Positions 1 to 52,560 of a DNA stretch of 52,560 nucleotides are shown here, piece after piece (positions within the stretch are counted from its first letter, which is position 1; the number at the start of each line of letters is the position of its first letter). Under the pieces are notes generated by a model. It had not been told where the DNA came from and made no database searches. It saw nothing but the letters and a program-made list of their open reading frames with translations. Both the position numbers and the translations under genes were made by a program. The DNA lies in the IMG/VR virus record IMGVR_UViG_3300033148_004975, positions 1 through 52,560 of that record, one strand, 5' to 3'. The DNA is from a virus.

Positions 1-583
1 TCTTGTTTTTGGGGTTCGTACACAAGATCTAGAAAAATAATTAGAGCCGAAAATGGTTATGCAATTAGATTCTTCGCTAACGAAAATAGAAAAACTGGAT
101 ATGGAAGGGCTTGGATAATTCCACGCAAAAATGTAGAATTTATATTTAATGCATATGGAATTAGCTTATTGGAAGCTGCAAGGATATTTTCAGCACATAA
201 AGGTGTTGCGTATAATGCAATTCAACTATCGTCTTATGATGGAATATTGTATATAAATGGAAACCGTGCTTATATAGTCGGAGAATTCGCTCATATAAAT
301 GAGTATGGAGAAACATTTTATCTGTATTTCATGTGGCACTATATATGGGCGTAAAGATAGCCCATGTGAAAGAAAATATATTCATGGTGTAAAAACTCCC
401 GATGAATTTAAAGTTATTGAAAAATTTTACAATACATGTCCAAAATGTTTTAATGAGATCTTTGTAGAATGCTCTACCCATCGTAATGAATATATTCCTA
501 AAAAGTATGCTTTAAAATATCAGGGTAATTATTATGGTGATACATATTGTATAAAGGCTAATATTGATGCTATTGTTGAATAG
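1..583 (+). pseudogene. 5'-truncated, frameshifted paralog of the next gene
   Basis: The window opens inside this gene. Frame 1 reads without a stop from base 1 to about 354. Its protein closely matches the middle of the gene at 593-1633: both carry SCFW near the left end, then RAENGYAIRFFAN, KTGYGRAWIIP and FNAYG. Similarity to the C-terminal half continues in frame 2 (from about 299 to 583), with a CISCG cysteine pair and then a CPKC pair, as in the neighbour. A frameshift near 305-320 therefore separates the two parts. It may be a decayed duplicate, a sequencing error, or a programmed shift. The function is unknown. Confidence 0.7.
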
Positions 584-592
584 GAAGCATAT

Positions 593-1633
593 ATGAAAGC
601 TCCAAAATTATTTACAACAGATATCTACAAAATTAACATTCCCACTGGAGTTATTCTTGGAGAAGGAAGAAGGATTATTCAAAATTATCTTATAGATCAT
701 GGTATTCCGCCATTGCCTAATAATTGGGATTGGAACTGGAAAGTTCTTTTCGGAAAATATTGTGGAACGCTCACTAAAAGAATATCAAAATATCTATATG
801 TAGAACATCAACTAAAAATCAAACCAGAAATGTTAGCGGAAATTGGCAATATTGCCTCACAATATGTATATGATCGTGATACATATTATGTGGATTTTAC
901 AAATGATTTTAATTGGGAAGCGGGTGATTTTGGGGATAAAAATTCTTGTTTTTGGACAGGAAGAGAAATAAGCAAACAAATAATAAGAGCCGAAAATGGC
1001 TACGCAATTAGATTCTTCGCTAACAAAAATAAAAAAACTGGATATGGAAGGGCTTGGATAATTCCGTATGCAAATGTAGAATTTATGTTTAATGCATATG
1101 GAATAGGTCTACCAGAAGCGGCAAGAGTTTATTCTATATATAAGAGAGTAGCACATAATAGAATAAATCTTCACTATGATGAAATAGTATACGGCGAAAC
1201 AACCATTTGCCACAATCATGATGTATTATGTGTTAATAGAAACTATGGCTATATTATAGGTAAACTCTCTGATATAAATACATATTGTAATGATGAAAAT
1301 AAACAAATAAATATACCAATAAATAATGTACGTATTTGTGATATATGTGATGAAATATATAAAGATCAACGCGATGAAAAATTATTACATAGCTTTTCTG
1401 CATTCATGTTTCCCGAAAAAAGAGAAAAGTTATACGATAAATTTTATAATTCATGTGATCGCTGTATAGAAAAAAATTTCACAAAATGTGATTATTGTGG
1501 ATGTTACATCTTCAATCCATATGTAATTACTTCTCCAAGGAGTGGTAATTATGGAAGTCAATATTGCATGACGAAGAATGAAACAAATCGTCCTGCTGAA
1601 ATGCATTTAATTCAAAATAATTACACAAAATAA
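593..1633 (+). CDS. Conserved phage protein of unknown function with C-terminal zinc-binding cysteines
   Basis: A 346-residue protein and the intact member of a tandem pair with the broken gene just upstream. The central region (about residues 120-180) has the signature SCFW, an ENGYAIRFF strand, GRAWIIP and FNAYG, which I associate with unannotated phage proteins. The C-terminal third carries CDICD, CDRC and CDYCGC pairs spaced like two zinc ribbons. No catalytic motif is evident. The start lies 10 bases after the upstream stop, with GGAAG as a weak ribosome site. A product name beyond a zinc-ribbon-tailed phage protein would be a guess. Confidence 0.75.
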   Translation: MKAPKLFTTDIYKINIPTGVILGEGRRIIQNYLIDHGIPPLPNNWDWNWKVLFGKYCGTLTKRISKYLYVEHQLKIKPEMLAEIGNIASQYVYDRDTYYVDFTNDFNWEAGDFGDKNSCFWTGREISKQIIRAENGYAIRFFANKNKKTGYGRAWIIPYANVEFMFNAYGIGLPEAARVYSIYKRVAHNRINLHYDEIVYGETTICHNHDVLCVNRNYGYIIGKLSDINTYCNDENKQINIPINNVRICDICDEIYKDQRDEKLLHSFSAFMFPEKREKLYDKFYNSCDRCIEKNFTKCDYCGCYIFNPYVITSPRSGNYGSQYCMTKNETNRPAEMHLIQNNYTK

Positions 1634-1650
1634 GGAGCTAATAAATGTAA
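1631..1650 (+). promoter_or_regulatory. Shine-Dalgarno followed by a start-stop (ATG TAA)
   Basis: TAAGGAG (1631-1637) overlaps the stop of the preceding gene. It is followed seven bases later by ATG and immediately by TAA (1645-1650). This is a minimal start-stop unit with a good ribosome site, 55 bases before the next real start at 1705. It could stall or park ribosomes, or be the remnant of a deleted small gene. Confidence 0.4.
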
Positions 1651-1704
1651 ATTACAAAATACCACACTAATACTATATATCTCACTTTTATCAGTAGGAA
1701 TTAC

Positions 1705-2727
1705 ATGAATAAAAATCTATTGACGGCCTTATATGACACATGTGTTATGAATAAGGCAGATTTTGCTAAAATTAGCAATATGGAATCACTGCTAGATGAT
1801 GGTAGACAATTGTTATTCCAAAACAACAATGCCAATATACTTGGTGTTGCACATTTAGATAGTGTATTAACATCAAGACCTAGAATAAGAAAAAGCAGAA
1901 AAAGTAATTGGATATGTGAGTGCCCACAATTAGATGATAGATTAGGGGTGTGGGTACTTCTATATGTGTTGAAAAAAATCAACATTAATATAGATATATT
2001 ACTAACTGATGATGAAGAAAAAGGAATGAGCACGGCACAATTATTTCTCCCCCCAGAAGATAAAAAATATAATTGGATTTTTGAATTTGATAGAAGGGGA
2101 ACTGATGTTGTAATGTATCAATTTGATACACCAAAATTATCCAAAATGTTAAAAGAAAATGGTTTTCGTGTTGGGTGTGGATCATTTTCTGATATTGCCG
2201 ACCTTGATCATTTAGAAATAAGTGGATTTAATTTTGGAACAGGATATTATAATGAACATACTAGACAATGCCACGCTAATCTAACCCACACCATAGATAT
2301 GGTAAATAAATTCTCCTCCTTTTATAAAAAATATAAAGATGTAAAATTTCCATACGAATATTCACCCCAAAGACAATACCGTGGATATAATTATGGCAAT
2401 TGGTGGAGGAATGATTATAACACACAAATTGCCCAACATAAACGAGGCAACAGAAGGGGGTATTATGAATCATTTGACGAATATATAATAGACAGGAGAA
2501 AAGAAGAGGAAGAAGAATATTGGGCAAGTCCAATTAAACATTGTGAAATATGTGGAGATTACGTTAAAAATTTAATAATTTTAGAAGGAGTAGTAGTATG
2601 TAGTAAATGTCATGGTGCATTTTCAATAACGACCAAAGACACAAATGAAAAGGAGGAAAAGGAAGAAGAATATTATGATGAATATAAAAATTGGAGTCAT
2701 AGTGTTGATTGGAGTAGTGGATTTTAA
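1705..2727 (+). CDS. M28/M42-like zinc peptidase-fold protein with C-terminal zinc ribbon
   Basis: A 340-residue protein. Residues 46-110 look like the metal site of the M28/M20 aminopeptidase superfamily: GVAHLD (H50, D52), QLDDRLG (D77/D78 as the bridging-Asp region) and TDDEEKG (the acidic pair in the general-base position). A later SFSDIADL stretch and the histidines in NEHTRQCHAN and THTID fit the remaining ligand region. The last 60 residues add CEICG and CSKCHG, a separate zinc ribbon, followed by an acidic tail. The family removes N-terminal amino acids or acts on small amides. The phage substrate is unknown, and the fold call rests on motifs only. Confidence 0.6.
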   Translation: MNKNLLTALYDTCVMNKADFAKISNMESLLDDGRQLLFQNNNANILGVAHLDSVLTSRPRIRKSRKSNWICECPQLDDRLGVWVLLYVLKKININIDILLTDDEEKGMSTAQLFLPPEDKKYNWIFEFDRRGTDVVMYQFDTPKLSKMLKENGFRVGCGSFSDIADLDHLEISGFNFGTGYYNEHTRQCHANLTHTIDMVNKFSSFYKKYKDVKFPYEYSPQRQYRGYNYGNWWRNDYNTQIAQHKRGNRRGYYESFDEYIIDRRKEEEEEYWASPIKHCEICGDYVKNLIILEGVVVCSKCHGAFSITTKDTNEKEEKEEEYYDEYKNWSHSVDWSSGF

Positions 2728-2758
2728 GAATGTCAGTACAATTTTAGGAGAGTGAATT

Positions 2759-3781
2759 ATGGCACATAACATTACAATTGATGAATATGGATTTGCAGAA
2801 GCGGCATATGCAAAAGAGCCCGCTTGGCACGGATTAGGAGAAATTATTGATCACCAAATGACATCGGAAGAATGTCTAAAATATGCTAGATTAGACTGGA
2901 AGGTTGTAAAGAAACCATTGGCGATTAAGGAAGAAAACGGATATTGTGATTTACCAAGTCAATATATGATTACTGTAAGAGAAGATAATGGATTACCATT
3001 AGGTCTAGTATCAAATAGATATACCATTGTACAAAACACGGAAGCTTTTGAATTTATGGATGAACTTATTGAAAACCATGAAATGAAATATGAGGCCGCA
3101 TTTTCATTAAGTGGTGGGCGACGTGTAGTTTTACTGGCTCAATTACCTAAAGTAGATTTTATAAATAAAGAAGATCCAATTTTACGATATATCCTAATGT
3201 CATTATGTCATGATGGAACTGGAGCTATTAAATTTGGGCCAACTAATGTAAGAGTAGTATGTGCTAATACACTTGCGGTTGCTGCCCGAAAGAAAGAAGT
3301 TAGAGATTTGTCAGTTGCTCATAAGGGTGATATTAAAACTAAATTGAATAAGGCTAGGCAAATCTTATCTCTAATAAATGATAGATTTGATGAAAACTCA
3401 GAAATATATCGACAATTGTCCCAAAAAAGAATCACAATGGATGAATGGAATAGGTTTCTAAATATTATTTGTCCAGAGCCCGATGAAGCCGATGCTTCAA
3501 TTACTAAGAGAACTCGCAACAAAATTATGGAAATTAGAGAATCATTAACTAGAGGATTTATTGAAGGAGAAAACCAAAACATTCCAGGAATTGAAAGAAC
3601 GGCCTGGGCAGCATATAATACTGTTACCGAATTAGTCGATCATATGCCAAGGCGAGGAAAAGATTTTTCGTCTAAAGCAGAAGCAAGATTTAATACTGTA
3701 TTATATGGGACTGGAGCTACTCATAAGGATCATGCATTAAAGACCATAGCAAATATGGTTGGGGTGCAATTAGCAGTATAG
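2759..3781 (+). CDS. DUF932 family phage/plasmid-like protein
   Basis: A 340-residue protein of the length and order typical of the DUF932 family: an N-terminal EPAWHGLG motif, then the YMITVREDNG and SNRYTIVQN strand region, SGGRRVVLLAQLP, and NVRVVCANTLAVA in the middle. The family is frequent on phages and plasmids, and its biochemical role is not established. AGGAG lies 10 bases before the ATG, so the start is well supported. A strong terminator follows the gene, which suggests that its transcription unit ends here. Confidence 0.88.
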   Translation: MAHNITIDEYGFAEAAYAKEPAWHGLGEIIDHQMTSEECLKYARLDWKVVKKPLAIKEENGYCDLPSQYMITVREDNGLPLGLVSNRYTIVQNTEAFEFMDELIENHEMKYEAAFSLSGGRRVVLLAQLPKVDFINKEDPILRYILMSLCHDGTGAIKFGPTNVRVVCANTLAVAARKKEVRDLSVAHKGDIKTKLNKARQILSLINDRFDENSEIYRQLSQKRITMDEWNRFLNIICPEPDEADASITKRTRNKIMEIRESLTRGFIEGENQNIPGIERTAWAAYNTVTELVDHMPRRGKDFSSKAEARFNTVLYGTGATHKDHALKTIANMVGVQLAV

Positions 3782-3798
3782 AAACTGAAGGCTGGTTG

Positions 3799-3841
3799 GG
3801 GGTAGGTCAACAATATTATGTTGGCCTACCCCACCTTTTTT
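3799..3841 (+). terminator. Strong intrinsic terminator
   Basis: The stem GGGGTAGG-T-CAACA pairs with TGTTG-G-CCTACCCC (3819-3832) across a 6-base loop, giving 13 pairs with one mismatch. It is followed by ACC and six T residues. It directly follows the DUF932 gene and ends that transcription unit. The upstream in-frame ATG at 3818 lies inside this hairpin and is unlikely to be used. Confidence 0.9.
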
Positions 3842-3874
3842 ACAATATATTTGAATAGAATAACTAAAGCCCAA

Positions 3875-4444
3875 ATGTCAAAGGCTCCACAAAAAAGTTG
3901 TCCTAAATGCAATAATAAAATTCATGTTAGAAGAAAACAATGTGATTGTGGATTTGTATTTGTCAGTAAAAATAAGAATAGAAATAAAGACAAAAAGAAA
4001 AAGACCACAAATCAAAAATCAATTAAAACATATACTACGCCTGGAAGAGGCAAAAAAAGATGTCAACAATGTAAAACACTAGTTGGTGTTAGAACAAAAA
4101 TATGCCCAATATGTAAAAGTGAAATCGTATCAAAAAAGATTATTAGAGAAAATATAAAAAGAGAAATAGAAAGTCTAGATTGGAAGACACTAAGCGTTAA
4201 TGACATAATATTATCTATATCTGGTGGCCCAGTATTTGAAACAGAAGAAACATCACATAATCTTGGACACTATGGAAAATTTAAAATTAAAGAAATAGTG
4301 AATGATGGCATTTTATGTTATGGAATGGAAAAATTAAATCACGGTGTATACTATTTATATATGGGCAAGCCACGTATATCTAAGTATGGAACAAACTTAA
4401 GGCCACATAAAATAAGGGTATTAAGAAAAGCGACCAATCAATAG
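3875..4444 (+). CDS. Small protein with two zinc ribbons
   Basis: About 189 residues from the ATG at 3875, chosen because the longer frame would begin inside the terminator hairpin at 3818. The N-terminus has CPKC, then a CDCGF pair. A lysine/arginine-rich linker follows, then CQQC and CPICKSEI, giving two four-cysteine zinc ribbons in about 75 residues. The C-terminal half (about residues 100-189) has no cysteine cluster and no match I recognise. The basic linker suggests contact with nucleic acid, but that is inference. The function is unknown. Confidence 0.7.
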   Translation: MSKAPQKSCPKCNNKIHVRRKQCDCGFVFVSKNKNRNKDKKKKTTNQKSIKTYTTPGRGKKRCQQCKTLVGVRTKICPICKSEIVSKKIIRENIKREIESLDWKTLSVNDIILSISGGPVFETEETSHNLGHYGKFKIKEIVNDGILCYGMEKLNHGVYYLYMGKPRISKYGTNLRPHKIRVLRKATNQ

Positions 4445-4459
4445 GCCAAACACATAATT

Positions 4460-4831
4460 ATGCGAAAATATATCAAAAAAGCTAAAAGGATATTGCACAA
4501 TTGTCCCAATAGTCAGCATGTAACATTTATTGTTAAACGAAACACAATAATATGTTACGGCGTGAATAAAAAATATAAGACAGCGCCACTAGCTAAAAAA
4601 TTTGGACATAGATTCAGCGCCATACACTCTGAATTAGCCGCAATTAAATCTTTTCCCTACCCCATTGTACAGCTCCCCTCTTTTAAAATAATAAATGTGA
4701 GAATAAAGAAGAATGGTGACGTTGGATTGTCTAAACCATGTAGACATTGCCAGACTATGTTGTGGTTTTTTAATATAAGACAAATATATTACTCAACTAA
4801 TAATGGTGGATTTCGCAAATTAATAATATAG
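4460..4831 (+). CDS. Cytidine/deoxycytidylate deaminase-fold protein
   Basis: A 123-residue protein with the two zinc motifs of the cytidine deaminase superfamily: HSELAAI (the H-x-E motif with the catalytic Glu, residues about 56-62) and PCRHC (P-C-x-x-C, about 93-97). It is short and the spacing between motifs is compact, as in minimal deaminases. A separate, clearer dCMP deaminase lies at 18842, so this copy may act on another base, nucleoside or nucleic acid. It sits 15 bases after the zinc-ribbon gene and just before the structured non-coding region. Confidence 0.72.
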   Translation: MRKYIKKAKRILHNCPNSQHVTFIVKRNTIICYGVNKKYKTAPLAKKFGHRFSAIHSELAAIKSFPYPIVQLPSFKIINVRIKKNGDVGLSKPCRHCQTMLWFFNIRQIYYSTNNGGFRKLII

Positions 4832-4983
4832 ATAACAATCTAGAAAGTAGTAATTATCTCATCCCTATCTCGCCTTTTCGTCAAGATATTCTGGTTGTAG
4901 CACACCTAACACATATCTGAATAAAATTTCCGTTCTTTTATTGTCAACAATCGTCCGTCGCATTATGAGTAAGTAGAGGGGAT

Positions 4984-5137
4984 GGTTACGACATCACAGA
5001 GTTACCAAATATAGTGAATGCGTAACCTAGAATAAAGGACAACAGGATAAGGTTTTCCTCGAACCAATTAAACAAAAACACGATGATTTTGTGTTTTTGG
5101 GTTAGCTGGGGCGGTATTTGTTTATACTTACTGTCCT
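4984..5137. repeat. Nested inverted repeats (candidate folded RNA or origin element)
   Basis: Three perfect stems occur in order. GGTTACG (4984-4990) pairs with CGTAACC (5021-5027). AGGACA (5036-5041) pairs with TGTCCT (5132-5137). Inside the latter, CAAAAACAC (5073-5081) pairs with GTGTTTTTG (5091-5099), extended by AACC (5062-5065) with GGTT (5100-5103). The nesting is what a multi-helix RNA or an extruding origin would show. No promoter was identified immediately upstream. Confidence 0.6.
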
Positions 5138-5167
5138 AGTATGGGGATTTTGTGTGCATATTTATTG

Positions 5168-5191
5168 GACAATTTTTTTCTAAAAAATGTC
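5168..5191. repeat. AT-rich inverted repeat
   Basis: GACA and a run of T pair with a run of A and TGTC around a TCT centre, with one bulged A. Both arms are almost pure A/T apart from the GACA/TGTC ends. It lies directly next to the inverted repeat at 5192-5215. It could be a bidirectional terminator for the upstream unit, a protein site, or an easily melted segment. Confidence 0.5.
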
Positions 5192-5215
5192 TCAAACCCC
5201 CCAAAAGTGGTTTGA
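5192..5215. promoter_or_regulatory. Inverted repeat overlapping the -35 box (possible operator)
   Basis: TCAAACC (5192-5198) and GGTTTGA (5209-5215) form a perfect 7-bp inverted repeat separated by 10 bases. The right arm overlaps four bases of the -35 hexamer TTGACA (5212-5217). A dyad placed here is the classic position for a repressor operator. It could also act as a hairpin in a transcript reading through from upstream. Confidence 0.45.
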
Positions 5216-5240
5216 CAAAATGCGATTTTCTCCGTATTGT
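5212..5240 (+). promoter_or_regulatory. Sigma-70-type promoter
   Basis: A perfect -35 TTGACA (5212-5217), a 17-base spacer and a -10 TATTGT (5235-5240, four of six consensus bases). The predicted start is near 5247. The optimal spacing and perfect -35 make this the clearest host-type promoter in the window, suggesting early expression by unmodified host RNA polymerase. It points towards the macrodomain gene, about 300 bases downstream. Confidence 0.7.
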
Positions 5241-5246
5241 AAAATA

Positions 5247-5535
5247 GATACGAAAGTATCTATGGCAGGGAGTGGGAGCAACTGGTAATTCTATAGGTGA
5301 GCGAAACGTAGTACGGAAACACGTTCCAATAAGAAATGCATAACGACGTAAATAAAAAAGAGAGGATGGTGTACGAGATGTGAGAATGATAGCAAAGTAT
5401 GAATGTAGTGAAAGCCCTCACCAAGAATAATAGGTAGTAGCTAGTGAAACAGAAATAAACATATAGAATCTAATAGTAACTAAAGTAACAATAGTAGAGG
5501 AAATAGTATATAGAAACTCTCACTCTTTTTTAGGA
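5247..5535 (+). ncRNA. Candidate structured leader or small RNA upstream of the macrodomain gene
   Basis: The predicted transcript begins in a hairpin, ATAGATAC-GAAA-GTATCTAT (5244-5263; 8 bp with a GNRA tetraloop), a frequent 5'-stabilising element. Further possible helices are AACGT/ACGTT (around 5306-5325), GTGAG/CTCAC (around 5390-5421) and a long-range GAGAG/CTCTC that could close the 3' part before a T-run near 5525. About 290 nt stay untranslated before the ATG at 5543, unusual in a genome this compact. I could not match it to tmRNA, RNase P, 6S RNA, a group I or II intron or a known riboswitch. Confidence 0.4.
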
Positions 5536-5542
5536 TAATATC

Positions 5543-6043
5543 ATGCACGAAATAAGGGGAGATTTTTGGGAAGAATTGCAATCTAATTACTATGATGCTG
5601 CTTGTTGCACAACAAATATGGTTTGTAAGAATAATGGCGATCTTGTAATGGGAGCTGGAATAGCTAAAGAATTTGCTGCTAAATTTCCAATGTTACCAAA
5701 AATTTGGGGAAAAGCCACCACTATAATAAAAAACGGCAAGCTTTCATCTAACTTAATAGTTGAAGATATTCGTGATTGGAATATGGATCAAACAGAACAC
5801 CCCATGTATCTAGTTTCTTTTCCTACTAAATACCATTGGAGAGAGAAAGCAGATATAACACTAATAAAAAGATCGGCACTACAATTATATACTATCTCAC
5901 AATCTCTTGGATGGATTAAAATTTTACTTCCAAAACCAGGTTGTAAAAATGGTGGCCTAAATTGGAAAAATGAAGTTAAACCAATTTTAGATACAATATT
6001 AGATGATAGATTTTGGGTAATTTCTAATTTGGAGAATAAATAA
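5543..6043 (+). CDS. Macrodomain protein, DarG/TARG1-like (ADP-ribosyl hydrolase)
   Basis: A 166-residue, single-domain macrodomain. It shows the ADP-ribose loop region GDLVMGAGIAKEF (residues 32-44), N25 on the first substrate strand, LVSFPTKYHWR (90-100) and GCKNGGLNW (133-141). FPTKxHW and GCxNGGLxW are typical of the DarG antitoxin/Poa1/TARG1 branch. The lysine in FPTK (K96) falls where DarG and TARG1 carry the catalytic lysine. The family removes ADP-ribose from DNA or protein, or dephosphorylates ADP-ribose-1''-phosphate. Its strong promoter and the lack of any DarT toxin here suggest a counter-defence role, which is inference. AGGA precedes the ATG by 8 bases. Confidence 0.88.
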   Translation: MHEIRGDFWEELQSNYYDAACCTTNMVCKNNGDLVMGAGIAKEFAAKFPMLPKIWGKATTIIKNGKLSSNLIVEDIRDWNMDQTEHPMYLVSFPTKYHWREKADITLIKRSALQLYTISQSLGWIKILLPKPGCKNGGLNWKNEVKPILDTILDDRFWVISNLENK

Positions 6044-6141
6044 TGCTATATGAAATTCTTGTAATTTACTCAGATGGATATAATTGTAGTGATGAATATT
6101 GTTATGAGCCACAGTTTGTGATTTCATTTTACAGTTATTAA
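6043..6141 (+). CDS. Possible 32-residue protein
   Basis: The ATG overlaps the stop of the macrodomain gene (TAATG), a coupling arrangement common in this genome. The frame runs 32 codons and has two cysteines and many tyrosines. No Shine-Dalgarno or family is visible beyond the coupling. It could be chance coding in the 136-base gap before 6180. Confidence 0.3.
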   Translation: MLYEILVIYSDGYNCSDEYCYEPQFVISFYSY

Positions 6142-6179
6142 AAATAACAACTAAAATCTAAATTCAAAAAAGAATTACA

Positions 6180-6473
6180 ATGAGCAAAAAGCACAAGCTA
6201 GTTAAATTATTGCGTGGTGGTACTGGTGACTATTTTGTAGAAGCTAAAAATTTCAAGCCTATTTTTGAAGCCGTTTTAACAAAGAGAAATTTTATTGGTG
6301 AACCAAAGTTAAATACCAAACGTACCAAATGCAAGAAATGTGGAGTTATCCACAAATACGATGTTGTTCATTTAACCGCAGCTAGTGGCCATAAATTGCG
6401 TGGTCAATATGAGTGGTTTAGGAAGAAAAATCCAACTAGAAATATTAGGAAGAAAAAAGATGTAGAAAATTAA
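6180..6473 (+). CDS. Small basic protein with a CxxC motif
   Basis: A 97-residue, lysine/arginine-rich protein with one KCKKCG motif near residue 53 followed by HKYDVVHL, and a very basic C-terminus (RNIRKKK). A lone CxxC plus nearby histidines could bind one zinc. The charge suggests nucleic-acid or nucleoprotein binding, which is inference. No family is recognised. It sits between the macrodomain gene and the broken nucleotidyltransferase. Confidence 0.6.
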   Translation: MSKKHKLVKLLRGGTGDYFVEAKNFKPIFEAVLTKRNFIGEPKLNTKRTKCKKCGVIHKYDVVHLTAASGHKLRGQYEWFRKKNPTRNIRKKKDVEN

Positions 6474-6493
6474 GTAAATAAGAAATTAATAAC

Positions 6494-7328
6494 ATGTCAA
6501 GCAAAGTAAAACAATTAACAGATGCAAATCTTATTAAGCCACCTTCATTCGTATACCATAATACTATGTATGAGACCATTATGGGTAGTGTAGCATATGG
6601 TATATCTAATAATACTTCCGATATGGATATATATGGGTGGTGTATACCTCCAAAAGATATAATATTTCCACATTTAGCAGGACAAATTGATGGATTTGGT
6701 AGACAAAAAAGACGATTTGAACAATTTCAACAACATCACATTTTTAAATCTGACGAAATAGGTGGTTGTGGTCGAACATACGATATTTCTATTTACAATA
6801 TTATTAAATATTTTCAACTTTGTATGGATAATAATCCTAACATGTTAGATTCTTTATTTACGCCCCAAGAATGTGTTTTACACATTACTCAAGTTGGCAC
6901 AATGGTTCGAGAAAACAGAAGAATATTTTTACATAAAGGTTGTTGGCACAAATTTAAAGGCTATGCTTATAGTCAATTACATAAAATATCTAATAAAAAC
7001 CCACGATGAATGTGAACAAATATTACGATATGGAGATTTAGATTTACAACGTAATAAAGAACATTTAAAAGCTATTCGTAGAGGAGAAGTGTCCGAAAAA
7101 GATATCCGCAAATGGGCTTCTGATAAAGAAAAACAACTTGAAATGCTATATAATAGTGATAAATGCTCTATTCCATATTCTCCAGATGAAAATAAGATTA
7201 AAAATTTATTATTAGCATGTTTAGAACATCATTATGGTAATCTTTCTAATGTTGTTGTTGTACCAAGTAAATTTGAAATCATACTAAAGGAAATTATAGA
7301 AACGATTAGAAAATATCAATTAATCTAG
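6494..7328 (+). pseudogene. DNA polymerase beta-superfamily nucleotidyltransferase (COG3541-like), frameshifted with internal deletion
   Basis: The first frame (6494-7009, 171 residues) has the nucleotidyltransferase signature GSVAYGISNNTSDMDIYGW, with the D-x-D metal motif, and continues through KGYAYSQLHKI before a TGA at 7007. The C-terminal domain continues in another frame from about 6998 to 7328: ECEQILRYGDLDLQRN, then KAIRRGE. In homologs as I know them, a GxDtKxAxHxxRLL segment lies between these parts and is absent here. The joint near 6990-7005 therefore combines a deletion and a frame change. The N-terminal piece alone keeps the catalytic residues. Family substrates are unsettled. 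Confidence 0.72.
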
Positions 7329-7329
7329 T

Positions 7330-7815
7330 ATGGATTATTTTGAAGATGAAACCCAAACTAAAATAAAACCACATAAAATTAATGTAGATCTATTATATAT
7401 ATGCCCATATTGTGTTTCTTACCAATGGATTGATTATTTACAAATAAAAAAGACGAGTAAATTTATTTGTGATAATTGTTATACTATTGTTAATGTTGAC
7501 CAAATAAGTAATGTATCCCTTTCCTTTTCTTCATCATCTAATAATAAAAACAATTCAAATACGACAAAAAATAATATTGACAATACTAAACCGCCTTCTT
7601 CTCCCTCAAATAATAAAAATAAACCAAAAATAAACACTCACAGTAAAGATTACCATAATACTAATGATTACACAACACTAGTATCCACATTTGTATCTTT
7701 AGGATGGAGCAAAAAACAAGCAAAAAATATTATTGATAGTGGTATAGAAAGAGGGTATAATATAAAGGACCATGAAGATTTTGTGACGAATGTGTTGGTT
7801 AATATTAACAAATGA
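7330..7815 (+). CDS. Zinc ribbon plus RuvA-C/UBA-like C-terminal domain protein
   Basis: A 161-residue protein in three parts. Residues 18-55 have CPYC and CDNC (a four-cysteine zinc ribbon). Residues 65-110 are a low-complexity Ser/Asn/Lys/Pro linker. The last 45 residues (TFVSLGWSKKQAKNIIDSG) resemble the small three-helix domain at the end of RuvA or UBA-type domains. That layout suggests an adaptor binding nucleic acid or a partner protein. The start follows the previous stop by one base. The specific function is unknown. Confidence 0.6.
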   Translation: MDYFEDETQTKIKPHKINVDLLYICPYCVSYQWIDYLQIKKTSKFICDNCYTIVNVDQISNVSLSFSSSSNNKNNSNTTKNNIDNTKPPSSPSNNKNKPKINTHSKDYHNTNDYTTLVSTFVSLGWSKKQAKNIIDSGIERGYNIKDHEDFVTNVLVNINK

Positions 7816-7889
7816 AGAAAGGCTTTATTATGGTATAAAGATGTATCCAGGAATTTTTAATTTTTCCACAAAAGAATAAAAAGGAAAAA

Positions 7890-8336
7890 ATGAAATCCGA
7901 ATGTATTTGTAAGATTTTTAACAATGGCGTTAATATTCCACAAAAATCACATTCAACAGATGTTGGTTTTGATATTCAATGTGTAAGTGATGATAAATTT
8001 AAAGACGGTTTATTTACATTAGAACCATTTAAGCCTCATCTTTTTCACACTGGAATTTTTGCTGAAATTGATGAAAAATATGGAGTTATATTTAAAGATA
8101 GAAGTGGACTAGCTAAAAACGGTTTACATATCCTAGGGGGTGTGATAGATCCTGGATATAGGGGTGAATGGAAAGTTTGCATGATCAATCTTACTAACAA
8201 TACATATGTTGTAAAAGAAGGAGATAGAATAGCACAAGCCATAATTATTCCAGTTATAAATACAACTTGGGTTAGCGTGAATGAAATATCTAAATCCGAT
8301 AGGGGTGAAAGTGGATATGGATCAACTGGTAGATAA
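7890..8336 (+). CDS. dut: dUTP diphosphatase (trimeric dUTPase)
   Basis: Hydrolyses dUTP to dUMP and pyrophosphate, keeping uracil out of DNA and supplying dUMP to thymidylate synthase (27884). The 148 residues contain all five trimeric dUTPase motifs in order: STDVGFDI (1), DRSGLA (2), GGVIDPGYRG (3), EGDRIAQ (4) and RGESGYGSTG (5, the C-terminal arm that closes over the active site). The length fits the family. GGAAAAA lies just before the ATG. The gene overlaps the following deoxyribosyltransferase-like gene. Confidence 0.96.
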   Translation: MKSECICKIFNNGVNIPQKSHSTDVGFDIQCVSDDKFKDGLFTLEPFKPHLFHTGIFAEIDEKYGVIFKDRSGLAKNGLHILGGVIDPGYRGEWKVCMINLTNNTYVVKEGDRIAQAIIIPVINTTWVSVNEISKSDRGESGYGSTGR

Positions 8337-9075
8337 TAATGAAAATCAAATGAATAGTTCTGGACTATTAAATGGTTTGCGATGCTATTTATCTGGCCCA
8401 ATAGAAAATGCTGATGATTGTGGGGGAGAATGGAGAAAACAAATATCAGAATTCTTGCATAGTATTGGTGTATTTGTATTAGACCCGCTTAACAAACCAA
8501 TACATACTGATATAACTGAAGGAAAAGAGCTTCATAAAACATTAAAGCAATTTATAAATGATGGCGAATTTGATAAAGTTGCATCTATTATAAAAACTAT
8601 ACGTGCTATAGATTTAAGACTTTGTGATGTTTGCGATTTTGTTATAGCATATATTGACAAGAATATTAATACTTGTGGAACGTGGGAGGAAATATTTCTT
8701 TGTAACAGACAAAAGAAACCTATACTTCTCGTATGTAAGCAAGGCGTCAAAAATATCCCATTGTGGATGTTTGGAACTATTCCACACTCACATATGTTTA
8801 GCAGTTTCGATGATCTGATTCAATACTTGACACGACTACACCAGAATATTATTATTGAGAGACAAGATAGATGGAGATTTTTAGATTATACTCAACTATA
8901 TTGTACAAATAAAGAAGAAATAAACAAATGTCAAGTAAGGGATAAGAATAAAAGAAATATTTTTTATCGCATACTTGATTTCTTAATACGTAATGATATT
9001 GATTTAATAATGGTTGCCGTTCTTGTGTTTTCTTTTATTGTATATTGTATAATTTATAGTATACTTAACAATTAA
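8317..9075 (+). CDS. Nucleoside 2-deoxyribosyltransferase-like protein with C-terminal membrane helix
   Basis: About 252 residues from the ATG at 8317 (alternatives 8281 and 8350; the start is uncertain). It shows the fold signature CYLSGPIEN near the N-terminus, DLRLCDVCDFVIAYID, then CGTWEEIFLC, matching the G-T-x-x-E site with its nucleophilic glutamate, and KKPILLV. The family moves 2-deoxyribose between bases or hydrolyses nucleotides. The last 25 residues (about DLIMVAVLVFSFIVYCIIY) form one hydrophobic helix, suggesting inner-membrane attachment, unusual for this family. The overlap with dut points to deoxynucleotide metabolism, but a sensor or effector role is possible. Confidence 0.72.
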   Translation: MDQLVDNNENQMNSSGLLNGLRCYLSGPIENADDCGGEWRKQISEFLHSIGVFVLDPLNKPIHTDITEGKELHKTLKQFINDGEFDKVASIIKTIRAIDLRLCDVCDFVIAYIDKNINTCGTWEEIFLCNRQKKPILLVCKQGVKNIPLWMFGTIPHSHMFSSFDDLIQYLTRLHQNIIIERQDRWRFLDYTQLYCTNKEEINKCQVRDKNKRNIFYRILDFLIRNDIDLIMVAVLVFSFIVYCIIYSILNN

Positions 9076-9102
9076 CTCACTTTAGGTGTGGAGGATTTAA
9101 AA

Positions 9103-9282
9103 ATGCGTGGTGATGTAAAATACGTTCAAACTGGTACCGTTAAAGGAAAGAAAGACTGTCCATCGTGTGGGGAACAAATGATTCCAGCTAGGACTAGAGT
9201 TTGCCCAAACTGTAATTATGAATTTTATCCACCAAAAAAGAGTTGTGAAAAGGTGGAAAATTCAACTGAAAAGGCTGAATAA
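9103..9282 (+). CDS. Zinc-ribbon miniprotein, copy 1
   Basis: 59 residues from the ATG at 9103, placed 8 bases after a GGAGG ribosome site (a GTG at 9088 is part of that site). CPSCG and CPNCNYEF form a classic double-CxxC zinc ribbon resembling UPF0547-like or zinc-ribbon_3 modules. A copy 47 residues long follows at 9320. No enzyme domain is present. It may be an adaptor for nucleic acid or polymerase, which is inference. Confidence 0.78.
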   Translation: MRGDVKYVQTGTVKGKKDCPSCGEQMIPARTRVCPNCNYEFYPPKKSCEKVENSTEKAE

Positions 9283-9319
9283 TTAAATGCTAGGCTATTT
9301 AGGTATGGAGGATTTAAAA

Positions 9320-9463
9320 ATGAAAGGAAAGAAAGACTGCCCATCGTGTGGGGAACAAATGATTCCAGCTAGGACTAGAGTTTGCCCAAACTGTAATTAT
9401 GAATTTTATCCACCAAAGCAAAGTCGTGAAAAGGTGGAAAATTCAATTGCAAAGGCTGAATAA
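9320..9463 (+). CDS. Zinc-ribbon miniprotein, copy 2 (shortened)
   Basis: 47 residues. Same GGAGG-8-ATG start and the same ribbon (CPSCG, CPNCNYEF) as the gene at 9103, but the 13 codons after the start methionine are deleted in frame. The ribbon itself is unchanged, and only the last dozen residues vary. Preservation of frame and ribosome site suggests it is translated. Confidence 0.7.
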   Translation: MKGKKDCPSCGEQMIPARTRVCPNCNYEFYPPKQSREKVENSIAKAE

Positions 9464-9467
9464 TTAA

Positions 9468-9614
9468 ATGCTAAGCTATATATTTACTACCGATATTACA
9501 ATATTTGATCTTGTATTTGCTGGTACGCTTATGACACTGGTTGTTTTATTTATGCATGTTATAACTCGAATTATATCACAAATGAGGAGAATAAAATGTC
9601 GTTTAATAAAGTAA
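9468..9614 (+). CDS. Small single-pass membrane protein
   Basis: 48 residues, overlapping the start of the following ssb gene by 19 bases in another frame. A hydrophobic stretch (about FDLVFAGTLMTLVVLFMHVI) covers residues 13-32 and is followed by a basic tail (TRI..QMRRIKCRLIK), typical of a one-helix membrane peptide with its C-terminus inside. It lies 4 bases after the zinc-ribbon copy. There is no strong ribosome site, so coupling is needed. The function is unknown. Confidence 0.5.
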   Translation: MLSYIFTTDITIFDLVFAGTLMTLVVLFMHVITRIISQMRRIKCRLIK

Positions 9615-10006
9615 TATTGATGGGAAATCTTACCAAAGATATTCAATTGCGATATGTTGATTATAATGGTGTCCCGTGTGCGGTAACAGATATGCGTATT
9701 GCTGTTGATTGTAGAAATGAAAAAACCCTTTTTATTGACGTTGTATTATGGAGGAAATTAGCTGAAATAGCAAATTCATATTTAAAGAAGGGAAGCCCAG
9801 TATTAGTTGAAGGACGTTTAGAAGAAGATTCTTGGACAGATAACGAAGGAAATAAACGATATAAAGTTAAAGTTATTGCAGATGATCTTAGGCTATTGCC
9901 ACGTAACAAGCCAAAGGAGGAAGAAAATGTAGAGAATAGCAACAGTAACAGCAATGATGATAATATCAATGACGATATTGATATTGATCAACCAGTACTC
10001 TTTTAA
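9596..10006 (+). CDS. ssb: Single-stranded DNA-binding protein (OB fold, acidic tail)
   Basis: 136 residues with the bacterial SSB layout: NKVILMGNLTKDIQLRY at the start, an FIDVVLWRKLAEIA strand-helix, then LKKGSPVLVEGRL. Residues about 105-130 are an Asn/Asp-rich linker, and the protein ends DIDQPVLF, a variant of the DDDIPF tip that docks SSB partners. It should coat ssDNA at the phage fork and recruit replication or recombination proteins. AGGAG stands 9 bases before the ATG. A second SSB follows. Confidence 0.93.
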   Translation: MSFNKVILMGNLTKDIQLRYVDYNGVPCAVTDMRIAVDCRNEKTLFIDVVLWRKLAEIANSYLKKGSPVLVEGRLEEDSWTDNEGNKRYKVKVIADDLRLLPRNKPKEEENVENSNSNSNDDNINDDIDIDQPVLF

Positions 10007-10058
10007 TTAAAATAAAGGCAATTTTACTCTTAGTCATTAAATTTAGAAAGGAAGAATT

Positions 10059-10412
10059 ATGCCTAATCTAAACCAAGTTATGTTAATTGGTCATGTAACA
10101 CGCGATGTCGAACTACGACATACTAATAACAATGTTCCTGTTACCGATATTTCATTAGCTATTAATGAAAAGAAGAAAAAGGGTAATGGAGATGTTATTG
10201 AAGAAACGACATTTGTTGATGTTACATTATGGAATAAATTGGCAGAAATCGCCTATCAATATGTCAGAAAGGGTGAAGCCGTATTAATTTGTGGTCGGCT
10301 TCGGTTAGAAACATGGGTTAAGGATGGAGAAAAGCGAAGTAAACTAAAGGTTGTTGCTAATCGTTTACAAAGACTAACCCATAAGTCTAATGAGGGCCAA
10401 GATAATGATTAG
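10059..10412 (+). CDS. Second SSB paralog, without the partner-docking tail
   Basis: 117 residues with the same OB fold as the preceding gene: NQVMLIGHVTRDVELRH, FVDVTLWNKLAEIA, VRKGEAVLICGRL. It ends shortly after the domain (QRLTHKSNEGQDND) and lacks the acidic linker and terminal Pro-hydrophobic tip. It can probably bind ssDNA but not recruit SSB partners. It may form mixed tetramers with the first SSB or act separately, which is inference. GAAAGGAAG precedes the ATG. Confidence 0.9.
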   Translation: MPNLNQVMLIGHVTRDVELRHTNNNVPVTDISLAINEKKKKGNGDVIEETTFVDVTLWNKLAEIAYQYVRKGEAVLICGRLRLETWVKDGEKRSKLKVVANRLQRLTHKSNEGQDND

Positions 10413-10689
10413 TAGTCATCCATGCCATGATTGTCCAAGCGAACAAGATTATATTTGTTCTGCAAGGGATAAATGTGCAAGATATTTACGTTATAGAACA
10501 ATTGTCAATTGTTTTCAAAAAATATTAGATAATGTTAAAGATAGGGAAGAATTTGTTAGTTTTTGTTCTGATTATTTACTTGCTTGTGGATATACAGTAC
10601 ATATTGGCCCATTACATGGAGAATGTTGTGGCGAAATTAAAGTAGAAAAAGTTGAAGCTAATGAAAATCAATATACGGACACCGATTAA
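10405..10689 (+). CDS. Cysteine-rich small protein
   Basis: About 94 residues from the ATG at 10405, overlapping the end of the second ssb by 8 bases (an in-frame ATG at 10390 is less likely). CHDC, C-x7-C and further cysteines up to CCGE give about ten cysteines, enough for one or two metal sites. The N-terminal CHDCPSEQDYICSARDKC looks like a compact knuckle. No family is recognised. Confidence 0.6.
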   Translation: MISSHPCHDCPSEQDYICSARDKCARYLRYRTIVNCFQKILDNVKDREEFVSFCSDYLLACGYTVHIGPLHGECCGEIKVEKVEANENQYTDTD

Positions 10690-11848
10690 CGGTCTTGGTT
10701 ATGGTGTTGTTGGCAAAAATATTGTTAAATCATTACATAGATTAAACTATGATGTTACTTTATTCCCAATAGGTTATATGCAATTTGAATCTCAAGATGA
10801 ATCTGAATTCTTTTCATCACTAAGTAACAAAGCTAAACGAGAAAAATGTGATTTTGGTGCTCCGTCACTTACTATTTGGCATGAATTCGATCTATCTTTA
10901 AAAGTTGGCAACGGCGTAAGTGCTGTACTTCCAATATTTGAAACTTGGCCACTAAATAAACATGATATGAATAATTTAGCTTGGCACGATATTATTTTTG
11001 CAACAACATCAAAAAATGAAGAAGAAATTAAACGCGGATTTACAAAATATAATATGGGATATAAACCAGTGCATAAGATTACGCTTGGTTTTGATCCTAA
11101 AATATTTAATATTGACTGTGATGTTAAACCAGATCCACATGTTTTTACCTTTCTTAATATTGGAAAATGGGAAAAGAGAAAAGGGCATGATATATTAATT
11201 GAAGCATTTAATGCTGCTTTTACAGAAAATGACAATGTTAGATTATGGATGATGTGTCATAATCCATTTCTTGCACCAGGACTTAATAATGGAATAGATG
11301 AAAACACTGACTGGGAAAAGAAATATAAGCAAACTAAACTTGGTCATAAAATCACATTTTTACCTAGAGCCCAAACTCATAAAGAAGTTGCAAAGATAAT
11401 GCATCGTGCAGATTGTGGCATATTTCTTTCTCGGGCAGAAGGTGCTAATTTAGAATTATTGGAAATGCTAGCATGTGGAAAACCATGTATAGCAACACAA
11501 TGTAATGGTCATACAGAATATCTAAATGATGAACTATCAATTTGTATACCATTGGAAAAATGTGAATGTGCAAATGATGGAAAATGGTTTCGTGGTGATA
11601 AGATATGGAATAAAATTGATGATGAGGCTGTAGAAAAAATTTCCAACTATATGAATTTAATATATATATCTAAATTTCAAAGTGGTGTATTGCCACCTTT
11701 TAATAAGTGTAAAATTAATAAGAGTGTTCAAAATTTTACATGGGACGAATGTGTTAAGAATATTATTAATATAATATCAAATAGAGAAATTGAGAGTTTT
11801 ATTTCAAAACGAAATGACTTAGAATTACGTATATTACAAAATATTTAA
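10661..11848 (+). CDS. GT-B glycosyltransferase, family 4/1-like
   Basis: About 395 residues from the ATG at 10661 (10652 is possible). The start MKINIRTPINGLGYG is a GT-B N-terminal donor-free domain opening. The C-terminal domain has FLNIGKWEKRKGHD and the E-x7-E-type motif SRAEGANLELLEMLACGKP, followed by IATQCNGHTEYL, which binds the sugar nucleotide. It transfers a sugar from a nucleotide donor to an unknown acceptor. It lies apart from the glycan island at 40-52 kb. The overlap with the previous gene suggests co-translation. Confidence 0.87.
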   Translation: MKINIRTPINGLGYGVVGKNIVKSLHRLNYDVTLFPIGYMQFESQDESEFFSSLSNKAKREKCDFGAPSLTIWHEFDLSLKVGNGVSAVLPIFETWPLNKHDMNNLAWHDIIFATTSKNEEEIKRGFTKYNMGYKPVHKITLGFDPKIFNIDCDVKPDPHVFTFLNIGKWEKRKGHDILIEAFNAAFTENDNVRLWMMCHNPFLAPGLNNGIDENTDWEKKYKQTKLGHKITFLPRAQTHKEVAKIMHRADCGIFLSRAEGANLELLEMLACGKPCIATQCNGHTEYLNDELSICIPLEKCECANDGKWFRGDKIWNKIDDEAVEKISNYMNLIYISKFQSGVLPPFNKCKINKSVQNFTWDECVKNIINIISNREIESFISKRNDLELRILQNI

Positions 11849-11863
11849 AAAAGGAGTAAAAAT

Positions 11864-12253
11864 ATGCCACTTAAACGATGTACAAAAAATGGTAAAAAAG
11901 GATGGAAATTTGGAGATAAGGGTAAATGTTATACTTCTAAGAAAGATGCCATTAAACAGGGCATCGCAATATATGGACCTAAGAAATTTGCAGAAATTAT
12001 GAAGAAGGATAGTTTTGGTGAAGTGCGAGATATTGTTTTTTCTATTTTTGATGATATTAAAGAAAAAATTGTAGAGTATGGAGCAGAAGATTTTTCTCAA
12101 AAGATTAAGGAAGAAACATTCAACGACACACGTAATGTTATTTTATCTGTTTTTTACTATCACGATTTTGATAAGGAAATCTCTAACAACGTTTCAGAAG
12201 AAGATAAGCTAAATCTATATATTTTGGCACAAGATAAAGACAAAAATAAATGA
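11864..12253 (+). CDS. Conserved phage small protein with N-terminal GKKGWKFG/GKCYT motif
   Basis: 129 residues. The first 45 (PLKRCTKNGKKGWKFG, then GKCYTSKKDAIKQGIAI) match a short motif widely seen in unnamed phage proteins, with two cysteines and a basic face. The remainder is helical and charged, with no recognised domain. AAGGAG lies 7 bases before the ATG. Its stop overlaps the next ATG (ATGA). The function is unknown. Confidence 0.72.
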   Translation: MPLKRCTKNGKKGWKFGDKGKCYTSKKDAIKQGIAIYGPKKFAEIMKKDSFGEVRDIVFSIFDDIKEKIVEYGAEDFSQKIKEETFNDTRNVILSVFYYHDFDKEISNNVSEEDKLNLYILAQDKDKNK

Positions 12254-12414
12254 AGTATACACAATTAGTAGAAAAACTTACGGATGAAAAACTACAAAAT
12301 GATGTTGCTTCACGTTTCTGTCATTGCTATGATGAATGGAGTTCAAAAGAATTCGCTAAAGAAGTAATAGAAGCTTTTGTTGATGATGTGCTGTGTGAAA
12401 TAGATAAGGAATAG
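12250..12414 (+). CDS. 54-residue protein, translationally coupled
   Basis: The ATG overlaps the preceding stop (ATGA), and the frame runs 54 codons with a strongly acidic, helical C-terminus (KEVIEAFVDDVLCEIDKE) and an F-C-H-C-Y segment. The position fills an otherwise unexplained gap before the RNA ligase. No family is recognised. Confidence 0.55.
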   Translation: MKYTQLVEKLTDEKLQNDVASRFCHCYDEWSSKEFAKEVIEAFVDDVLCEIDKE

Positions 12415-12434
12415 AAAAAATAAGGACAAAATAA

Positions 12435-13406
12435 ATGACAGAATCATCATATGAAGCTAATGTTGTCGAAATTATCATACATGATCATCCTAATGCGAAT
12501 AATCTTGGTATAGTATCAGTACATGGAAATCCAGTATGTATTAATAAAAATGACTGGAAAGGAATAAAGTATGGAGTTTATATTCCGCCAGATTCTATTG
12601 TTGACACTACAAGAGATGAATTTTCGTTTTTAGCAAATGGAAAAGATGATACTGCAATTATACGTGCTATAAAATTACGTGGTGTACCTAGTGTTGGATT
12701 ACTTATTCCAGCACCAAAGTGGGCAAAATTAGGCGATAATTTATATGATTATTATGGAATTAAACACTATCAACCAATAGATAGCAATATTAAAACTTCT
12801 GTTATAAATACTGCCCCGAATATATTTGCACCTAAATATGATGTGGAATCCATATTAAAATATAAAAATGTAATTCCTAAACAATCTAAGGTTTGGGTAT
12901 CTGAAAAAATTCATGGTGCTAATGCAAGATATGTATACCACAATAATCAAATGTGGTGTGGCAGTCGTAATAAATGGCATGGAAAAGAGTCAGAGTGGTA
13001 TAAGGCACTTGAATATCATCCAGAAATAGAAAAATATTGTAAAGACCATCCAGATATAATAGTATATGGCGAAATATATGGAAAAATACAGAAACTAAAA
13101 TATGGTATTGAAGATCATTGTCGGATATTTGTTTTTGATATATTGAAGGGATCAACATGGCTGTCACCGTTTTCTCTTATGAGTGAATGCGAGTTATTTA
13201 AATTGCCAATTGTCCCAACAATCTATATTGGACCTTATGATTTTGATTTAATTTGTGAGTTAGCCAAAGGTGATTCCTTAGTTAATAATGCCAACCATAT
13301 TAAAGAAGGATGCGTCATAAAACCAACAGAAGATATAATACATGATAAACTTGGCAGAGTTGCGTTAAAATGCATTAACAATGATTATTATGTTAATGTT
13401 AAATAG
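12435..13406 (+). CDS. ATP-dependent RNA ligase with N-terminal OB domain (DraRnl/Rnl5-like)
   Basis: 323 residues. The nucleotidyltransferase motifs are in order: SEKIHGAN with K158 as the AMP-accepting lysine (motif I), YGEIYG with E213 (III/IIIa region), EGCVIKP at 291-297 (IV) and ALK with K312 (V). About 150 residues precede the lysine, forming the N-terminal OB-like module of the Deinococcus RNA ligase/Rnl5 type rather than T4 Rnl1. The enzyme seals 3'-OH and 5'-phosphate RNA ends. With the kinase-like gene at 23012 it suggests repair of RNA cut by host nucleases. GGACAAAATAA lies before the ATG. Confidence 0.88.
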   Translation: MTESSYEANVVEIIIHDHPNANNLGIVSVHGNPVCINKNDWKGIKYGVYIPPDSIVDTTRDEFSFLANGKDDTAIIRAIKLRGVPSVGLLIPAPKWAKLGDNLYDYYGIKHYQPIDSNIKTSVINTAPNIFAPKYDVESILKYKNVIPKQSKVWVSEKIHGANARYVYHNNQMWCGSRNKWHGKESEWYKALEYHPEIEKYCKDHPDIIVYGEIYGKIQKLKYGIEDHCRIFVFDILKGSTWLSPFSLMSECELFKLPIVPTIYIGPYDFDLICELAKGDSLVNNANHIKEGCVIKPTEDIIHDKLGRVALKCINNDYYVNVK

Positions 13407-13427
13407 ATTTAGTTAGGAATTGCTATT

Positions 13428-13991
13428 ATGATAGTGCCATTATATGGTGTTAGAGAACTTAACATTGATGTTAATAAAGATATGGAAATTTTAACACAAA
13501 AAGAATATGAAGAATTAGCAATTAAAAGTATTTCACTACATGGCGGCAAATTAAGAGCTGTTCTCATGAATAGTGAGGATGCCATATCATATGTTATGTT
13601 CAAATTGATGATTGCATCATATAAGTGGGATAAAAGAATATCAGATCACAAATTATATTTATGGTATTGTGGAAAATATGCTGTGCAATCTATTACTACT
13701 GCCTGGTATAAAAATAGCGAAAGATATCCAATACATAAATCATTAAATGAGCACTTATCTGTTTATCAAGATAATGAAGATAACTATGATGCCGATGCAA
13801 TAAACGAGATGAAAAATATTATTAAAAATGCCAAATATTTAACAAAAAAGGAAAAAGAATATTCATTATTAGTTGCTGATGGTAATAATTTTACAGAAAT
13901 AGCCACAATGTATAATGTAACTAGACAAAATGTACAACAATTAGTTAGCTTTGCAACTAAGAAAATACGAGACAATGAAGATTTGGATTAA
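13428..13991 (+). CDS. Sigma-70 family-like transcription factor
   Basis: 187 residues. Residues about 48-90 (NSEDAISYVMFKLMIASYKWD, then LYLWYCGKYAVQSI) resemble sigma region 2. The C-terminus (KKEKEYSLLVADGNNFTEIA, then YNVTRQNVQQLVSFATKKI) is a region-4-type helix-turn-helix with the R-Q-N-V-Q recognition pattern. Regions 1 and 3 are missing, as in ECF and phage late sigma factors. It probably redirects host RNA polymerase to phage promoters, including the structural gene that follows at 16168. The target sequence is not known. Confidence 0.75.
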   Translation: MIVPLYGVRELNIDVNKDMEILTQKEYEELAIKSISLHGGKLRAVLMNSEDAISYVMFKLMIASYKWDKRISDHKLYLWYCGKYAVQSITTAWYKNSERYPIHKSLNEHLSVYQDNEDNYDADAINEMKNIIKNAKYLTKKEKEYSLLVADGNNFTEIATMYNVTRQNVQQLVSFATKKIRDNEDLD

Positions 13992-14334
13992 ATTTATAAT
14001 TCATAAATATGATGGTGATGATTTGATCAATAACACACTATTTGTAGTTAAAAATAATAGAATTATTACTATTGAATATGATGGTAGCAAATCTATTGAT
14101 CAGATATTTAAAGATATACAAAAAGAAATTGGCCTAATTAATCAGAACATTATACATTATAGACCACTTGTTTTTAATGATAAAAATAACAATTTATGTA
14201 TAGTATATATATTAAGAGAATCACAAAAAATGAGATTGCCACCTCAATATAAATATATAAAATATAAAGATATTGATATTGTTTGCGAATCACCAATAGA
14301 CGCAAAATTACTAAAAATTAGCCTTAATATGTAA
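13975..14334 (+). CDS. Hypothetical protein
   Basis: 119 residues from the ATG at 13975, overlapping the end of the sigma-like gene by 17 bases. It looks like a mixed alpha/beta domain, with alternating hydrophobic strands (FVVKNNRIITIEYDG, NNLCIVYILRES). No motif or family is recognised. It belongs to a run of three unknown genes before the ClpP-like gene, apparently one transcription unit. Confidence 0.6.
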   Translation: MKIWIKFIIHKYDGDDLINNTLFVVKNNRIITIEYDGSKSIDQIFKDIQKEIGLINQNIIHYRPLVFNDKNNNLCIVYILRESQKMRLPPQYKYIKYKDIDIVCESPIDAKLLKISLNM

Positions 14335-14342
14335 GAAATAAA

Positions 14343-14681
14343 ATGAAATTTTGGGAAAAGAAAAAGTTAAATAAAAAACTTAATAAAAATAATAAGAAAC
14401 AAAAGTTTGAACCACCATATCAAATTGCACTAAATGTAAATGCCGTGGGTGAAAAATATTATTCAATTTCTTATCCAGAAAATGCAGATCCACATAATAA
14501 TGCAGATATATTATGTGAAATGATAAAATCCATAATGTTTAATTTTGAAGATGACATATTAAAAATAATAACCAACAGACAAGATACCACAATTAAAATT
14601 ATATTTCAAAAATGGCACAATATAATTAATGATGATAGTAATGATGCTATTGTTAGAAACCCTCTTCAGATCGATTTTTAA
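14343..14681 (+). CDS. Hypothetical protein with basic N-terminus
   Basis: 112 residues. It starts with a lysine/asparagine-rich segment (about residues 4-24), followed by a compact domain with a central helix ending in MIKSIMFNFEDDIL. No cysteines or catalytic motifs. AGAAATAAA precedes the ATG without a clear ribosome site. The function is unknown. Confidence 0.55.
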   Translation: MKFWEKKKLNKKLNKNNKKQKFEPPYQIALNVNAVGEKYYSISYPENADPHNNADILCEMIKSIMFNFEDDILKIITNRQDTTIKIIFQKWHNIINDDSNDAIVRNPLQIDF

Positions 14682-14699
14682 ACTAGGTAATTGACAAAA

Positions 14700-15344
14700 A
14701 TGATAAAAAAATTTTTTTGGGAAAAATATGATAATAGAAGTGATGTTAATACTGATACACAACCATTCCCCAATATGAGTGGTGATGAGTTTGATGATGA
14801 AAATCAACAATTACATGCACATTATAAAATAATTCCATTGCCATTTGGTTTTTTTGGTCCCAAACAACAACAATATCAGTATGACGACTTTGATATATGG
14901 ATATTACATACCAATTTTAATATCACCCATGAAATATGTCAGCTTATTTCTGTCATCCCAGGAGTAGAGGCGGTTACAGTTTTATCAAGATATAGAATTA
15001 AAATCGGTTTTCATAAAACAAGTAGTAGTACCAAAATATTTAATATTAAAGAAATTCAAAAACGTATCGAGCAATCAATATTAGGATTTTTAATATTTAA
15101 ACAAGATGAACTCATTAATGCCTTTCCAGAAGAAATTTCTAAAAAGGTAAAATTACTTAGAGATAATATTGATTCTAAATATGAACATTGGGCTATTTAT
15201 GTATTACCTAATGCAGACATAGAAATAGTTACTAGTAATGATTATTCATGTGATTTTGTTAAGAAAGTACAATTTTTATGTTATATGCAAAAAATCATTA
15301 ATGGTGTAGTTATTATGTCTGATGATAAAGTATTCTTTACTTAA
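14700..15344 (+). CDS. Hypothetical phage protein
   Basis: About 214 residues from the ATG at 14700 (a TTG at 14691 is possible). After an acidic N-terminal region, the core FDIWILHTNFNITHEICQLI, PGVEAVTVLSRYRIKIGF reads as a beta-alpha-beta domain. I recall similar unnamed proteins next to head-protease-type genes in large phages, and the ClpP-like gene follows here, but this is weak context. The function is unknown. Confidence 0.58.
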   Translation: MIKKFFWEKYDNRSDVNTDTQPFPNMSGDEFDDENQQLHAHYKIIPLPFGFFGPKQQQYQYDDFDIWILHTNFNITHEICQLISVIPGVEAVTVLSRYRIKIGFHKTSSSTKIFNIKEIQKRIEQSILGFLIFKQDELINAFPEEISKKVKLLRDNIDSKYEHWAIYVLPNADIEIVTSNDYSCDFVKKVQFLCYMQKIINGVVIMSDDKVFFT

Positions 15345-15366
15345 TCATTAACAATGATAAACGCAA

Positions 15367-16068
15367 ATGATAGAAGAACAAGAAAATGATTACAATTATG
15401 ATGATATAACTATATTACATGAATTTAACTTATCCATAAATACAAGAGAAATATTTGTACCACCAAATATATTTGATTCACCAGATGACACAATGATAGA
15501 TCATGTCGTTGCTTCTACATTTATTAAAAATTTACACATACTCAATTCAATAAGCAATGAACCAATAATAATCCATCAAATTAATTATGGTGGCGATTGG
15601 GGATATGGAATGGCAATTTATGATGCCATATTACATTCATGTAATAATCCGCGTATGTCTAATGTAGCTATAATATCATATGGTTATGCCGCATCCATGT
15701 CGTCCGTTATATTACAAGCTGCATCTAAACGTATATTAACACCAAATACTACTTTTCTTATGCATTGGGGCTCAGAAGAAATTAATAGTAATTTTTCCTC
15801 TGTTGTATCTGAAGTTGAACAGCGTAAAAAAGAAGCTGCAAAGATGCTAGATATTTATGTTAATAGATGTAAATATGGCAAATATTGAAAAAAAAGACAA
15901 ATGTCCCCAAGTCAAATTAAATCGTGGATAAAAAACGCCATCAATTCTGAACAGGAATATTATATGTCACCACAAGATGCTATAGATAAGGGGTTTATTG
16001 ATGGTATTTTAGGTAAAAGGCCATATGAAACAATAGAAAAAATTAAAAAAGCCCTCTATAAAAGATAG
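15367..16068 (+). pseudogene. ClpP/S14-like serine protease interrupted by in-frame TGA
   Basis: Codons 1-173 encode the ClpP core: INYGGDWGYG (oxyanion loop), SYGYAASMSSVI with the nucleophile serine, and FLMHWGS with the histidine. A TGA at 15886-15888 stops translation. The same frame then continues for 59 more codons to a TAG at 16066, encoding the expected C-terminal part (QIKSWIKNAI, then YYMSPQDAIDKGFIDGIL), where the third triad residue sits (here apparently Glu in place of Asp). The frame is kept on both sides of one stop. An ATG at 15901 could give the tail separately. S14 phage proteases often mature heads. It is either a point-mutated gene or stop readthrough. Confidence 0.8.
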
Positions 16069-16087
16069 CAATTTATATATTAAAGTG

Positions 16088-16093
16088 TATAAT
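16088..16093 (+). promoter_or_regulatory. Possible -10 element (TATAAT) before the structural-type gene
   Basis: A perfect TATAAT lies 75 bases before the ATG at 16168 in the 99-base gap after the ClpP-like gene. No good -35 is found 16-18 bases upstream. A phage sigma factor might replace that need, but chance in A/T-rich DNA is also likely. Confidence 0.3.
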
Positions 16094-16167
16094 ATATGGG
16101 AGTTTGGATTTTGATGGAATTGATAGGAAAACATTGTATTTATTTATATTTATAATGGAGGTAATAA

Positions 16168-16734
16168 ATGCCTGTTTATCCCGCACCTTATGCTAGATAT
16201 GGCCATGGTTATGCTACTGGTTTTAAACCTATGAATTCCTCGCTCCCAATTAAGAATAATGGGGGAACAATCATAGGTACTGGATCAACAAGTGGCCCAA
16301 TGGCATTAGTAAGCCAATTAGGACCACAGCAACGCCCAAATAATAATACTGTTCCAGGACCAAAACTACGAACTGGAACAGCACAACCTATTCCGGCAGG
16401 CACATTTAATAATCAAGTTGCTGGTAACTACATGATTAAGGGTGGCTCTTTTATGAGTTCGCTTGCTGGTGTATCTAGCACAAATCTTAATACTACAGCA
16501 AGACTTTCCTCATTTAATAAATCAATTAATAGCCTTACTTATCATAGAAGCCCCAATATTGCATCTTGGGATCTGCTTACTGGACAACCAACTTATAATA
16601 CAATAGCAGTTGTTAAGACTAGTTTTGGTGCTGATACCGCTGCCACCCCAACTAATACTGTACCTGGTTATCTTAGCTATATAGTTGGACTTTCTCCAGT
16701 AACAGATTATTATAATCCTCGCTATTTATGGTAG
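16168..16734 (+). CDS. Gly/Pro/Asn/Thr-rich protein, possible virion component
   Basis: 188 residues with composition unlike the neighbours: few lysines, many glycines, prolines, threonines and asparagines (for example GGTIIGTGSTSGP and TFNNQVAGNYMIKGG), with an aromatic C-terminus. There is no cysteine, catalytic motif or signal peptide. Such sequences are common in exposed phage structural proteins. GGAGG stands 7 bases before the ATG, one of the best ribosome sites in the window, suggesting high expression. The position after the protease gene fits a structural role. The name is not certain. Confidence 0.6.
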   Translation: MPVYPAPYARYGHGYATGFKPMNSSLPIKNNGGTIIGTGSTSGPMALVSQLGPQQRPNNNTVPGPKLRTGTAQPIPAGTFNNQVAGNYMIKGGSFMSSLAGVSSTNLNTTARLSSFNKSINSLTYHRSPNIASWDLLTGQPTYNTIAVVKTSFGADTAATPTNTVPGYLSYIVGLSPVTDYYNPRYLW

Positions 16735-16743
16735 GGTAATCAT

Positions 16744-17067
16744 ATGATGGAAGCTATTAAAAAGAATGGTGCTATGGATTTGATTATTAAAGGAATAATT
16801 GGATCTGCTGGTGTTGTTCTTATTACTATTATGGGTTTTACATTATCAATATCTAATGGTGCTATAAAATCTAGTGAAGAAGCTAAAGTTTTAACAATTA
16901 AAAATAATAATGAATTGGCAACGCATATAGCTGCCCAAAAAGAATATGAAAAGGCTGTTAATGAAAAATTATGTGATATTAAAAATTCATTAGATGTTAT
17001 TAGCAAAGAACAAATTAATCAACGGGTAATGTTAGAGGCCCTTTCAACTAAAATCGAACAAAAATAA
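16744..17067 (+). CDS. Membrane-anchored coiled-coil protein (possible lysis accessory)
   Basis: 107 residues. Residues about 12-34 (MDLIIKGIIGSAGVVLITIMGFTL) form one hydrophobic helix. The remaining 70 residues are a charged helix with heptad-like spacing, ending in QRVMLEALSTKIEQK. The topology resembles phage membrane proteins with a periplasmic or cytoplasmic coiled coil, including some holin or spanin partners, but no such motif is specific. A terminator follows, so it is the last gene of its unit. Confidence 0.6.
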   Translation: MMEAIKKNGAMDLIIKGIIGSAGVVLITIMGFTLSISNGAIKSSEEAKVLTIKNNNELATHIAAQKEYEKAVNEKLCDIKNSLDVISKEQINQRVMLEALSTKIEQK

Positions 17068-17140
17068 CGCATAGAACAACATGGGCACAATCCAATGTGT
17101 AATGGGATGTAAAACAACATAAATAACAAAATAACTAGAA

Positions 17141-17176
17141 GGCTGCCACTATAAAATAATAGTGGTAGCCTTTTAT
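17141..17176 (+). terminator. Intrinsic terminator
   Basis: GGCTGCCACT (17141-17150) pairs with AGTGGTAGCC (17161-17170), with one G-T pair, around a 10-base loop, followed by TTTTATTTT. It ends the unit carrying the sigma-like, ClpP-like and structural-type genes. Confidence 0.88.
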
Positions 17177-17216
17177 TTTCTGCTTTAAAAAAACAATCGT
17201 GGATAAGGAATTAATT

Positions 17217-17966
17217 ATGGATTATGAAGTTGTTATATTTACATGCCCAAAGGATTATAATAAGTGTAAATTTACAATTCAATCATTAAAATATCTAAAC
17301 CCACAACCAAATAAAATTCATATCGTATCACCAAACACTGGTATAAAAACATATTTAAGAAATATTAATATAAAAAATATATCATTCCACAATGATAACG
17401 ATGTTCTAAACTTGGATATGAATGTTGCTAAATATAGAAGAATGTGGATGTGGCAACAGTTCGCAAAGTTATTTAACAATCTTAGCAACACGGACTATTA
17501 TTTTGTAGTGGATAGTGATGTGGTGTTCCTTGGTAATATCTTTGTTTTTAATCAAGATAAGCCACAGTTCTTCTTAACACAAGATCAACACCATGTACCA
17601 TATTTCAATACTATGAAGAAAATATGGGGGCTAGATAGGGCTTATGATCATTCTTTTATTGCAGATTTCATGTTAATGAATAAAGGAGTGAATGCAGAAA
17701 TATTAGGAAAATTTTCAATAAATGAATTATGGGGACGAGTCCACTCATTAATAAATCAAGATCCAGATAAATATTCATTTTCCGAATTTGAAACATATGG
17801 GCAATTCGTATATCATCATCACAAAAATATGTATGGTATATGTAAGATAGAGCATATATTACAAGCTTCATATGATAAATGGTGGGATGAAGATATAGAA
17901 CGATTTATTGCAGCGGTTAATAAGAATGAAGTAGACGCAATAAGTTTTCATACATGGATTAGATAA
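17217..17966 (+). CDS. Glycosyltransferase-like protein, DUF6492-type
   Basis: About 249 residues from the ATG at 17217 (GTG at 17199 is possible). It starts like GT-A enzymes (YEVVIFTCPKDY) and has the metal motif region FVVDSDVVFL (D-x-D), then FFLTQDQHH and a C-terminal FETYGQFVYHHH with TWIR. This order resembles the DUF6492 family of presumed glycosyltransferases. It stands alone, 23 kb from the glycan island, directly after a terminator. Confidence 0.68.
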   Translation: MDYEVVIFTCPKDYNKCKFTIQSLKYLNPQPNKIHIVSPNTGIKTYLRNINIKNISFHNDNDVLNLDMNVAKYRRMWMWQQFAKLFNNLSNTDYYFVVDSDVVFLGNIFVFNQDKPQFFLTQDQHHVPYFNTMKKIWGLDRAYDHSFIADFMLMNKGVNAEILGKFSINELWGRVHSLINQDPDKYSFSEFETYGQFVYHHHKNMYGICKIEHILQASYDKWWDEDIERFIAAVNKNEVDAISFHTWIR

Positions 17967-17967
17967 A

Positions 17968-18246
17968 ATGAGAATTAGATTTGTGCGAAATTTTGTACTT
18001 TTCACTTCGGAATATACTATTAAAGATGGAAAAGCTACACATATTGAAAATCAATATCATATAAGGTCTGGAAAAATATATCCTATAGAATCATATGAGG
18101 AAAAGGGGGCTTTAATTGATATTACATTTTCTAATAATAGTAATATACGCGGAACAACATATAATTTAAATAAAGAATATGTAGAATTATTATTGGAGCC
18201 ACACGAAAGAAAAACCAGACTACAAGATTGTGGATGTGAAAAGTAA
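17968..18246 (+). CDS. Hypothetical protein
   Basis: 92 residues starting one base after the preceding stop. Mostly predicted beta strands (RIRFVRNFVLFTSEYTI, ALIDITFSNNSN) and a C-terminal CGCEK. It shares length and spacing style with the next gene, which also opens with a V-R-C/F-V-x-N segment, so the two may be distant paralogs. The function is unknown. Confidence 0.58.
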   Translation: MRIRFVRNFVLFTSEYTIKDGKATHIENQYHIRSGKIYPIESYEEKGALIDITFSNNSNIRGTTYNLNKEYVELLLEPHERKTRLQDCGCEK

Positions 18247-18258
18247 GGAGTAATTAAA

Positions 18259-18669
18259 ATGTCTAAAGTTAGATGTGTAAAAAACATACAATTGAATGTT
18301 ATAAATAGTGATGGCAAAGAAGAAACAAGAAATTTTCGATATGGAGCATATTATAAAGCAAAAGCATGGCAACAAATCATTGGCGATGATGAATACATAA
18401 ACATAATATTGGAAGACAATTCAATTATTAAAGAGGTAAATCGGCATATTTTTGAAAATTTTAAAACACCAATAACACAAGTAGAAATGGAATCTAATAA
18501 ATCTACTGAACCTATTGAATCTATTGAACTTACTGAGTCTAGTGAATCTATTGGACCTATTGAATCTACAGAATCTACTCAACCAACTAAACCTACTAAA
18601 CCAGCTAAAGCAGACAAAGATGAATATTCACCAAAAGTATACAAATTCAATCATGATCTTGAATATTAA
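18259..18669 (+). CDS. Hypothetical protein with a tripeptide-repeat linker
   Basis: 136 residues: an N-terminal globular part of about 80 residues (VRCVKNIQLNV, FRYGAYYKAKAWQQI), then 12 tandem tripeptides of the pattern [S/P/L][T/I/S/A][E/K/G/Q] at residues 82-117, then a short charged tail. The N-terminal part resembles the gene at 17968. The repeat region should be an extended, flexible linker. GGAGTAATTAAA precedes the ATG. No enzyme motif is seen. Confidence 0.6.
   Translation: MSKVRCVKNIQLNVINSDGKEETRNFRYGAYYKAKAWQQIIGDDEYINIILEDNSIIKEVNRHIFENFKTPITQVEMESNKSTEPIESIELTESSESIGPIESTESTQPTKPTKPAKADKDEYSPKVYKFNHDLEY
18502..18609 (+). repeat. Nine-base coding minisatellite (12 units)
   Basis: Twelve consecutive 9-base units (for example TCT-ACT-GAA and CCT-ATT-GAA) encode S/P-T/I-E/K tripeptides in frame. 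The glutamate-rich units give way to lysine units at the 3' end, so charge flips along the linker. Such arrays change length by slippage without breaking the frame. Confidence 0.85.
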
Positions 18670-18682
18670 AAAGTGAACAACA

Positions 18683-18793
18683 ATGTCTAAAACCATAAGA
18701 AGAAATAAAAAAGATAAAAAGAAATATAAGGATTTTAGAAAAAACAGACAAAAGAGAAGTAAATTTGCGTTTTCAAGCAAGAATGTTTCTTAA
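18683..18793 (+). CDS. Very basic 36-residue protein
   Basis: The frame encodes 36 residues, about half Lys or Arg, arranged as KTIRRNKKDKKKYKDFRKN and RQKRSKFAF. It fills the gap between the repeat-linker gene and the dCMP deaminase, with AAGTGA 11 bases before the ATG. Its size and charge recall small nucleic-acid or ribosome-binding proteins of phages, but I cannot match it to ribosomal protein S21 or any named family. Confidence 0.5.
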   Translation: MSKTIRRNKKDKKKYKDFRKNRQKRSKFAFSSKNVS

Positions 18794-18841
18794 TTTAGGG
18801 TTTTGTCTAAATCATCAATCATTTTAAAAATAAAAAGAAAA

Positions 18842-19351
18842 ATGATAAGTGGATATACAATAGATTGGGATACACTCTTTATGCAAATGGTTTATTGCAT
18901 TGCTAGTAAATCAAAGGATAGAAATACGCATGTTGGTGCTGTAATAGTGGGCCCCAATCATGAAATTAGAAGTGTTGGTTATAATGGTTTTCCTAGAAAT
19001 ATAAATGATGATATTGCGAAAAGACAAGAAAGACCATATAAATATAATTTCTTTGCTCATGCTGAAGTGAATGCTATTTATAATGCGGCTCGTGTAGGTA
19101 TACCTATTGATGGATGCATTTTATATACAAATAGTATTCCTTGCTGTTCATGTTGTGTTGGTATAATTAATTCTGGCATAAAAGAAGTTGTAGTAGATAA
19201 AAAGTGGCAATCCCACAATGAATGGAAAGAAAAAGCAAATATTACCAAAATGATGTTTAATGAGGCAGGAATAATTTTTAGAGAATGGGATGGAGAATTA
19301 TTTCCAATACAAAAATATCAAAATGGACAAATTATATGTAATGGAGAATAA
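18842..19351 (+). CDS. dCMP deaminase
   Basis: Converts dCMP to dUMP, the substrate of thymidylate synthase. About 169 residues from the ATG at 18842 (a TTG at 18803 would add 13 residues). The zinc motifs are clear: HAEVNAI with the catalytic Glu and PCCSCC as the cysteine pair. The THVGAVIVGP strand and GYNGFPRNIND segment are typical of ComEB/dCMP deaminases. It lies immediately before the ribonucleotide reductase, forming a dNTP unit. Confidence 0.92.
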   Translation: MISGYTIDWDTLFMQMVYCIASKSKDRNTHVGAVIVGPNHEIRSVGYNGFPRNINDDIAKRQERPYKYNFFAHAEVNAIYNAARVGIPIDGCILYTNSIPCCSCCVGIINSGIKEVVVDKKWQSHNEWKEKANITKMMFNEAGIIFREWDGELFPIQKYQNGQIICNGE

Positions 19352-19353
19352 GT

Positions 19354-21828
19354 GTGTATAGTGAAGAAGAAGCCATTAAAGCAAGTACAGAATACTTCAA
19401 TAATAATACACTTGCTGCTACAATATTTGTAAATAAATATGCATTAAAAGATAATGACGGAAAAATCTTAGAACTAACACCATCAGATATGCATAATCGT
19501 ATTGCTAATGAGTTAGCAAGAATAGAGCGAAGTAAATTTAACAATCCATTAAGTAAAAGTGAAATTTTTGATTATTTAGATCATTTTAAAAAAATTATTC
19601 CACAAGGAGGAATATTATTTGGTGTTGGTAATAATTATCAATATACAAGTCTAGCTAATTGTTTTTGTTGTCCACCACCAGTTGATAGTTATGGTGGTAT
19701 TTTTTTTACAGATCAAGCAATAGCACAATTAAGTAAAAGACGCTGTGGTATAGGTATTAATATTTCCGATTTACGGCCACGTGGTTTTACAACAAAAAAT
19801 GCCGCTGGTAGTAGTACAGGCCCAATTTCTTTCGCCAAAAGATTTGCATCAACTGTAGCAGAAGTTGGACAAAATAATAGACGTGGTGGCGGACTTTTAT
19901 TAATGAATGTCCACCATATTGATATACTGCCATTTATTAATTTTAAAAATAATCTTTCTGATAATACAGCAGTAAACATCTCTATTGGAATTACTGACGA
20001 ATTTATAAAAGCAGTAAAAAATGATGAAGAATATGAACAAAGATGGCCAATTACCAATCCACAAATAACACGCAAGATTTCTGCTAAAAAAGTGTGGAAT
20101 GAAATAGTTAAATGTTCCTGGAATACTGGAGATCCTGGAATCATCTTTTTAGATAATATTATTAATGAATCAATACCAGATTGTTACAGCAATGAATGGA
20201 AAACGTCATCTACTAATGTATGTGGTGAAATACCACTCAATCCACTTGGTGCATGTGTTTTAACTGTAGTAAATGCTTATTCATATGTAGATAATAAATT
20301 TAAAAATAATGCAAGCTTTAATTTTGATGAATTTTATCACGATGCAATGATAGCTCATAGAATACTTGATGATATTATAGATTTAGAAATAGAAAAAATT
20401 AGTAAAATCCTAGATAAAATAAATAAAGATCCAGAACCAGATTATATTAAAAGTACAGAAAAAATTATATGGGAACAAGCACGTAACATTTATAGAAATG
20501 GAAGGCGAGTTGGACTTGGATTAGTTGGAGTGGCAGATACATTAGCTGCGTTAAATAAGCCGTATTCAATGAAAAGTGCAAAATTTTTAGATAAACTATA
20601 TAAAACACTAAAATTTGCGGCTTATAGATCGTCTATTGAAATAGCTAAAGAAATTGGGCCATTTCCTATGTTTGATTGGGAAAAGGAGAAAGATAATCCA
20701 TTTTTAAATAGAATAAAAAATGAATCAATAAAAATAAATAATGAAATAATAGATGGGTATGATATTTTTCATGATATTGAAGAATATGGTCGCCGCAATA
20801 TTAATTGTTTAACTAGTTCACCAACTGGCACAATTAGTTTATTGGCTCAAGTATCTTCTGGTATAGAACCTACCCAATATATTAATTTCAAAAGAAAAGT
20901 TAAATTAACTGATGATATGATAAATAAATATGATGATAAAGATATAGAAATAGATGTGGATGGTAATAAATTTGTATCATTCATGGTTGAACATCCAAAA
21001 TTTACAGAATGGAAAAGAATTACTGGGAAAACTAAGCCAGAAGAAAGCCCTTGGTATTTATCATGTGCTCATGATATTAAACCAGAAGATCGTATAAAAT
21101 TACAAGGAAAAATCCAGAAACATATTTGCAATAGTATTAGTAGTACGGTCAACTTGCCACAAAATACACCACAAAAATTTATTGATGATATATTCTTACT
21201 TTCTCATGAAGTAGGACTTAAGGGTGTGACGATATACCGCGATGGTAGTAGGAAGAATATAATACAATCCGCAAATGTTGACAGGGACAACATTGACCAT
21301 ATTATTAAGACAGAGGCCCCTAGGCGACCAAGAGAACTACCATGTAACGTACATCATGTAACAGTTAAAGGTCGAAAATATTATGTATTAGTTGGGTTGT
21401 TTGGGAAGAATAAAGAGCCATATGAAATTTTTTGTGGCCCAAATAATATTATGCCAAATGGCATTACTAATGGTGTTATTGTTAAGAAAAGAAAAGGTTA
21501 TTATAAAGCCATATTCAAAGAACATGACTTTGAGATTTCACCACTTATGTCATCAGCTAATGAAATGGAAGAGGGGGTTACACGTCTTGCTTCTACCGCA
21601 TTAAGACATGGTACAGAAATTTATTATTTAGTTAAACAATTAGAAAGAGTGGGTGAACATAGTTCATTACAAGATTTTTGTCGTGCTATGGCTCGCACTT
21701 TAAAGAAATATATTCCAGAAAATAGAAAAGAAGAAAATGAATCATGTCCGTCGTGTGGTAATCAAACATTAGTTAGGCGAGAAGGCTGCCCATTATGTTT
21801 AACATGTTCTTGGAGTAGATGTCTGTGA
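19354..21828 (+). CDS. nrdJ: Ribonucleotide reductase, class II (adenosylcobalamin-dependent)
   Basis: Reduces ribonucleotides to deoxyribonucleotides using a B12-derived radical, so no R2 subunit is needed, and none is seen. 824 residues from the GTG at 19354, with GGAG upstream. Active-site residues are visible: N288, C290 and E292 in TNVCGEIPL, with the redox pair C103 (LANCFCC) and C301 (GACVLT). SPTGTISLLA marks the phosphate-binding loop. The C-terminal part has the TSCPD-type domain (from about 645, RPRELPC) and ends in a CPSC...CPLC ribbon. No ATP cone is evident at the N-terminus. Cobalamin must come from the host or medium. Confidence 0.93.
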   Translation: MYSEEEAIKASTEYFNNNTLAATIFVNKYALKDNDGKILELTPSDMHNRIANELARIERSKFNNPLSKSEIFDYLDHFKKIIPQGGILFGVGNNYQYTSLANCFCCPPPVDSYGGIFFTDQAIAQLSKRRCGIGINISDLRPRGFTTKNAAGSSTGPISFAKRFASTVAEVGQNNRRGGGLLLMNVHHIDILPFINFKNNLSDNTAVNISIGITDEFIKAVKNDEEYEQRWPITNPQITRKISAKKVWNEIVKCSWNTGDPGIIFLDNIINESIPDCYSNEWKTSSTNVCGEIPLNPLGACVLTVVNAYSYVDNKFKNNASFNFDEFYHDAMIAHRILDDIIDLEIEKISKILDKINKDPEPDYIKSTEKIIWEQARNIYRNGRRVGLGLVGVADTLAALNKPYSMKSAKFLDKLYKTLKFAAYRSSIEIAKEIGPFPMFDWEKEKDNPFLNRIKNESIKINNEIIDGYDIFHDIEEYGRRNINCLTSSPTGTISLLAQVSSGIEPTQYINFKRKVKLTDDMINKYDDKDIEIDVDGNKFVSFMVEHPKFTEWKRITGKTKPEESPWYLSCAHDIKPEDRIKLQGKIQKHICNSISSTVNLPQNTPQKFIDDIFLLSHEVGLKGVTIYRDGSRKNIIQSANVDRDNIDHIIKTEAPRRPRELPCNVHHVTVKGRKYYVLVGLFGKNKEPYEIFCGPNNIMPNGITNGVIVKKRKGYYKAIFKEHDFEISPLMSSANEMEEGVTRLASTALRHGTEIYYLVKQLERVGEHSSLQDFCRAMARTLKKYIPENRKEENESCPSCGNQTLVRREGCPLCLTCSWSRCL

Positions 21829-22619
21829 AAATAAACAATAAGCCATTAGCATTATTGCACGCCCCTAAAACTGGCGGTTCATCTATAGTACAAGATAATA
21901 GAATTACAGAATTTGGCCATATGCAAGTATATGATGATAATATAAATAGCCCTAGAGTAAATTATACTTATCTTTATCATGATAGAAAAACAGCACTACA
22001 AGCTATTTTGCCACTATCACATGTAAGAAAATATTATACACTATTTATTGTCAGAAATCATTTTAGTTGGCTGGTTTCTTATGCTGATTGGTGTTCATGT
22101 TTTTCAAATTGGAATTTTGATCATCATGATGCAATATATGCAAGAAAAGGATTTGACTATTTAATTAAAACAATAATTAATAGAGAAAATGCGTGGCCAT
22201 CTCGAAACAATATATTTTGTCAAATGTTTACTACATCTGGTTCATTAGTGCCAGATTATATTTTACATACTGAAAATTTAGATAATGAATTAAAATTTCT
22301 CTTTTCTAAATATAATGAAGAATGGATTCCACCACCTAGAGTACAAATAGGTCGCAGACATGGTAATTTTGGTGCTAGAAGTGCTGGAAGAGGAAAAAAT
22401 CTACACATAAGTTCTAAACAAACTAAAAAACCCATTCATGAAATGTATTCGGATAAACTAGCAGAAGAAGTTTGGTTATGTTGGAATAAAGAGATGAAAA
22501 TGCTTGGATATGGGCCAAATCCGAATAAATTAGAAGCAGAAAAAAGTGATGATGTTTTATTTGGTGATGTTACAGAATGTAAAAAAACATATACCTATTA
22601 TTGGAATGAAACAAAATAG
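21819..22619 (+). CDS. Sulfotransferase-family protein
   Basis: 266 residues, overlapping the end of nrdJ by 10 bases. HAPKTGGSSI (residues 14-23) is the 5'-phosphosulfate loop of PAPS-dependent sulfotransferases, and FIVRNHFSWLVSYADW, with its R and S, is the 3'-phosphate motif. The family moves sulfate from PAPS to sugars, peptides or small molecules. In a phage rich in glycosyltransferases the likely target is a glycan, but a host metabolite is also possible. The C-terminal 80 residues are divergent. Confidence 0.78.
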   Translation: MSVKINNKPLALLHAPKTGGSSIVQDNRITEFGHMQVYDDNINSPRVNYTYLYHDRKTALQAILPLSHVRKYYTLFIVRNHFSWLVSYADWCSCFSNWNFDHHDAIYARKGFDYLIKTIINRENAWPSRNNIFCQMFTTSGSLVPDYILHTENLDNELKFLFSKYNEEWIPPPRVQIGRRHGNFGARSAGRGKNLHISSKQTKKPIHEMYSDKLAEEVWLCWNKEMKMLGYGPNPNKLEAEKSDDVLFGDVTECKKTYTYYWNETK

Positions 22620-22630
22620 GATTAAATAAA

Positions 22631-22990
22631 ATGCCAACATACGATTATCATTGTGATAAATGCAATAAAACCATGGAAATTTTTCATAATATGTTTGATG
22701 AGTCACAACAAAAATGTCCAACATGTAATAGTGAAATTTATAAAATTTATATTACACCACCATATGGTTTTATAGATGAACCCAGAACGGTTGGTGGTTT
22801 AGCAGATAAAAATGCATCAAAATATTCAAATGATCAAAAGGAAGAAATACGGCTTAAGACAAGAAGTAGACCGCCTAAAAAGCAAAGCACAGAAAAACCA
22901 CTTTATGATAAATATAGGACTAAAACAAACAAAGAAGTCCTTAAAATGACACCAGAACAACGGAAGAAATATATATTGACAGGAAATTAA
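22631..22990 (+). CDS. FmdB-type zinc ribbon protein
   Basis: 119 residues. The first 45 are a typical FmdB/CxxC_CxxC_SSSS ribbon: MPTYDYHCDKC, then a second CPTC pair and a short strand (IYKIYI). The rest is basic and low in complexity (RPPKKQ, then KMTPEQRKKYI). The ribbon class is common in bacteria and phages without a settled role. Confidence 0.78.
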   Translation: MPTYDYHCDKCNKTMEIFHNMFDESQQKCPTCNSEIYKIYITPPYGFIDEPRTVGGLADKNASKYSNDQKEEIRLKTRSRPPKKQSTEKPLYDKYRTKTNKEVLKMTPEQRKKYILTGN

Positions 22991-23011
22991 TCCAAAATTT
23001 AATTTTTACAA

Positions 23012-23485
23012 ATGGTTGAAGTATTAGTGGGAATGATAGCTTCTGGAAAATCCACATGGGCAAAACAACGGGCTAAAGAGGGTTGGATTGTTTTAAATGA
23101 TGATGCTATTGTTAATGCTGTTCATGGTGGTGACTATACTTTATATTCTGAAAACTTAAAACCCCTTTATAAATCTATTGAGGATCATATATTTCACACA
23201 GCAGTAGCAATGGGTAAAAATGTAGTTATAGATCGAGGTTTAGATATACGAAAAACATCTAGGCAACGATGGATTGCATTAGCTAAATCTTTAGATATTA
23301 TGATAATTGCAGTGGTTTTTGAGAAAAAAACACCAGAAGAACATGCTCATAGACGATACGAATCGGATGGTAGAGGATATAGTTATGAATATTGGTTAAA
23401 AGTCGCCAAAATTCATGACAAACAATGGTCTATGCCTTCAATTTTTGAAGGTTTTGATGGTGTGCGAAATGAAGTAGAAAATTGA
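23012..23485 (+). CDS. P-loop kinase, polynucleotide-kinase-like
   Basis: 157 residues. The Walker A motif GMIASGKST (7-15) opens a compact AAA_33/PNK-type kinase. NDDAIVNAVHGG looks like the acceptor site, and VVIDRGLDIRKTSRQRW supplies an Asp-Arg pair and the lid region (DRGLD...R). The family phosphorylates 5'-OH ends of RNA or DNA, or small molecules. Together with the RNA ligase at 12435 it could form an end-healing and sealing pair. There is no phosphatase domain fused to it, unlike T4 Pnkp. Confidence 0.78.
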   Translation: MVEVLVGMIASGKSTWAKQRAKEGWIVLNDDAIVNAVHGGDYTLYSENLKPLYKSIEDHIFHTAVAMGKNVVIDRGLDIRKTSRQRWIALAKSLDIMIIAVVFEKKTPEEHAHRRYESDGRGYSYEYWLKVAKIHDKQWSMPSIFEGFDGVRNEVEN

Positions 23486-23493
23486 AATATAAA

Positions 23494-23751
23494 ATGAACA
23501 CAGAAAACGAAATAATTGAAGCGGAATATCAAGCATTGATTAGAATAGATGCTTCGGTAAATCAACGTGTTGGTAATAATTATTGGCATCCTGCCGCAGT
23601 TTTTAATGATTCTTTTTTTGTTGTATTGAATGGAAAATCAGAAAATGATGTAATTGAGGAATTAAAAAATAAGTTAGATAATCTAAAGAAAGCATGGGAA
23701 GAAGTTGGCGGAAAAGTTGGTGTAATAGAGGATATAAATAAACATGGGTAA
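23494..23751 (+). CDS. Hypothetical protein
   Basis: About 85 residues from the ATG at 23494 (a TTG at 23482 is possible). Short beta strands (EYQALIRID, FFVVLNGKS) are followed by a charged helix (DVIEELKNKLDNLKKAWEEV). It overlaps the next gene by 8 bases. No family is recognised. Confidence 0.55.
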   Translation: MNTENEIIEAEYQALIRIDASVNQRVGNNYWHPAAVFNDSFFVVLNGKSENDVIEELKNKLDNLKKAWEEVGGKVGVIEDINKHG

Positions 23752-24055
23752 AAAAATATTGTACAGTAATAATTCACCTGAAAATAATAGAAACATTTCA
23801 CAAAAATTAGAAGATGTTGATCATATAATTGTTAAGTGTTCTTCTTGTGATAAAGCACTTGTTGAGATATGGGTGGTTAGTAGGGATTCGGTTGATTCTA
23901 AAATTGTCGCCAATTGTCCTTTTTGTGGTGATAAATCTTTTATATACGAAATAAATGGTCAATTTCTATTAGGACATATGGATGATACTGTAATAGTAGA
24001 CACAGATGTTGATGATAATAATATAGTAAATATTAACGTTATTAAAGAGGTATAA
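23744..24055 (+). CDS. Zinc-ribbon protein with acidic tail
   Basis: 103 residues. CSSC and CPFCG (about residues 33-66) form a double CxxC ribbon within short strands. The last 25 residues are strongly acidic (MDDTVIVDTDVDDNN). The combination of a metal ribbon and an acidic tail is compatible with a nucleoprotein partner, but no function can be assigned. Confidence 0.62.
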   Translation: MGKKILYSNNSPENNRNISQKLEDVDHIIVKCSSCDKALVEIWVVSRDSVDSKIVANCPFCGDKSFIYEINGQFLLGHMDDTVIVDTDVDDNNIVNINVIKEV

Positions 24056-24065
24056 AAAAATAACA

Positions 24066-24443
24066 ATGAGAGAAAATGTAAATATAGATGATTTTATTGT
24101 TGATAAGAATAAGGAACTACAAAGCACATCCACTATTGATTTGCCAGAAAAAATTACAGGCTATGATGAATCTTATAATGTAGTGGACATTAATGATAAG
24201 AAGTGCTTATGTATTATAGATCTTCCTAATAATAAATTTTGGATTAAAATTAATAAAAGAGAAGGAAGACCATTTAATCCATTAAGCTATAGTTCTGTAC
24301 AAGAATATTTACCCGAAATGGGCTCATTTGCATGGCGTTTTCACGAAGTTAGTAAAGAATGTGCAATGAATTATCTTCGTTTTTTGCAAACTAAAAATTC
24401 AATCTATTTACATAATGCACATAGGCAAATCACGTATAATTAG
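24066..24443 (+). CDS. Hypothetical protein
   Basis: 125 residues. Two strand-rich blocks (KKCLCIIDLPNNKFWIKI) are separated from a conserved-looking MGSFAWRFHEVSKECAMNYL near the C-terminus. No cysteine pair or catalytic signature. It lies in a run of small unknown genes between the kinase and the methyltransferase. Confidence 0.55.
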   Translation: MRENVNIDDFIVDKNKELQSTSTIDLPEKITGYDESYNVVDINDKKCLCIIDLPNNKFWIKINKREGRPFNPLSYSSVQEYLPEMGSFAWRFHEVSKECAMNYLRFLQTKNSIYLHNAHRQITYN

Positions 24444-24453
24444 GAGAGATATA

Positions 24454-24852
24454 ATGCCTCGAAAGAAAATAGGTTTTATTGAAGAGTGTTTTATTTTATA
24501 TAATAAAGATAAAATGACTGTAGAAGAAATTGCATCCTTTCTTCCTGGTATAGGTCCAAAAAGTGTAGAAAATTTTATCATATCACATAATCCAAGTGAA
24601 GAAAAAAATATTGAAGAAAATATGCCAAAACAAAATCAGCCAGAACAATCAAAACGACCACAATCGCAACAATCTAAGAAGAGAATTGCTCCTGTTAAAA
24701 ATCTTTTTGCTACAGATAAAAACAGAAGAGCAACTGTAATGACACAACAAGCTAGTCAATATGGTGACGAAGCTAGTAAGAGAAATCTATCACAAAAACG
24801 TAAAATACATCCAAACGTTTTTATACCAGATCCAACCCGAAAGCCACTATAA
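24454..24852 (+). CDS. Hypothetical protein with N-terminal helix-turn-helix-like motif
   Basis: About 132 residues from the ATG at 24454, chosen because AGGAGAGAT lies just before it (a longer frame starts at 24415). Residues 8-40 (EECFILYNKDKMTVEEIASF, PGIGPKSVENFI) look like a small helix-turn-helix. The rest is a Gln/Ser/Lys-rich disordered tail. It precedes the methyltransferase by 6 bases and could be its accessory or a regulator, which is inference. Confidence 0.55.
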   Translation: MPRKKIGFIEECFILYNKDKMTVEEIASFLPGIGPKSVENFIISHNPSEEKNIEENMPKQNQPEQSKRPQSQQSKKRIAPVKNLFATDKNRRATVMTQQASQYGDEASKRNLSQKRKIHPNVFIPDPTRKPL

Positions 24853-24858
24853 AATAAA

Positions 24859-25635
24859 ATGGAAATTGATATAGCATTAAATAAAATTTATAACGAAGAT
24901 TGTTTAAAAACTATGGCAAAAATGCCAAATGAATTTATTGACTTAACAATAACTAATCCGCCTTGTGATGAACGCGTCTTTGATTTTACAAAAGTTGGAA
25001 AAGAATTATTTAGAGTTACAAAACGTGGTGGTGTTGTAGTTTGGATTGTTGCGGATCAAACTAAAAATTTCTGTGAGTCTCTCTTTTCTTTTAAGCAGGC
25101 GATTTATTTTGTTGAAGAATGTGGATTTAATTTATTAGATACGATGATTTATCACAAGTCCAAATATCCACCAATTTATCCATATTCGCTAGGAAGATAC
25201 TCTGACGCTTTTGAATACATGTTTGTGTTCTCAAAAGGTGAGCATAAAACGTTTAATCCAATTGTAATAGAAAAAACACCTAAATCATATACAAAAAAGG
25301 GGATTCTTTACAGAAAAGCAGATGATTCAACAATATATAGAAAGATTTTCATTGATAAAAAAATTAAGGATTTATCAAATGTATGGACTGCAATTACTAC
25401 AGAAAATGAAGATACAAAGGATGACTTAATGATATTTCCACCACAACTAGTTTATGATCATATTGTAAGCTGGAGTAATAGAGGGGATATTGTTTACGAT
25501 CCGTTTATGGGGCGCGGTACTACTGCCATGATGGCAATTTTAAATAGTCGCAAATTTATTGGTTCCGAAATATCCAAAACATACTGCTACATAGCAAATG
25601 AACGAATAAATACATTAAGAAAGCAAATACAATGA
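24859..25635 (+). CDS. DNA methyltransferase (N4/N6 type) with altered catalytic motif
   Basis: 258 residues. The beta-class order (motif IV before motif I) is visible: DLTITNPPCD (IV, residues about 30-39), then RGGVVVW, and near the end YDPFMGRGTTAMMA (I, SAM binding) with GSEISKTYC. In active enzymes motif IV is D/N/S-PP-Y/F/W. Here the aromatic residue is Cys (codon TGT; TAT would give Tyr). Homologs of this phage type, as I know them, carry SPPYD. The protein may therefore methylate weakly, have a changed specificity, or be inactive. It could modify phage DNA against restriction. Confidence 0.85.
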   Translation: MEIDIALNKIYNEDCLKTMAKMPNEFIDLTITNPPCDERVFDFTKVGKELFRVTKRGGVVVWIVADQTKNFCESLFSFKQAIYFVEECGFNLLDTMIYHKSKYPPIYPYSLGRYSDAFEYMFVFSKGEHKTFNPIVIEKTPKSYTKKGILYRKADDSTIYRKIFIDKKIKDLSNVWTAITTENEDTKDDLMIFPPQLVYDHIVSWSNRGDIVYDPFMGRGTTAMMAILNSRKFIGSEISKTYCYIANERINTLRKQIQ

Positions 25636-26114
25636 ATGTAGAAAATTTATTATCTAAATATTATTTATGTTATGATAAGCATGATCCATTCATTCAAGAT
25701 AAACCAATATGGGTAGCTGGTTTGGATTGTGGTAAAAACATCTACCAAGACGATGGTAGAAAAGGGTGTGGAGATTATTCTGCATGGATACGTTTGGGTA
25801 AATTAATTAAAAATGAAAATATTAATATTGTTAATTTAAAATTAATGTTCGGTACACATGTCGTTAATGTCATTGATGATTGTGATGCTTATTATTTTTC
25901 TATGGGCGCTCAAGGGCAAATGGGTAGCAGCACACAACATTTTTATGTAGTTGGCGGAATTCGCAACATAGAGCAAGAAAAATTTACATGTAAATGGTAT
26001 ATTATTCCAGCACTAGAAATAATAAGAATTGATAAAAAAGAAAATGATCCTCAGAAATTGGGGCAAAGGTTAATTACTAATGCCACAAAAGAAGAAAAAA
26101 TATCTTCAATCTAA
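25632..26114 (+). CDS. Hypothetical protein
   Basis: 160 residues, coupled to the methyltransferase by an ATGA overlap. A glycine-rich stretch (WVAGLDCGKNIYQDDGRKGCGDY) and a FSMGAQGQMGSSTQHFYVVGG segment suggest a compact beta-rich domain, but no family is recognised. Its overlap suggests a related role in DNA modification, which is weak inference. Confidence 0.58.
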   Translation: MNVENLLSKYYLCYDKHDPFIQDKPIWVAGLDCGKNIYQDDGRKGCGDYSAWIRLGKLIKNENINIVNLKLMFGTHVVNVIDDCDAYYFSMGAQGQMGSSTQHFYVVGGIRNIEQEKFTCKWYIIPALEIIRIDKKENDPQKLGQRLITNATKEEKISSI

Positions 26115-26502
26115 ATATGGTGGTGGCAAAATATCAGAACCACAATATTTAGTAGAAATAATATGTGATCTTAAAGCTAAACATAATGGTGAATATCTTT
26201 CAGATAAATTTTGGCAAATAGATAAATGGAAAAAGGAATTTAGAAAACAAATTACTATTGCCAATAAATTACTTAAAGAATATCCATTTCCTGTTATAAT
26301 GAACGCTATTCTTCACAAAGATTGTATTACTAAAATAAATTCCCTTGGCGCCAATTGGTTATTAAAGCCAATTCTGGAAGAAGAATTAAGGAAGTATAAC
26401 TTAAATAAATCAAATCTACAAGCAACTAAAGCAGATCATGATATTACTAGCAAACCACAAAAGCCACTCGGCAAGAAAACACTCCTTTCTAAATTAGGTT
26501 AA
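26080..26502 (+). CDS. Hypothetical basic protein
   Basis: 140 residues, overlapping the previous gene by 35 bases and ending one base before recA. It starts with PQKKKKYLQSKYGGGK, then a helical region (KWKKEFRKQITIANKLLKEY) and a basic tail. I recall similar proteins beside recombination genes in phages without an assigned role. Charge suggests nucleic-acid contact, which is inference. Confidence 0.55.
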   Translation: MPQKKKKYLQSKYGGGKISEPQYLVEIICDLKAKHNGEYLSDKFWQIDKWKKEFRKQITIANKLLKEYPFPVIMNAILHKDCITKINSLGANWLLKPILEEELRKYNLNKSNLQATKADHDITSKPQKPLGKKTLLSKLG

Positions 26503-26503
26503 T

Positions 26504-27487
26504 ATGAGCGAAAAAACAGAAAATCTTCCCTCTTATTATATTAGTGGAAGAGAATTAGCATCTCAAACTAAAGAAGTAATATCTATAGGGCCATGTTTAG
26601 ATGTTATTACACATGGTATACCATTTGGTAGTATAGTTACGCTTACAGGAGATCCCAAAGCTGGGAAAACGAATGTCAGCTTGAATATTGCAAGAAATGC
26701 ACAAAAATTTGGTAGTAAAGTATACTATTTTAATATAGAGGCCAGATTAAAACCGCGAGATCTATTAGGAATAGATGGATTAGATTTGGATAATTTTCTC
26801 ATTATTGGATCTTACTACAAAAATAAAAAACCAGTAATATTATCTGCTGAAGATTATTTAAATGAAGCGGAAAAAATTATTCACAACGAACCAAGATCTG
26901 TAATAATTTTTGATTCTATATCTCAGCTTATTACAAAGAAAGAATTAGCTAGTGAACTTGGTGATAGCGGATATGCTCCAGGTCCAGCATTAATGGCCTC
27001 TTTTCTTAAAAGGGTTTCTAATATTATATCAATAAATGATATTATAGCTATATGCATTTTACATTACACCACCAATATGAATCCTGCCACCCGTAAAACT
27101 AAACAGAAGAGTGGTGGAAGAAAGGTCGTATATGCTGCTGATATTGATTTAGAAGCAAAATATTTCAAAATCATCAAAAATAGTGATGGATACCCAGTTG
27201 GTCAGGAAGTTGTTTGGCAAACACTATCTACTGCTTTTTTACCACCTGGACAAGAAATAACATCATTAATAAGATACAATGTTGGTATAGATGAAATAGG
27301 AGAATGGATAAAATTAGGTGTTGATTTAGGATTAATAACACAAAATGGTCCATATTATAGTGTTAATATTGGTGATGAAGTTGTCAAAGCCCAAGGTAAA
27401 GAAAAACTTCGCACAATGCTTGAAAAAGATAAATCATTATTAGATAATCTTTCTTCAAATATTAGAAAAATGGTATTTCCATTATGA
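26504..27487 (+). CDS. recA: RecA/UvsX-family recombinase
   Basis: Forms ATP-bound filaments on ssDNA and pairs homologous strands. 327 residues. Walker A is GDPKAGKT (49-56), the catalytic Glu position is in FNIEAR (E79), and Walker B is SVIIFDS (D137). The N-terminal helix region is short and a C-terminal extension is present, nearer to phage recombinases than to the 350-residue bacterial RecA. The gene overlaps a nuclease-fold gene by ATGA, so both are probably made together for recombination-dependent replication or repair. Confidence 0.9.
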   Translation: MSEKTENLPSYYISGRELASQTKEVISIGPCLDVITHGIPFGSIVTLTGDPKAGKTNVSLNIARNAQKFGSKVYYFNIEARLKPRDLLGIDGLDLDNFLIIGSYYKNKKPVILSAEDYLNEAEKIIHNEPRSVIIFDSISQLITKKELASELGDSGYAPGPALMASFLKRVSNIISINDIIAICILHYTTNMNPATRKTKQKSGGRKVVYAADIDLEAKYFKIIKNSDGYPVGQEVVWQTLSTAFLPPGQEITSLIRYNVGIDEIGEWIKLGVDLGLITQNGPYYSVNIGDEVVKAQGKEKLRTMLEKDKSLLDNLSSNIRKMVFPL

Positions 27488-27900
27488 AAGTAATTGGACT
27501 AGATGGTAGAACTTATAATTGGCCATCAAAAAAAGATTGTGCTCGACATGGAAAAGAAAGAAAAACCAGATCTGAAATACAAGATTATGCAGTTAAATTA
27601 GTACAATCTCTATACCCAACACGGCTTGTTTTAGAAGAAGTTAAAATTCCAGGTGGAAGATTATTTATAGATATATATGTACCAGGAGAAAAATTAGCAA
27701 TAGAAGTTCACGGTATTCAACATTTTAAATATTCTAAGTTTTTTCATCGTAGTATTCCTAAATTTATTGAAGCTAAAAAAAGAGATAAACAAAAGGAAGA
27801 ATGGTGCAAAAAGAATAATATTAGATTTATTATTTTGCCGTACCATTTAATATCACAATGGCCAAAATTATTAGGATTTAATTATGATTCCAATTCTTAA
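27484..27900 (+). CDS. PD-(D/E)XK-type nuclease-fold protein (Vsr/DUF559-like)
   Basis: 138 residues. The central block RLFIDIYVPGEKLAIEVHGIQHF has the D...ExH spacing of very-short-patch-repair and related endonucleases, preceded by the conserved SEIQDYAVKLVQ helix with its Glu. The C-terminal FIILPYHLI strand fits the fold. ATGA overlap with recA. Such nucleases process recombination intermediates or mismatches in phages. It could act as a resolvase-like partner of RecA, but the substrate is not shown. Confidence 0.7.
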   Translation: MKVIGLDGRTYNWPSKKDCARHGKERKTRSEIQDYAVKLVQSLYPTRLVLEEVKIPGGRLFIDIYVPGEKLAIEVHGIQHFKYSKFFHRSIPKFIEAKKRDKQKEEWCKKNNIRFIILPYHLISQWPKLLGFNYDSNS

Positions 27901-28690
27901 TGTTAGAGATAAATCATGTGCATGTGCATGGGAAAAATCTTTACAAACATTATTTTATCGTGGATGTTCAATTAATACTCAATATGATGGCAAAAATCAT
28001 TTACCAAGCATTGATTCTACCATGATTATTACTATTGACGACCCATTATCTGAACCTATGCTACATAGGGAAATACCAGGTGGATTGGGTGATTTGCAAG
28101 AGTATGTAATGGAAGTATGTGATGGATTAAAAGATGGTTGGGTTGATAATAATGATGAAAATAAATGGCAATATACATATCATGGAAGATTGACAAATTA
28201 CGATGGTATTAATCAAATAGAAAAAATGATTAGATTGTTATGTAAGTTTCCATATACTAGAAGGGCACAAGCAATAACATGGAAAGTTGCTAGTGATCTT
28301 AATATAAATGACCCACCATGTTTACAATCAATATGGATGAGAATATATGAAGATAAATTATGTACTAATATACGAATTAGATCTAATGATGCGTTTAAAG
28401 CTGCAATGATGAATATTTTTGCTTTTACTATTTTGATTAAGAATATAGCGGAAGAAATTTCCTATAGAACTAAGAAAGATATTTCGGTTGGTAGGTTATG
28501 TTGGATGGCTGATAGTTATCATATTTATGGTAAAGATATTGATGAATTTAAAAATAGATTTCTTAAATTATTGTCATCCCGCCCTCTAAAACAAAGAGTA
28601 TTTAATTATAAAGATGTTAAAGATATTATGGAAGAATATAACAATGAAATATTAAATAAAATAAAATTATATAATGAAAGACGTATATAA
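27884..28690 (+). CDS. thyA: Thymidylate synthase-family enzyme
   Basis: Methylates dUMP to dTMP using methylene-tetrahydrofolate. 268 residues with family landmarks: R126-R127, the catalytic cysteine C146 in DPPCLQS, the phosphate-binding RSND (166-169), and N177, the position that reads uracil in thymidylate synthase but is Asp in dCMP hydroxymethylase. The N-terminal 100 residues are divergent, as in archaeal and phage members, so a dCMP or hydroxymethylase role is less likely but not excluded. It completes the dCMP/dUTP to dTMP route with the genes at 7890 and 18842. Confidence 0.83.
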   Translation: MIPILNVRDKSCACAWEKSLQTLFYRGCSINTQYDGKNHLPSIDSTMIITIDDPLSEPMLHREIPGGLGDLQEYVMEVCDGLKDGWVDNNDENKWQYTYHGRLTNYDGINQIEKMIRLLCKFPYTRRAQAITWKVASDLNINDPPCLQSIWMRIYEDKLCTNIRIRSNDAFKAAMMNIFAFTILIKNIAEEISYRTKKDISVGRLCWMADSYHIYGKDIDEFKNRFLKLLSSRPLKQRVFNYKDVKDIMEEYNNEILNKIKLYNERRI

Positions 28691-29190
28691 TGATATTAAC
28701 GTCTGATAATGTTCAGGAAAATTTAAATAAGATTAGGGAAATTTTTGATAATCACAATAAAGTTTTAGGTATTGGGAATTTATTATCTAAAAATAATGTA
28801 GAATATTATTTAAATATAGATAATAAAAAAATAGCAGAATTATCTACACATCAATGCATTGAGGCGGCTGTAATTTTATCTCGCTATTCAATATTTTTAC
28901 AACAACAATATAATAGGCTTAGTACTGTTATACAATTTTGTAACAATGAAATGCATCGTATTGTGTCTGAAGCAATTATTAATGAATTTGATCAATACAC
29001 TCCATATAAATATAGAAGGTTAGTTGCAATACAAAAGAATCCAATAGCTCAAGAATATTATAATATAATAAAAACATTGAAAATAAAATTAGGAAACATA
29101 TTTGGGCTTAAAGAAAAAATAGAAGAATTATCTATAAAATTTGAAAAATTAGCATATTTTAAAAAATATAATGAAGATGGAGACAAATAA
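28690..29190 (+). CDS. Helical protein in the recombination block
   Basis: 166 residues, coupled at both ends by single-base overlaps. Nearly all helical: an ELSTHQCIEAAVILSRYSIF helix, a long charged middle and a C-terminal LKEKIEELSIKFEKLAYF coiled coil. The length and position between RecA and the helicase recall phage recombination mediators such as UvsY, but no sequence motif proves it. Confidence 0.58.
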   Translation: MILTSDNVQENLNKIREIFDNHNKVLGIGNLLSKNNVEYYLNIDNKKIAELSTHQCIEAAVILSRYSIFLQQQYNRLSTVIQFCNNEMHRIVSEAIINEFDQYTPYKYRRLVAIQKNPIAQEYYNIIKTLKIKLGNIFGLKEKIEELSIKFEKLAYFKKYNEDGDK

Positions 29191-29810
29191 TGAAAATTCA
29201 TGAAATATTAAAATATGCCATAAATAATAATAACTGGGATATTTTGTGCGAAACATATAAATATTTAACAGGAGAAGAAATATCTCCACCTGAACCAGAA
29301 AATACAATAAGAATTATTGATGATGATATTCCTATTGTGTGCGAAGAAACACATAAAAATATAGAAAGAACTCAATTATCGCAAAATAAAAAACCTAAAC
29401 AAAAACAAAATAAATTACTAAAGAAAAAAAATCAAGAAAACAAAAGTAAAAGGGCAGAAAATCAACAATTAGATTCTTTTAAAAATAAATTTGAACAATT
29501 TAAAATGAAGCCTAAAAAGACAACAGTTGCAATTAATGAAGAAAACCGTAAATCAGTTAACAAATTTCGTGAAAGTGATATTTTCAATGCTTTCATTGAA
29601 GAAAGAATTGATATAAATAAGGATGATCCAACACTTGGTGTAAAGACAAAGAAAAAAAGAAAGCGTCGACCACCACCACAAAAAATAGATGTTGTTTGCT
29701 CATCATGTAAAAATACCTTTAAAGAATATGCTTATCTATTAGAAGGGCGAGATATAGAAACATGGAAATGTAATAGTTGTTGTATCAATATGGCCCGAAG
29801 TAGAAAGTAA
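29190..29810 (+). CDS. Lysine-rich protein with C-terminal zinc ribbon
   Basis: 206 residues. A short N-terminal domain is followed by a lysine/glutamine-rich disordered stretch (about 65-120), then a segment KKRKRRPPP and a four-cysteine ribbon VCSSCK...CNSCC at the C-terminus. It directly precedes the helicase gene. A helicase-loader or primosome role is imaginable but unsupported. Confidence 0.6.
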   Translation: MKIHEILKYAINNNNWDILCETYKYLTGEEISPPEPENTIRIIDDDIPIVCEETHKNIERTQLSQNKKPKQKQNKLLKKKNQENKSKRAENQQLDSFKNKFEQFKMKPKKTTVAINEENRKSVNKFRESDIFNAFIEERIDINKDDPTLGVKTKKKRKRRPPPQKIDVVCSSCKNTFKEYAYLLEGRDIETWKCNSCCINMARSRK

Positions 29811-29815
29811 TTATT

Positions 29816-31273
29816 ATGGATAAACTTTGCGATACATCAGCAGAAAGATTTGTAATATCAGGAATATTAGAACATGGTGAAGATGCTTATTTAGATGTTG
29901 CAGATTTTTTACAAGTAGATACATTTACAAATATTGTTAATCAAAATATTTTTAAATGTATTAATTATGGTTTTAGATTTAAAAAGATTACAGAAATAGA
30001 TGTGCCAACTATACTTGGCATAGCATCTGAATTACATATTGATCTCAATACACCAGCCAATGTAAAATATCTATCTATATTAGCTAGTATCCATGTATCC
30101 TTATCAAATGTAAGAGTTTGGGCTGTTAAAATCCGCAAACTTCATATTGCTAGAATATTATTGGAACAAATTAAAGAATCGGAGCATGAAATTGAAAATA
30201 TTACTGGTGATGAATCAATATCTACAATATTAAGTATAATAGAAAATAGAGTTTTTAACTTTGCCTCCTTAATAGAAGGAATGAATGACGATCCAACGCT
30301 TTTGGGTGATGGATTAGATGAATATATTGAATATATCGAAAATAACCCCAACGCCTCTATAGGAATCTCTTCTGGTTTTCCCTATTATGATAAAGCGATA
30401 GGTGGCGGTTTTAGACGACAAATTATATCATTAATTTCTGCTAGAATAAAAACTGGTAAGACTATGTTTGCCACCAATGTTGCAATGCATGTGGCCAAAA
30501 ACCTAAACATTCCAGTTCTATATATTGATACAGAAATGATAAAGAAAGATCATTGGGCTAGATTATTGGCGAACTTATCATTTGAAAGTAAAGTATCAAT
30601 TAATGAAATCGAAACTGGAACATTTATTTATAATAAACATAAAAAAGAAGCAGTTAATAATTCAAAAGAAATATTAAAATCAATTCCAATATGGTATAAA
30701 AATGTTGCTGGTAAGGAATTTGAAGAGATTATTTCAATAATTAGGCGGTGGGTACACAAATATGTGGGTTTTGATGAATATGGTAATACAAAAGATTGTT
30801 TAATAATATATGATTATTTTCAATTAACTAATTCTGATAGATTATCTTCTACTTTGCAAGAATATCAGATGTTAGGTTTTATGTTAATAACATTGAAAAA
30901 CTTTGCTATTAGATATAATTTGCCAATATTATGTATGTCACAATCAAATAGAGAGGGCATAGATAGAGAAACAACATCTGTATTAGCTGGCTCAGATAGA
31001 ATATTATGGACTGTTGCCAATTATTCAATATGGAAAGAAAAAGACGCTAAAGATTTAGCAGAAATAGGCCCAGAACATGGATCAATGAAATTAGTACCAT
31101 TGTGTGCTAGACATGGAGAAGGTCTTGGGTATGGAGACTATATTAATTTCTTTTTCCACAAAAAGTATGCTAAAATAGTAGAAGGAGAAACTAAAGGTAA
31201 TATATTATTAGAACAAGAAAAACTCAATTCGCTACAAAAAGATTTTGCTAGCATAAATGATGAAACAAATTAA
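29816..31273 (+). CDS. dnaB: DnaB-like replicative helicase
   Basis: 485 residues. An N-terminal helical domain (about 1-150) is followed by the RecA-like motor: SGFPYYDKAIGGGF, then Walker A ARIKTGKT (209-216; DnaB enzymes also use ARxxxGKT), FIDTEM-like YIDTEM, Walker B LIIYDYFQL, and SQSNREG in motif 4. It unwinds DNA ahead of the phage fork. It overlaps the primase gene by 17 bases, the usual phage primosome pairing. Confidence 0.92.
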   Translation: MDKLCDTSAERFVISGILEHGEDAYLDVADFLQVDTFTNIVNQNIFKCINYGFRFKKITEIDVPTILGIASELHIDLNTPANVKYLSILASIHVSLSNVRVWAVKIRKLHIARILLEQIKESEHEIENITGDESISTILSIIENRVFNFASLIEGMNDDPTLLGDGLDEYIEYIENNPNASIGISSGFPYYDKAIGGGFRRQIISLISARIKTGKTMFATNVAMHVAKNLNIPVLYIDTEMIKKDHWARLLANLSFESKVSINEIETGTFIYNKHKKEAVNNSKEILKSIPIWYKNVAGKEFEEIISIIRRWVHKYVGFDEYGNTKDCLIIYDYFQLTNSDRLSSTLQEYQMLGFMLITLKNFAIRYNLPILCMSQSNREGIDRETTSVLAGSDRILWTVANYSIWKEKDAKDLAEIGPEHGSMKLVPLCARHGEGLGYGDYINFFFHKKYAKIVEGETKGNILLEQEKLNSLQKDFASINDETN

Positions 31274-32321
31274 CAATGTTTATCTTCTCATTGATGATGC
31301 GTGTAATCAATTTGAAAAAATACTTGATTATTTTGACGTAGAGTATACATATTCTGTAGCTAGAGTATATGGCCCATGTCCAGTACATCATGGAGATAAT
31401 AATAAAGCATGGAATTTTTATCCAGATAACACTAAGGGGCCACGCGGAATATGGATGTGTTATACAAATAGATGCCACAATCAATATGGAAAATCTTTTA
31501 TTGGTTTATTGAGGGGGCTTTTAAGTAATAAATTTTGCAAGAATGTTAGTTTTAATGAAGCTGTTGAATGGCTGCAAGCTTTTATACAACACAAAATTAA
31601 ATATGATAAATTATTAATTGATAATAAAGATAATCAACAATTCATTAACTTATATTCTAATTTAAATAATAGCGATAATAACAAACACCATTACAGTAAT
31701 GATAAACAAAAATACTTAAGAAGTAATATTATTAAACATTTATCTATACCAGCACAATATTATATAAATAGAAAATATAAACCATATATATTACAAAAAT
31801 ATGATGTCGGTTTATATACACCACAATCAAGGGTAATCGTACCAATATATGATGATACACGTCAATTTGCTGTTGGTTTTACTAAGAGAGCTATCTATGA
31901 TAATCAAAAACCCAAATGGTTACATAGTAAAGGATTAAAAATAGATAGTCTTTTGTATAATTCTTGGTTTGCTCAAAAATATATAAAAAAGACTCATTCT
32001 GCTATTATTGTGGAAGGGCCAGGAGATGTTTGGAGATTAGAAGAAGCTGGCATACATAATAGTTTAGCTGTTTTTACAAATCGCATTAGTAATATGCAAA
32101 TATGTAAATTATTAAGTATGGGCGTTACAGATATTATAATTTTAATGGATAATGATGAGGCTGGCAAAAAGGGTAAACAAGAAGCTAAACAAAAATTATC
32201 ACCATTTATGAGATTACATTTTGTAGAAATAGATAAAAAAGACGTTGGTGAAATGAATGTTGAAGAAATAAATAGTATTCTTTATCCTTATTCAAATATT
32301 TTAAAGAGGGAGATATTATGA
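31257..32321 (+). CDS. DNA primase with CHC2-type zinc site and TOPRIM domain
   Basis: 354 residues. The zinc site is C41-x2-H44 (CPVHHG) with C68 and C73 (CYTNRC). The TOPRIM domain has IIVEGPGD with E253 and the LMDNDEAGKKG metal motif (D298, D300). Residues between are helical and bind template. It makes RNA primers for both strands and should contact the helicase encoded just upstream. The C-terminal helicase-binding part is short compared with DnaG. Confidence 0.9.
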   Translation: MMKQINNVYLLIDDACNQFEKILDYFDVEYTYSVARVYGPCPVHHGDNNKAWNFYPDNTKGPRGIWMCYTNRCHNQYGKSFIGLLRGLLSNKFCKNVSFNEAVEWLQAFIQHKIKYDKLLIDNKDNQQFINLYSNLNNSDNNKHHYSNDKQKYLRSNIIKHLSIPAQYYINRKYKPYILQKYDVGLYTPQSRVIVPIYDDTRQFAVGFTKRAIYDNQKPKWLHSKGLKIDSLLYNSWFAQKYIKKTHSAIIVEGPGDVWRLEEAGIHNSLAVFTNRISNMQICKLLSMGVTDIIILMDNDEAGKKGKQEAKQKLSPFMRLHFVEIDKKDVGEMNVEEINSILYPYSNILKREIL

Positions 32322-33160
32322 AAATTTTAGGATTGGCTGGCAGAAAAGGTTCTGGTAAAACAACATCCGCCAATTACTTATTTGGTATGGCGATGAAAAA
32401 TATTGGACTTATTAATAAATTTTCTATTAATGACAAGGGCCAATTAGTTGTACCTATGCTTGATGAAACACAAACTAGAGAAGAAGATACAGTGATTGAT
32501 CCATTAACTCCAAATAGAGAAGCACAAGATTTTTTTGCTGAAAATGTTTGGCCCTTTTGTAAAATTTATGCTTTTGCAGATCCACTTAAGGCAATATGTT
32601 GTCAAATTTTAGGACTATCTCCTCAACAATGTTATGGCTCACAAGAAGATAAAAATACAAATACACATTTAAATTGGGAAGATATGCCATCTGTTATTGA
32701 TCCCAGAATGATGAAAGAATTTCATATTAATAGTGATGATTTGATAAAATTAAAATTAATTCAACATGATCCTGGTAAAATGACCGCTAGAGAAGTCATG
32801 CAATATGTTGGTACAGAAATATTTAGATCAATGTATAAAGATGTTTGGGTACATGCAACAATGAGAAAAATATCCATAGAATCACCACAAATTGCTGTTA
32901 TTTCTGATGTGAGATTTAAGAATGAATGTGAAGCCATTAAAAATGTTGGTGGTAAAATTATATTCTTTACCAGAAGTCCATATGAACGAGATAAACATCC
33001 TAGTGAAACATTATATGAAATGAATAGTCAGAAGAAGTCATCTATTGCAGATAATGAAAATTTATTTGATGCCGTCATTGATAATAAAGAATTATCTATT
33101 GATGAACAAAATCAACAACTTGAATCAATTATTAGTAATTGGGCTATTTCATTAAAATAA
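32318..33160 (+). CDS. Deoxynucleoside monophosphate kinase
   Basis: 280 residues. Walker A GRKGSGKTT (8-16), then YAFADPLK, MTAREVMQYVGTEIFR and VISDVRFKNE are typical of T4 gp1-like dNMP kinases. The enzyme phosphorylates dNMPs (in T4: dTMP, dGMP and hydroxymethyl-dCMP) to dNDPs. The ATGA overlap with primase and the neighbourhood of thymidylate synthase place it in dNTP supply at the fork. Confidence 0.88.
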   Translation: MKILGLAGRKGSGKTTSANYLFGMAMKNIGLINKFSINDKGQLVVPMLDETQTREEDTVIDPLTPNREAQDFFAENVWPFCKIYAFADPLKAICCQILGLSPQQCYGSQEDKNTNTHLNWEDMPSVIDPRMMKEFHINSDDLIKLKLIQHDPGKMTAREVMQYVGTEIFRSMYKDVWVHATMRKISIESPQIAVISDVRFKNECEAIKNVGGKIIFFTRSPYERDKHPSETLYEMNSQKKSSIADNENLFDAVIDNKELSIDEQNQQLESIISNWAISLK

Positions 33161-33182
33161 ATAATAATTGAGGAGCACTACT

Positions 33183-34187
33183 ATTTATATTAACTTTTTA
33201 AGATCATCATCATATAATGATTGGTTTGCTTGCCAATTAAAATATTTTTTAATTTATGTTCTTGGATTCAAGGATATTTCAAATAAAAGCGCTGAAAAGG
33301 GCACAATATGCCATAAAGCTTTAGAATGTTTGGCAAATATTAAATTATCACATGATAAGGGCTTAAATAAATTTGAAGATAATGAAATTGGAACATTATA
33401 TGTTGACGATTTTTTAAATACAGATGAAAATATAAGTGATTTAGTAATCAAAATTTTTGATTATTACACATCGCCATCTAAAACTATTCACACATTTAAT
33501 GAAGCAGATTTAAAAGATTGCATAAAATGGACTAATATACCATTAAAATACGGTAATGGTATGTTTGATCCTAGATTGAGAAATATTGTTGAACCAGAAT
33601 TATTTTTTGATATTGAATTTGATAAAGAATGGGCAAAATATGATTATAATATTAATAACAATAAAGTGCGTGGAAATTTTTCTCTAAAAGGTACAGTAGA
33701 TCTTGTAACCAAAGAGGACGACAAAGTATATGAAGTTATAGATTGGAAAACTGGACGAAGAATCAATTGGTCAACATTTGAAAGTAAAACGTATGATAAG
33801 TTGTATTTCGATCCACAACTTAGAATTTATCATTATGCTCTATCTAAAATTATGGGTAATCATACCTTTATCATTACAATTTTTTACATTAAAGATGGTG
33901 GCCCTTTTAGTATGGTTTTCAATAATGGCAATATTGAACAGACAAAAAATATGTTAAAGAATGTATTTTTAGATATTAAGAATACAACAAAGCCAATCAG
34001 ACGTAAAGAAACTGTACAAAATAAAAGATTTTGTTCATTTTGCACATTTAATAAACAACAATATAAAGACACTGGAATGTCCATATGTGATTTTATTCAC
34101 AATGAATTTAAATCTAAAAGTATTGATACAATATGCGATAAATATTGTAATGGCGATTTTCAGCTTGGTAACTATGAAAGAGGATAA
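33183..34187 (+). CDS. Cas4/RecB-like PD-(D/E)XK exonuclease
   Basis: About 335 residues. GTICHKALE (with His), GTVDLV, VYEVIDWKTGRR (Asp and the E-x-K active site) and QLRIYHYAL make a RecB-family nuclease. Four or more cysteines near the C-terminus (CSFC...CDF...CDKYC) could hold an iron-sulfur cluster as in Cas4 and AddB. The start is unclear: the only start-like codon near the open end is TTG at 33168, but TTGAGGAG itself looks like the ribosome site, and an ATT at 33183 stands 7 bases after it. It probably resects or trims DNA ends. Confidence 0.78.
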   Translation: MYINFLRSSSYNDWFACQLKYFLIYVLGFKDISNKSAEKGTICHKALECLANIKLSHDKGLNKFEDNEIGTLYVDDFLNTDENISDLVIKIFDYYTSPSKTIHTFNEADLKDCIKWTNIPLKYGNGMFDPRLRNIVEPELFFDIEFDKEWAKYDYNINNNKVRGNFSLKGTVDLVTKEDDKVYEVIDWKTGRRINWSTFESKTYDKLYFDPQLRIYHYALSKIMGNHTFIITIFYIKDGGPFSMVFNNGNIEQTKNMLKNVFLDIKNTTKPIRRKETVQNKRFCSFCTFNKQQYKDTGMSICDFIHNEFKSKSIDTICDKYCNGDFQLGNYERG

Positions 34188-34281
34188 TGTTGCTTATTTA
34201 ACAAAACGCCACCATCACAATATGGTTAATGTAAGGAAAGCACTAGACAATGAGAGATATACAAAAATTAATATCCACTAA
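34174..34281 (+). CDS. Possible 35-residue basic protein
   Basis: The frame encodes 35 residues with a histidine trio (KRHHHNM), overlapping the end of the nuclease gene and the start of the next gene. There is no clear ribosome site (GGTAACT before the ATG). The 62-base gap between larger genes is the main support. It could be a coupling peptide or chance. Confidence 0.3.
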   Translation: MKEDNVAYLTKRHHHNMVNVRKALDNERYTKINIH

Positions 34282-34690
34282 AATAGAAGGATTACGTAAA
34301 AAGTACTTTATAGCTGATATATTACACGGATATGCATATATTTTGTATGCAGTTGAAAAATTTAAAGAATATTTATTCGATGAAGATAATAGGCCGAATA
34401 ATTTTATAGAAGATAATAATAATATATTAGATTTATTAGTTAACATTATAGCAATAACAATATATAGTGCAGAACAAACCAAACTTATTCCCACCTACGA
34501 AGAATTAAGTAATAAAAAAGAAACAGATCATTCTATGCTATGTATATTATTATCACACATCAAAAATAATATTTCTAAAGAACCAAAACAACCACAAAAA
34601 AATGGTGATTATTACTTTGTATCATTTACAAAAGAACAATTAGATATAATATTTGATATATTAAAAAATATACAAGAAAAACAAGGATAA
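34250..34690 (+). CDS. Hypothetical protein before the replicase
   Basis: 146 residues, largely helical (KIEGLRKKYFIADILHGYAYILYAVEKF, then a C-terminal DYYFVSFTKEQLDIIFDIL). It lies 3 bases before the polymerase gene, so it is probably co-translated with it. No motif or family is recognised. Confidence 0.55.
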   Translation: MRDIQKLISTKIEGLRKKYFIADILHGYAYILYAVEKFKEYLFDEDNRPNNFIEDNNNILDLLVNIIAITIYSAEQTKLIPTYEELSNKKETDHSMLCILLSHIKNNISKEPKQPQKNGDYYFVSFTKEQLDIIFDILKNIQEKQG

Positions 34691-34693
34691 TCA

Positions 34694-36580
34694 ATGGCAT
34701 ATATACCGTTACATGTACATAGCGACAATTCTATCTTAGATGGCCTATCAAAAGTTAAAGAAATAGCTAAACGAGCATCTGATATAAACGTTGAAGCTTG
34801 TGCAATTACTGATCATGGTAATATTTCTGGAGCAGTGCAATTTATATCTGCTTGTAAAGATAATAATATCAAACCAATTATTGGCGTAGAAGCATATATA
34901 TGCAATGATGATCCCAAAATAAAGGATAAGAACAACAAATCCCTATCTCATTTGGTTCTTCTTGCCAAAAATATTAATGGATTTAGAAATTTATTAAAAA
35001 TTATTAACTTGGCAAATGATCCAGAACATTTTTATTATAAACCAAGATTATCTTTAGAATCATTAACAGAAGTTGATGTTAATGATTTAATCTGTATAGA
35101 TGGACATCTTGGCTCTCATTTGTCTACTTTTTTATTTGGAGAAAATAATTCTATAAATATTGATGCGGCAATACAATCAGTGAATTATAAAAAAGATATA
35201 TTTGGTAGTGAAAATTATTTTCTTGAATCACAATTAATTGACGTAGAAAACCTACCTATAACTAAACAATTAACTTCCATTGTTAGAGAAATTGGAAAGA
35301 AAACAAATACAAAAATTGTAGCCACACCAGACGCACATTATACAACGAAAGAAAGTGCCATTGATCAAAGGGTACTATTATGCATCAATATGAATAAACC
35401 AATTATTGATATTAATAGAAAGATCGTTAATGGTGATAATAATATACCATTATCTCAGTTCTTTAAATCATTCAATTACCATATTCCAACAGAAATAGAA
35501 ATGAAAGAAGTTGGACACACAGAAGAGGAACTTGCTAATTCTGTGTTAATTGCCAATATGTGTGAAATATATGATTTGAAGAATAAGCCAATTATTCCTC
35601 ATTTTGAATGCCCAAATAATCTAACTTCATCTGAATATCTAAAACAAGTTTGTAGAAAAGGATGGGTTAATAAAAGAGATAAAATAGAAAAAGTATTATC
35701 TAAGTTAAATATTGATAAAAATGTATACGGTGATAGATTTAGAGAAGAATTTAATACTTTAGAAGAGGCAAATTTACATGATTATTTTTTGGTTATCTAT
35801 GATATAGTTCAATTTGCACACAACAATAATATATATTCTGGTGCAGGCAGAGGTTCTGTTGGTGGATCTTTAATAGCATATTTAATGGATATAACAAAAG
35901 TAGATCCCATTGAACATGGCCTTATTTTTGGAAGATTTTATAATAAAGGAAGAAATACTGAAGATAGAGTATCATTACCAGATATTGATTTAGATTTTGA
36001 AATGTCGGGTAGAGAAACAATAATAGGTTATTTAAAAGAAAAATATGGTCATGATAATGTTGCACAAATGATTACGTTTAATAAAATGCAAGGAAGAGCA
36101 GCAATTAAAGATGTATTAAGAGTATGGGAAGCGTGTCCATTTAATGTAATGAATGAAATTACCGAATTTATACCTAATGAGGCGGAAATTGCAGATCAAC
36201 TTCAAGCGATGAAGGATGAAAATGATGATGATAGTGCTAGTATAATAAAATGGGCATTAATCAATCATAAAGGCGATCTAAAGGAATGGGCTGTATTAAA
36301 TGATGACGACACAATATCTGGACCGCTTGGCAAAAGATTTGAGCAGGCTATAAGATTGGAAGGCACAAAACGTAGCCATGGAAAACATGCTGCTGGAGTA
36401 GTTGCGGGAAATGAACCATTATATAATATATGTCCTATGATTTATGATACCGTAACAAAACAAAAAATATGCGGATGGGAAATGAATGATTTAGAATATG
36501 TTGGATTAACTAAATTTGATATTTTGGGACTTGCATTATTAGACAAAATACATGAAATAACTAATCTTTTAAAAGGATAA
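34694..36580 (+). CDS. dnaE: DNA polymerase III alpha subunit, N-terminal half (PHP, palm, thumb)
   Basis: 628 residues: an N-terminal PHP domain (HVHSD at 7-11, ITDHG at 38-42, DAHYTT at 213-218), then the catalytic palm with GAGRGSVGGS (383-392) and all three catalytic aspartates, D430 and D432 in PDIDLDF and D609 in KFDILGL. It stops at residue 628, just after LGL, where other DnaE proteins continue into the fingers. The rest is a separate gene at 38124. Intact activity should need both halves. AAGGATAATCA precedes the ATG. Confidence 0.92.
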   Translation: MAYIPLHVHSDNSILDGLSKVKEIAKRASDINVEACAITDHGNISGAVQFISACKDNNIKPIIGVEAYICNDDPKIKDKNNKSLSHLVLLAKNINGFRNLLKIINLANDPEHFYYKPRLSLESLTEVDVNDLICIDGHLGSHLSTFLFGENNSINIDAAIQSVNYKKDIFGSENYFLESQLIDVENLPITKQLTSIVREIGKKTNTKIVATPDAHYTTKESAIDQRVLLCINMNKPIIDINRKIVNGDNNIPLSQFFKSFNYHIPTEIEMKEVGHTEEELANSVLIANMCEIYDLKNKPIIPHFECPNNLTSSEYLKQVCRKGWVNKRDKIEKVLSKLNIDKNVYGDRFREEFNTLEEANLHDYFLVIYDIVQFAHNNNIYSGAGRGSVGGSLIAYLMDITKVDPIEHGLIFGRFYNKGRNTEDRVSLPDIDLDFEMSGRETIIGYLKEKYGHDNVAQMITFNKMQGRAAIKDVLRVWEACPFNVMNEITEFIPNEAEIADQLQAMKDENDDDSASIIKWALINHKGDLKEWAVLNDDDTISGPLGKRFEQAIRLEGTKRSHGKHAAGVVAGNEPLYNICPMIYDTVTKQKICGWEMNDLEYVGLTKFDILGLALLDKIHEITNLLKG

Positions 36581-36587
36581 AGAAAAA

Positions 36588-37271
36588 ATGGATAAAAGAT
36601 ATATTATTAGCTTAGACTTGGAAACAAGTTCTCTAGATACGAAAAACTGTGAAATATTAGAAATAGGTGCGATTGCCATCAATCCAATTAACTTTACTAT
36701 TGCTGATAAATTTTCTTCACTCGTTAAACCAGATAAGATGGATGAAATCAGTCAATCTGCATTAGATGTTAATAGAATATCTAAAGATGAATTAGAATCT
36801 GCACCAGTCTCAAAAGTCGTATTTGATATGTTTGGTGAATGGATAACAAAATTTAATTATAGTAATAATAATAACATTTTCAGTGCTCCTATATGTGCTG
36901 GATGGAATATAGTAAATTTTGATATGCCTATTTTAGATAGATATCTTAAAAAATATAATTTTTGGGATAATAAAAGAAATCAGAGAAAATTGTTAAGTCC
37001 ACTTATAATTATGGATGTTATGCATTATATGTGGTGGTTAACAAGAATAAATGATGATATTAAAAGTATAAGCATGGGAAATATGTTAAAATATATGGGC
37101 ATTAATAAAGAATTAATTGGTGATAAAGCACATAGAGCATTATGGGATGCAGAACAAACAGCTAATGTTATTATTAAAATACTAAAATTAGGTAGATTCC
37201 TTACAGAAAAGAAAGAAGATGGAAAAAGAAGACTAGAGTTAAAAAATTGTATGATTGATAATAATGCGTAA
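36588..37271 (+). CDS. DnaQ-like 3'-5' exonuclease (proofreading)
   Basis: 227 residues with the DEDDh exonuclease motifs: ISLDLET with D10 and E12 (Exo I), GWNIVNFDMPIL (Exo II) and AHRALWDAEQT with the His and Asp of Exo III. The family is the epsilon proofreading subunit or a repair exonuclease. It lies between the two polymerase halves, so it likely proofreads for the split replicase. Confidence 0.86.
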   Translation: MDKRYIISLDLETSSLDTKNCEILEIGAIAINPINFTIADKFSSLVKPDKMDEISQSALDVNRISKDELESAPVSKVVFDMFGEWITKFNYSNNNNIFSAPICAGWNIVNFDMPILDRYLKKYNFWDNKRNQRKLLSPLIIMDVMHYMWWLTRINDDIKSISMGNMLKYMGINKELIGDKAHRALWDAEQTANVIIKILKLGRFLTEKKEDGKRRLELKNCMIDNNA

Positions 37272-37812
37272 TTCACATATCGTCTTCAAAAATTCATATG
37301 ATTGTGGATTATCAACGGAAGAATTATTTAAAAGATGCCTTGCAAAATTAAATATATTTTCCAACATAAGAATAGCATCACAACACGATAATCATAATTT
37401 ACATATAGATATATGGGCTACTCTAAATAAATCCAACAAAGATAAATCTTTTAGCATAAAATCAATGAAAAGAATAAAGAGACATAAAAATCTTCAAGAT
37501 GAATATTTTATAGTTGAGTTAGCTAATAATGCACATAAAATTAATCCAGATGGTTGGCTTTTTGGTGGAGCGGCAGATTTTATCGCTTCTATGAGGCAAT
37601 CTTATTTTTTGGTGATGCTAATGTCGGATTTACAAAAATTTATTAGATCTTACATTCAACCAGACTTTAAAAAGAGGGCGATTAAATATAATAATCCTTC
37701 TCCATATATAGTGTATTATAGAAGAGAAAATATTAAAAGGCGTGATTATCTTATGTTAGTTCCATATAGTGATATAGAAAAATATCTTAAATGTATAAAA
37801 TTAAAATTTTGA
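37264..37812 (+). CDS. Possible nuclease-fold protein between the polymerase halves
   Basis: About 182 residues from the ATG at 37264 (37255 is possible). NLHIDIWATL...FSIKSMKRIKR gives a D...S-I-K pattern that could be a PD-(D/E)XK core, followed by DEYFIVELAN and WLFGGAADFI. This reading is tentative. The position inside a split replicase raises the question of a homing-type nuclease, although no LAGLIDADG, GIY-YIG or HNH motif is present. Confidence 0.5.
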   Translation: MRNSHIVFKNSYDCGLSTEELFKRCLAKLNIFSNIRIASQHDNHNLHIDIWATLNKSNKDKSFSIKSMKRIKRHKNLQDEYFIVELANNAHKINPDGWLFGGAADFIASMRQSYFLVMLMSDLQKFIRSYIQPDFKKRAIKYNNPSPYIVYYRRENIKRRDYLMLVPYSDIEKYLKCIKLKF

Positions 37813-37836
37813 TAAATAGTCAATAAGGAGTATGTT

Positions 37837-38121
37837 ATGTTTATTAAGCATATCAGAAATATCAATGGACAACCATTTGCTACTGTTGCAGTAGGTGATA
37901 GTGGAATTGGTTTTGCGATTTGTAATGAAGATGATCAATTTTCTAAAAAGATTGGAAGAAAAATTGCAATATCTAGAGCAAACAACCCAAAATTCAATAT
38001 TAATGAATTTATAAATAGATGCCCTAAAAGATGTGTAAATTCTAAAAATGGCTATCTTCCATTGCGTAATATTATTGAAAAAGAAATTAACCATATTAAA
38101 CAAATATATATGCGTAATTAA
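37837..38121 (+). CDS. Conserved phage small protein
   Basis: 94 residues. The start MFIKHIRNINGQPFATVAVG and the segment GFAICNEDDQFSKKIGRKIA match a short protein found unnamed in many large phages. A good AAGGAG lies 7 bases before the ATG, stronger than for the surrounding genes. The function is unknown. It sits directly before the C-terminal half of the polymerase. Confidence 0.7.
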   Translation: MFIKHIRNINGQPFATVAVGDSGIGFAICNEDDQFSKKIGRKIAISRANNPKFNINEFINRCPKRCVNSKNGYLPLRNIIEKEINHIKQIYMRN

Positions 38122-38123
38122 AA

Positions 38124-39782
38124 ATGGGTAAATTGATTTATAAATGTGGTTGCGAATTTATCATTGATGATGGCACCAATAATATTATATATTGCAATGA
38201 TCCTACAAAAGATGTGCCTTCACACGGTGTTATATTAAATATATATGATGTTCCGCTTGATTGTCCAAAAACATGGGATATGTTTGCACAAGCACATAAT
38301 GTTGGCATTTTTCAATTGGAAAAATCACTTGGCAAACAATGGATGAAAAAAGTTGCACCGCGAAATATTGAAGAATTATCTGCACTTATTTCAATAATGA
38401 GGCCAGGAGCATTAAAATCTGTATCTGGAGACCCCCCTAAAAGTATGGCACAAAGATATGTTGATCGAAAATATGGCAAAGAAAGAATTGATGATTTTGG
38501 TGTTCCAATTTTAAAAAATATTATGGAAGATAGTTTTTCTGTTCTTATTTATCAAGAACATGCAATTAGAATTGCTCAAGAAATAGCTGGATTTAATGAA
38601 CAAGAAGCAGATATATTAAGAAAAGCAATTGGTAAAAAAAATGTAGAAGAAATGACCAAACTTGAAAATAGTTTTGTTGAAGGATGCGCAAAAACTGGTA
38701 TTGTAAATTCTAATAAAGCTAAGGAAGTATTTTCATGGATTCGTGAATCACAAAAATATTCATTTAATAAATCACATGGAACTCAATATGCCATCAATTC
38801 TTATTGGTCTGCTTACTGTAAAGCACATTTCCCTTTGCAATTTTATTGTGCTTATTTACGATTTGCAAAAAATAAACAAGATAGATTTGAAGAAATATAT
38901 AATATAATTAATGAAGCCAAACTACTCAATATTAATGTTTGTCTTCCAGATATTCGAGATATGGAAGAAACATTCTATATAAAAAATTCAGATATTTATT
39001 TTGGTTTAACAGATATTAAAAATATTGGTAGTGCTAATTTACAAAAGGCAATTAATACAATATGGGGATCTTTTTATGACAGGAGTTTTTCAGACATTAC
39101 ATGGGAAGATATATTAATATATTGCGATAATATTCCTATAACAGTTTTAGAATCTTTAATTTCATCAGGTGCTTTAGATTTTTTTAATGTTTCTCGTTCA
39201 ACTATGCTATTTCAATTAAATATAACACATGATAAAATCACAAAAAAAGAAAGAGAATGGATAAAACAACATTATAGTGGAGAAGGGCTTATAGAAATAT
39301 TAAGAAAATGTGCAAAAACTAAGAGAGAAGGTGGGGGTTGTTCCAATAAGAAAAGAATAGATATACTAAATAGTATTGCTAATTCAATAGAAAATCCACC
39401 AAGATCACTTAATGATGGGGTAGAATATATTGCATGGTTAGAAAAAGAATATCTTGGAGCATCTATATCGTGCCATGTAGTTGATGGCAATAAAGAATCT
39501 GTTAAAGCTAGTCATATTTGTAGAGATATAATTAATGGCAACAATCAATTTATGATTATAGCCGCCCAAATAGATAGAATTAATGTTATTACAACAAAAA
39601 ATAATAAAAAAATGGCTTTTCTAACAATTTCAGATTCTTCTTGTGCTGTAGATGATGTTGTATGTTTTCCTGATGTTTTTGAAAAAGTACAAAATATATT
39701 ATTTGATAATAATATTGTATTGCTTTATGGTTCTGTTGGTAAAAGAGGAAATTTTATATGCTCGAATATCACCCAAATATAA
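38124..39782 (+). CDS. dnaE: DNA polymerase III alpha subunit, C-terminal half
   Basis: 552 residues that resume DnaE where the gene at 34694 stops: LDCPKTWDMFAQ, NVGIFQLEKSLG, then MRPGALKS, LIYQEHAIRIAQEIAGF, ADILRKAIGKKN, SFNKSHGTQYAIN and KAHFPLQFYCAY. The first 45 residues (with KCGCEF) are a small extra segment seen in some phage DnaE proteins as I know them. It carries the fingers, tandem HhH and OB-type region but no catalytic aspartates, so it cannot act alone. It is probably assembled with the N half. Confidence 0.9.
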   Translation: MGKLIYKCGCEFIIDDGTNNIIYCNDPTKDVPSHGVILNIYDVPLDCPKTWDMFAQAHNVGIFQLEKSLGKQWMKKVAPRNIEELSALISIMRPGALKSVSGDPPKSMAQRYVDRKYGKERIDDFGVPILKNIMEDSFSVLIYQEHAIRIAQEIAGFNEQEADILRKAIGKKNVEEMTKLENSFVEGCAKTGIVNSNKAKEVFSWIRESQKYSFNKSHGTQYAINSYWSAYCKAHFPLQFYCAYLRFAKNKQDRFEEIYNIINEAKLLNINVCLPDIRDMEETFYIKNSDIYFGLTDIKNIGSANLQKAINTIWGSFYDRSFSDITWEDILIYCDNIPITVLESLISSGALDFFNVSRSTMLFQLNITHDKITKKEREWIKQHYSGEGLIEILRKCAKTKREGGGCSNKKRIDILNSIANSIENPPRSLNDGVEYIAWLEKEYLGASISCHVVDGNKESVKASHICRDIINGNNQFMIIAAQIDRINVITTKNNKKMAFLTISDSSCAVDDVVCFPDVFEKVQNILFDNNIVLLYGSVGKRGNFICSNITQI

Positions 39783-40414
39783 CTGAATTTCTTATAAAAC
39801 ACCAATTTGCAGTTGAAGTTAAAACTATTACTAAAAATAATAATGAAATAAAAATAATTGTTTCATATCCAGATATTTTGTTAGGAGAGCCACAATATGG
39901 TTTTACTAATATTTATAAATATAAAATAAATAAATCAAATAAACCATCAGATTTATATATAATAACAGAAATTATAGGACAAAATCGAAAACTTCAAAAG
40001 GTCAAAATTCCACCTATAGCCGTAGGAATTTTCATATATACTCATATTGTTAATACGTGTGACAGATATACATATAATAAAAAACTCATCGTATATAAAA
40101 TAGACAATAAAATAGTTGAACAAAACTTATTTTGGGAAAATTTGCGAAAAAGATTAAATTTATCATTTTATGATTTAGAAAAAGGTATTATGCTATTAAA
40201 ATATTGTGCTCTTATATTATCTAAGGGTGAAGTTACACAAAACATATTGCAAGAGATGGAAAAAAATGACATATCACTAAATGATTGTATGACTATATGC
40301 AAAATTGATAATCCAAGTATAAAAGTAAACATTAAAGATAATATTGATAATTTTCATCAAAAAAATAAAACAAAATCCAAAAATATTCTTTCCTTTTTCC
40401 GCAGGAGCAAATAA
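39758..40414 (+). CDS. Hypothetical protein downstream of the polymerase
   Basis: 218 residues, overlapping the polymerase end by 25 bases. Beta-rich first half (EVKTITKNNNEIKIIVSYPDILLG), helical second half (FWENLRKRLNLSFYDLEKGIMLLKY) and a basic tail (SFFRRSK). No family is recognised. The stop overlaps the start of the first glycosyltransferase, so it bridges the replication block and the glycan island. Confidence 0.58.
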   Translation: MLEYHPNITEFLIKHQFAVEVKTITKNNNEIKIIVSYPDILLGEPQYGFTNIYKYKINKSNKPSDLYIITEIIGQNRKLQKVKIPPIAVGIFIYTHIVNTCDRYTYNKKLIVYKIDNKIVEQNLFWENLRKRLNLSFYDLEKGIMLLKYCALILSKGEVTQNILQEMEKNDISLNDCMTICKIDNPSIKVNIKDNIDNFHQKNKTKSKNILSFFRRSK

Positions 40415-42111
40415 TGCATAAACCGCGTATATTGTGGTTGGGAGAAAGTTCATATTTGAACACTGGATATTCTACATATACTAAAGAAATATTAACTAGA
40501 TTATATAATACAAATAAATACGAAATTGCCGAATTTGGAATATATGGACATTGGGACGATCCAAATAGATATAATATTCCATGGACATTCTATGGTAATA
40601 TTCCAGATAAAAATGATAAATATCAAGTAGCAGAATATCATAAACATCATATTAATCAATTTGGTGCATGGAGATTTGAAGAAGTTTGTTTAGATTTTCA
40701 TCCAGATATTGTATGTAGTATACGAGATTTTTGGATGGAAGAATTTGTACAAAGATCACCATTTAGAAATTTTTATAAGTGGATATATATGCCACCAATA
40801 GATAGCGTGCCAAATTATGAACAGTGGCTATATACATATTTGGATGCTGATAAATTGCTAGGATATACACAATTTTGTGCAGATAATATTAAAAAAATAT
40901 CAAAAGATAAATTCTATAAATTAGCATCTCCTGGCGCTGATGCAAATATCTTTAAACCAGTAGAAGATAAAAAGCAATTAAGGGCAGAATATGGTTTTCA
41001 AGATGATATATTTATTATTGGCACAGTTATGCGTAATATGGGAAGAAAGTTATTTCCAGATCTAATAGAAACTTTTGCAACGTTTTGTAATAAATATAAA
41101 AAATCATCTGAAAATGTTTATTTATTTTTACATACTTCATATCCTGATCTTGGATGGGATATACCTAAATTATTAAGAAATAATAAAATTGCACATAAAG
41201 TATTATTTACATATGTGTGTAAAGATGCTCAATGTCAACATGTTTTCCCATCTTTTTTTAATGGATTAACACAATCATGCCCCAAATGTGGTAATATGTC
41301 TGGTAATTTACCAAATAGCAAGATAGGTGTTACCAGAAAACAATTAGCCACTATAATGAACTGGATGGATATATATGTACAATATTCATGTGCTGAATCT
41401 TGTGGTATGCCATTAATAGAAGCGGCATACTGTGGATTACCAATATTTGCTGTTGATTATTCTGGAATGTCATCAATAATAAAGGATCTACATGGTTATC
41501 CAATTAGAGTGGAAAGATTTTTTAATGATGTTGGTAGCCATGCTAAACGAGCATTGCCAGATAATAATAATTTTATTGAAGCAATTATTCGATATATAGA
41601 AGATTATAGAAACTTAGAAGAAGTCAGCACATTTAAAAAACTTTCCCCACAAAAACTTCATGAATTAGCACAAGAATATTATTCCTACGATAAAGCTGCA
41701 AAAATATGGGAAGAATGCATTGATAGTTTCGATATTATAGATCATAAACATACATGGTTTTCTCCTTCTAAATATGTATCACCTAGTCTAAGTATACCAC
41801 AAGGGCTCAACGATGAAGAATTTGCTAAATTTATTATATGTCATGTTTGGGGACGACCAGACAAAATCAACAGTTATACAGCGCTTAGATTGAGTCGCGA
41901 CATAAATTATCAGTTAACGAACGAGGGTATTTGTGGTTATTATTTTAATGAAATGTTGGTTGGCGGATCATTTAATTATAAAACTTTTACAAGACAAGAC
42001 GCAGTGAATGAAATGCTTAAATTAAATGAATTTTGGAAGTATTGGGATTATCAAAGATTAAATCCACGCAGAGAAAAACCGCTTTATATTCAAATGGCCA
42101 AAGGAAAATAA
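40414..42111 (+). CDS. GT-B glycosyltransferase with inserted zinc ribbon
   Basis: 565 residues. Starts RILWLGESSYLNTGYSTYT (GT-B acceptor-domain opening) and has the donor-domain motif SCAESCGMPLIEAAYCGLPI with the E-x7-E-like pattern. Between strands of the donor domain lies CK..CQHVF...CPKCG, a four-cysteine ribbon unusual in this fold. A C-terminal region of about 100 residues follows the catalytic part. First gene of the glycan island. Donor and acceptor are unknown. Confidence 0.8.
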   Translation: MHKPRILWLGESSYLNTGYSTYTKEILTRLYNTNKYEIAEFGIYGHWDDPNRYNIPWTFYGNIPDKNDKYQVAEYHKHHINQFGAWRFEEVCLDFHPDIVCSIRDFWMEEFVQRSPFRNFYKWIYMPPIDSVPNYEQWLYTYLDADKLLGYTQFCADNIKKISKDKFYKLASPGADANIFKPVEDKKQLRAEYGFQDDIFIIGTVMRNMGRKLFPDLIETFATFCNKYKKSSENVYLFLHTSYPDLGWDIPKLLRNNKIAHKVLFTYVCKDAQCQHVFPSFFNGLTQSCPKCGNMSGNLPNSKIGVTRKQLATIMNWMDIYVQYSCAESCGMPLIEAAYCGLPIFAVDYSGMSSIIKDLHGYPIRVERFFNDVGSHAKRALPDNNNFIEAIIRYIEDYRNLEEVSTFKKLSPQKLHELAQEYYSYDKAAKIWEECIDSFDIIDHKHTWFSPSKYVSPSLSIPQGLNDEEFAKFIICHVWGRPDKINSYTALRLSRDINYQLTNEGICGYYFNEMLVGGSFNYKTFTRQDAVNEMLKLNEFWKYWDYQRLNPRREKPLYIQMAKGK

Positions 42112-43254
42112 ATGAAAGTATTATATTGTGGAAATTATAGAGAACATACTGGATGGGGAAATGCCGCTAAAGGCTATATATTAGCGCTTGATGCGGTAGG
42201 GGTTGACGTTGTTCCTCGCCCTATACATTTTACAAATGATGGTGAATATCCAGAAAGAATAAAAGAGCTTGAACAAAAAAGTAGTAAAGGCTGTGATATT
42301 ATAATTCAACATACCTTGCCATGTTATTATCAATATTGTGGAAAATTTAAGAAAAATATAGGACTATATGTTACGGAAACTGATAATTTTAATAATACTA
42401 ATTGGACACAACATATTAATATAATGGACCAAGCATGGGTAGCTTGTACAGATTCTATAGAACATTCTAAAAATAGCAATGTAGAAGTTGATATTAAAGT
42501 TATTCCACATGCATTTGACATTTCTAAATATAACAATTATTATTCAAGAGCAGACATACCATCACTGAAAAATAAATTTGTCTTTTATTTTATTGGAGAA
42601 TTTTCTAGACGCAAAAATCTTGCCGCATTATTGAGAGCTTATCATACAGAATTTCATCTTACTGAACCAGTTGCGTTATTAATTAAAACTTATGTACGTG
42701 GTATGTCACCAAGTGAATCAATGCAACACGTTGTGGACTATTGTCGTACAATTAAAAATGAATTAAGATTATATTCAGATGTGGATGATTATCTTAATGA
42801 AGTTATTATAACGGATTTTATTAGCAATGATCAAATTATGCAATTACATGCTACATGTGATTGTTATGTTGGCCCATCATTTGGGGAAGGATGGAATATA
42901 GAGGCGTTTGATGCAATGGCAATGGGCAAAACACCAATATGCACTAATCAAGGTGGTCCTAAAGACTTTATAGCTAGAGAAAATACACGGCATAAAACAG
43001 AATATGGTGGGTGGTTGGTAGATGGTCATAAAGAACAAGTTTTTGGTATGTCTAAATGGGCTATGACGCCTAATCTATATACCGCTAATGAATATTGGAC
43101 AAATGTTGATATTTGTAAATTACGCAAGGCAATGAGAGACGCATATGAAAATAGCCAAGAAAAAGAAAAGAGGGCAATTTTTGGCTATCAGAGAGCCAAC
43201 GATTTCTCATATGAAAATGTTGGCAAAGTTATGTTGGAGATATTAGAATGTTAA
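42112..43254 (+). CDS. GT-B glycosyltransferase (family 4-like)
   Basis: 380 residues. MKVLYCGNYREHTGWG opens the N-terminal domain. YFIGEFSRRKNLAALLRAYH and GPSFGEGWNIEAFDAMAMGKTP, followed by TNQGGPKDFI, form the sugar-nucleotide site. Typical size for a retaining family-4-like enzyme. It starts on the base after the previous stop, so the two are probably co-translated in polysaccharide assembly. Confidence 0.85.
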   Translation: MKVLYCGNYREHTGWGNAAKGYILALDAVGVDVVPRPIHFTNDGEYPERIKELEQKSSKGCDIIIQHTLPCYYQYCGKFKKNIGLYVTETDNFNNTNWTQHINIMDQAWVACTDSIEHSKNSNVEVDIKVIPHAFDISKYNNYYSRADIPSLKNKFVFYFIGEFSRRKNLAALLRAYHTEFHLTEPVALLIKTYVRGMSPSESMQHVVDYCRTIKNELRLYSDVDDYLNEVIITDFISNDQIMQLHATCDCYVGPSFGEGWNIEAFDAMAMGKTPICTNQGGPKDFIARENTRHKTEYGGWLVDGHKEQVFGMSKWAMTPNLYTANEYWTNVDICKLRKAMRDAYENSQEKEKRAIFGYQRANDFSYENVGKVMLEILEC

Positions 43255-43412
43255 GAACAAGAGTAGAAATACTAAATTATCTTAACAAATCAATATTATA
43301 TTGGCGAAAAATAGCGAACGATAAAAATCATGAAGATAAAGAAGTAGCATGGTATTATTTAGATGCTTTTACAAGTATTAAAGAAGCCATTTTTGGCAAA
43401 ACAAAAGAATAG
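43248..43412 (+). CDS. 54-residue helical protein
   Basis: Overlaps the end of the preceding glycosyltransferase by 7 bases, with the preceding GAG (TTGGAGATATTAGA) as a possible ribosome site. Predicted helical, with two aromatic clusters (ILYWRKI, AWYYLDAF). It fills the gap before the next gene. No family is recognised. Confidence 0.5.
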   Translation: MLRTRVEILNYLNKSILYWRKIANDKNHEDKEVAWYYLDAFTSIKEAIFGKTKE

Positions 43413-43424
43413 ATAGGAAAAATA

Positions 43425-44447
43425 ATGAAACATATTGAATCAATAATTAGACAAAGCACAAGAGATGATGATTCACTTAACATAATATGCTTTCCTACTT
43501 TTGAAAGGACGGAAAGTTTTATTGCTAATAATGTTAATCATACCTTTTATGCTTTGCAACATCCATCATGGAAAACGTGGCACAAAGAATATGCTGATGT
43601 ACCACAAAATTATATTTTATTAAATCCACAAAAGGATGTACTACAACAACTTCCACCATGGATAACTCCAGATTTAGTTTTATCTCAAAATAGAATGGCT
43701 CATTTTAAAGTTGCACATCATTTTAGCACACTCTATAATATTCCACTTATCACAGTTGAACATATGTCATGTCATCCAACTACTGGAGAATTTTTTAAAG
43801 CAAAAATGAGAGAAATGGTAGGTGATATCAATATATTTGTCACAGATTTAGTAAGAAATAGTTGGGGGTGGCCAGATAGTTTTGGTGAAATAATACATAA
43901 TGCTGTTGATTTAAATCTATTTAAACGTGATATGAATATTAAAAAACAAAATTATATTCTTACTGTTGCTAATGATTTTGTTAATAGAGATATATATTGT
44001 GGATATAATATGTGGAAAGATACAATATCAAATTTGAAAGATGATATAAAAGTGCGATTAGTAGGCGATAATAAAGGCTTATCTATTCCCGCACAAAATA
44101 CCCAAGAACTTATTAGATTCTATAACGAAGCCGCATTGTTATTAAGTACAACGCTTGTTTCATCTTTGCCAACAACAATTATAGAAGCTATGGCATGTGG
44201 TTTACCAATAGTCAGCACAAAAACCACCATCATACCGACTCTTTTGGTTGAACATGAATATAATGGGTTTTTATCTAATGATCCACAACAATTAGCCAAA
44301 TATTGTGAAATACTAATAGAAGATGAAGAACTTAGAAATACTATGGGAAACAATGCTAGAAAATTTGTAGAAGAAAATTTTTCACCAGATAAATTTCTAC
44401 AAGCATATAAGGACGTTTTTACAAGAGCAGCTAATATAGTTAAGTAA
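43425..44447 (+). CDS. GT-B glycosyltransferase
   Basis: 340 residues. The donor-site motif SSLPTTIIEAMACGLPIVST, with its E and G, is preceded by LTVANDFVNRD and followed by a C-terminal helix (ARKFVEENFS) that crosses back, as in family-4 enzymes. The N-terminal half is divergent, with WITPDLVLSQNRM and ITVEHMSCHP. TAGGAAAAATAATG gives a fair start. Part of the glycan island. Confidence 0.82.
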   Translation: MKHIESIIRQSTRDDDSLNIICFPTFERTESFIANNVNHTFYALQHPSWKTWHKEYADVPQNYILLNPQKDVLQQLPPWITPDLVLSQNRMAHFKVAHHFSTLYNIPLITVEHMSCHPTTGEFFKAKMREMVGDINIFVTDLVRNSWGWPDSFGEIIHNAVDLNLFKRDMNIKKQNYILTVANDFVNRDIYCGYNMWKDTISNLKDDIKVRLVGDNKGLSIPAQNTQELIRFYNEAALLLSTTLVSSLPTTIIEAMACGLPIVSTKTTIIPTLLVEHEYNGFLSNDPQQLAKYCEILIEDEELRNTMGNNARKFVEENFSPDKFLQAYKDVFTRAANIVK

Positions 44448-44457
44448 GGAAAATCTA

Positions 44458-44943
44458 ATGGTAAAATTAAATTTAATTTATTTTGATGATGATATTTTAT
44501 CGGGTTATATTAACATTCATCCTTGGGCTATGTCTGAACAAGAAGATCCAATTGTTAGAATAGGCAACTTATTTAATTTAGGAATTTTTGTAGATGATTC
44601 AGAAGCTAATGAAATAATTGCAAATAAAGTTGTAGATTATTTATCTCCGCAAGAATTTGATCAAGCAATAGGAGAATGGATTAAGAAATTACGACATGGT
44701 GGACAATTAACTATTATTGGTACAGATTTATACATGGTATTAAAGGACGCTATATCTTTTAAAATATCTGCTAAAAAAGCCAATAAATTAATTTTTGGGC
44801 AACAATCACAGGAATTTATTTTGAAAAGACAATTGTTAAACTGTCGTGGTGTAGCACTTTTGTTAGAAAAGGAATTTGGGCTTGAAATATTAGAACAGAA
44901 ATATGATGGTTATAACTTTATAGTAACCGGAAGAAGAAAATAA
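44458..44943 (+). CDS. SAM-methyltransferase-like protein (divergent)
   Basis: 161 residues. KVVDYLSPQEFDQAIGEWIKKLRHGGQLTIIGTD resembles the late part of class I methyltransferases, where a helix is followed by K-x-G-G-x-L strand 5. The usual G-x-G-x-G SAM loop is not visible, so it is either truncated at the N-terminus or uses a different site. Sugar O- or N-methylation is a natural role in the surrounding glycan genes, but this is inference. Confidence 0.55.
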   Translation: MVKLNLIYFDDDILSGYINIHPWAMSEQEDPIVRIGNLFNLGIFVDDSEANEIIANKVVDYLSPQEFDQAIGEWIKKLRHGGQLTIIGTDLYMVLKDAISFKISAKKANKLIFGQQSQEFILKRQLLNCRGVALLLEKEFGLEILEQKYDGYNFIVTGRRK

Positions 44944-45758
44944 TGTATAGAAATAGTGAAATTATTACGTTTTGTAAAAATTGCATATTTTTTGATAGTA
45001 ATCAAATTAGATACTGTACCATTCATAAGTTAGAAAAATTAATACAACATGGTGGTAAATTAGTAACTAATTTTGATAAATCAGAAGATGATATAGAAAT
45101 TCATGATAGAGTATGCCGTTTCTATAGATCCCAACAATGGGGAGATTCATATGATAAAGAATCGTGGTATAAGATTGCTAGAGAAGAATCAAAAATACAT
45201 GTTGGATGTATTGTTTACGTTAAAAGTAACGATATTGGCAATGTTAATTCTCTTAATAATACTATAAAATATATAAATGATAGCGATATATTACCAAAAC
45301 AAATAATATTTGCAATTGATGCACAAGATCATAAATTAGTGGAGTGCATTAAATTTATAAGAAATAATGTTCCCAATACACTTAAATATACAATAGAAGT
45401 AATAGTAGATAAAGATAGGGCAACAGAAGATCATGTAATTAAACTATTGGCTAATAAATTCAAAACACAATACATCTTGTTTTTAATATTAGGTGAACCA
45501 TTAGAGAGAGACTATTTAACACAATTTGACAATATTATTAATGATGAATGTGCAAGATTTATTATGGCGATTGATAATGATAAATATCATAAAATGATAA
45601 TACAAAAAATGTGTATATTATTATTTAGGAATGAGCATCAGCCAATAATTGATATAATTAGAAAAGAAAGCAAAGACCAAGATGTTAAGTATCTATGTAT
45701 AGAAGATATACTTAATATTGATAAAAACAACGATGAAATTTCACAAATTGATATTTAA
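44943..45758 (+). CDS. Glycosyltransferase-like protein with N-terminal cysteine cluster
   Basis: 271 residues. The first 65 hold CKNC, a CTIH and a later C (about five cysteines), perhaps a metal site. From about residue 80, HVGCIVYVKSNDIGNVNSL, PKQIIFAIDAQD, then ILFLILGEPLERDYL read like a GT-A strand order with the metal-binding position degenerate. It may be a non-catalytic member or an unrecognised transferase. Overlaps the previous stop by one base. Confidence 0.5.
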   Translation: MYRNSEIITFCKNCIFFDSNQIRYCTIHKLEKLIQHGGKLVTNFDKSEDDIEIHDRVCRFYRSQQWGDSYDKESWYKIAREESKIHVGCIVYVKSNDIGNVNSLNNTIKYINDSDILPKQIIFAIDAQDHKLVECIKFIRNNVPNTLKYTIEVIVDKDRATEDHVIKLLANKFKTQYILFLILGEPLERDYLTQFDNIINDECARFIMAIDNDKYHKMIIQKMCILLFRNEHQPIIDIIRKESKDQDVKYLCIEDILNIDKNNDEISQIDI

Positions 45759-45770
45759 GTTGGAGTATTT

Positions 45771-46553
45771 ATGGATACAGCAAAAACAAACATTAACATA
45801 GCAGATATGCCACATATTGGTGTTATTATACCATGTCACAATCATGCACAATATGTTGATAAATGTATTATGAGTGTAATTAAAGAAGAATATCCGAATA
45901 AAAGCATTGTTGTAATTAATGATGGTTCATCAGATGATTCTGCTAAAGTTGTTACTGGATTAATGCAAGATTGTCAAAAAAAGACAGATAATACATTGTC
46001 TGGACATATTGGCAATACACCAATTATTTTATTTAATAATGAACAACCGCACGGCCCATCATATGCAAGAAATGTAGGATTTTCAATACTTGGAAATTCT
46101 GCACATGTTTTTGCTCCAATAGATGCGGACGATTGTTATATGAATGGAAAACTATTTAAATCAATGGTTGAATTATCTAAAGATATACAAAGAATTGGAT
46201 TAGTATATAGTGATGTAATAATTTATAATGAATTAAAAAATCATTATACCTATGAATATAGACAACCATATAGTAGACGAAGATTAGAAGTGGAAAATAT
46301 AATCTCAAATGCTCCACTAATTAATAAAATTGCAATTAATCAAGTTGGTGGCTATGATGAATCATTAAGAACATGTGAAGACTGGGATTTATGGTTGCGT
46401 ATTACTGAATATTTTGTTGCTATACATATACCAGAACCATTGCAAATGTATAGGGTGACTGGGAAAAATGCTACACACACAGTAAACATGGATCAATGGA
46501 GGAAGGATTTTCAAACTGTACAGTTAAAATTAAGAAGTAGAAAACAACAATGA
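45771..46553 (+). CDS. Family 2 glycosyltransferase (GT-A)
   Basis: 260 residues. HIGVIIPCHNHAQYVDKC, SIVVINDGSSDDS (nucleotide-binding strand), SYARNVGF and APIDADD (the D-x-D metal motif), then TCEDWDLWLRI with the acidic catalytic region (the ED in E-D-W-D). An inverting transferase using a UDP- or TDP-sugar, acceptor unknown. TTGGAGTATTTATG gives the start. The clearest GT-2 in the island. Confidence 0.93.
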   Translation: MDTAKTNINIADMPHIGVIIPCHNHAQYVDKCIMSVIKEEYPNKSIVVINDGSSDDSAKVVTGLMQDCQKKTDNTLSGHIGNTPIILFNNEQPHGPSYARNVGFSILGNSAHVFAPIDADDCYMNGKLFKSMVELSKDIQRIGLVYSDVIIYNELKNHYTYEYRQPYSRRRLEVENIISNAPLINKIAINQVGGYDESLRTCEDWDLWLRITEYFVAIHIPEPLQMYRVTGKNATHTVNMDQWRKDFQTVQLKLRSRKQQ

Positions 46554-47278
46554 CTCGGCCAGTAAGAAATATAGATATAATTCGTAAAAGCAAGAGAGAT
46601 CATAAAAATATTTCTATCATTATTTTGTCTACTACTACAGAACGAGAATGTGAATATAATAATAAAACATATATACCAACAGAAATTATAAAGTTACAAA
46701 TACAAACTATATATGAAACATTTAAAGGGGCCGACATCTTTGTTATAACAAAATCTTTACTTCCAACATTATTACCATTAAAAAATCAATATACGAATCT
46801 AAGAATATTATATCAACCTAATAATAACAATGAAAATGAATTATCTGATTTAAATTTAGTCTTTGCGGCTAATACAAATAAACATATAATAATTATTTCT
46901 GGTGCCATGTTATTTAGTAATAATGTTATAAAAAATATATTACAAGATAATTCAAGAATACTTATAGATAAAAATGATCCACAATTACCTAATACTGGAA
47001 TTGGTGTAACACTTAATAATAATAGAGTAGTTCACATGTCATATGATTTAAATCCAAAATGGGGCAAAATATTATATTTGAATCCAAAAGATTATTATAA
47101 ATTTCAAATGTTATGTCAATCTAATGATATTCATCATAAATTACTTTTCGAAGGTATAAATAAATTTATTAATAATGGTGGACAAATTTTAACATTTTCA
47201 CCTAAAAAATATTTTCTATCAAAAGTCAATAATAGGAACGATATTAAACGATACGTTAACTTAAAATTGGAGTTATAA
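46550..47278 (+). CDS. Possible GT-A-fold protein
   Basis: 242 residues, ATGA-coupled to the GT-2 gene. ISIIILSTTTERE at the start, then DIFVITKSLLPTLLP and HIIIISGAMLF fit the strands of a nucleotide-sugar fold, but the D-x-D position is not clear (ISGAML instead). The C-terminus is helix-rich. Call by context and strand pattern only. It could be a nucleotidyl- or glycosyltransferase. Confidence 0.48.
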   Translation: MTRPVRNIDIIRKSKRDHKNISIIILSTTTERECEYNNKTYIPTEIIKLQIQTIYETFKGADIFVITKSLLPTLLPLKNQYTNLRILYQPNNNNENELSDLNLVFAANTNKHIIIISGAMLFSNNVIKNILQDNSRILIDKNDPQLPNTGIGVTLNNNRVVHMSYDLNPKWGKILYLNPKDYYKFQMLCQSNDIHHKLLFEGINKFINNGGQILTFSPKKYFLSKVNNRNDIKRYVNLKLEL

Positions 47279-48099
47279 TGAAAGTAGTATGTAGACCAGA
47301 TGAATTGTTAACAGCTTTTCAGTCACCATTTGTAGATATGGGATTTGAATGGTCATTATGGCATGGCAAAAAATCAGAATTTGATATGTTTGATGAAGAA
47401 AAACCACATTTAGTTATCGCTAACACGCATGATTTGACCCCAGCCTTTATAAAATGCTTAAATGAAAATAAACATGTAGAATGTATATTATTTGATAAGG
47501 ATAAATATAGACACGATACAAATGCACTGGAATATGATTATTATATTATGAGTAAGAGAAATTTATCTGATGAATCAACAAACATAGACGTGGATATGGG
47601 CATATCATTGTTGAGTATTATGCAAAAGGTCTCCGCTATACCACATGTTGACACGACAACCTTTTACCCCTATGATTATAGTGATGAGATGGCATGTGAT
47701 GTTGGTGTATATGGCGAACAAAACGACTTTATATATAGCTTGTGTTATCCCATCAATGCTATACATATTAAGATATTTGGACCGCATGAATGGACACAGC
47801 CCCAATATATGGGGCTATTGTCGCATAAAGAGAGATTATCATTATATAAATCGGCCTCTGTATGCTGGGCTAATGATGTACAAGAAGCACTAAAAATAGC
47901 GGCATGTGGTGGATTTCCAATTAGTAATCAACAATTTATTGTTGATATATTTTTTGAAGAATGTTTAGTAAATAATGTAAAAGATATAAAAAAGAAAATA
48001 TCATTATCTAATGAGATACTTAGAAATAAATGTTACGATATTGTTGTAAATAAATATTCATCACAAAGTGTGGTTGAAAAGCTTTTAGGAGCGCTATAA
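47278..48099 (+). CDS. Glycosyltransferase-like protein (GT-B C-domain)
   Basis: 273 residues. MKVVCRPDELLTAFQSPFVDMGFEW at the start, then PHLVIANTHDLTPAF, and a C-terminal ALKIAACGGFPISNQQ, similar to the donor-site helix of family-1 enzymes (E-A-x-x-G-G-x-P-I), with the Glu just before as QEAL. Divergent elsewhere. Coupled to the neighbours by one-base overlaps. Confidence 0.58.
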   Translation: MKVVCRPDELLTAFQSPFVDMGFEWSLWHGKKSEFDMFDEEKPHLVIANTHDLTPAFIKCLNENKHVECILFDKDKYRHDTNALEYDYYIMSKRNLSDESTNIDVDMGISLLSIMQKVSAIPHVDTTTFYPYDYSDEMACDVGVYGEQNDFIYSLCYPINAIHIKIFGPHEWTQPQYMGLLSHKERLSLYKSASVCWANDVQEALKIAACGGFPISNQQFIVDIFFEECLVNNVKDIKKKISLSNEILRNKCYDIVVNKYSSQSVVEKLLGAL

Positions 48100-49022
48100 T
48101 GAATAATGTTTTAATATTAGGTGGTACTGGTTTTGTCGGTACAAATTTAACTAAGATGATGAAAGAAAATACTGCATATAATGTGCATTCTATTGGATCT
48201 AAATATGCAAATCTAATGGATATACAACAAGTTAAACTATTATATCAACAACTTAAACCAAATATTATCATTAATCTCGCTGGTGTAGTTGGTGGCATTG
48301 GTGCTAATAATAAATATGCTGGTGACTTTATTTATAAAAATCTCATAATCAATACTAATGCTATACATGAAGCAAGTAAATTAAAGAATTTAAAAAAATT
48401 TGTACAAATTGGTACTGTGTGCAGTTATGGCGATCAACCACCAGTACCTTTTAAAGAAGAATATTTATTTACTGAATATCCATCTGAAACAAATTCATAT
48501 TATGGTATGGCTAAATTAGTAACATTGCCAATGTTGTGGGCATATCGAAAACAATATAATTTTAATGGTATATATTTGATTCCCACAAATTTATATGGTG
48601 AGCATGATCATTTTGGCACAGAAAATAATCACGTTATTCCAGCAATAATAACAAAAATAAGCAAAGCCATATCTTTTAAACATAGCTATGTGAAATTATG
48701 GGGAACTGGAGAATGTAGCAGAGAATTTTTATATGTTGGAGATTTATGTCGTGCAATTATAATGGCAATTGAAAAATATGATAGCAAAGAACCATTAAAT
48801 ATTGGTTCTGGACAAGAAATTACAATACGTGAATTGGCAGACTTAATAGCCCAATTAATGAAATATGATGGACATATTATTTTTGACGATAGCAAACCAG
48901 ACGGACAAAGAAGAAGATGTGTAGACTCAACGCGGGCACATAACGCACTAAACTGGAAAGCTACAACTAATTTAGTTGAAGGATTACAAAGGACTATCAA
49001 TTATTATCAGGAAATTTATTAA
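48099..49022 (+). CDS. NAD(P)-dependent sugar epimerase/reductase, GDP-L-fucose synthase-like
   Basis: 307 residues. The Rossmann loop GGTGFVG (8-14), LAGVVGGIGANN after the second strand, GTVCSYG at the catalytic Ser/Cys strand, and YYGMAK with the catalytic Tyr and Lys are the order of GDP-fucose synthase (WcaG/Fcl). It converts GDP-4-keto-6-deoxymannose to GDP-L-fucose, giving a donor for the nearby transferases. The matching GDP-mannose dehydratase is not in this window, so it may come from the host or lie outside. Other short-chain epimerase roles are possible. Confidence 0.83.
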   Translation: MNNVLILGGTGFVGTNLTKMMKENTAYNVHSIGSKYANLMDIQQVKLLYQQLKPNIIINLAGVVGGIGANNKYAGDFIYKNLIINTNAIHEASKLKNLKKFVQIGTVCSYGDQPPVPFKEEYLFTEYPSETNSYYGMAKLVTLPMLWAYRKQYNFNGIYLIPTNLYGEHDHFGTENNHVIPAIITKISKAISFKHSYVKLWGTGECSREFLYVGDLCRAIIMAIEKYDSKEPLNIGSGQEITIRELADLIAQLMKYDGHIIFDDSKPDGQRRRCVDSTRAHNALNWKATTNLVEGLQRTINYYQEIY

Positions 49023-49264
49023 TGGTAAAATCATATATTCCATTATCTCGTGAAATATGTAAAGCTTGTTATGAAATCGTTCGTGTGGGATTTTCTGTAC
49101 CAGATGACATTTGGGCTATTGCTGTACCAGAACGTCTTCAAGAATCCACTTTATGCTTTAATTGTTTTACTCGTCTTGCAGATGAGCATTTATTACCATG
49201 GGATAAACATATTAAGTTTTGGCCCGTATCTCTTATAACTCATTTAAAACCAGTTGAAAATTAA
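49022..49264 (+). CDS. Small zinc-ribbon-like protein
   Basis: 80 residues. ICKACYE and LCFNCFT give a double CxxC pattern 37 residues apart. The spacing between holds a WAIAVPERL strand. The start overlaps the stop of the epimerase (TAATG). No known partner. Confidence 0.62.
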   Translation: MVKSYIPLSREICKACYEIVRVGFSVPDDIWAIAVPERLQESTLCFNCFTRLADEHLLPWDKHIKFWPVSLITHLKPVEN

Positions 49265-49286
49265 TTTTATAGAAAATATATAGAAA

Positions 49287-49496
49287 ATGGCAAATAGAAC
49301 TTATTATTTTAAAGATAGAAAAAATAACATATATGTATATTGTCCTAAATGTGGTATAGAACAAGAATTATTGATAGATAAAAATTGGTATGATATTGAT
49401 AGAAATGGAGTAGTATTTCCTGATTTTGTATGTATGGAACCATCTAGAAAATGTAATTACTCTGCACAAATAGAATTAATAAATTGGAAAGGATGA
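49287..49496 (+). CDS. Small zinc-ribbon protein
   Basis: 69 residues. CPKCG near residue 16, with later cysteines in VCMEPSRKC, forms a probable zinc ribbon between beta strands (YYFKDRKNNIYVY). It sits between two glycan-island genes. Function unknown. Confidence 0.6.
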   Translation: MANRTYYFKDRKNNIYVYCPKCGIEQELLIDKNWYDIDRNGVVFPDFVCMEPSRKCNYSAQIELINWKG

Positions 49497-49497
49497 A

Positions 49498-50358
49498 ATG
49501 TTAACAGTTATCTTTAGCAAAGATCGCGCTTGTCAATTACATTGTTTACTTGAATCAATTTTTTGTTTAGATAAAGAACAAATATTTGAGCCTACAGTTA
49601 TATATAATTATTCATCAGATATTTATAAAAATGCATATGGAAAGTGCATTAAATATTGGTTAGATAAATATAATAAAGATAAAAGAAAACTATCATTCCT
49701 ATTAGAATCTAATTTTAGAAATGATTTATTACACACAATAGATAATAACAATCAATATTATAAACATAGTGAATATTTAATGTTTTTAGTAGATGATATG
49801 ATTTTAATGAAAGAAATTAAATCTACTTGGAATGAAATGCAACAAATATTAGATATGCCCAATATGTGTTGTTTATCATTACGATTGGGCAGAAATACAA
49901 CGTGGCAATATCAAACTAATTCACGTTTATCTTTACCATCTTTTAAAGAACATGGAAATTTACTTTGGTGGAATCGTTTTTCGTGTCCAACAAATACAAA
50001 CTTTAATTATCCACTTTCAACTGATTCTCACATATATAAACGTAATTTTATAGTACCAATAACTAAACAAACAGAATTTAAGAATCCTAATCAATTTGAG
50101 GCAAATTTACAAAGATTTGTTCGTAAATGTCCACCATATATGTCTTGTCTAAACGAAAGTGTTTTTGTTAATAATGTTATTAATATATGTCAATATGAAT
50201 TTAAAAACAAATATGGTGTTGATGTATTTGAGTCGTTAGAAAGTCTAAATGAAAAATATATGCAAGATCAAATTATAGATTTTGCAAATATGGATTTTGA
50301 TAGTGTTAACGGTTGCCATTGTGAAATTCCACTGAAATGGAGAAAATTAGATGACTGA
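49498..50358 (+). CDS. Glycosyltransferase-like protein (GT-A)
   Basis: 286 residues. LTVIFSKDRACQLHCLLESI resembles the start of GT-A enzymes, and MFLVDDMILMK supplies a D-D acidic pair at the metal position. The FSCPTNTNFNYPLSTDSHIYKR segment is a conserved-looking middle region. I recall similar unnamed phage or environmental transferases. Donor and acceptor unknown. The start follows the zinc-ribbon gene by one base. Confidence 0.65.
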   Translation: MLTVIFSKDRACQLHCLLESIFCLDKEQIFEPTVIYNYSSDIYKNAYGKCIKYWLDKYNKDKRKLSFLLESNFRNDLLHTIDNNNQYYKHSEYLMFLVDDMILMKEIKSTWNEMQQILDMPNMCCLSLRLGRNTTWQYQTNSRLSLPSFKEHGNLLWWNRFSCPTNTNFNYPLSTDSHIYKRNFIVPITKQTEFKNPNQFEANLQRFVRKCPPYMSCLNESVFVNNVINICQYEFKNKYGVDVFESLESLNEKYMQDQIIDFANMDFDSVNGCHCEIPLKWRKLDD

Positions 50359-50491
50359 TGGGCAAATAATGGAAATGATATATCGTATTATTTCATATGC
50401 TGATTATGATTTATATACTGAATGGCAAATCGAACCACCAAATGAATCATTAGAAAAAGAATTGATCTCTATTGTTAGAGAATATATATAA
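50351..50491 (+). CDS. Possible 46-residue protein
   Basis: Overlaps the preceding stop by 8 bases. The frame encodes 46 residues with aromatic residues (SYADYDLYTEWQIE) and an acidic C-terminus. It has no separate ribosome site, so coupling would be needed. It fills most of the 170-base gap before the next gene. Confidence 0.42.
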   Translation: MTDGQIMEMIYRIISYADYDLYTEWQIEPPNESLEKELISIVREYI

Positions 50492-50528
50492 TGAATATTA
50501 AATAATAGCATATTAGAAGAGGAAAAAT

Positions 50529-51401
50529 ATGGTAAAAGTTGCTGCTGGAATGATAATTTTTAATGGTAATTATGTTTTAGAAGAATGTTTAGAGTCGATG
50601 TATCCGCACGTCGATCAAATACTTATTGCAGAAGGTCCAGTACAATTCTGGCAAGAACAAGGATATACTACATCTGACGATGGTACTAATGATGTTATTC
50701 ACCAATTTTATGATCCAGAAAATAAGATTACTATTGTACACGGACAATATCAAGAAAAAACAGAACAAGCAAATGCTTATATGAAATATCTTCGTGATGA
50801 TATTGATTATATATTTAATATTGATAGTGATGAATTCTATAAAGATGAAGATTGGGGCCGCATTAAAAATATTTTGAATACTAAAAAATATTCTGAAATT
50901 CAATTTCGATCACATACATTTTTTGGTGGTTTTGAATATTTAATGGGTGGATATGAGGCAACAGTAAAATATGTTAGAATACAAAAAGTATATCCTGGGG
51001 CAAAATGGAAAACACATAGGCCGCCTAGAATAGAACCCAAAAGATGGGTAAATTATCCTCCCTGTGTTCTTACTCATGAAGATACAGACGACATTAATAT
51101 CAGAATGTACCACTATTCTTATGTCTTTCCTAAACAAGTTAAACAAAAAGCTACTTACTATGAATTAGTTATTGATAGCAGCAATTGTATTGAAAATTAT
51201 TATGAAAATGTTTGGAAACCATGGGTATTAGGTGATGAACGAGAAAAACAAAAAATAGAAAACAAATATAATGGTGTACATAAATATAAAAAACGATCAA
51301 TGGCATTTACAAATAAATTTACTGGAGAACATCCCAAAATTATTCAAGATAGATTACCAAAACTAAAAGAAATATTCAATCAACAATTATTAACGGTATA
51401 A
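50529..51401 (+). CDS. Family 2 glycosyltransferase-like (GT-A)
   Basis: 290 residues. VAAGMIIFNGNYVLEECLESM, DQILIAEG, then YIFNIDSDEFYKDEDW with D-S-D as the metal motif, and RSHTFFGGFEYLMGGYE. The second half (MYHYSYVFPKQVKQKA) is typical of GT-2 proteins used in polysaccharide or protein glycosylation. AGAGGAAAAAT gives a strong start. Substrates unknown. Confidence 0.82.
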   Translation: MVKVAAGMIIFNGNYVLEECLESMYPHVDQILIAEGPVQFWQEQGYTTSDDGTNDVIHQFYDPENKITIVHGQYQEKTEQANAYMKYLRDDIDYIFNIDSDEFYKDEDWGRIKNILNTKKYSEIQFRSHTFFGGFEYLMGGYEATVKYVRIQKVYPGAKWKTHRPPRIEPKRWVNYPPCVLTHEDTDDINIRMYHYSYVFPKQVKQKATYYELVIDSSNCIENYYENVWKPWVLGDEREKQKIENKYNGVHKYKKRSMAFTNKFTGEHPKIIQDRLPKLKEIFNQQLLTV

Positions 51402-51407
51402 ATAAAT

Positions 51408-51947
51408 ATGGACGATACAGATATAAAAGAACAATTAAAACAATTATTATTAGATGTACAGCAACTAAATAATAATAAATACCCACAACATTGGGCACAT
51501 TTTATAGATTGTGTTAATGCTTATAAAAATAAGATTACACGTGTAATTGATGTTGGTTGTGGATCTGGAATATATTATAAATTATGTAAAATACATTTTC
51601 CAAATATTAAATATTTTGGCATAGATAGATCTGCACAAGCAATATCATTGGCTATGGAACATTGGAGAGCCACATGCTTTGCACAATTAGATTATTGTGA
51701 ACTTTCTCCAAGATATTTTACTGATAAAGATCTATTAAACATAAATTTATACAATGGCCAATGGAATTATGCACATATAAATCATTTATTAAATTTGGGT
51801 ATACCAATAGTTTTAATGCACGGGGTAAATATAAGAAAAAACAAAGAAATACCACGCTTCATAATTAATCATAATTATATTTCTCTATTTGATTTAGCAG
51901 ATAAAGACGAATCAATATTTAATATTTCTATGGTAAAAGGATTATAA
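51408..51947 (+). CDS. SAM-dependent methyltransferase
   Basis: 179 residues. VIDVGCGSGIYYKLC is motif I (SAM loop), and IKYFGIDRSAQAIS with the acidic D is motif II. The end of the Rossmann core is seen as IPIVLMHGVNI. Compact, class I. Likely to methylate a sugar or another small acceptor in this island. Starts 6 bases after the glycosyltransferase. Confidence 0.8.
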   Translation: MDDTDIKEQLKQLLLDVQQLNNNKYPQHWAHFIDCVNAYKNKITRVIDVGCGSGIYYKLCKIHFPNIKYFGIDRSAQAISLAMEHWRATCFAQLDYCELSPRYFTDKDLLNINLYNGQWNYAHINHLLNLGIPIVLMHGVNIRKNKEIPRFIINHNYISLFDLADKDESIFNISMVKGL

Positions 51948-51948
51948 A

Positions 51949-52560
51949 GTGCAAAATTGCATTACATATATATATGCTGGAGAATTTTCTTATGGATTAT
52001 GTTGGTGGACGCCCAAATTAAGATTTATATCAAATACCAAATTCAGTAAATATTACAAAATAGCATTTGATTATAATGGTAGAAATGGCTTATATAAAGA
52101 TTTTGTAGATTTATTTATACCATATGATAAAGATACGGAATTAAAATTGGGATGGCCAACATGTGGCGGAACTAGAGATAAAAAAAGTGGCTGTCCATTT
52201 ACTGAAATTACTGATCCAGCAGCATTATCCTTTTCTCAATCAATACTTAATGACCGCAACATTCAACTTTCTCAAATTGTTACTGCTAGCAATATACATA
52301 AATTTTGTGGTGATAGATGGAATTTACTTGGTACACGTCCAACACTTGAAGAAAACCCAATAGGTCAATATAAATATCTAGATGCACCAAAACATATACA
52401 TAATAGGATACAACAAGAATTATCAGAAAATCTAAATATGGATAGACCAACAATAGCAATTATGGCTAGGGTACGTAATAGATTAGAACATGAAGATGGA
52501 GAAAATTGGCCTAAAGAAAAATGGCAAATATTAATAGATAAGATTCTCAATATATTAAAT
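51949..52560 (+). CDS. Partial protein, possibly a glycosyltransferase (GT-9-like), cut by the window end
   Basis: A frame without stops from a GTG at 51949 to the end of the window (204 codons). AAAGG sits 8 bases before the GTG. The protein starts CITYIYAGEFSYGLCWW and near the cut has IAIMARVRNR followed by ENWPKEKWQILIDKI, the pattern of GT-9-type heptosyltransferase-like donor domains. The first ATG-led reading in this span is only an alternative-frame shadow. The call rests on the tail motif. Confidence 0.5.
   Translation, partial: MQNCITYIYAGEFSYGLCWWTPKLRFISNTKFSKYYKIAFDYNGRNGLYKDFVDLFIPYDKDTELKLGWPTCGGTRDKKSGCPFTEITDPAALSFSQSILNDRNIQLSQIVTASNIHKFCGDRWNLLGTRPTLEENPIGQYKYLDAPKHIHNRIQQELSENLNMDRPTIAIMARVRNRLEHEDGENWPKEKWQILIDKILNILN

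Follow-up and report, generated by a model that had tools for sequence, protein, structure and literature searches.

Replicative polymerases are usually single-chain enzymes, in which palm and fingers move together at each nucleotide addition. Split phage polymerases are already known, the examples being gp43A/B of T4-like phages, the Pol III alpha of jumbo phages and cultured phages annotated with two DnaE genes. In group 2.2 jumbo phages a minimal Pol III alpha is split, and the two proteins were proposed to reconstitute the enzyme (Iyer et al. 2021, PMC7824862). This polymerase lacks the other Pol III domains, the two genes are distantly located and a family B polymerase is also present (PMC7824862). 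In Aeromonas phage 25 the family B polymerase (gp43) is split into 43A and 43B, which, according to Petrov 2010 as cited in PMC2988022, purify together and have activity.

The stretch of DNA analysed here (the window) is the whole of IMG/VR record IMGVR_UViG_3300033148_004975, a virus fragment of 52,560 bases with a GC content of ~30% and with the large ORFs on the + strand. No relative was found among the 84,980 bacterial and archaeal genomes scanned, and no prophage was seen. The genes of its replication operon follow in the order helicase, primase, dNMP kinase, Cas4-like nuclease, a 146-aa ORF, DnaE N-half, DnaQ-like exonuclease, a 185-aa ORF, a 94-aa ORF and DnaE C-half (Table 1). A sequence-only reading had claimed that DnaE is encoded here in two genes with three genes between them, and the two ORFs and their domain matches bear this out. 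We propose, with a probability of about 0.87, that the locus encodes a two-chain alpha subunit, which is co-produced with the exonuclease from one operon and assembles non-covalently.

Table 1. Positions in the window of the replication genes and of features within the split DnaE.
Feature	Position	Strand	Basis or remark
Upstream replication operon, whole	29816..34187	+	gene order same in relatives
DnaB-like helicase	29816-31273	+	Pfam/PHROG
TOPRIM primase	31257-32321	+	Pfam/PHROG
dNMP kinase	32318-33160	+	Pfam/PHROG
Cas4-like PD-(D/E)XK nuclease	33168-34187	+	Pfam/PHROG
DnaE N-half, 628 aa, PHP + palm + thumb	34694..36580	+	Pfam, PHROG 405, PDB DnaE alignment, AF2, Foldseek
Catalytic Asp430	35981-35983	+	in N-half
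Catalytic Asp432	35987-35989	+	in N-half
Catalytic Asp609	36518-36520	+	in N-half
DnaQ-like 3'-5' exonuclease (DEDD family), 227 aa	36588..37271	+	RNase_T E 1.1e-15; PHROG 192
185-aa orphan ORF	37255-37812	+	by eye only, a nuclease of PD-(D/E)XK-like type is possible (HIDIWA...SFSIKSMK)
94-aa orphan ORF	37837..38121	+	SD-like AAGGAG upstream
DnaE C-half, 552 aa, fingers + HhH + OB	38124..39782	+	Pfam, PHROG 405, PDB DnaE alignment, AF2, Foldseek
N-terminal lead of C-half, ~44 aa, CGCEF motif, three short strands	38124..38255	+	AF2 secondary structure

The two halves together have the features of C-family polymerases. In the N-half these are the PHP domain (Pfam, E 1.7e-37) and the palm/thumb (DNA_pol3_alpha, E 3.7e-68, the match reaching the final profile position, 260/260), with the three catalytic Asp in the PDxDxD and KxDxLG motifs. 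The features of the C-side are present in order on the second polypeptide, as a finger domain (DNA_pol3_finger, E 3.9e-37), HhH (HHH_6) and OB (Pfam), and the FQLE, RPG, GKK and FNKSH motifs are retained; no clamp-binding motif was recognisable at the end of the C-half. AlphaFold2 models built with the clade alignment had a mean pLDDT of 93.7 and pTM of 0.91 for the N-half, whose last helix forms the chain end; for the C-half the values were 92.3 and 0.86. With either half as query, Foldseek found Pol III alpha chains as best matches and PolC next.

PHROG 405 is near-continuous across the two ORFs, positions 42-614 being covered by the N-half and 618-1053 by the C-half. In the alignment with DnaE structures from the PDB the N-half reaches residue 635 of Taq alpha, and the match of the C-half picks up at Taq 637 / E. 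coli 584, thus no core residue is missing at the junction, and the halves align to contiguous DnaE end to end. It had been claimed that the N-half ends right after the third catalytic Asp and that the C-half resumes where DnaE continues; both statements proved correct, the TAA stop of the N-half being 16 aa past KFDILG. We take the break to lie at the palm/fingers boundary of DnaE. The C-half starts 2 nt past the stop of the 94-aa ORF, and its lead, which precedes LDCPKTWDMF, is variable among the relatives and missing in some: a CGC-type lead was found in 128 of 156 relatives, the remainder having a short one. The C-half of the window has diverged beyond the clade (branch 0.67), and its aa 57-61 read AHNVG where the clade has a near-invariant G-TKG.

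The first of the three intervening genes has the DEDD exonuclease fold and the acidic motifs of the DnaQ type (RNase_T; PHROG 192 'DNA polymerase exonuclease subunit', E 1.9e-31), with the DxE and Asp112 residues conserved. Its assignment in the sequence-only reading as a DnaQ-like exonuclease was therefore right, but the 'conserved phage small protein' was not: this is the 94-aa ORF, for which neither Pfam nor PHROG gave a family and no homologue was present in 155 complete related loci. The 'possible nuclease' is the 185-aa ORF, where the resemblance noted by eye stands but a Pfam match above the cut-off was not obtained; its homologues were absent from the same 155 loci and from the viral contig scan. 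As judged from these searches, the 185-aa and 94-aa ORFs are local to the window virus. Returning to the N-half, nine PHP positions that resemble metal ligands are retained by most of the clade and were largely lost together in one subclade, thus proofreading may be performed by PHP, by DnaQ or by both.

Homology scans of IMG/VR yielded several hundred loci, and 202 with both halves were left after the removal of duplicates. DnaE was split at the same loop in all 202 of these distinct related loci and fused in none. By a strict rule the exonuclease gene was located between the halves in 193 of them; in the other nine the exonuclease match begins at the N-half stop or a few bases from it, hence it is between the halves also there (202/202). 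The exonuclease is the sole intervening gene conserved across the clade, and the conserved arrangement, as read from the predicted genes, is N-half / DnaQ-like exonuclease / C-half. The minimal arrangement was found in L132, with N-half, exonuclease and C-half overlapping in sequence. An assembly chimera or a sequencing error, which might split one gene into two in a metagenomic virus record such as the window, has a practically negligible chance of being the explanation: the 202 loci come from many metagenomes and have the identical arrangement, and isolate genomes show the same break. The search of related phages, which the sequence-only reading had suggested, thus excluded fused genes and an assembly break.

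The gaps of individual relatives also contain other genes. We found a uracil-DNA glycosylase-family gene in L093 and, by eye, HNH-like endonucleases in L041 and L095 and an FkbM-like gene in L157. Several relatives examined closely have a small ORF, ~58-72 aa long, in which an 'SCC/NCC' stretch is conserved.

It is conceivable that a split intein ligates the halves post-translationally, as in cyanobacterial DnaE or in the 'fractured genes' of phages. Split inteins do occur in polymerases of this clade: in L144, L157 and L161 the N-part follows GPGRG and the C-part precedes SAAG, and in L144 and L157 there is an endonuclease-like gene between the intein parts. The same methods that detected these at the other site (between GPGRG and S of the N-half) found no split intein at the break described here. 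Wherever the KFDILG motif could be recognised, the N-half stops 16-40 aa beyond it, in a native helix, too early to accommodate an intein N-part, and the C-half leads are, where measurable, 7-49 aa long and have no HN/C junction; some C-halves start almost at the finger motif, thus there is no room for intein parts. These tails and leads uphold the earlier statement that no intein motifs border the break. As had also been said, the break is not at the FNKSH site of cyanobacteria; the C-half contains that site uninterrupted. We consider ligation by an intein very improbable. Inteins located after RPG in the C-half were observed in L005/L006, L058 and L285.

Splicing of the intervening genes from one transcript by a group I or group II intron is another conceivable mechanism, and intron-like breaks are found in other phage DnaE genes, e.g. 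before PDxDxD in Bacillus phage Jayan. Rfam, which can miss phage introns and also missed the Jayan insertion, detected no group I/II core at the break, and even with the cut-off relaxed to E<=5 neither the window nor the junction matched an intron. The two ORFs hold every native residue and have a proper stop and start, and the gap content varies among the relatives. All this makes an intron highly improbable.

The catalytic residues are invariant: Asp430/432 were found in 120/120 N-halves, Asp609 in 121/121, and FQLE and RPG in 130/130 C-halves. Among 121-130 unique sequences the GRGS and KHA-G motifs of the N-half and the G-FQLE, RPG, RK--GKK and FN-SH motifs of the C-half were invariant or nearly so. 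The dN/dS values (Nei-Gojobori, close pairs) ranged from 0.007 to 0.144 over N-half, exonuclease and C-half; by these estimates purifying selection on the two halves is strong. The window contig is a fragment, thus it cannot alone exclude the presence of another polymerase. In 12 relatives of 149-230 kb the DnaE N and C domains were found once each (twice in G002), and neither a family A or B polymerase, in contigs that are possibly incomplete, nor a beta clamp was detected. A terminase match was obtained in eight of these 12 relatives. The loss of the PHP metal ligands in one subclade and the divergence of the window's C-half would be compatible with halves that are degraded or have some other function, the phage being copied by the host replicase. 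We consider this improbable: all polymerase catalytic motifs are invariant, dN/dS is far below 1, the two halves always occur together, and no other polymerase of family A or B was detected in the 12 large relatives.

Clade-wide conservation of the split, purifying selection, the invariant catalytic residues, the fact that no other replicative polymerase was found and the independent recurrence of the split in cultured phages strongly favour, as far as sequences can tell, two separate chains, which is what the sequence-only reading had concluded. In the two-chain model two polypeptides would together form the replicative polymerase, a C-family (DnaE-type) alpha subunit: alpha-N comprises PHP, palm, thumb and all three catalytic Asp, alpha-C comprises fingers, HhH and OB, and the cut falls in the loop between palm and fingers. 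The two would be translated from one operon, with the DnaQ-like exonuclease gene between them, and would associate non-covalently across the palm/fingers interface, which would rebuild the active site; the exonuclease is probably the proofreading subunit. What we infer from the genes is that the halves assemble physically, as the sequence-only reading held that they must, that the enzyme polymerises, that the exonuclease proofreads and that translation is coupled. Two-chain assembly is suggested also by the analogy with the split gp43 of Aeromonas phage 25. In an MI-APC analysis (88 sequences, Neff 73) the 50 strongest inter-protein couplings included 37 N-C pairs vs. 18.9 expected, with the helicase as control; this signal is modest, could reflect shared inheritance, and we regard it as weak evidence. 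In most relatives the exonuclease stop overlaps the C-half start, the commonest overlap being 4 or 8 nt, as in translationally coupled genes, which suggests that the two may be coupled. In the window there are two extra genes between the exonuclease and the C-half, thus direct coupling of these two fails there. The model could be extended to an obligate three-subunit core, in which the exonuclease helps to keep the two alpha chains together or to assemble them and the palm/fingers separation was selected as adaptive, rather than being a tolerated accident, but we find this extension doubtful.

The window is not alone in having this split: it is characteristic of a large clade of uncultivated viruses, and it turns up again in cultured phages whose annotation already lists two DnaE genes. 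The best records listed from a public phage collection share only ~34% identity with the N-half and ~28% with the C-half, thus the clade appears to be uncultivated. A cut in the same loop (E. coli-like residue 574-580) was found in Rossellomorea phage phiT1 (gp20/gp18) and in Mycobacterium phages MrMiyagi, Fowlmouth and Cuke. DnaE is cut between PHP and palm in Microbacterium, Gordonia and Mycobacterium phages (JingleBells, TinyMiny, Beyoncage, Aikoy) and in the thumb region in Staphylococcus CF9. Bacillus phage Jayan was considered as a further split DnaE and rejected, its break being intron-like and ahead of the PDxDxD motif. In the maximum-likelihood tree, the final version of which was made without the contiguous control L176, the clade of the window forms one group (100/100), and the same-site split appears as three changes, in the clade, in phiT1 and in MrMiyagi. 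Indlulamithi, the sister of the MrMiyagi lineage, has one contiguous DnaE gene.

The occurrence of the split in a large and diverse clade and in at least two independent cultured lineages indicates that the palm/fingers interface tolerates division into two subunits. These phages offer a natural system for the study of polymerase assembly, cultured phages in which it can be tested, and a natural split site usable for engineering conditional replicases. They also carry a warning, because gene callers and marker-based surveys will score such phages as having partial polymerases. We found no description of the clade-wide alpha-N/DnaQ/alpha-C arrangement in the literature searched, most subscription papers being outside our reach.

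It is useful to compare the split DnaE of the clade with the known systems. The cyanobacterial DnaE is likewise encoded by two genes, but its chains are joined by protein trans-splicing and the break is at another site, whereas the clade has no intein at the break. The split gp43 of Aeromonas phages 25 and 44RR is also a split replicative polymerase linked to an insertion, but, in the account of Petrov 2010 given in PMC2988022, it belongs to family B and its gap is occupied by a seg homing endonuclease or an untranslated insert. Compared with that of the group 2.2 jumbo phages as described, the polymerase of the clade is nearly full length, with PHP, HhH and OB present, its genes are adjacent, and it is the only polymerase found, with no PolB in the 12 relatives. 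Counterparts among cultured phages are phiT1 and Fowlmouth/MrMiyagi/Cuke, where, as in the clade, the N-half stops just past the third catalytic position and the C-half begins just ahead of the finger motif; they differ in their independent origins and in the lack of an exonuclease gene in the gap, which holds a 49-aa ORF in phiT1 and is replaced by a 4-nt overlap of the genes in MrMiyagi. The bacterial DnaE proteins (E. coli 2hnh/5fkv, Taq 2hpi/4iqj, M. tuberculosis 7pu7) have the same domain order, the three catalytic Asp and finger/HhH/OB, with an identity of 27-30% to the N-half and 23-31% to the C-half in structural alignments, but they are one chain, whereas in the clade there are two chains with a DnaQ-like gene between them.

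The N-half of DnaE is interrupted by a split intein in three uncultivated relatives (L144, L157 and L161; table), so the polymerase is there encoded in three pieces, two of which would be joined by trans-splicing. The intein N-part is about 90 aa long and Hint-like, IntC has VHN at its end, and L144 and L157 have an endonuclease-like gene between the two parts. The inteins found in the C-half are contiguous, and those of L005 and L058 contain an HNH-like motif.

Positions of the interruptions, inteins and associated genes
Feature	Locus	Position	Site
Split intein, DnaE N-half	L144	3041-6117	between GPGRG and S
Split intein, DnaE N-half	L157	2552-5322	between GPGRG and S
Split intein, DnaE N-half	L161	3316-5290	between GPGRG and S
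Contiguous intein, DnaE C-half	L005/L006	7983-10250	after RPG
Contiguous intein, DnaE C-half	L058	9696-12083	after RPG
Contiguous intein, DnaE C-half	L285	near 7490	after RPG
N-half interruption with LAGLIDADG gene	L150 (likewise L164)	3027-6101	upstream of PDIDID
Cas4-like gene	L150	1117-3111	upstream
Probable DnaE interruption	L010 (Bacillus phage Jayan)	7150-7520	
Split DnaE locus 1	G002 (contig of L116)	53291-55684	
Split DnaE locus 2	G002 (contig of L116)	199351-201742	
Orphan ORF	window	37255-37812	inside polymerase operon
Orphan ORF	window	37837-38121	inside polymerase operon

The interruption in L150 and L164 looks like an intron, for which Rfam gave no match in L150; an intein ending in YIPTHN, before TGRR, appears to lie within the Cas4-like gene of L150. 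In phage Jayan, DnaE is annotated as a pair of genes; a group I-like intron, which Rfam did not recognise, probably interrupts it.

The gap between the halves looks like an insertion hotspot. Cargo there includes UDG-family, HNH-like and other metabolic genes (L093, L041, L095, L094, L017, L157), mostly between the N-half and the exonuclease gene. By eye only, the longer orphan ORF of the window resembles PD-(D/E)XK nucleases.

Both split DnaE loci of G002 are on one 206-kb contig, and represent either paralogues or a chimeric assembly. In one subclade of the relatives sharing the window's break (e.g. L132, L145, L165) the PHP domain is shortened, and its nine putative metal-ligand positions are mostly missing jointly.

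Other DnaE break sites were found in cultured phages (L180, L181, L183, L184, L185): between PHP and palm in phages of Microbacterium, Gordonia and Mycobacterium (E. coli-like residue 278-287), and in the thumb region, at E. coli-like residue 488, in Staphylococcus phage CF9.
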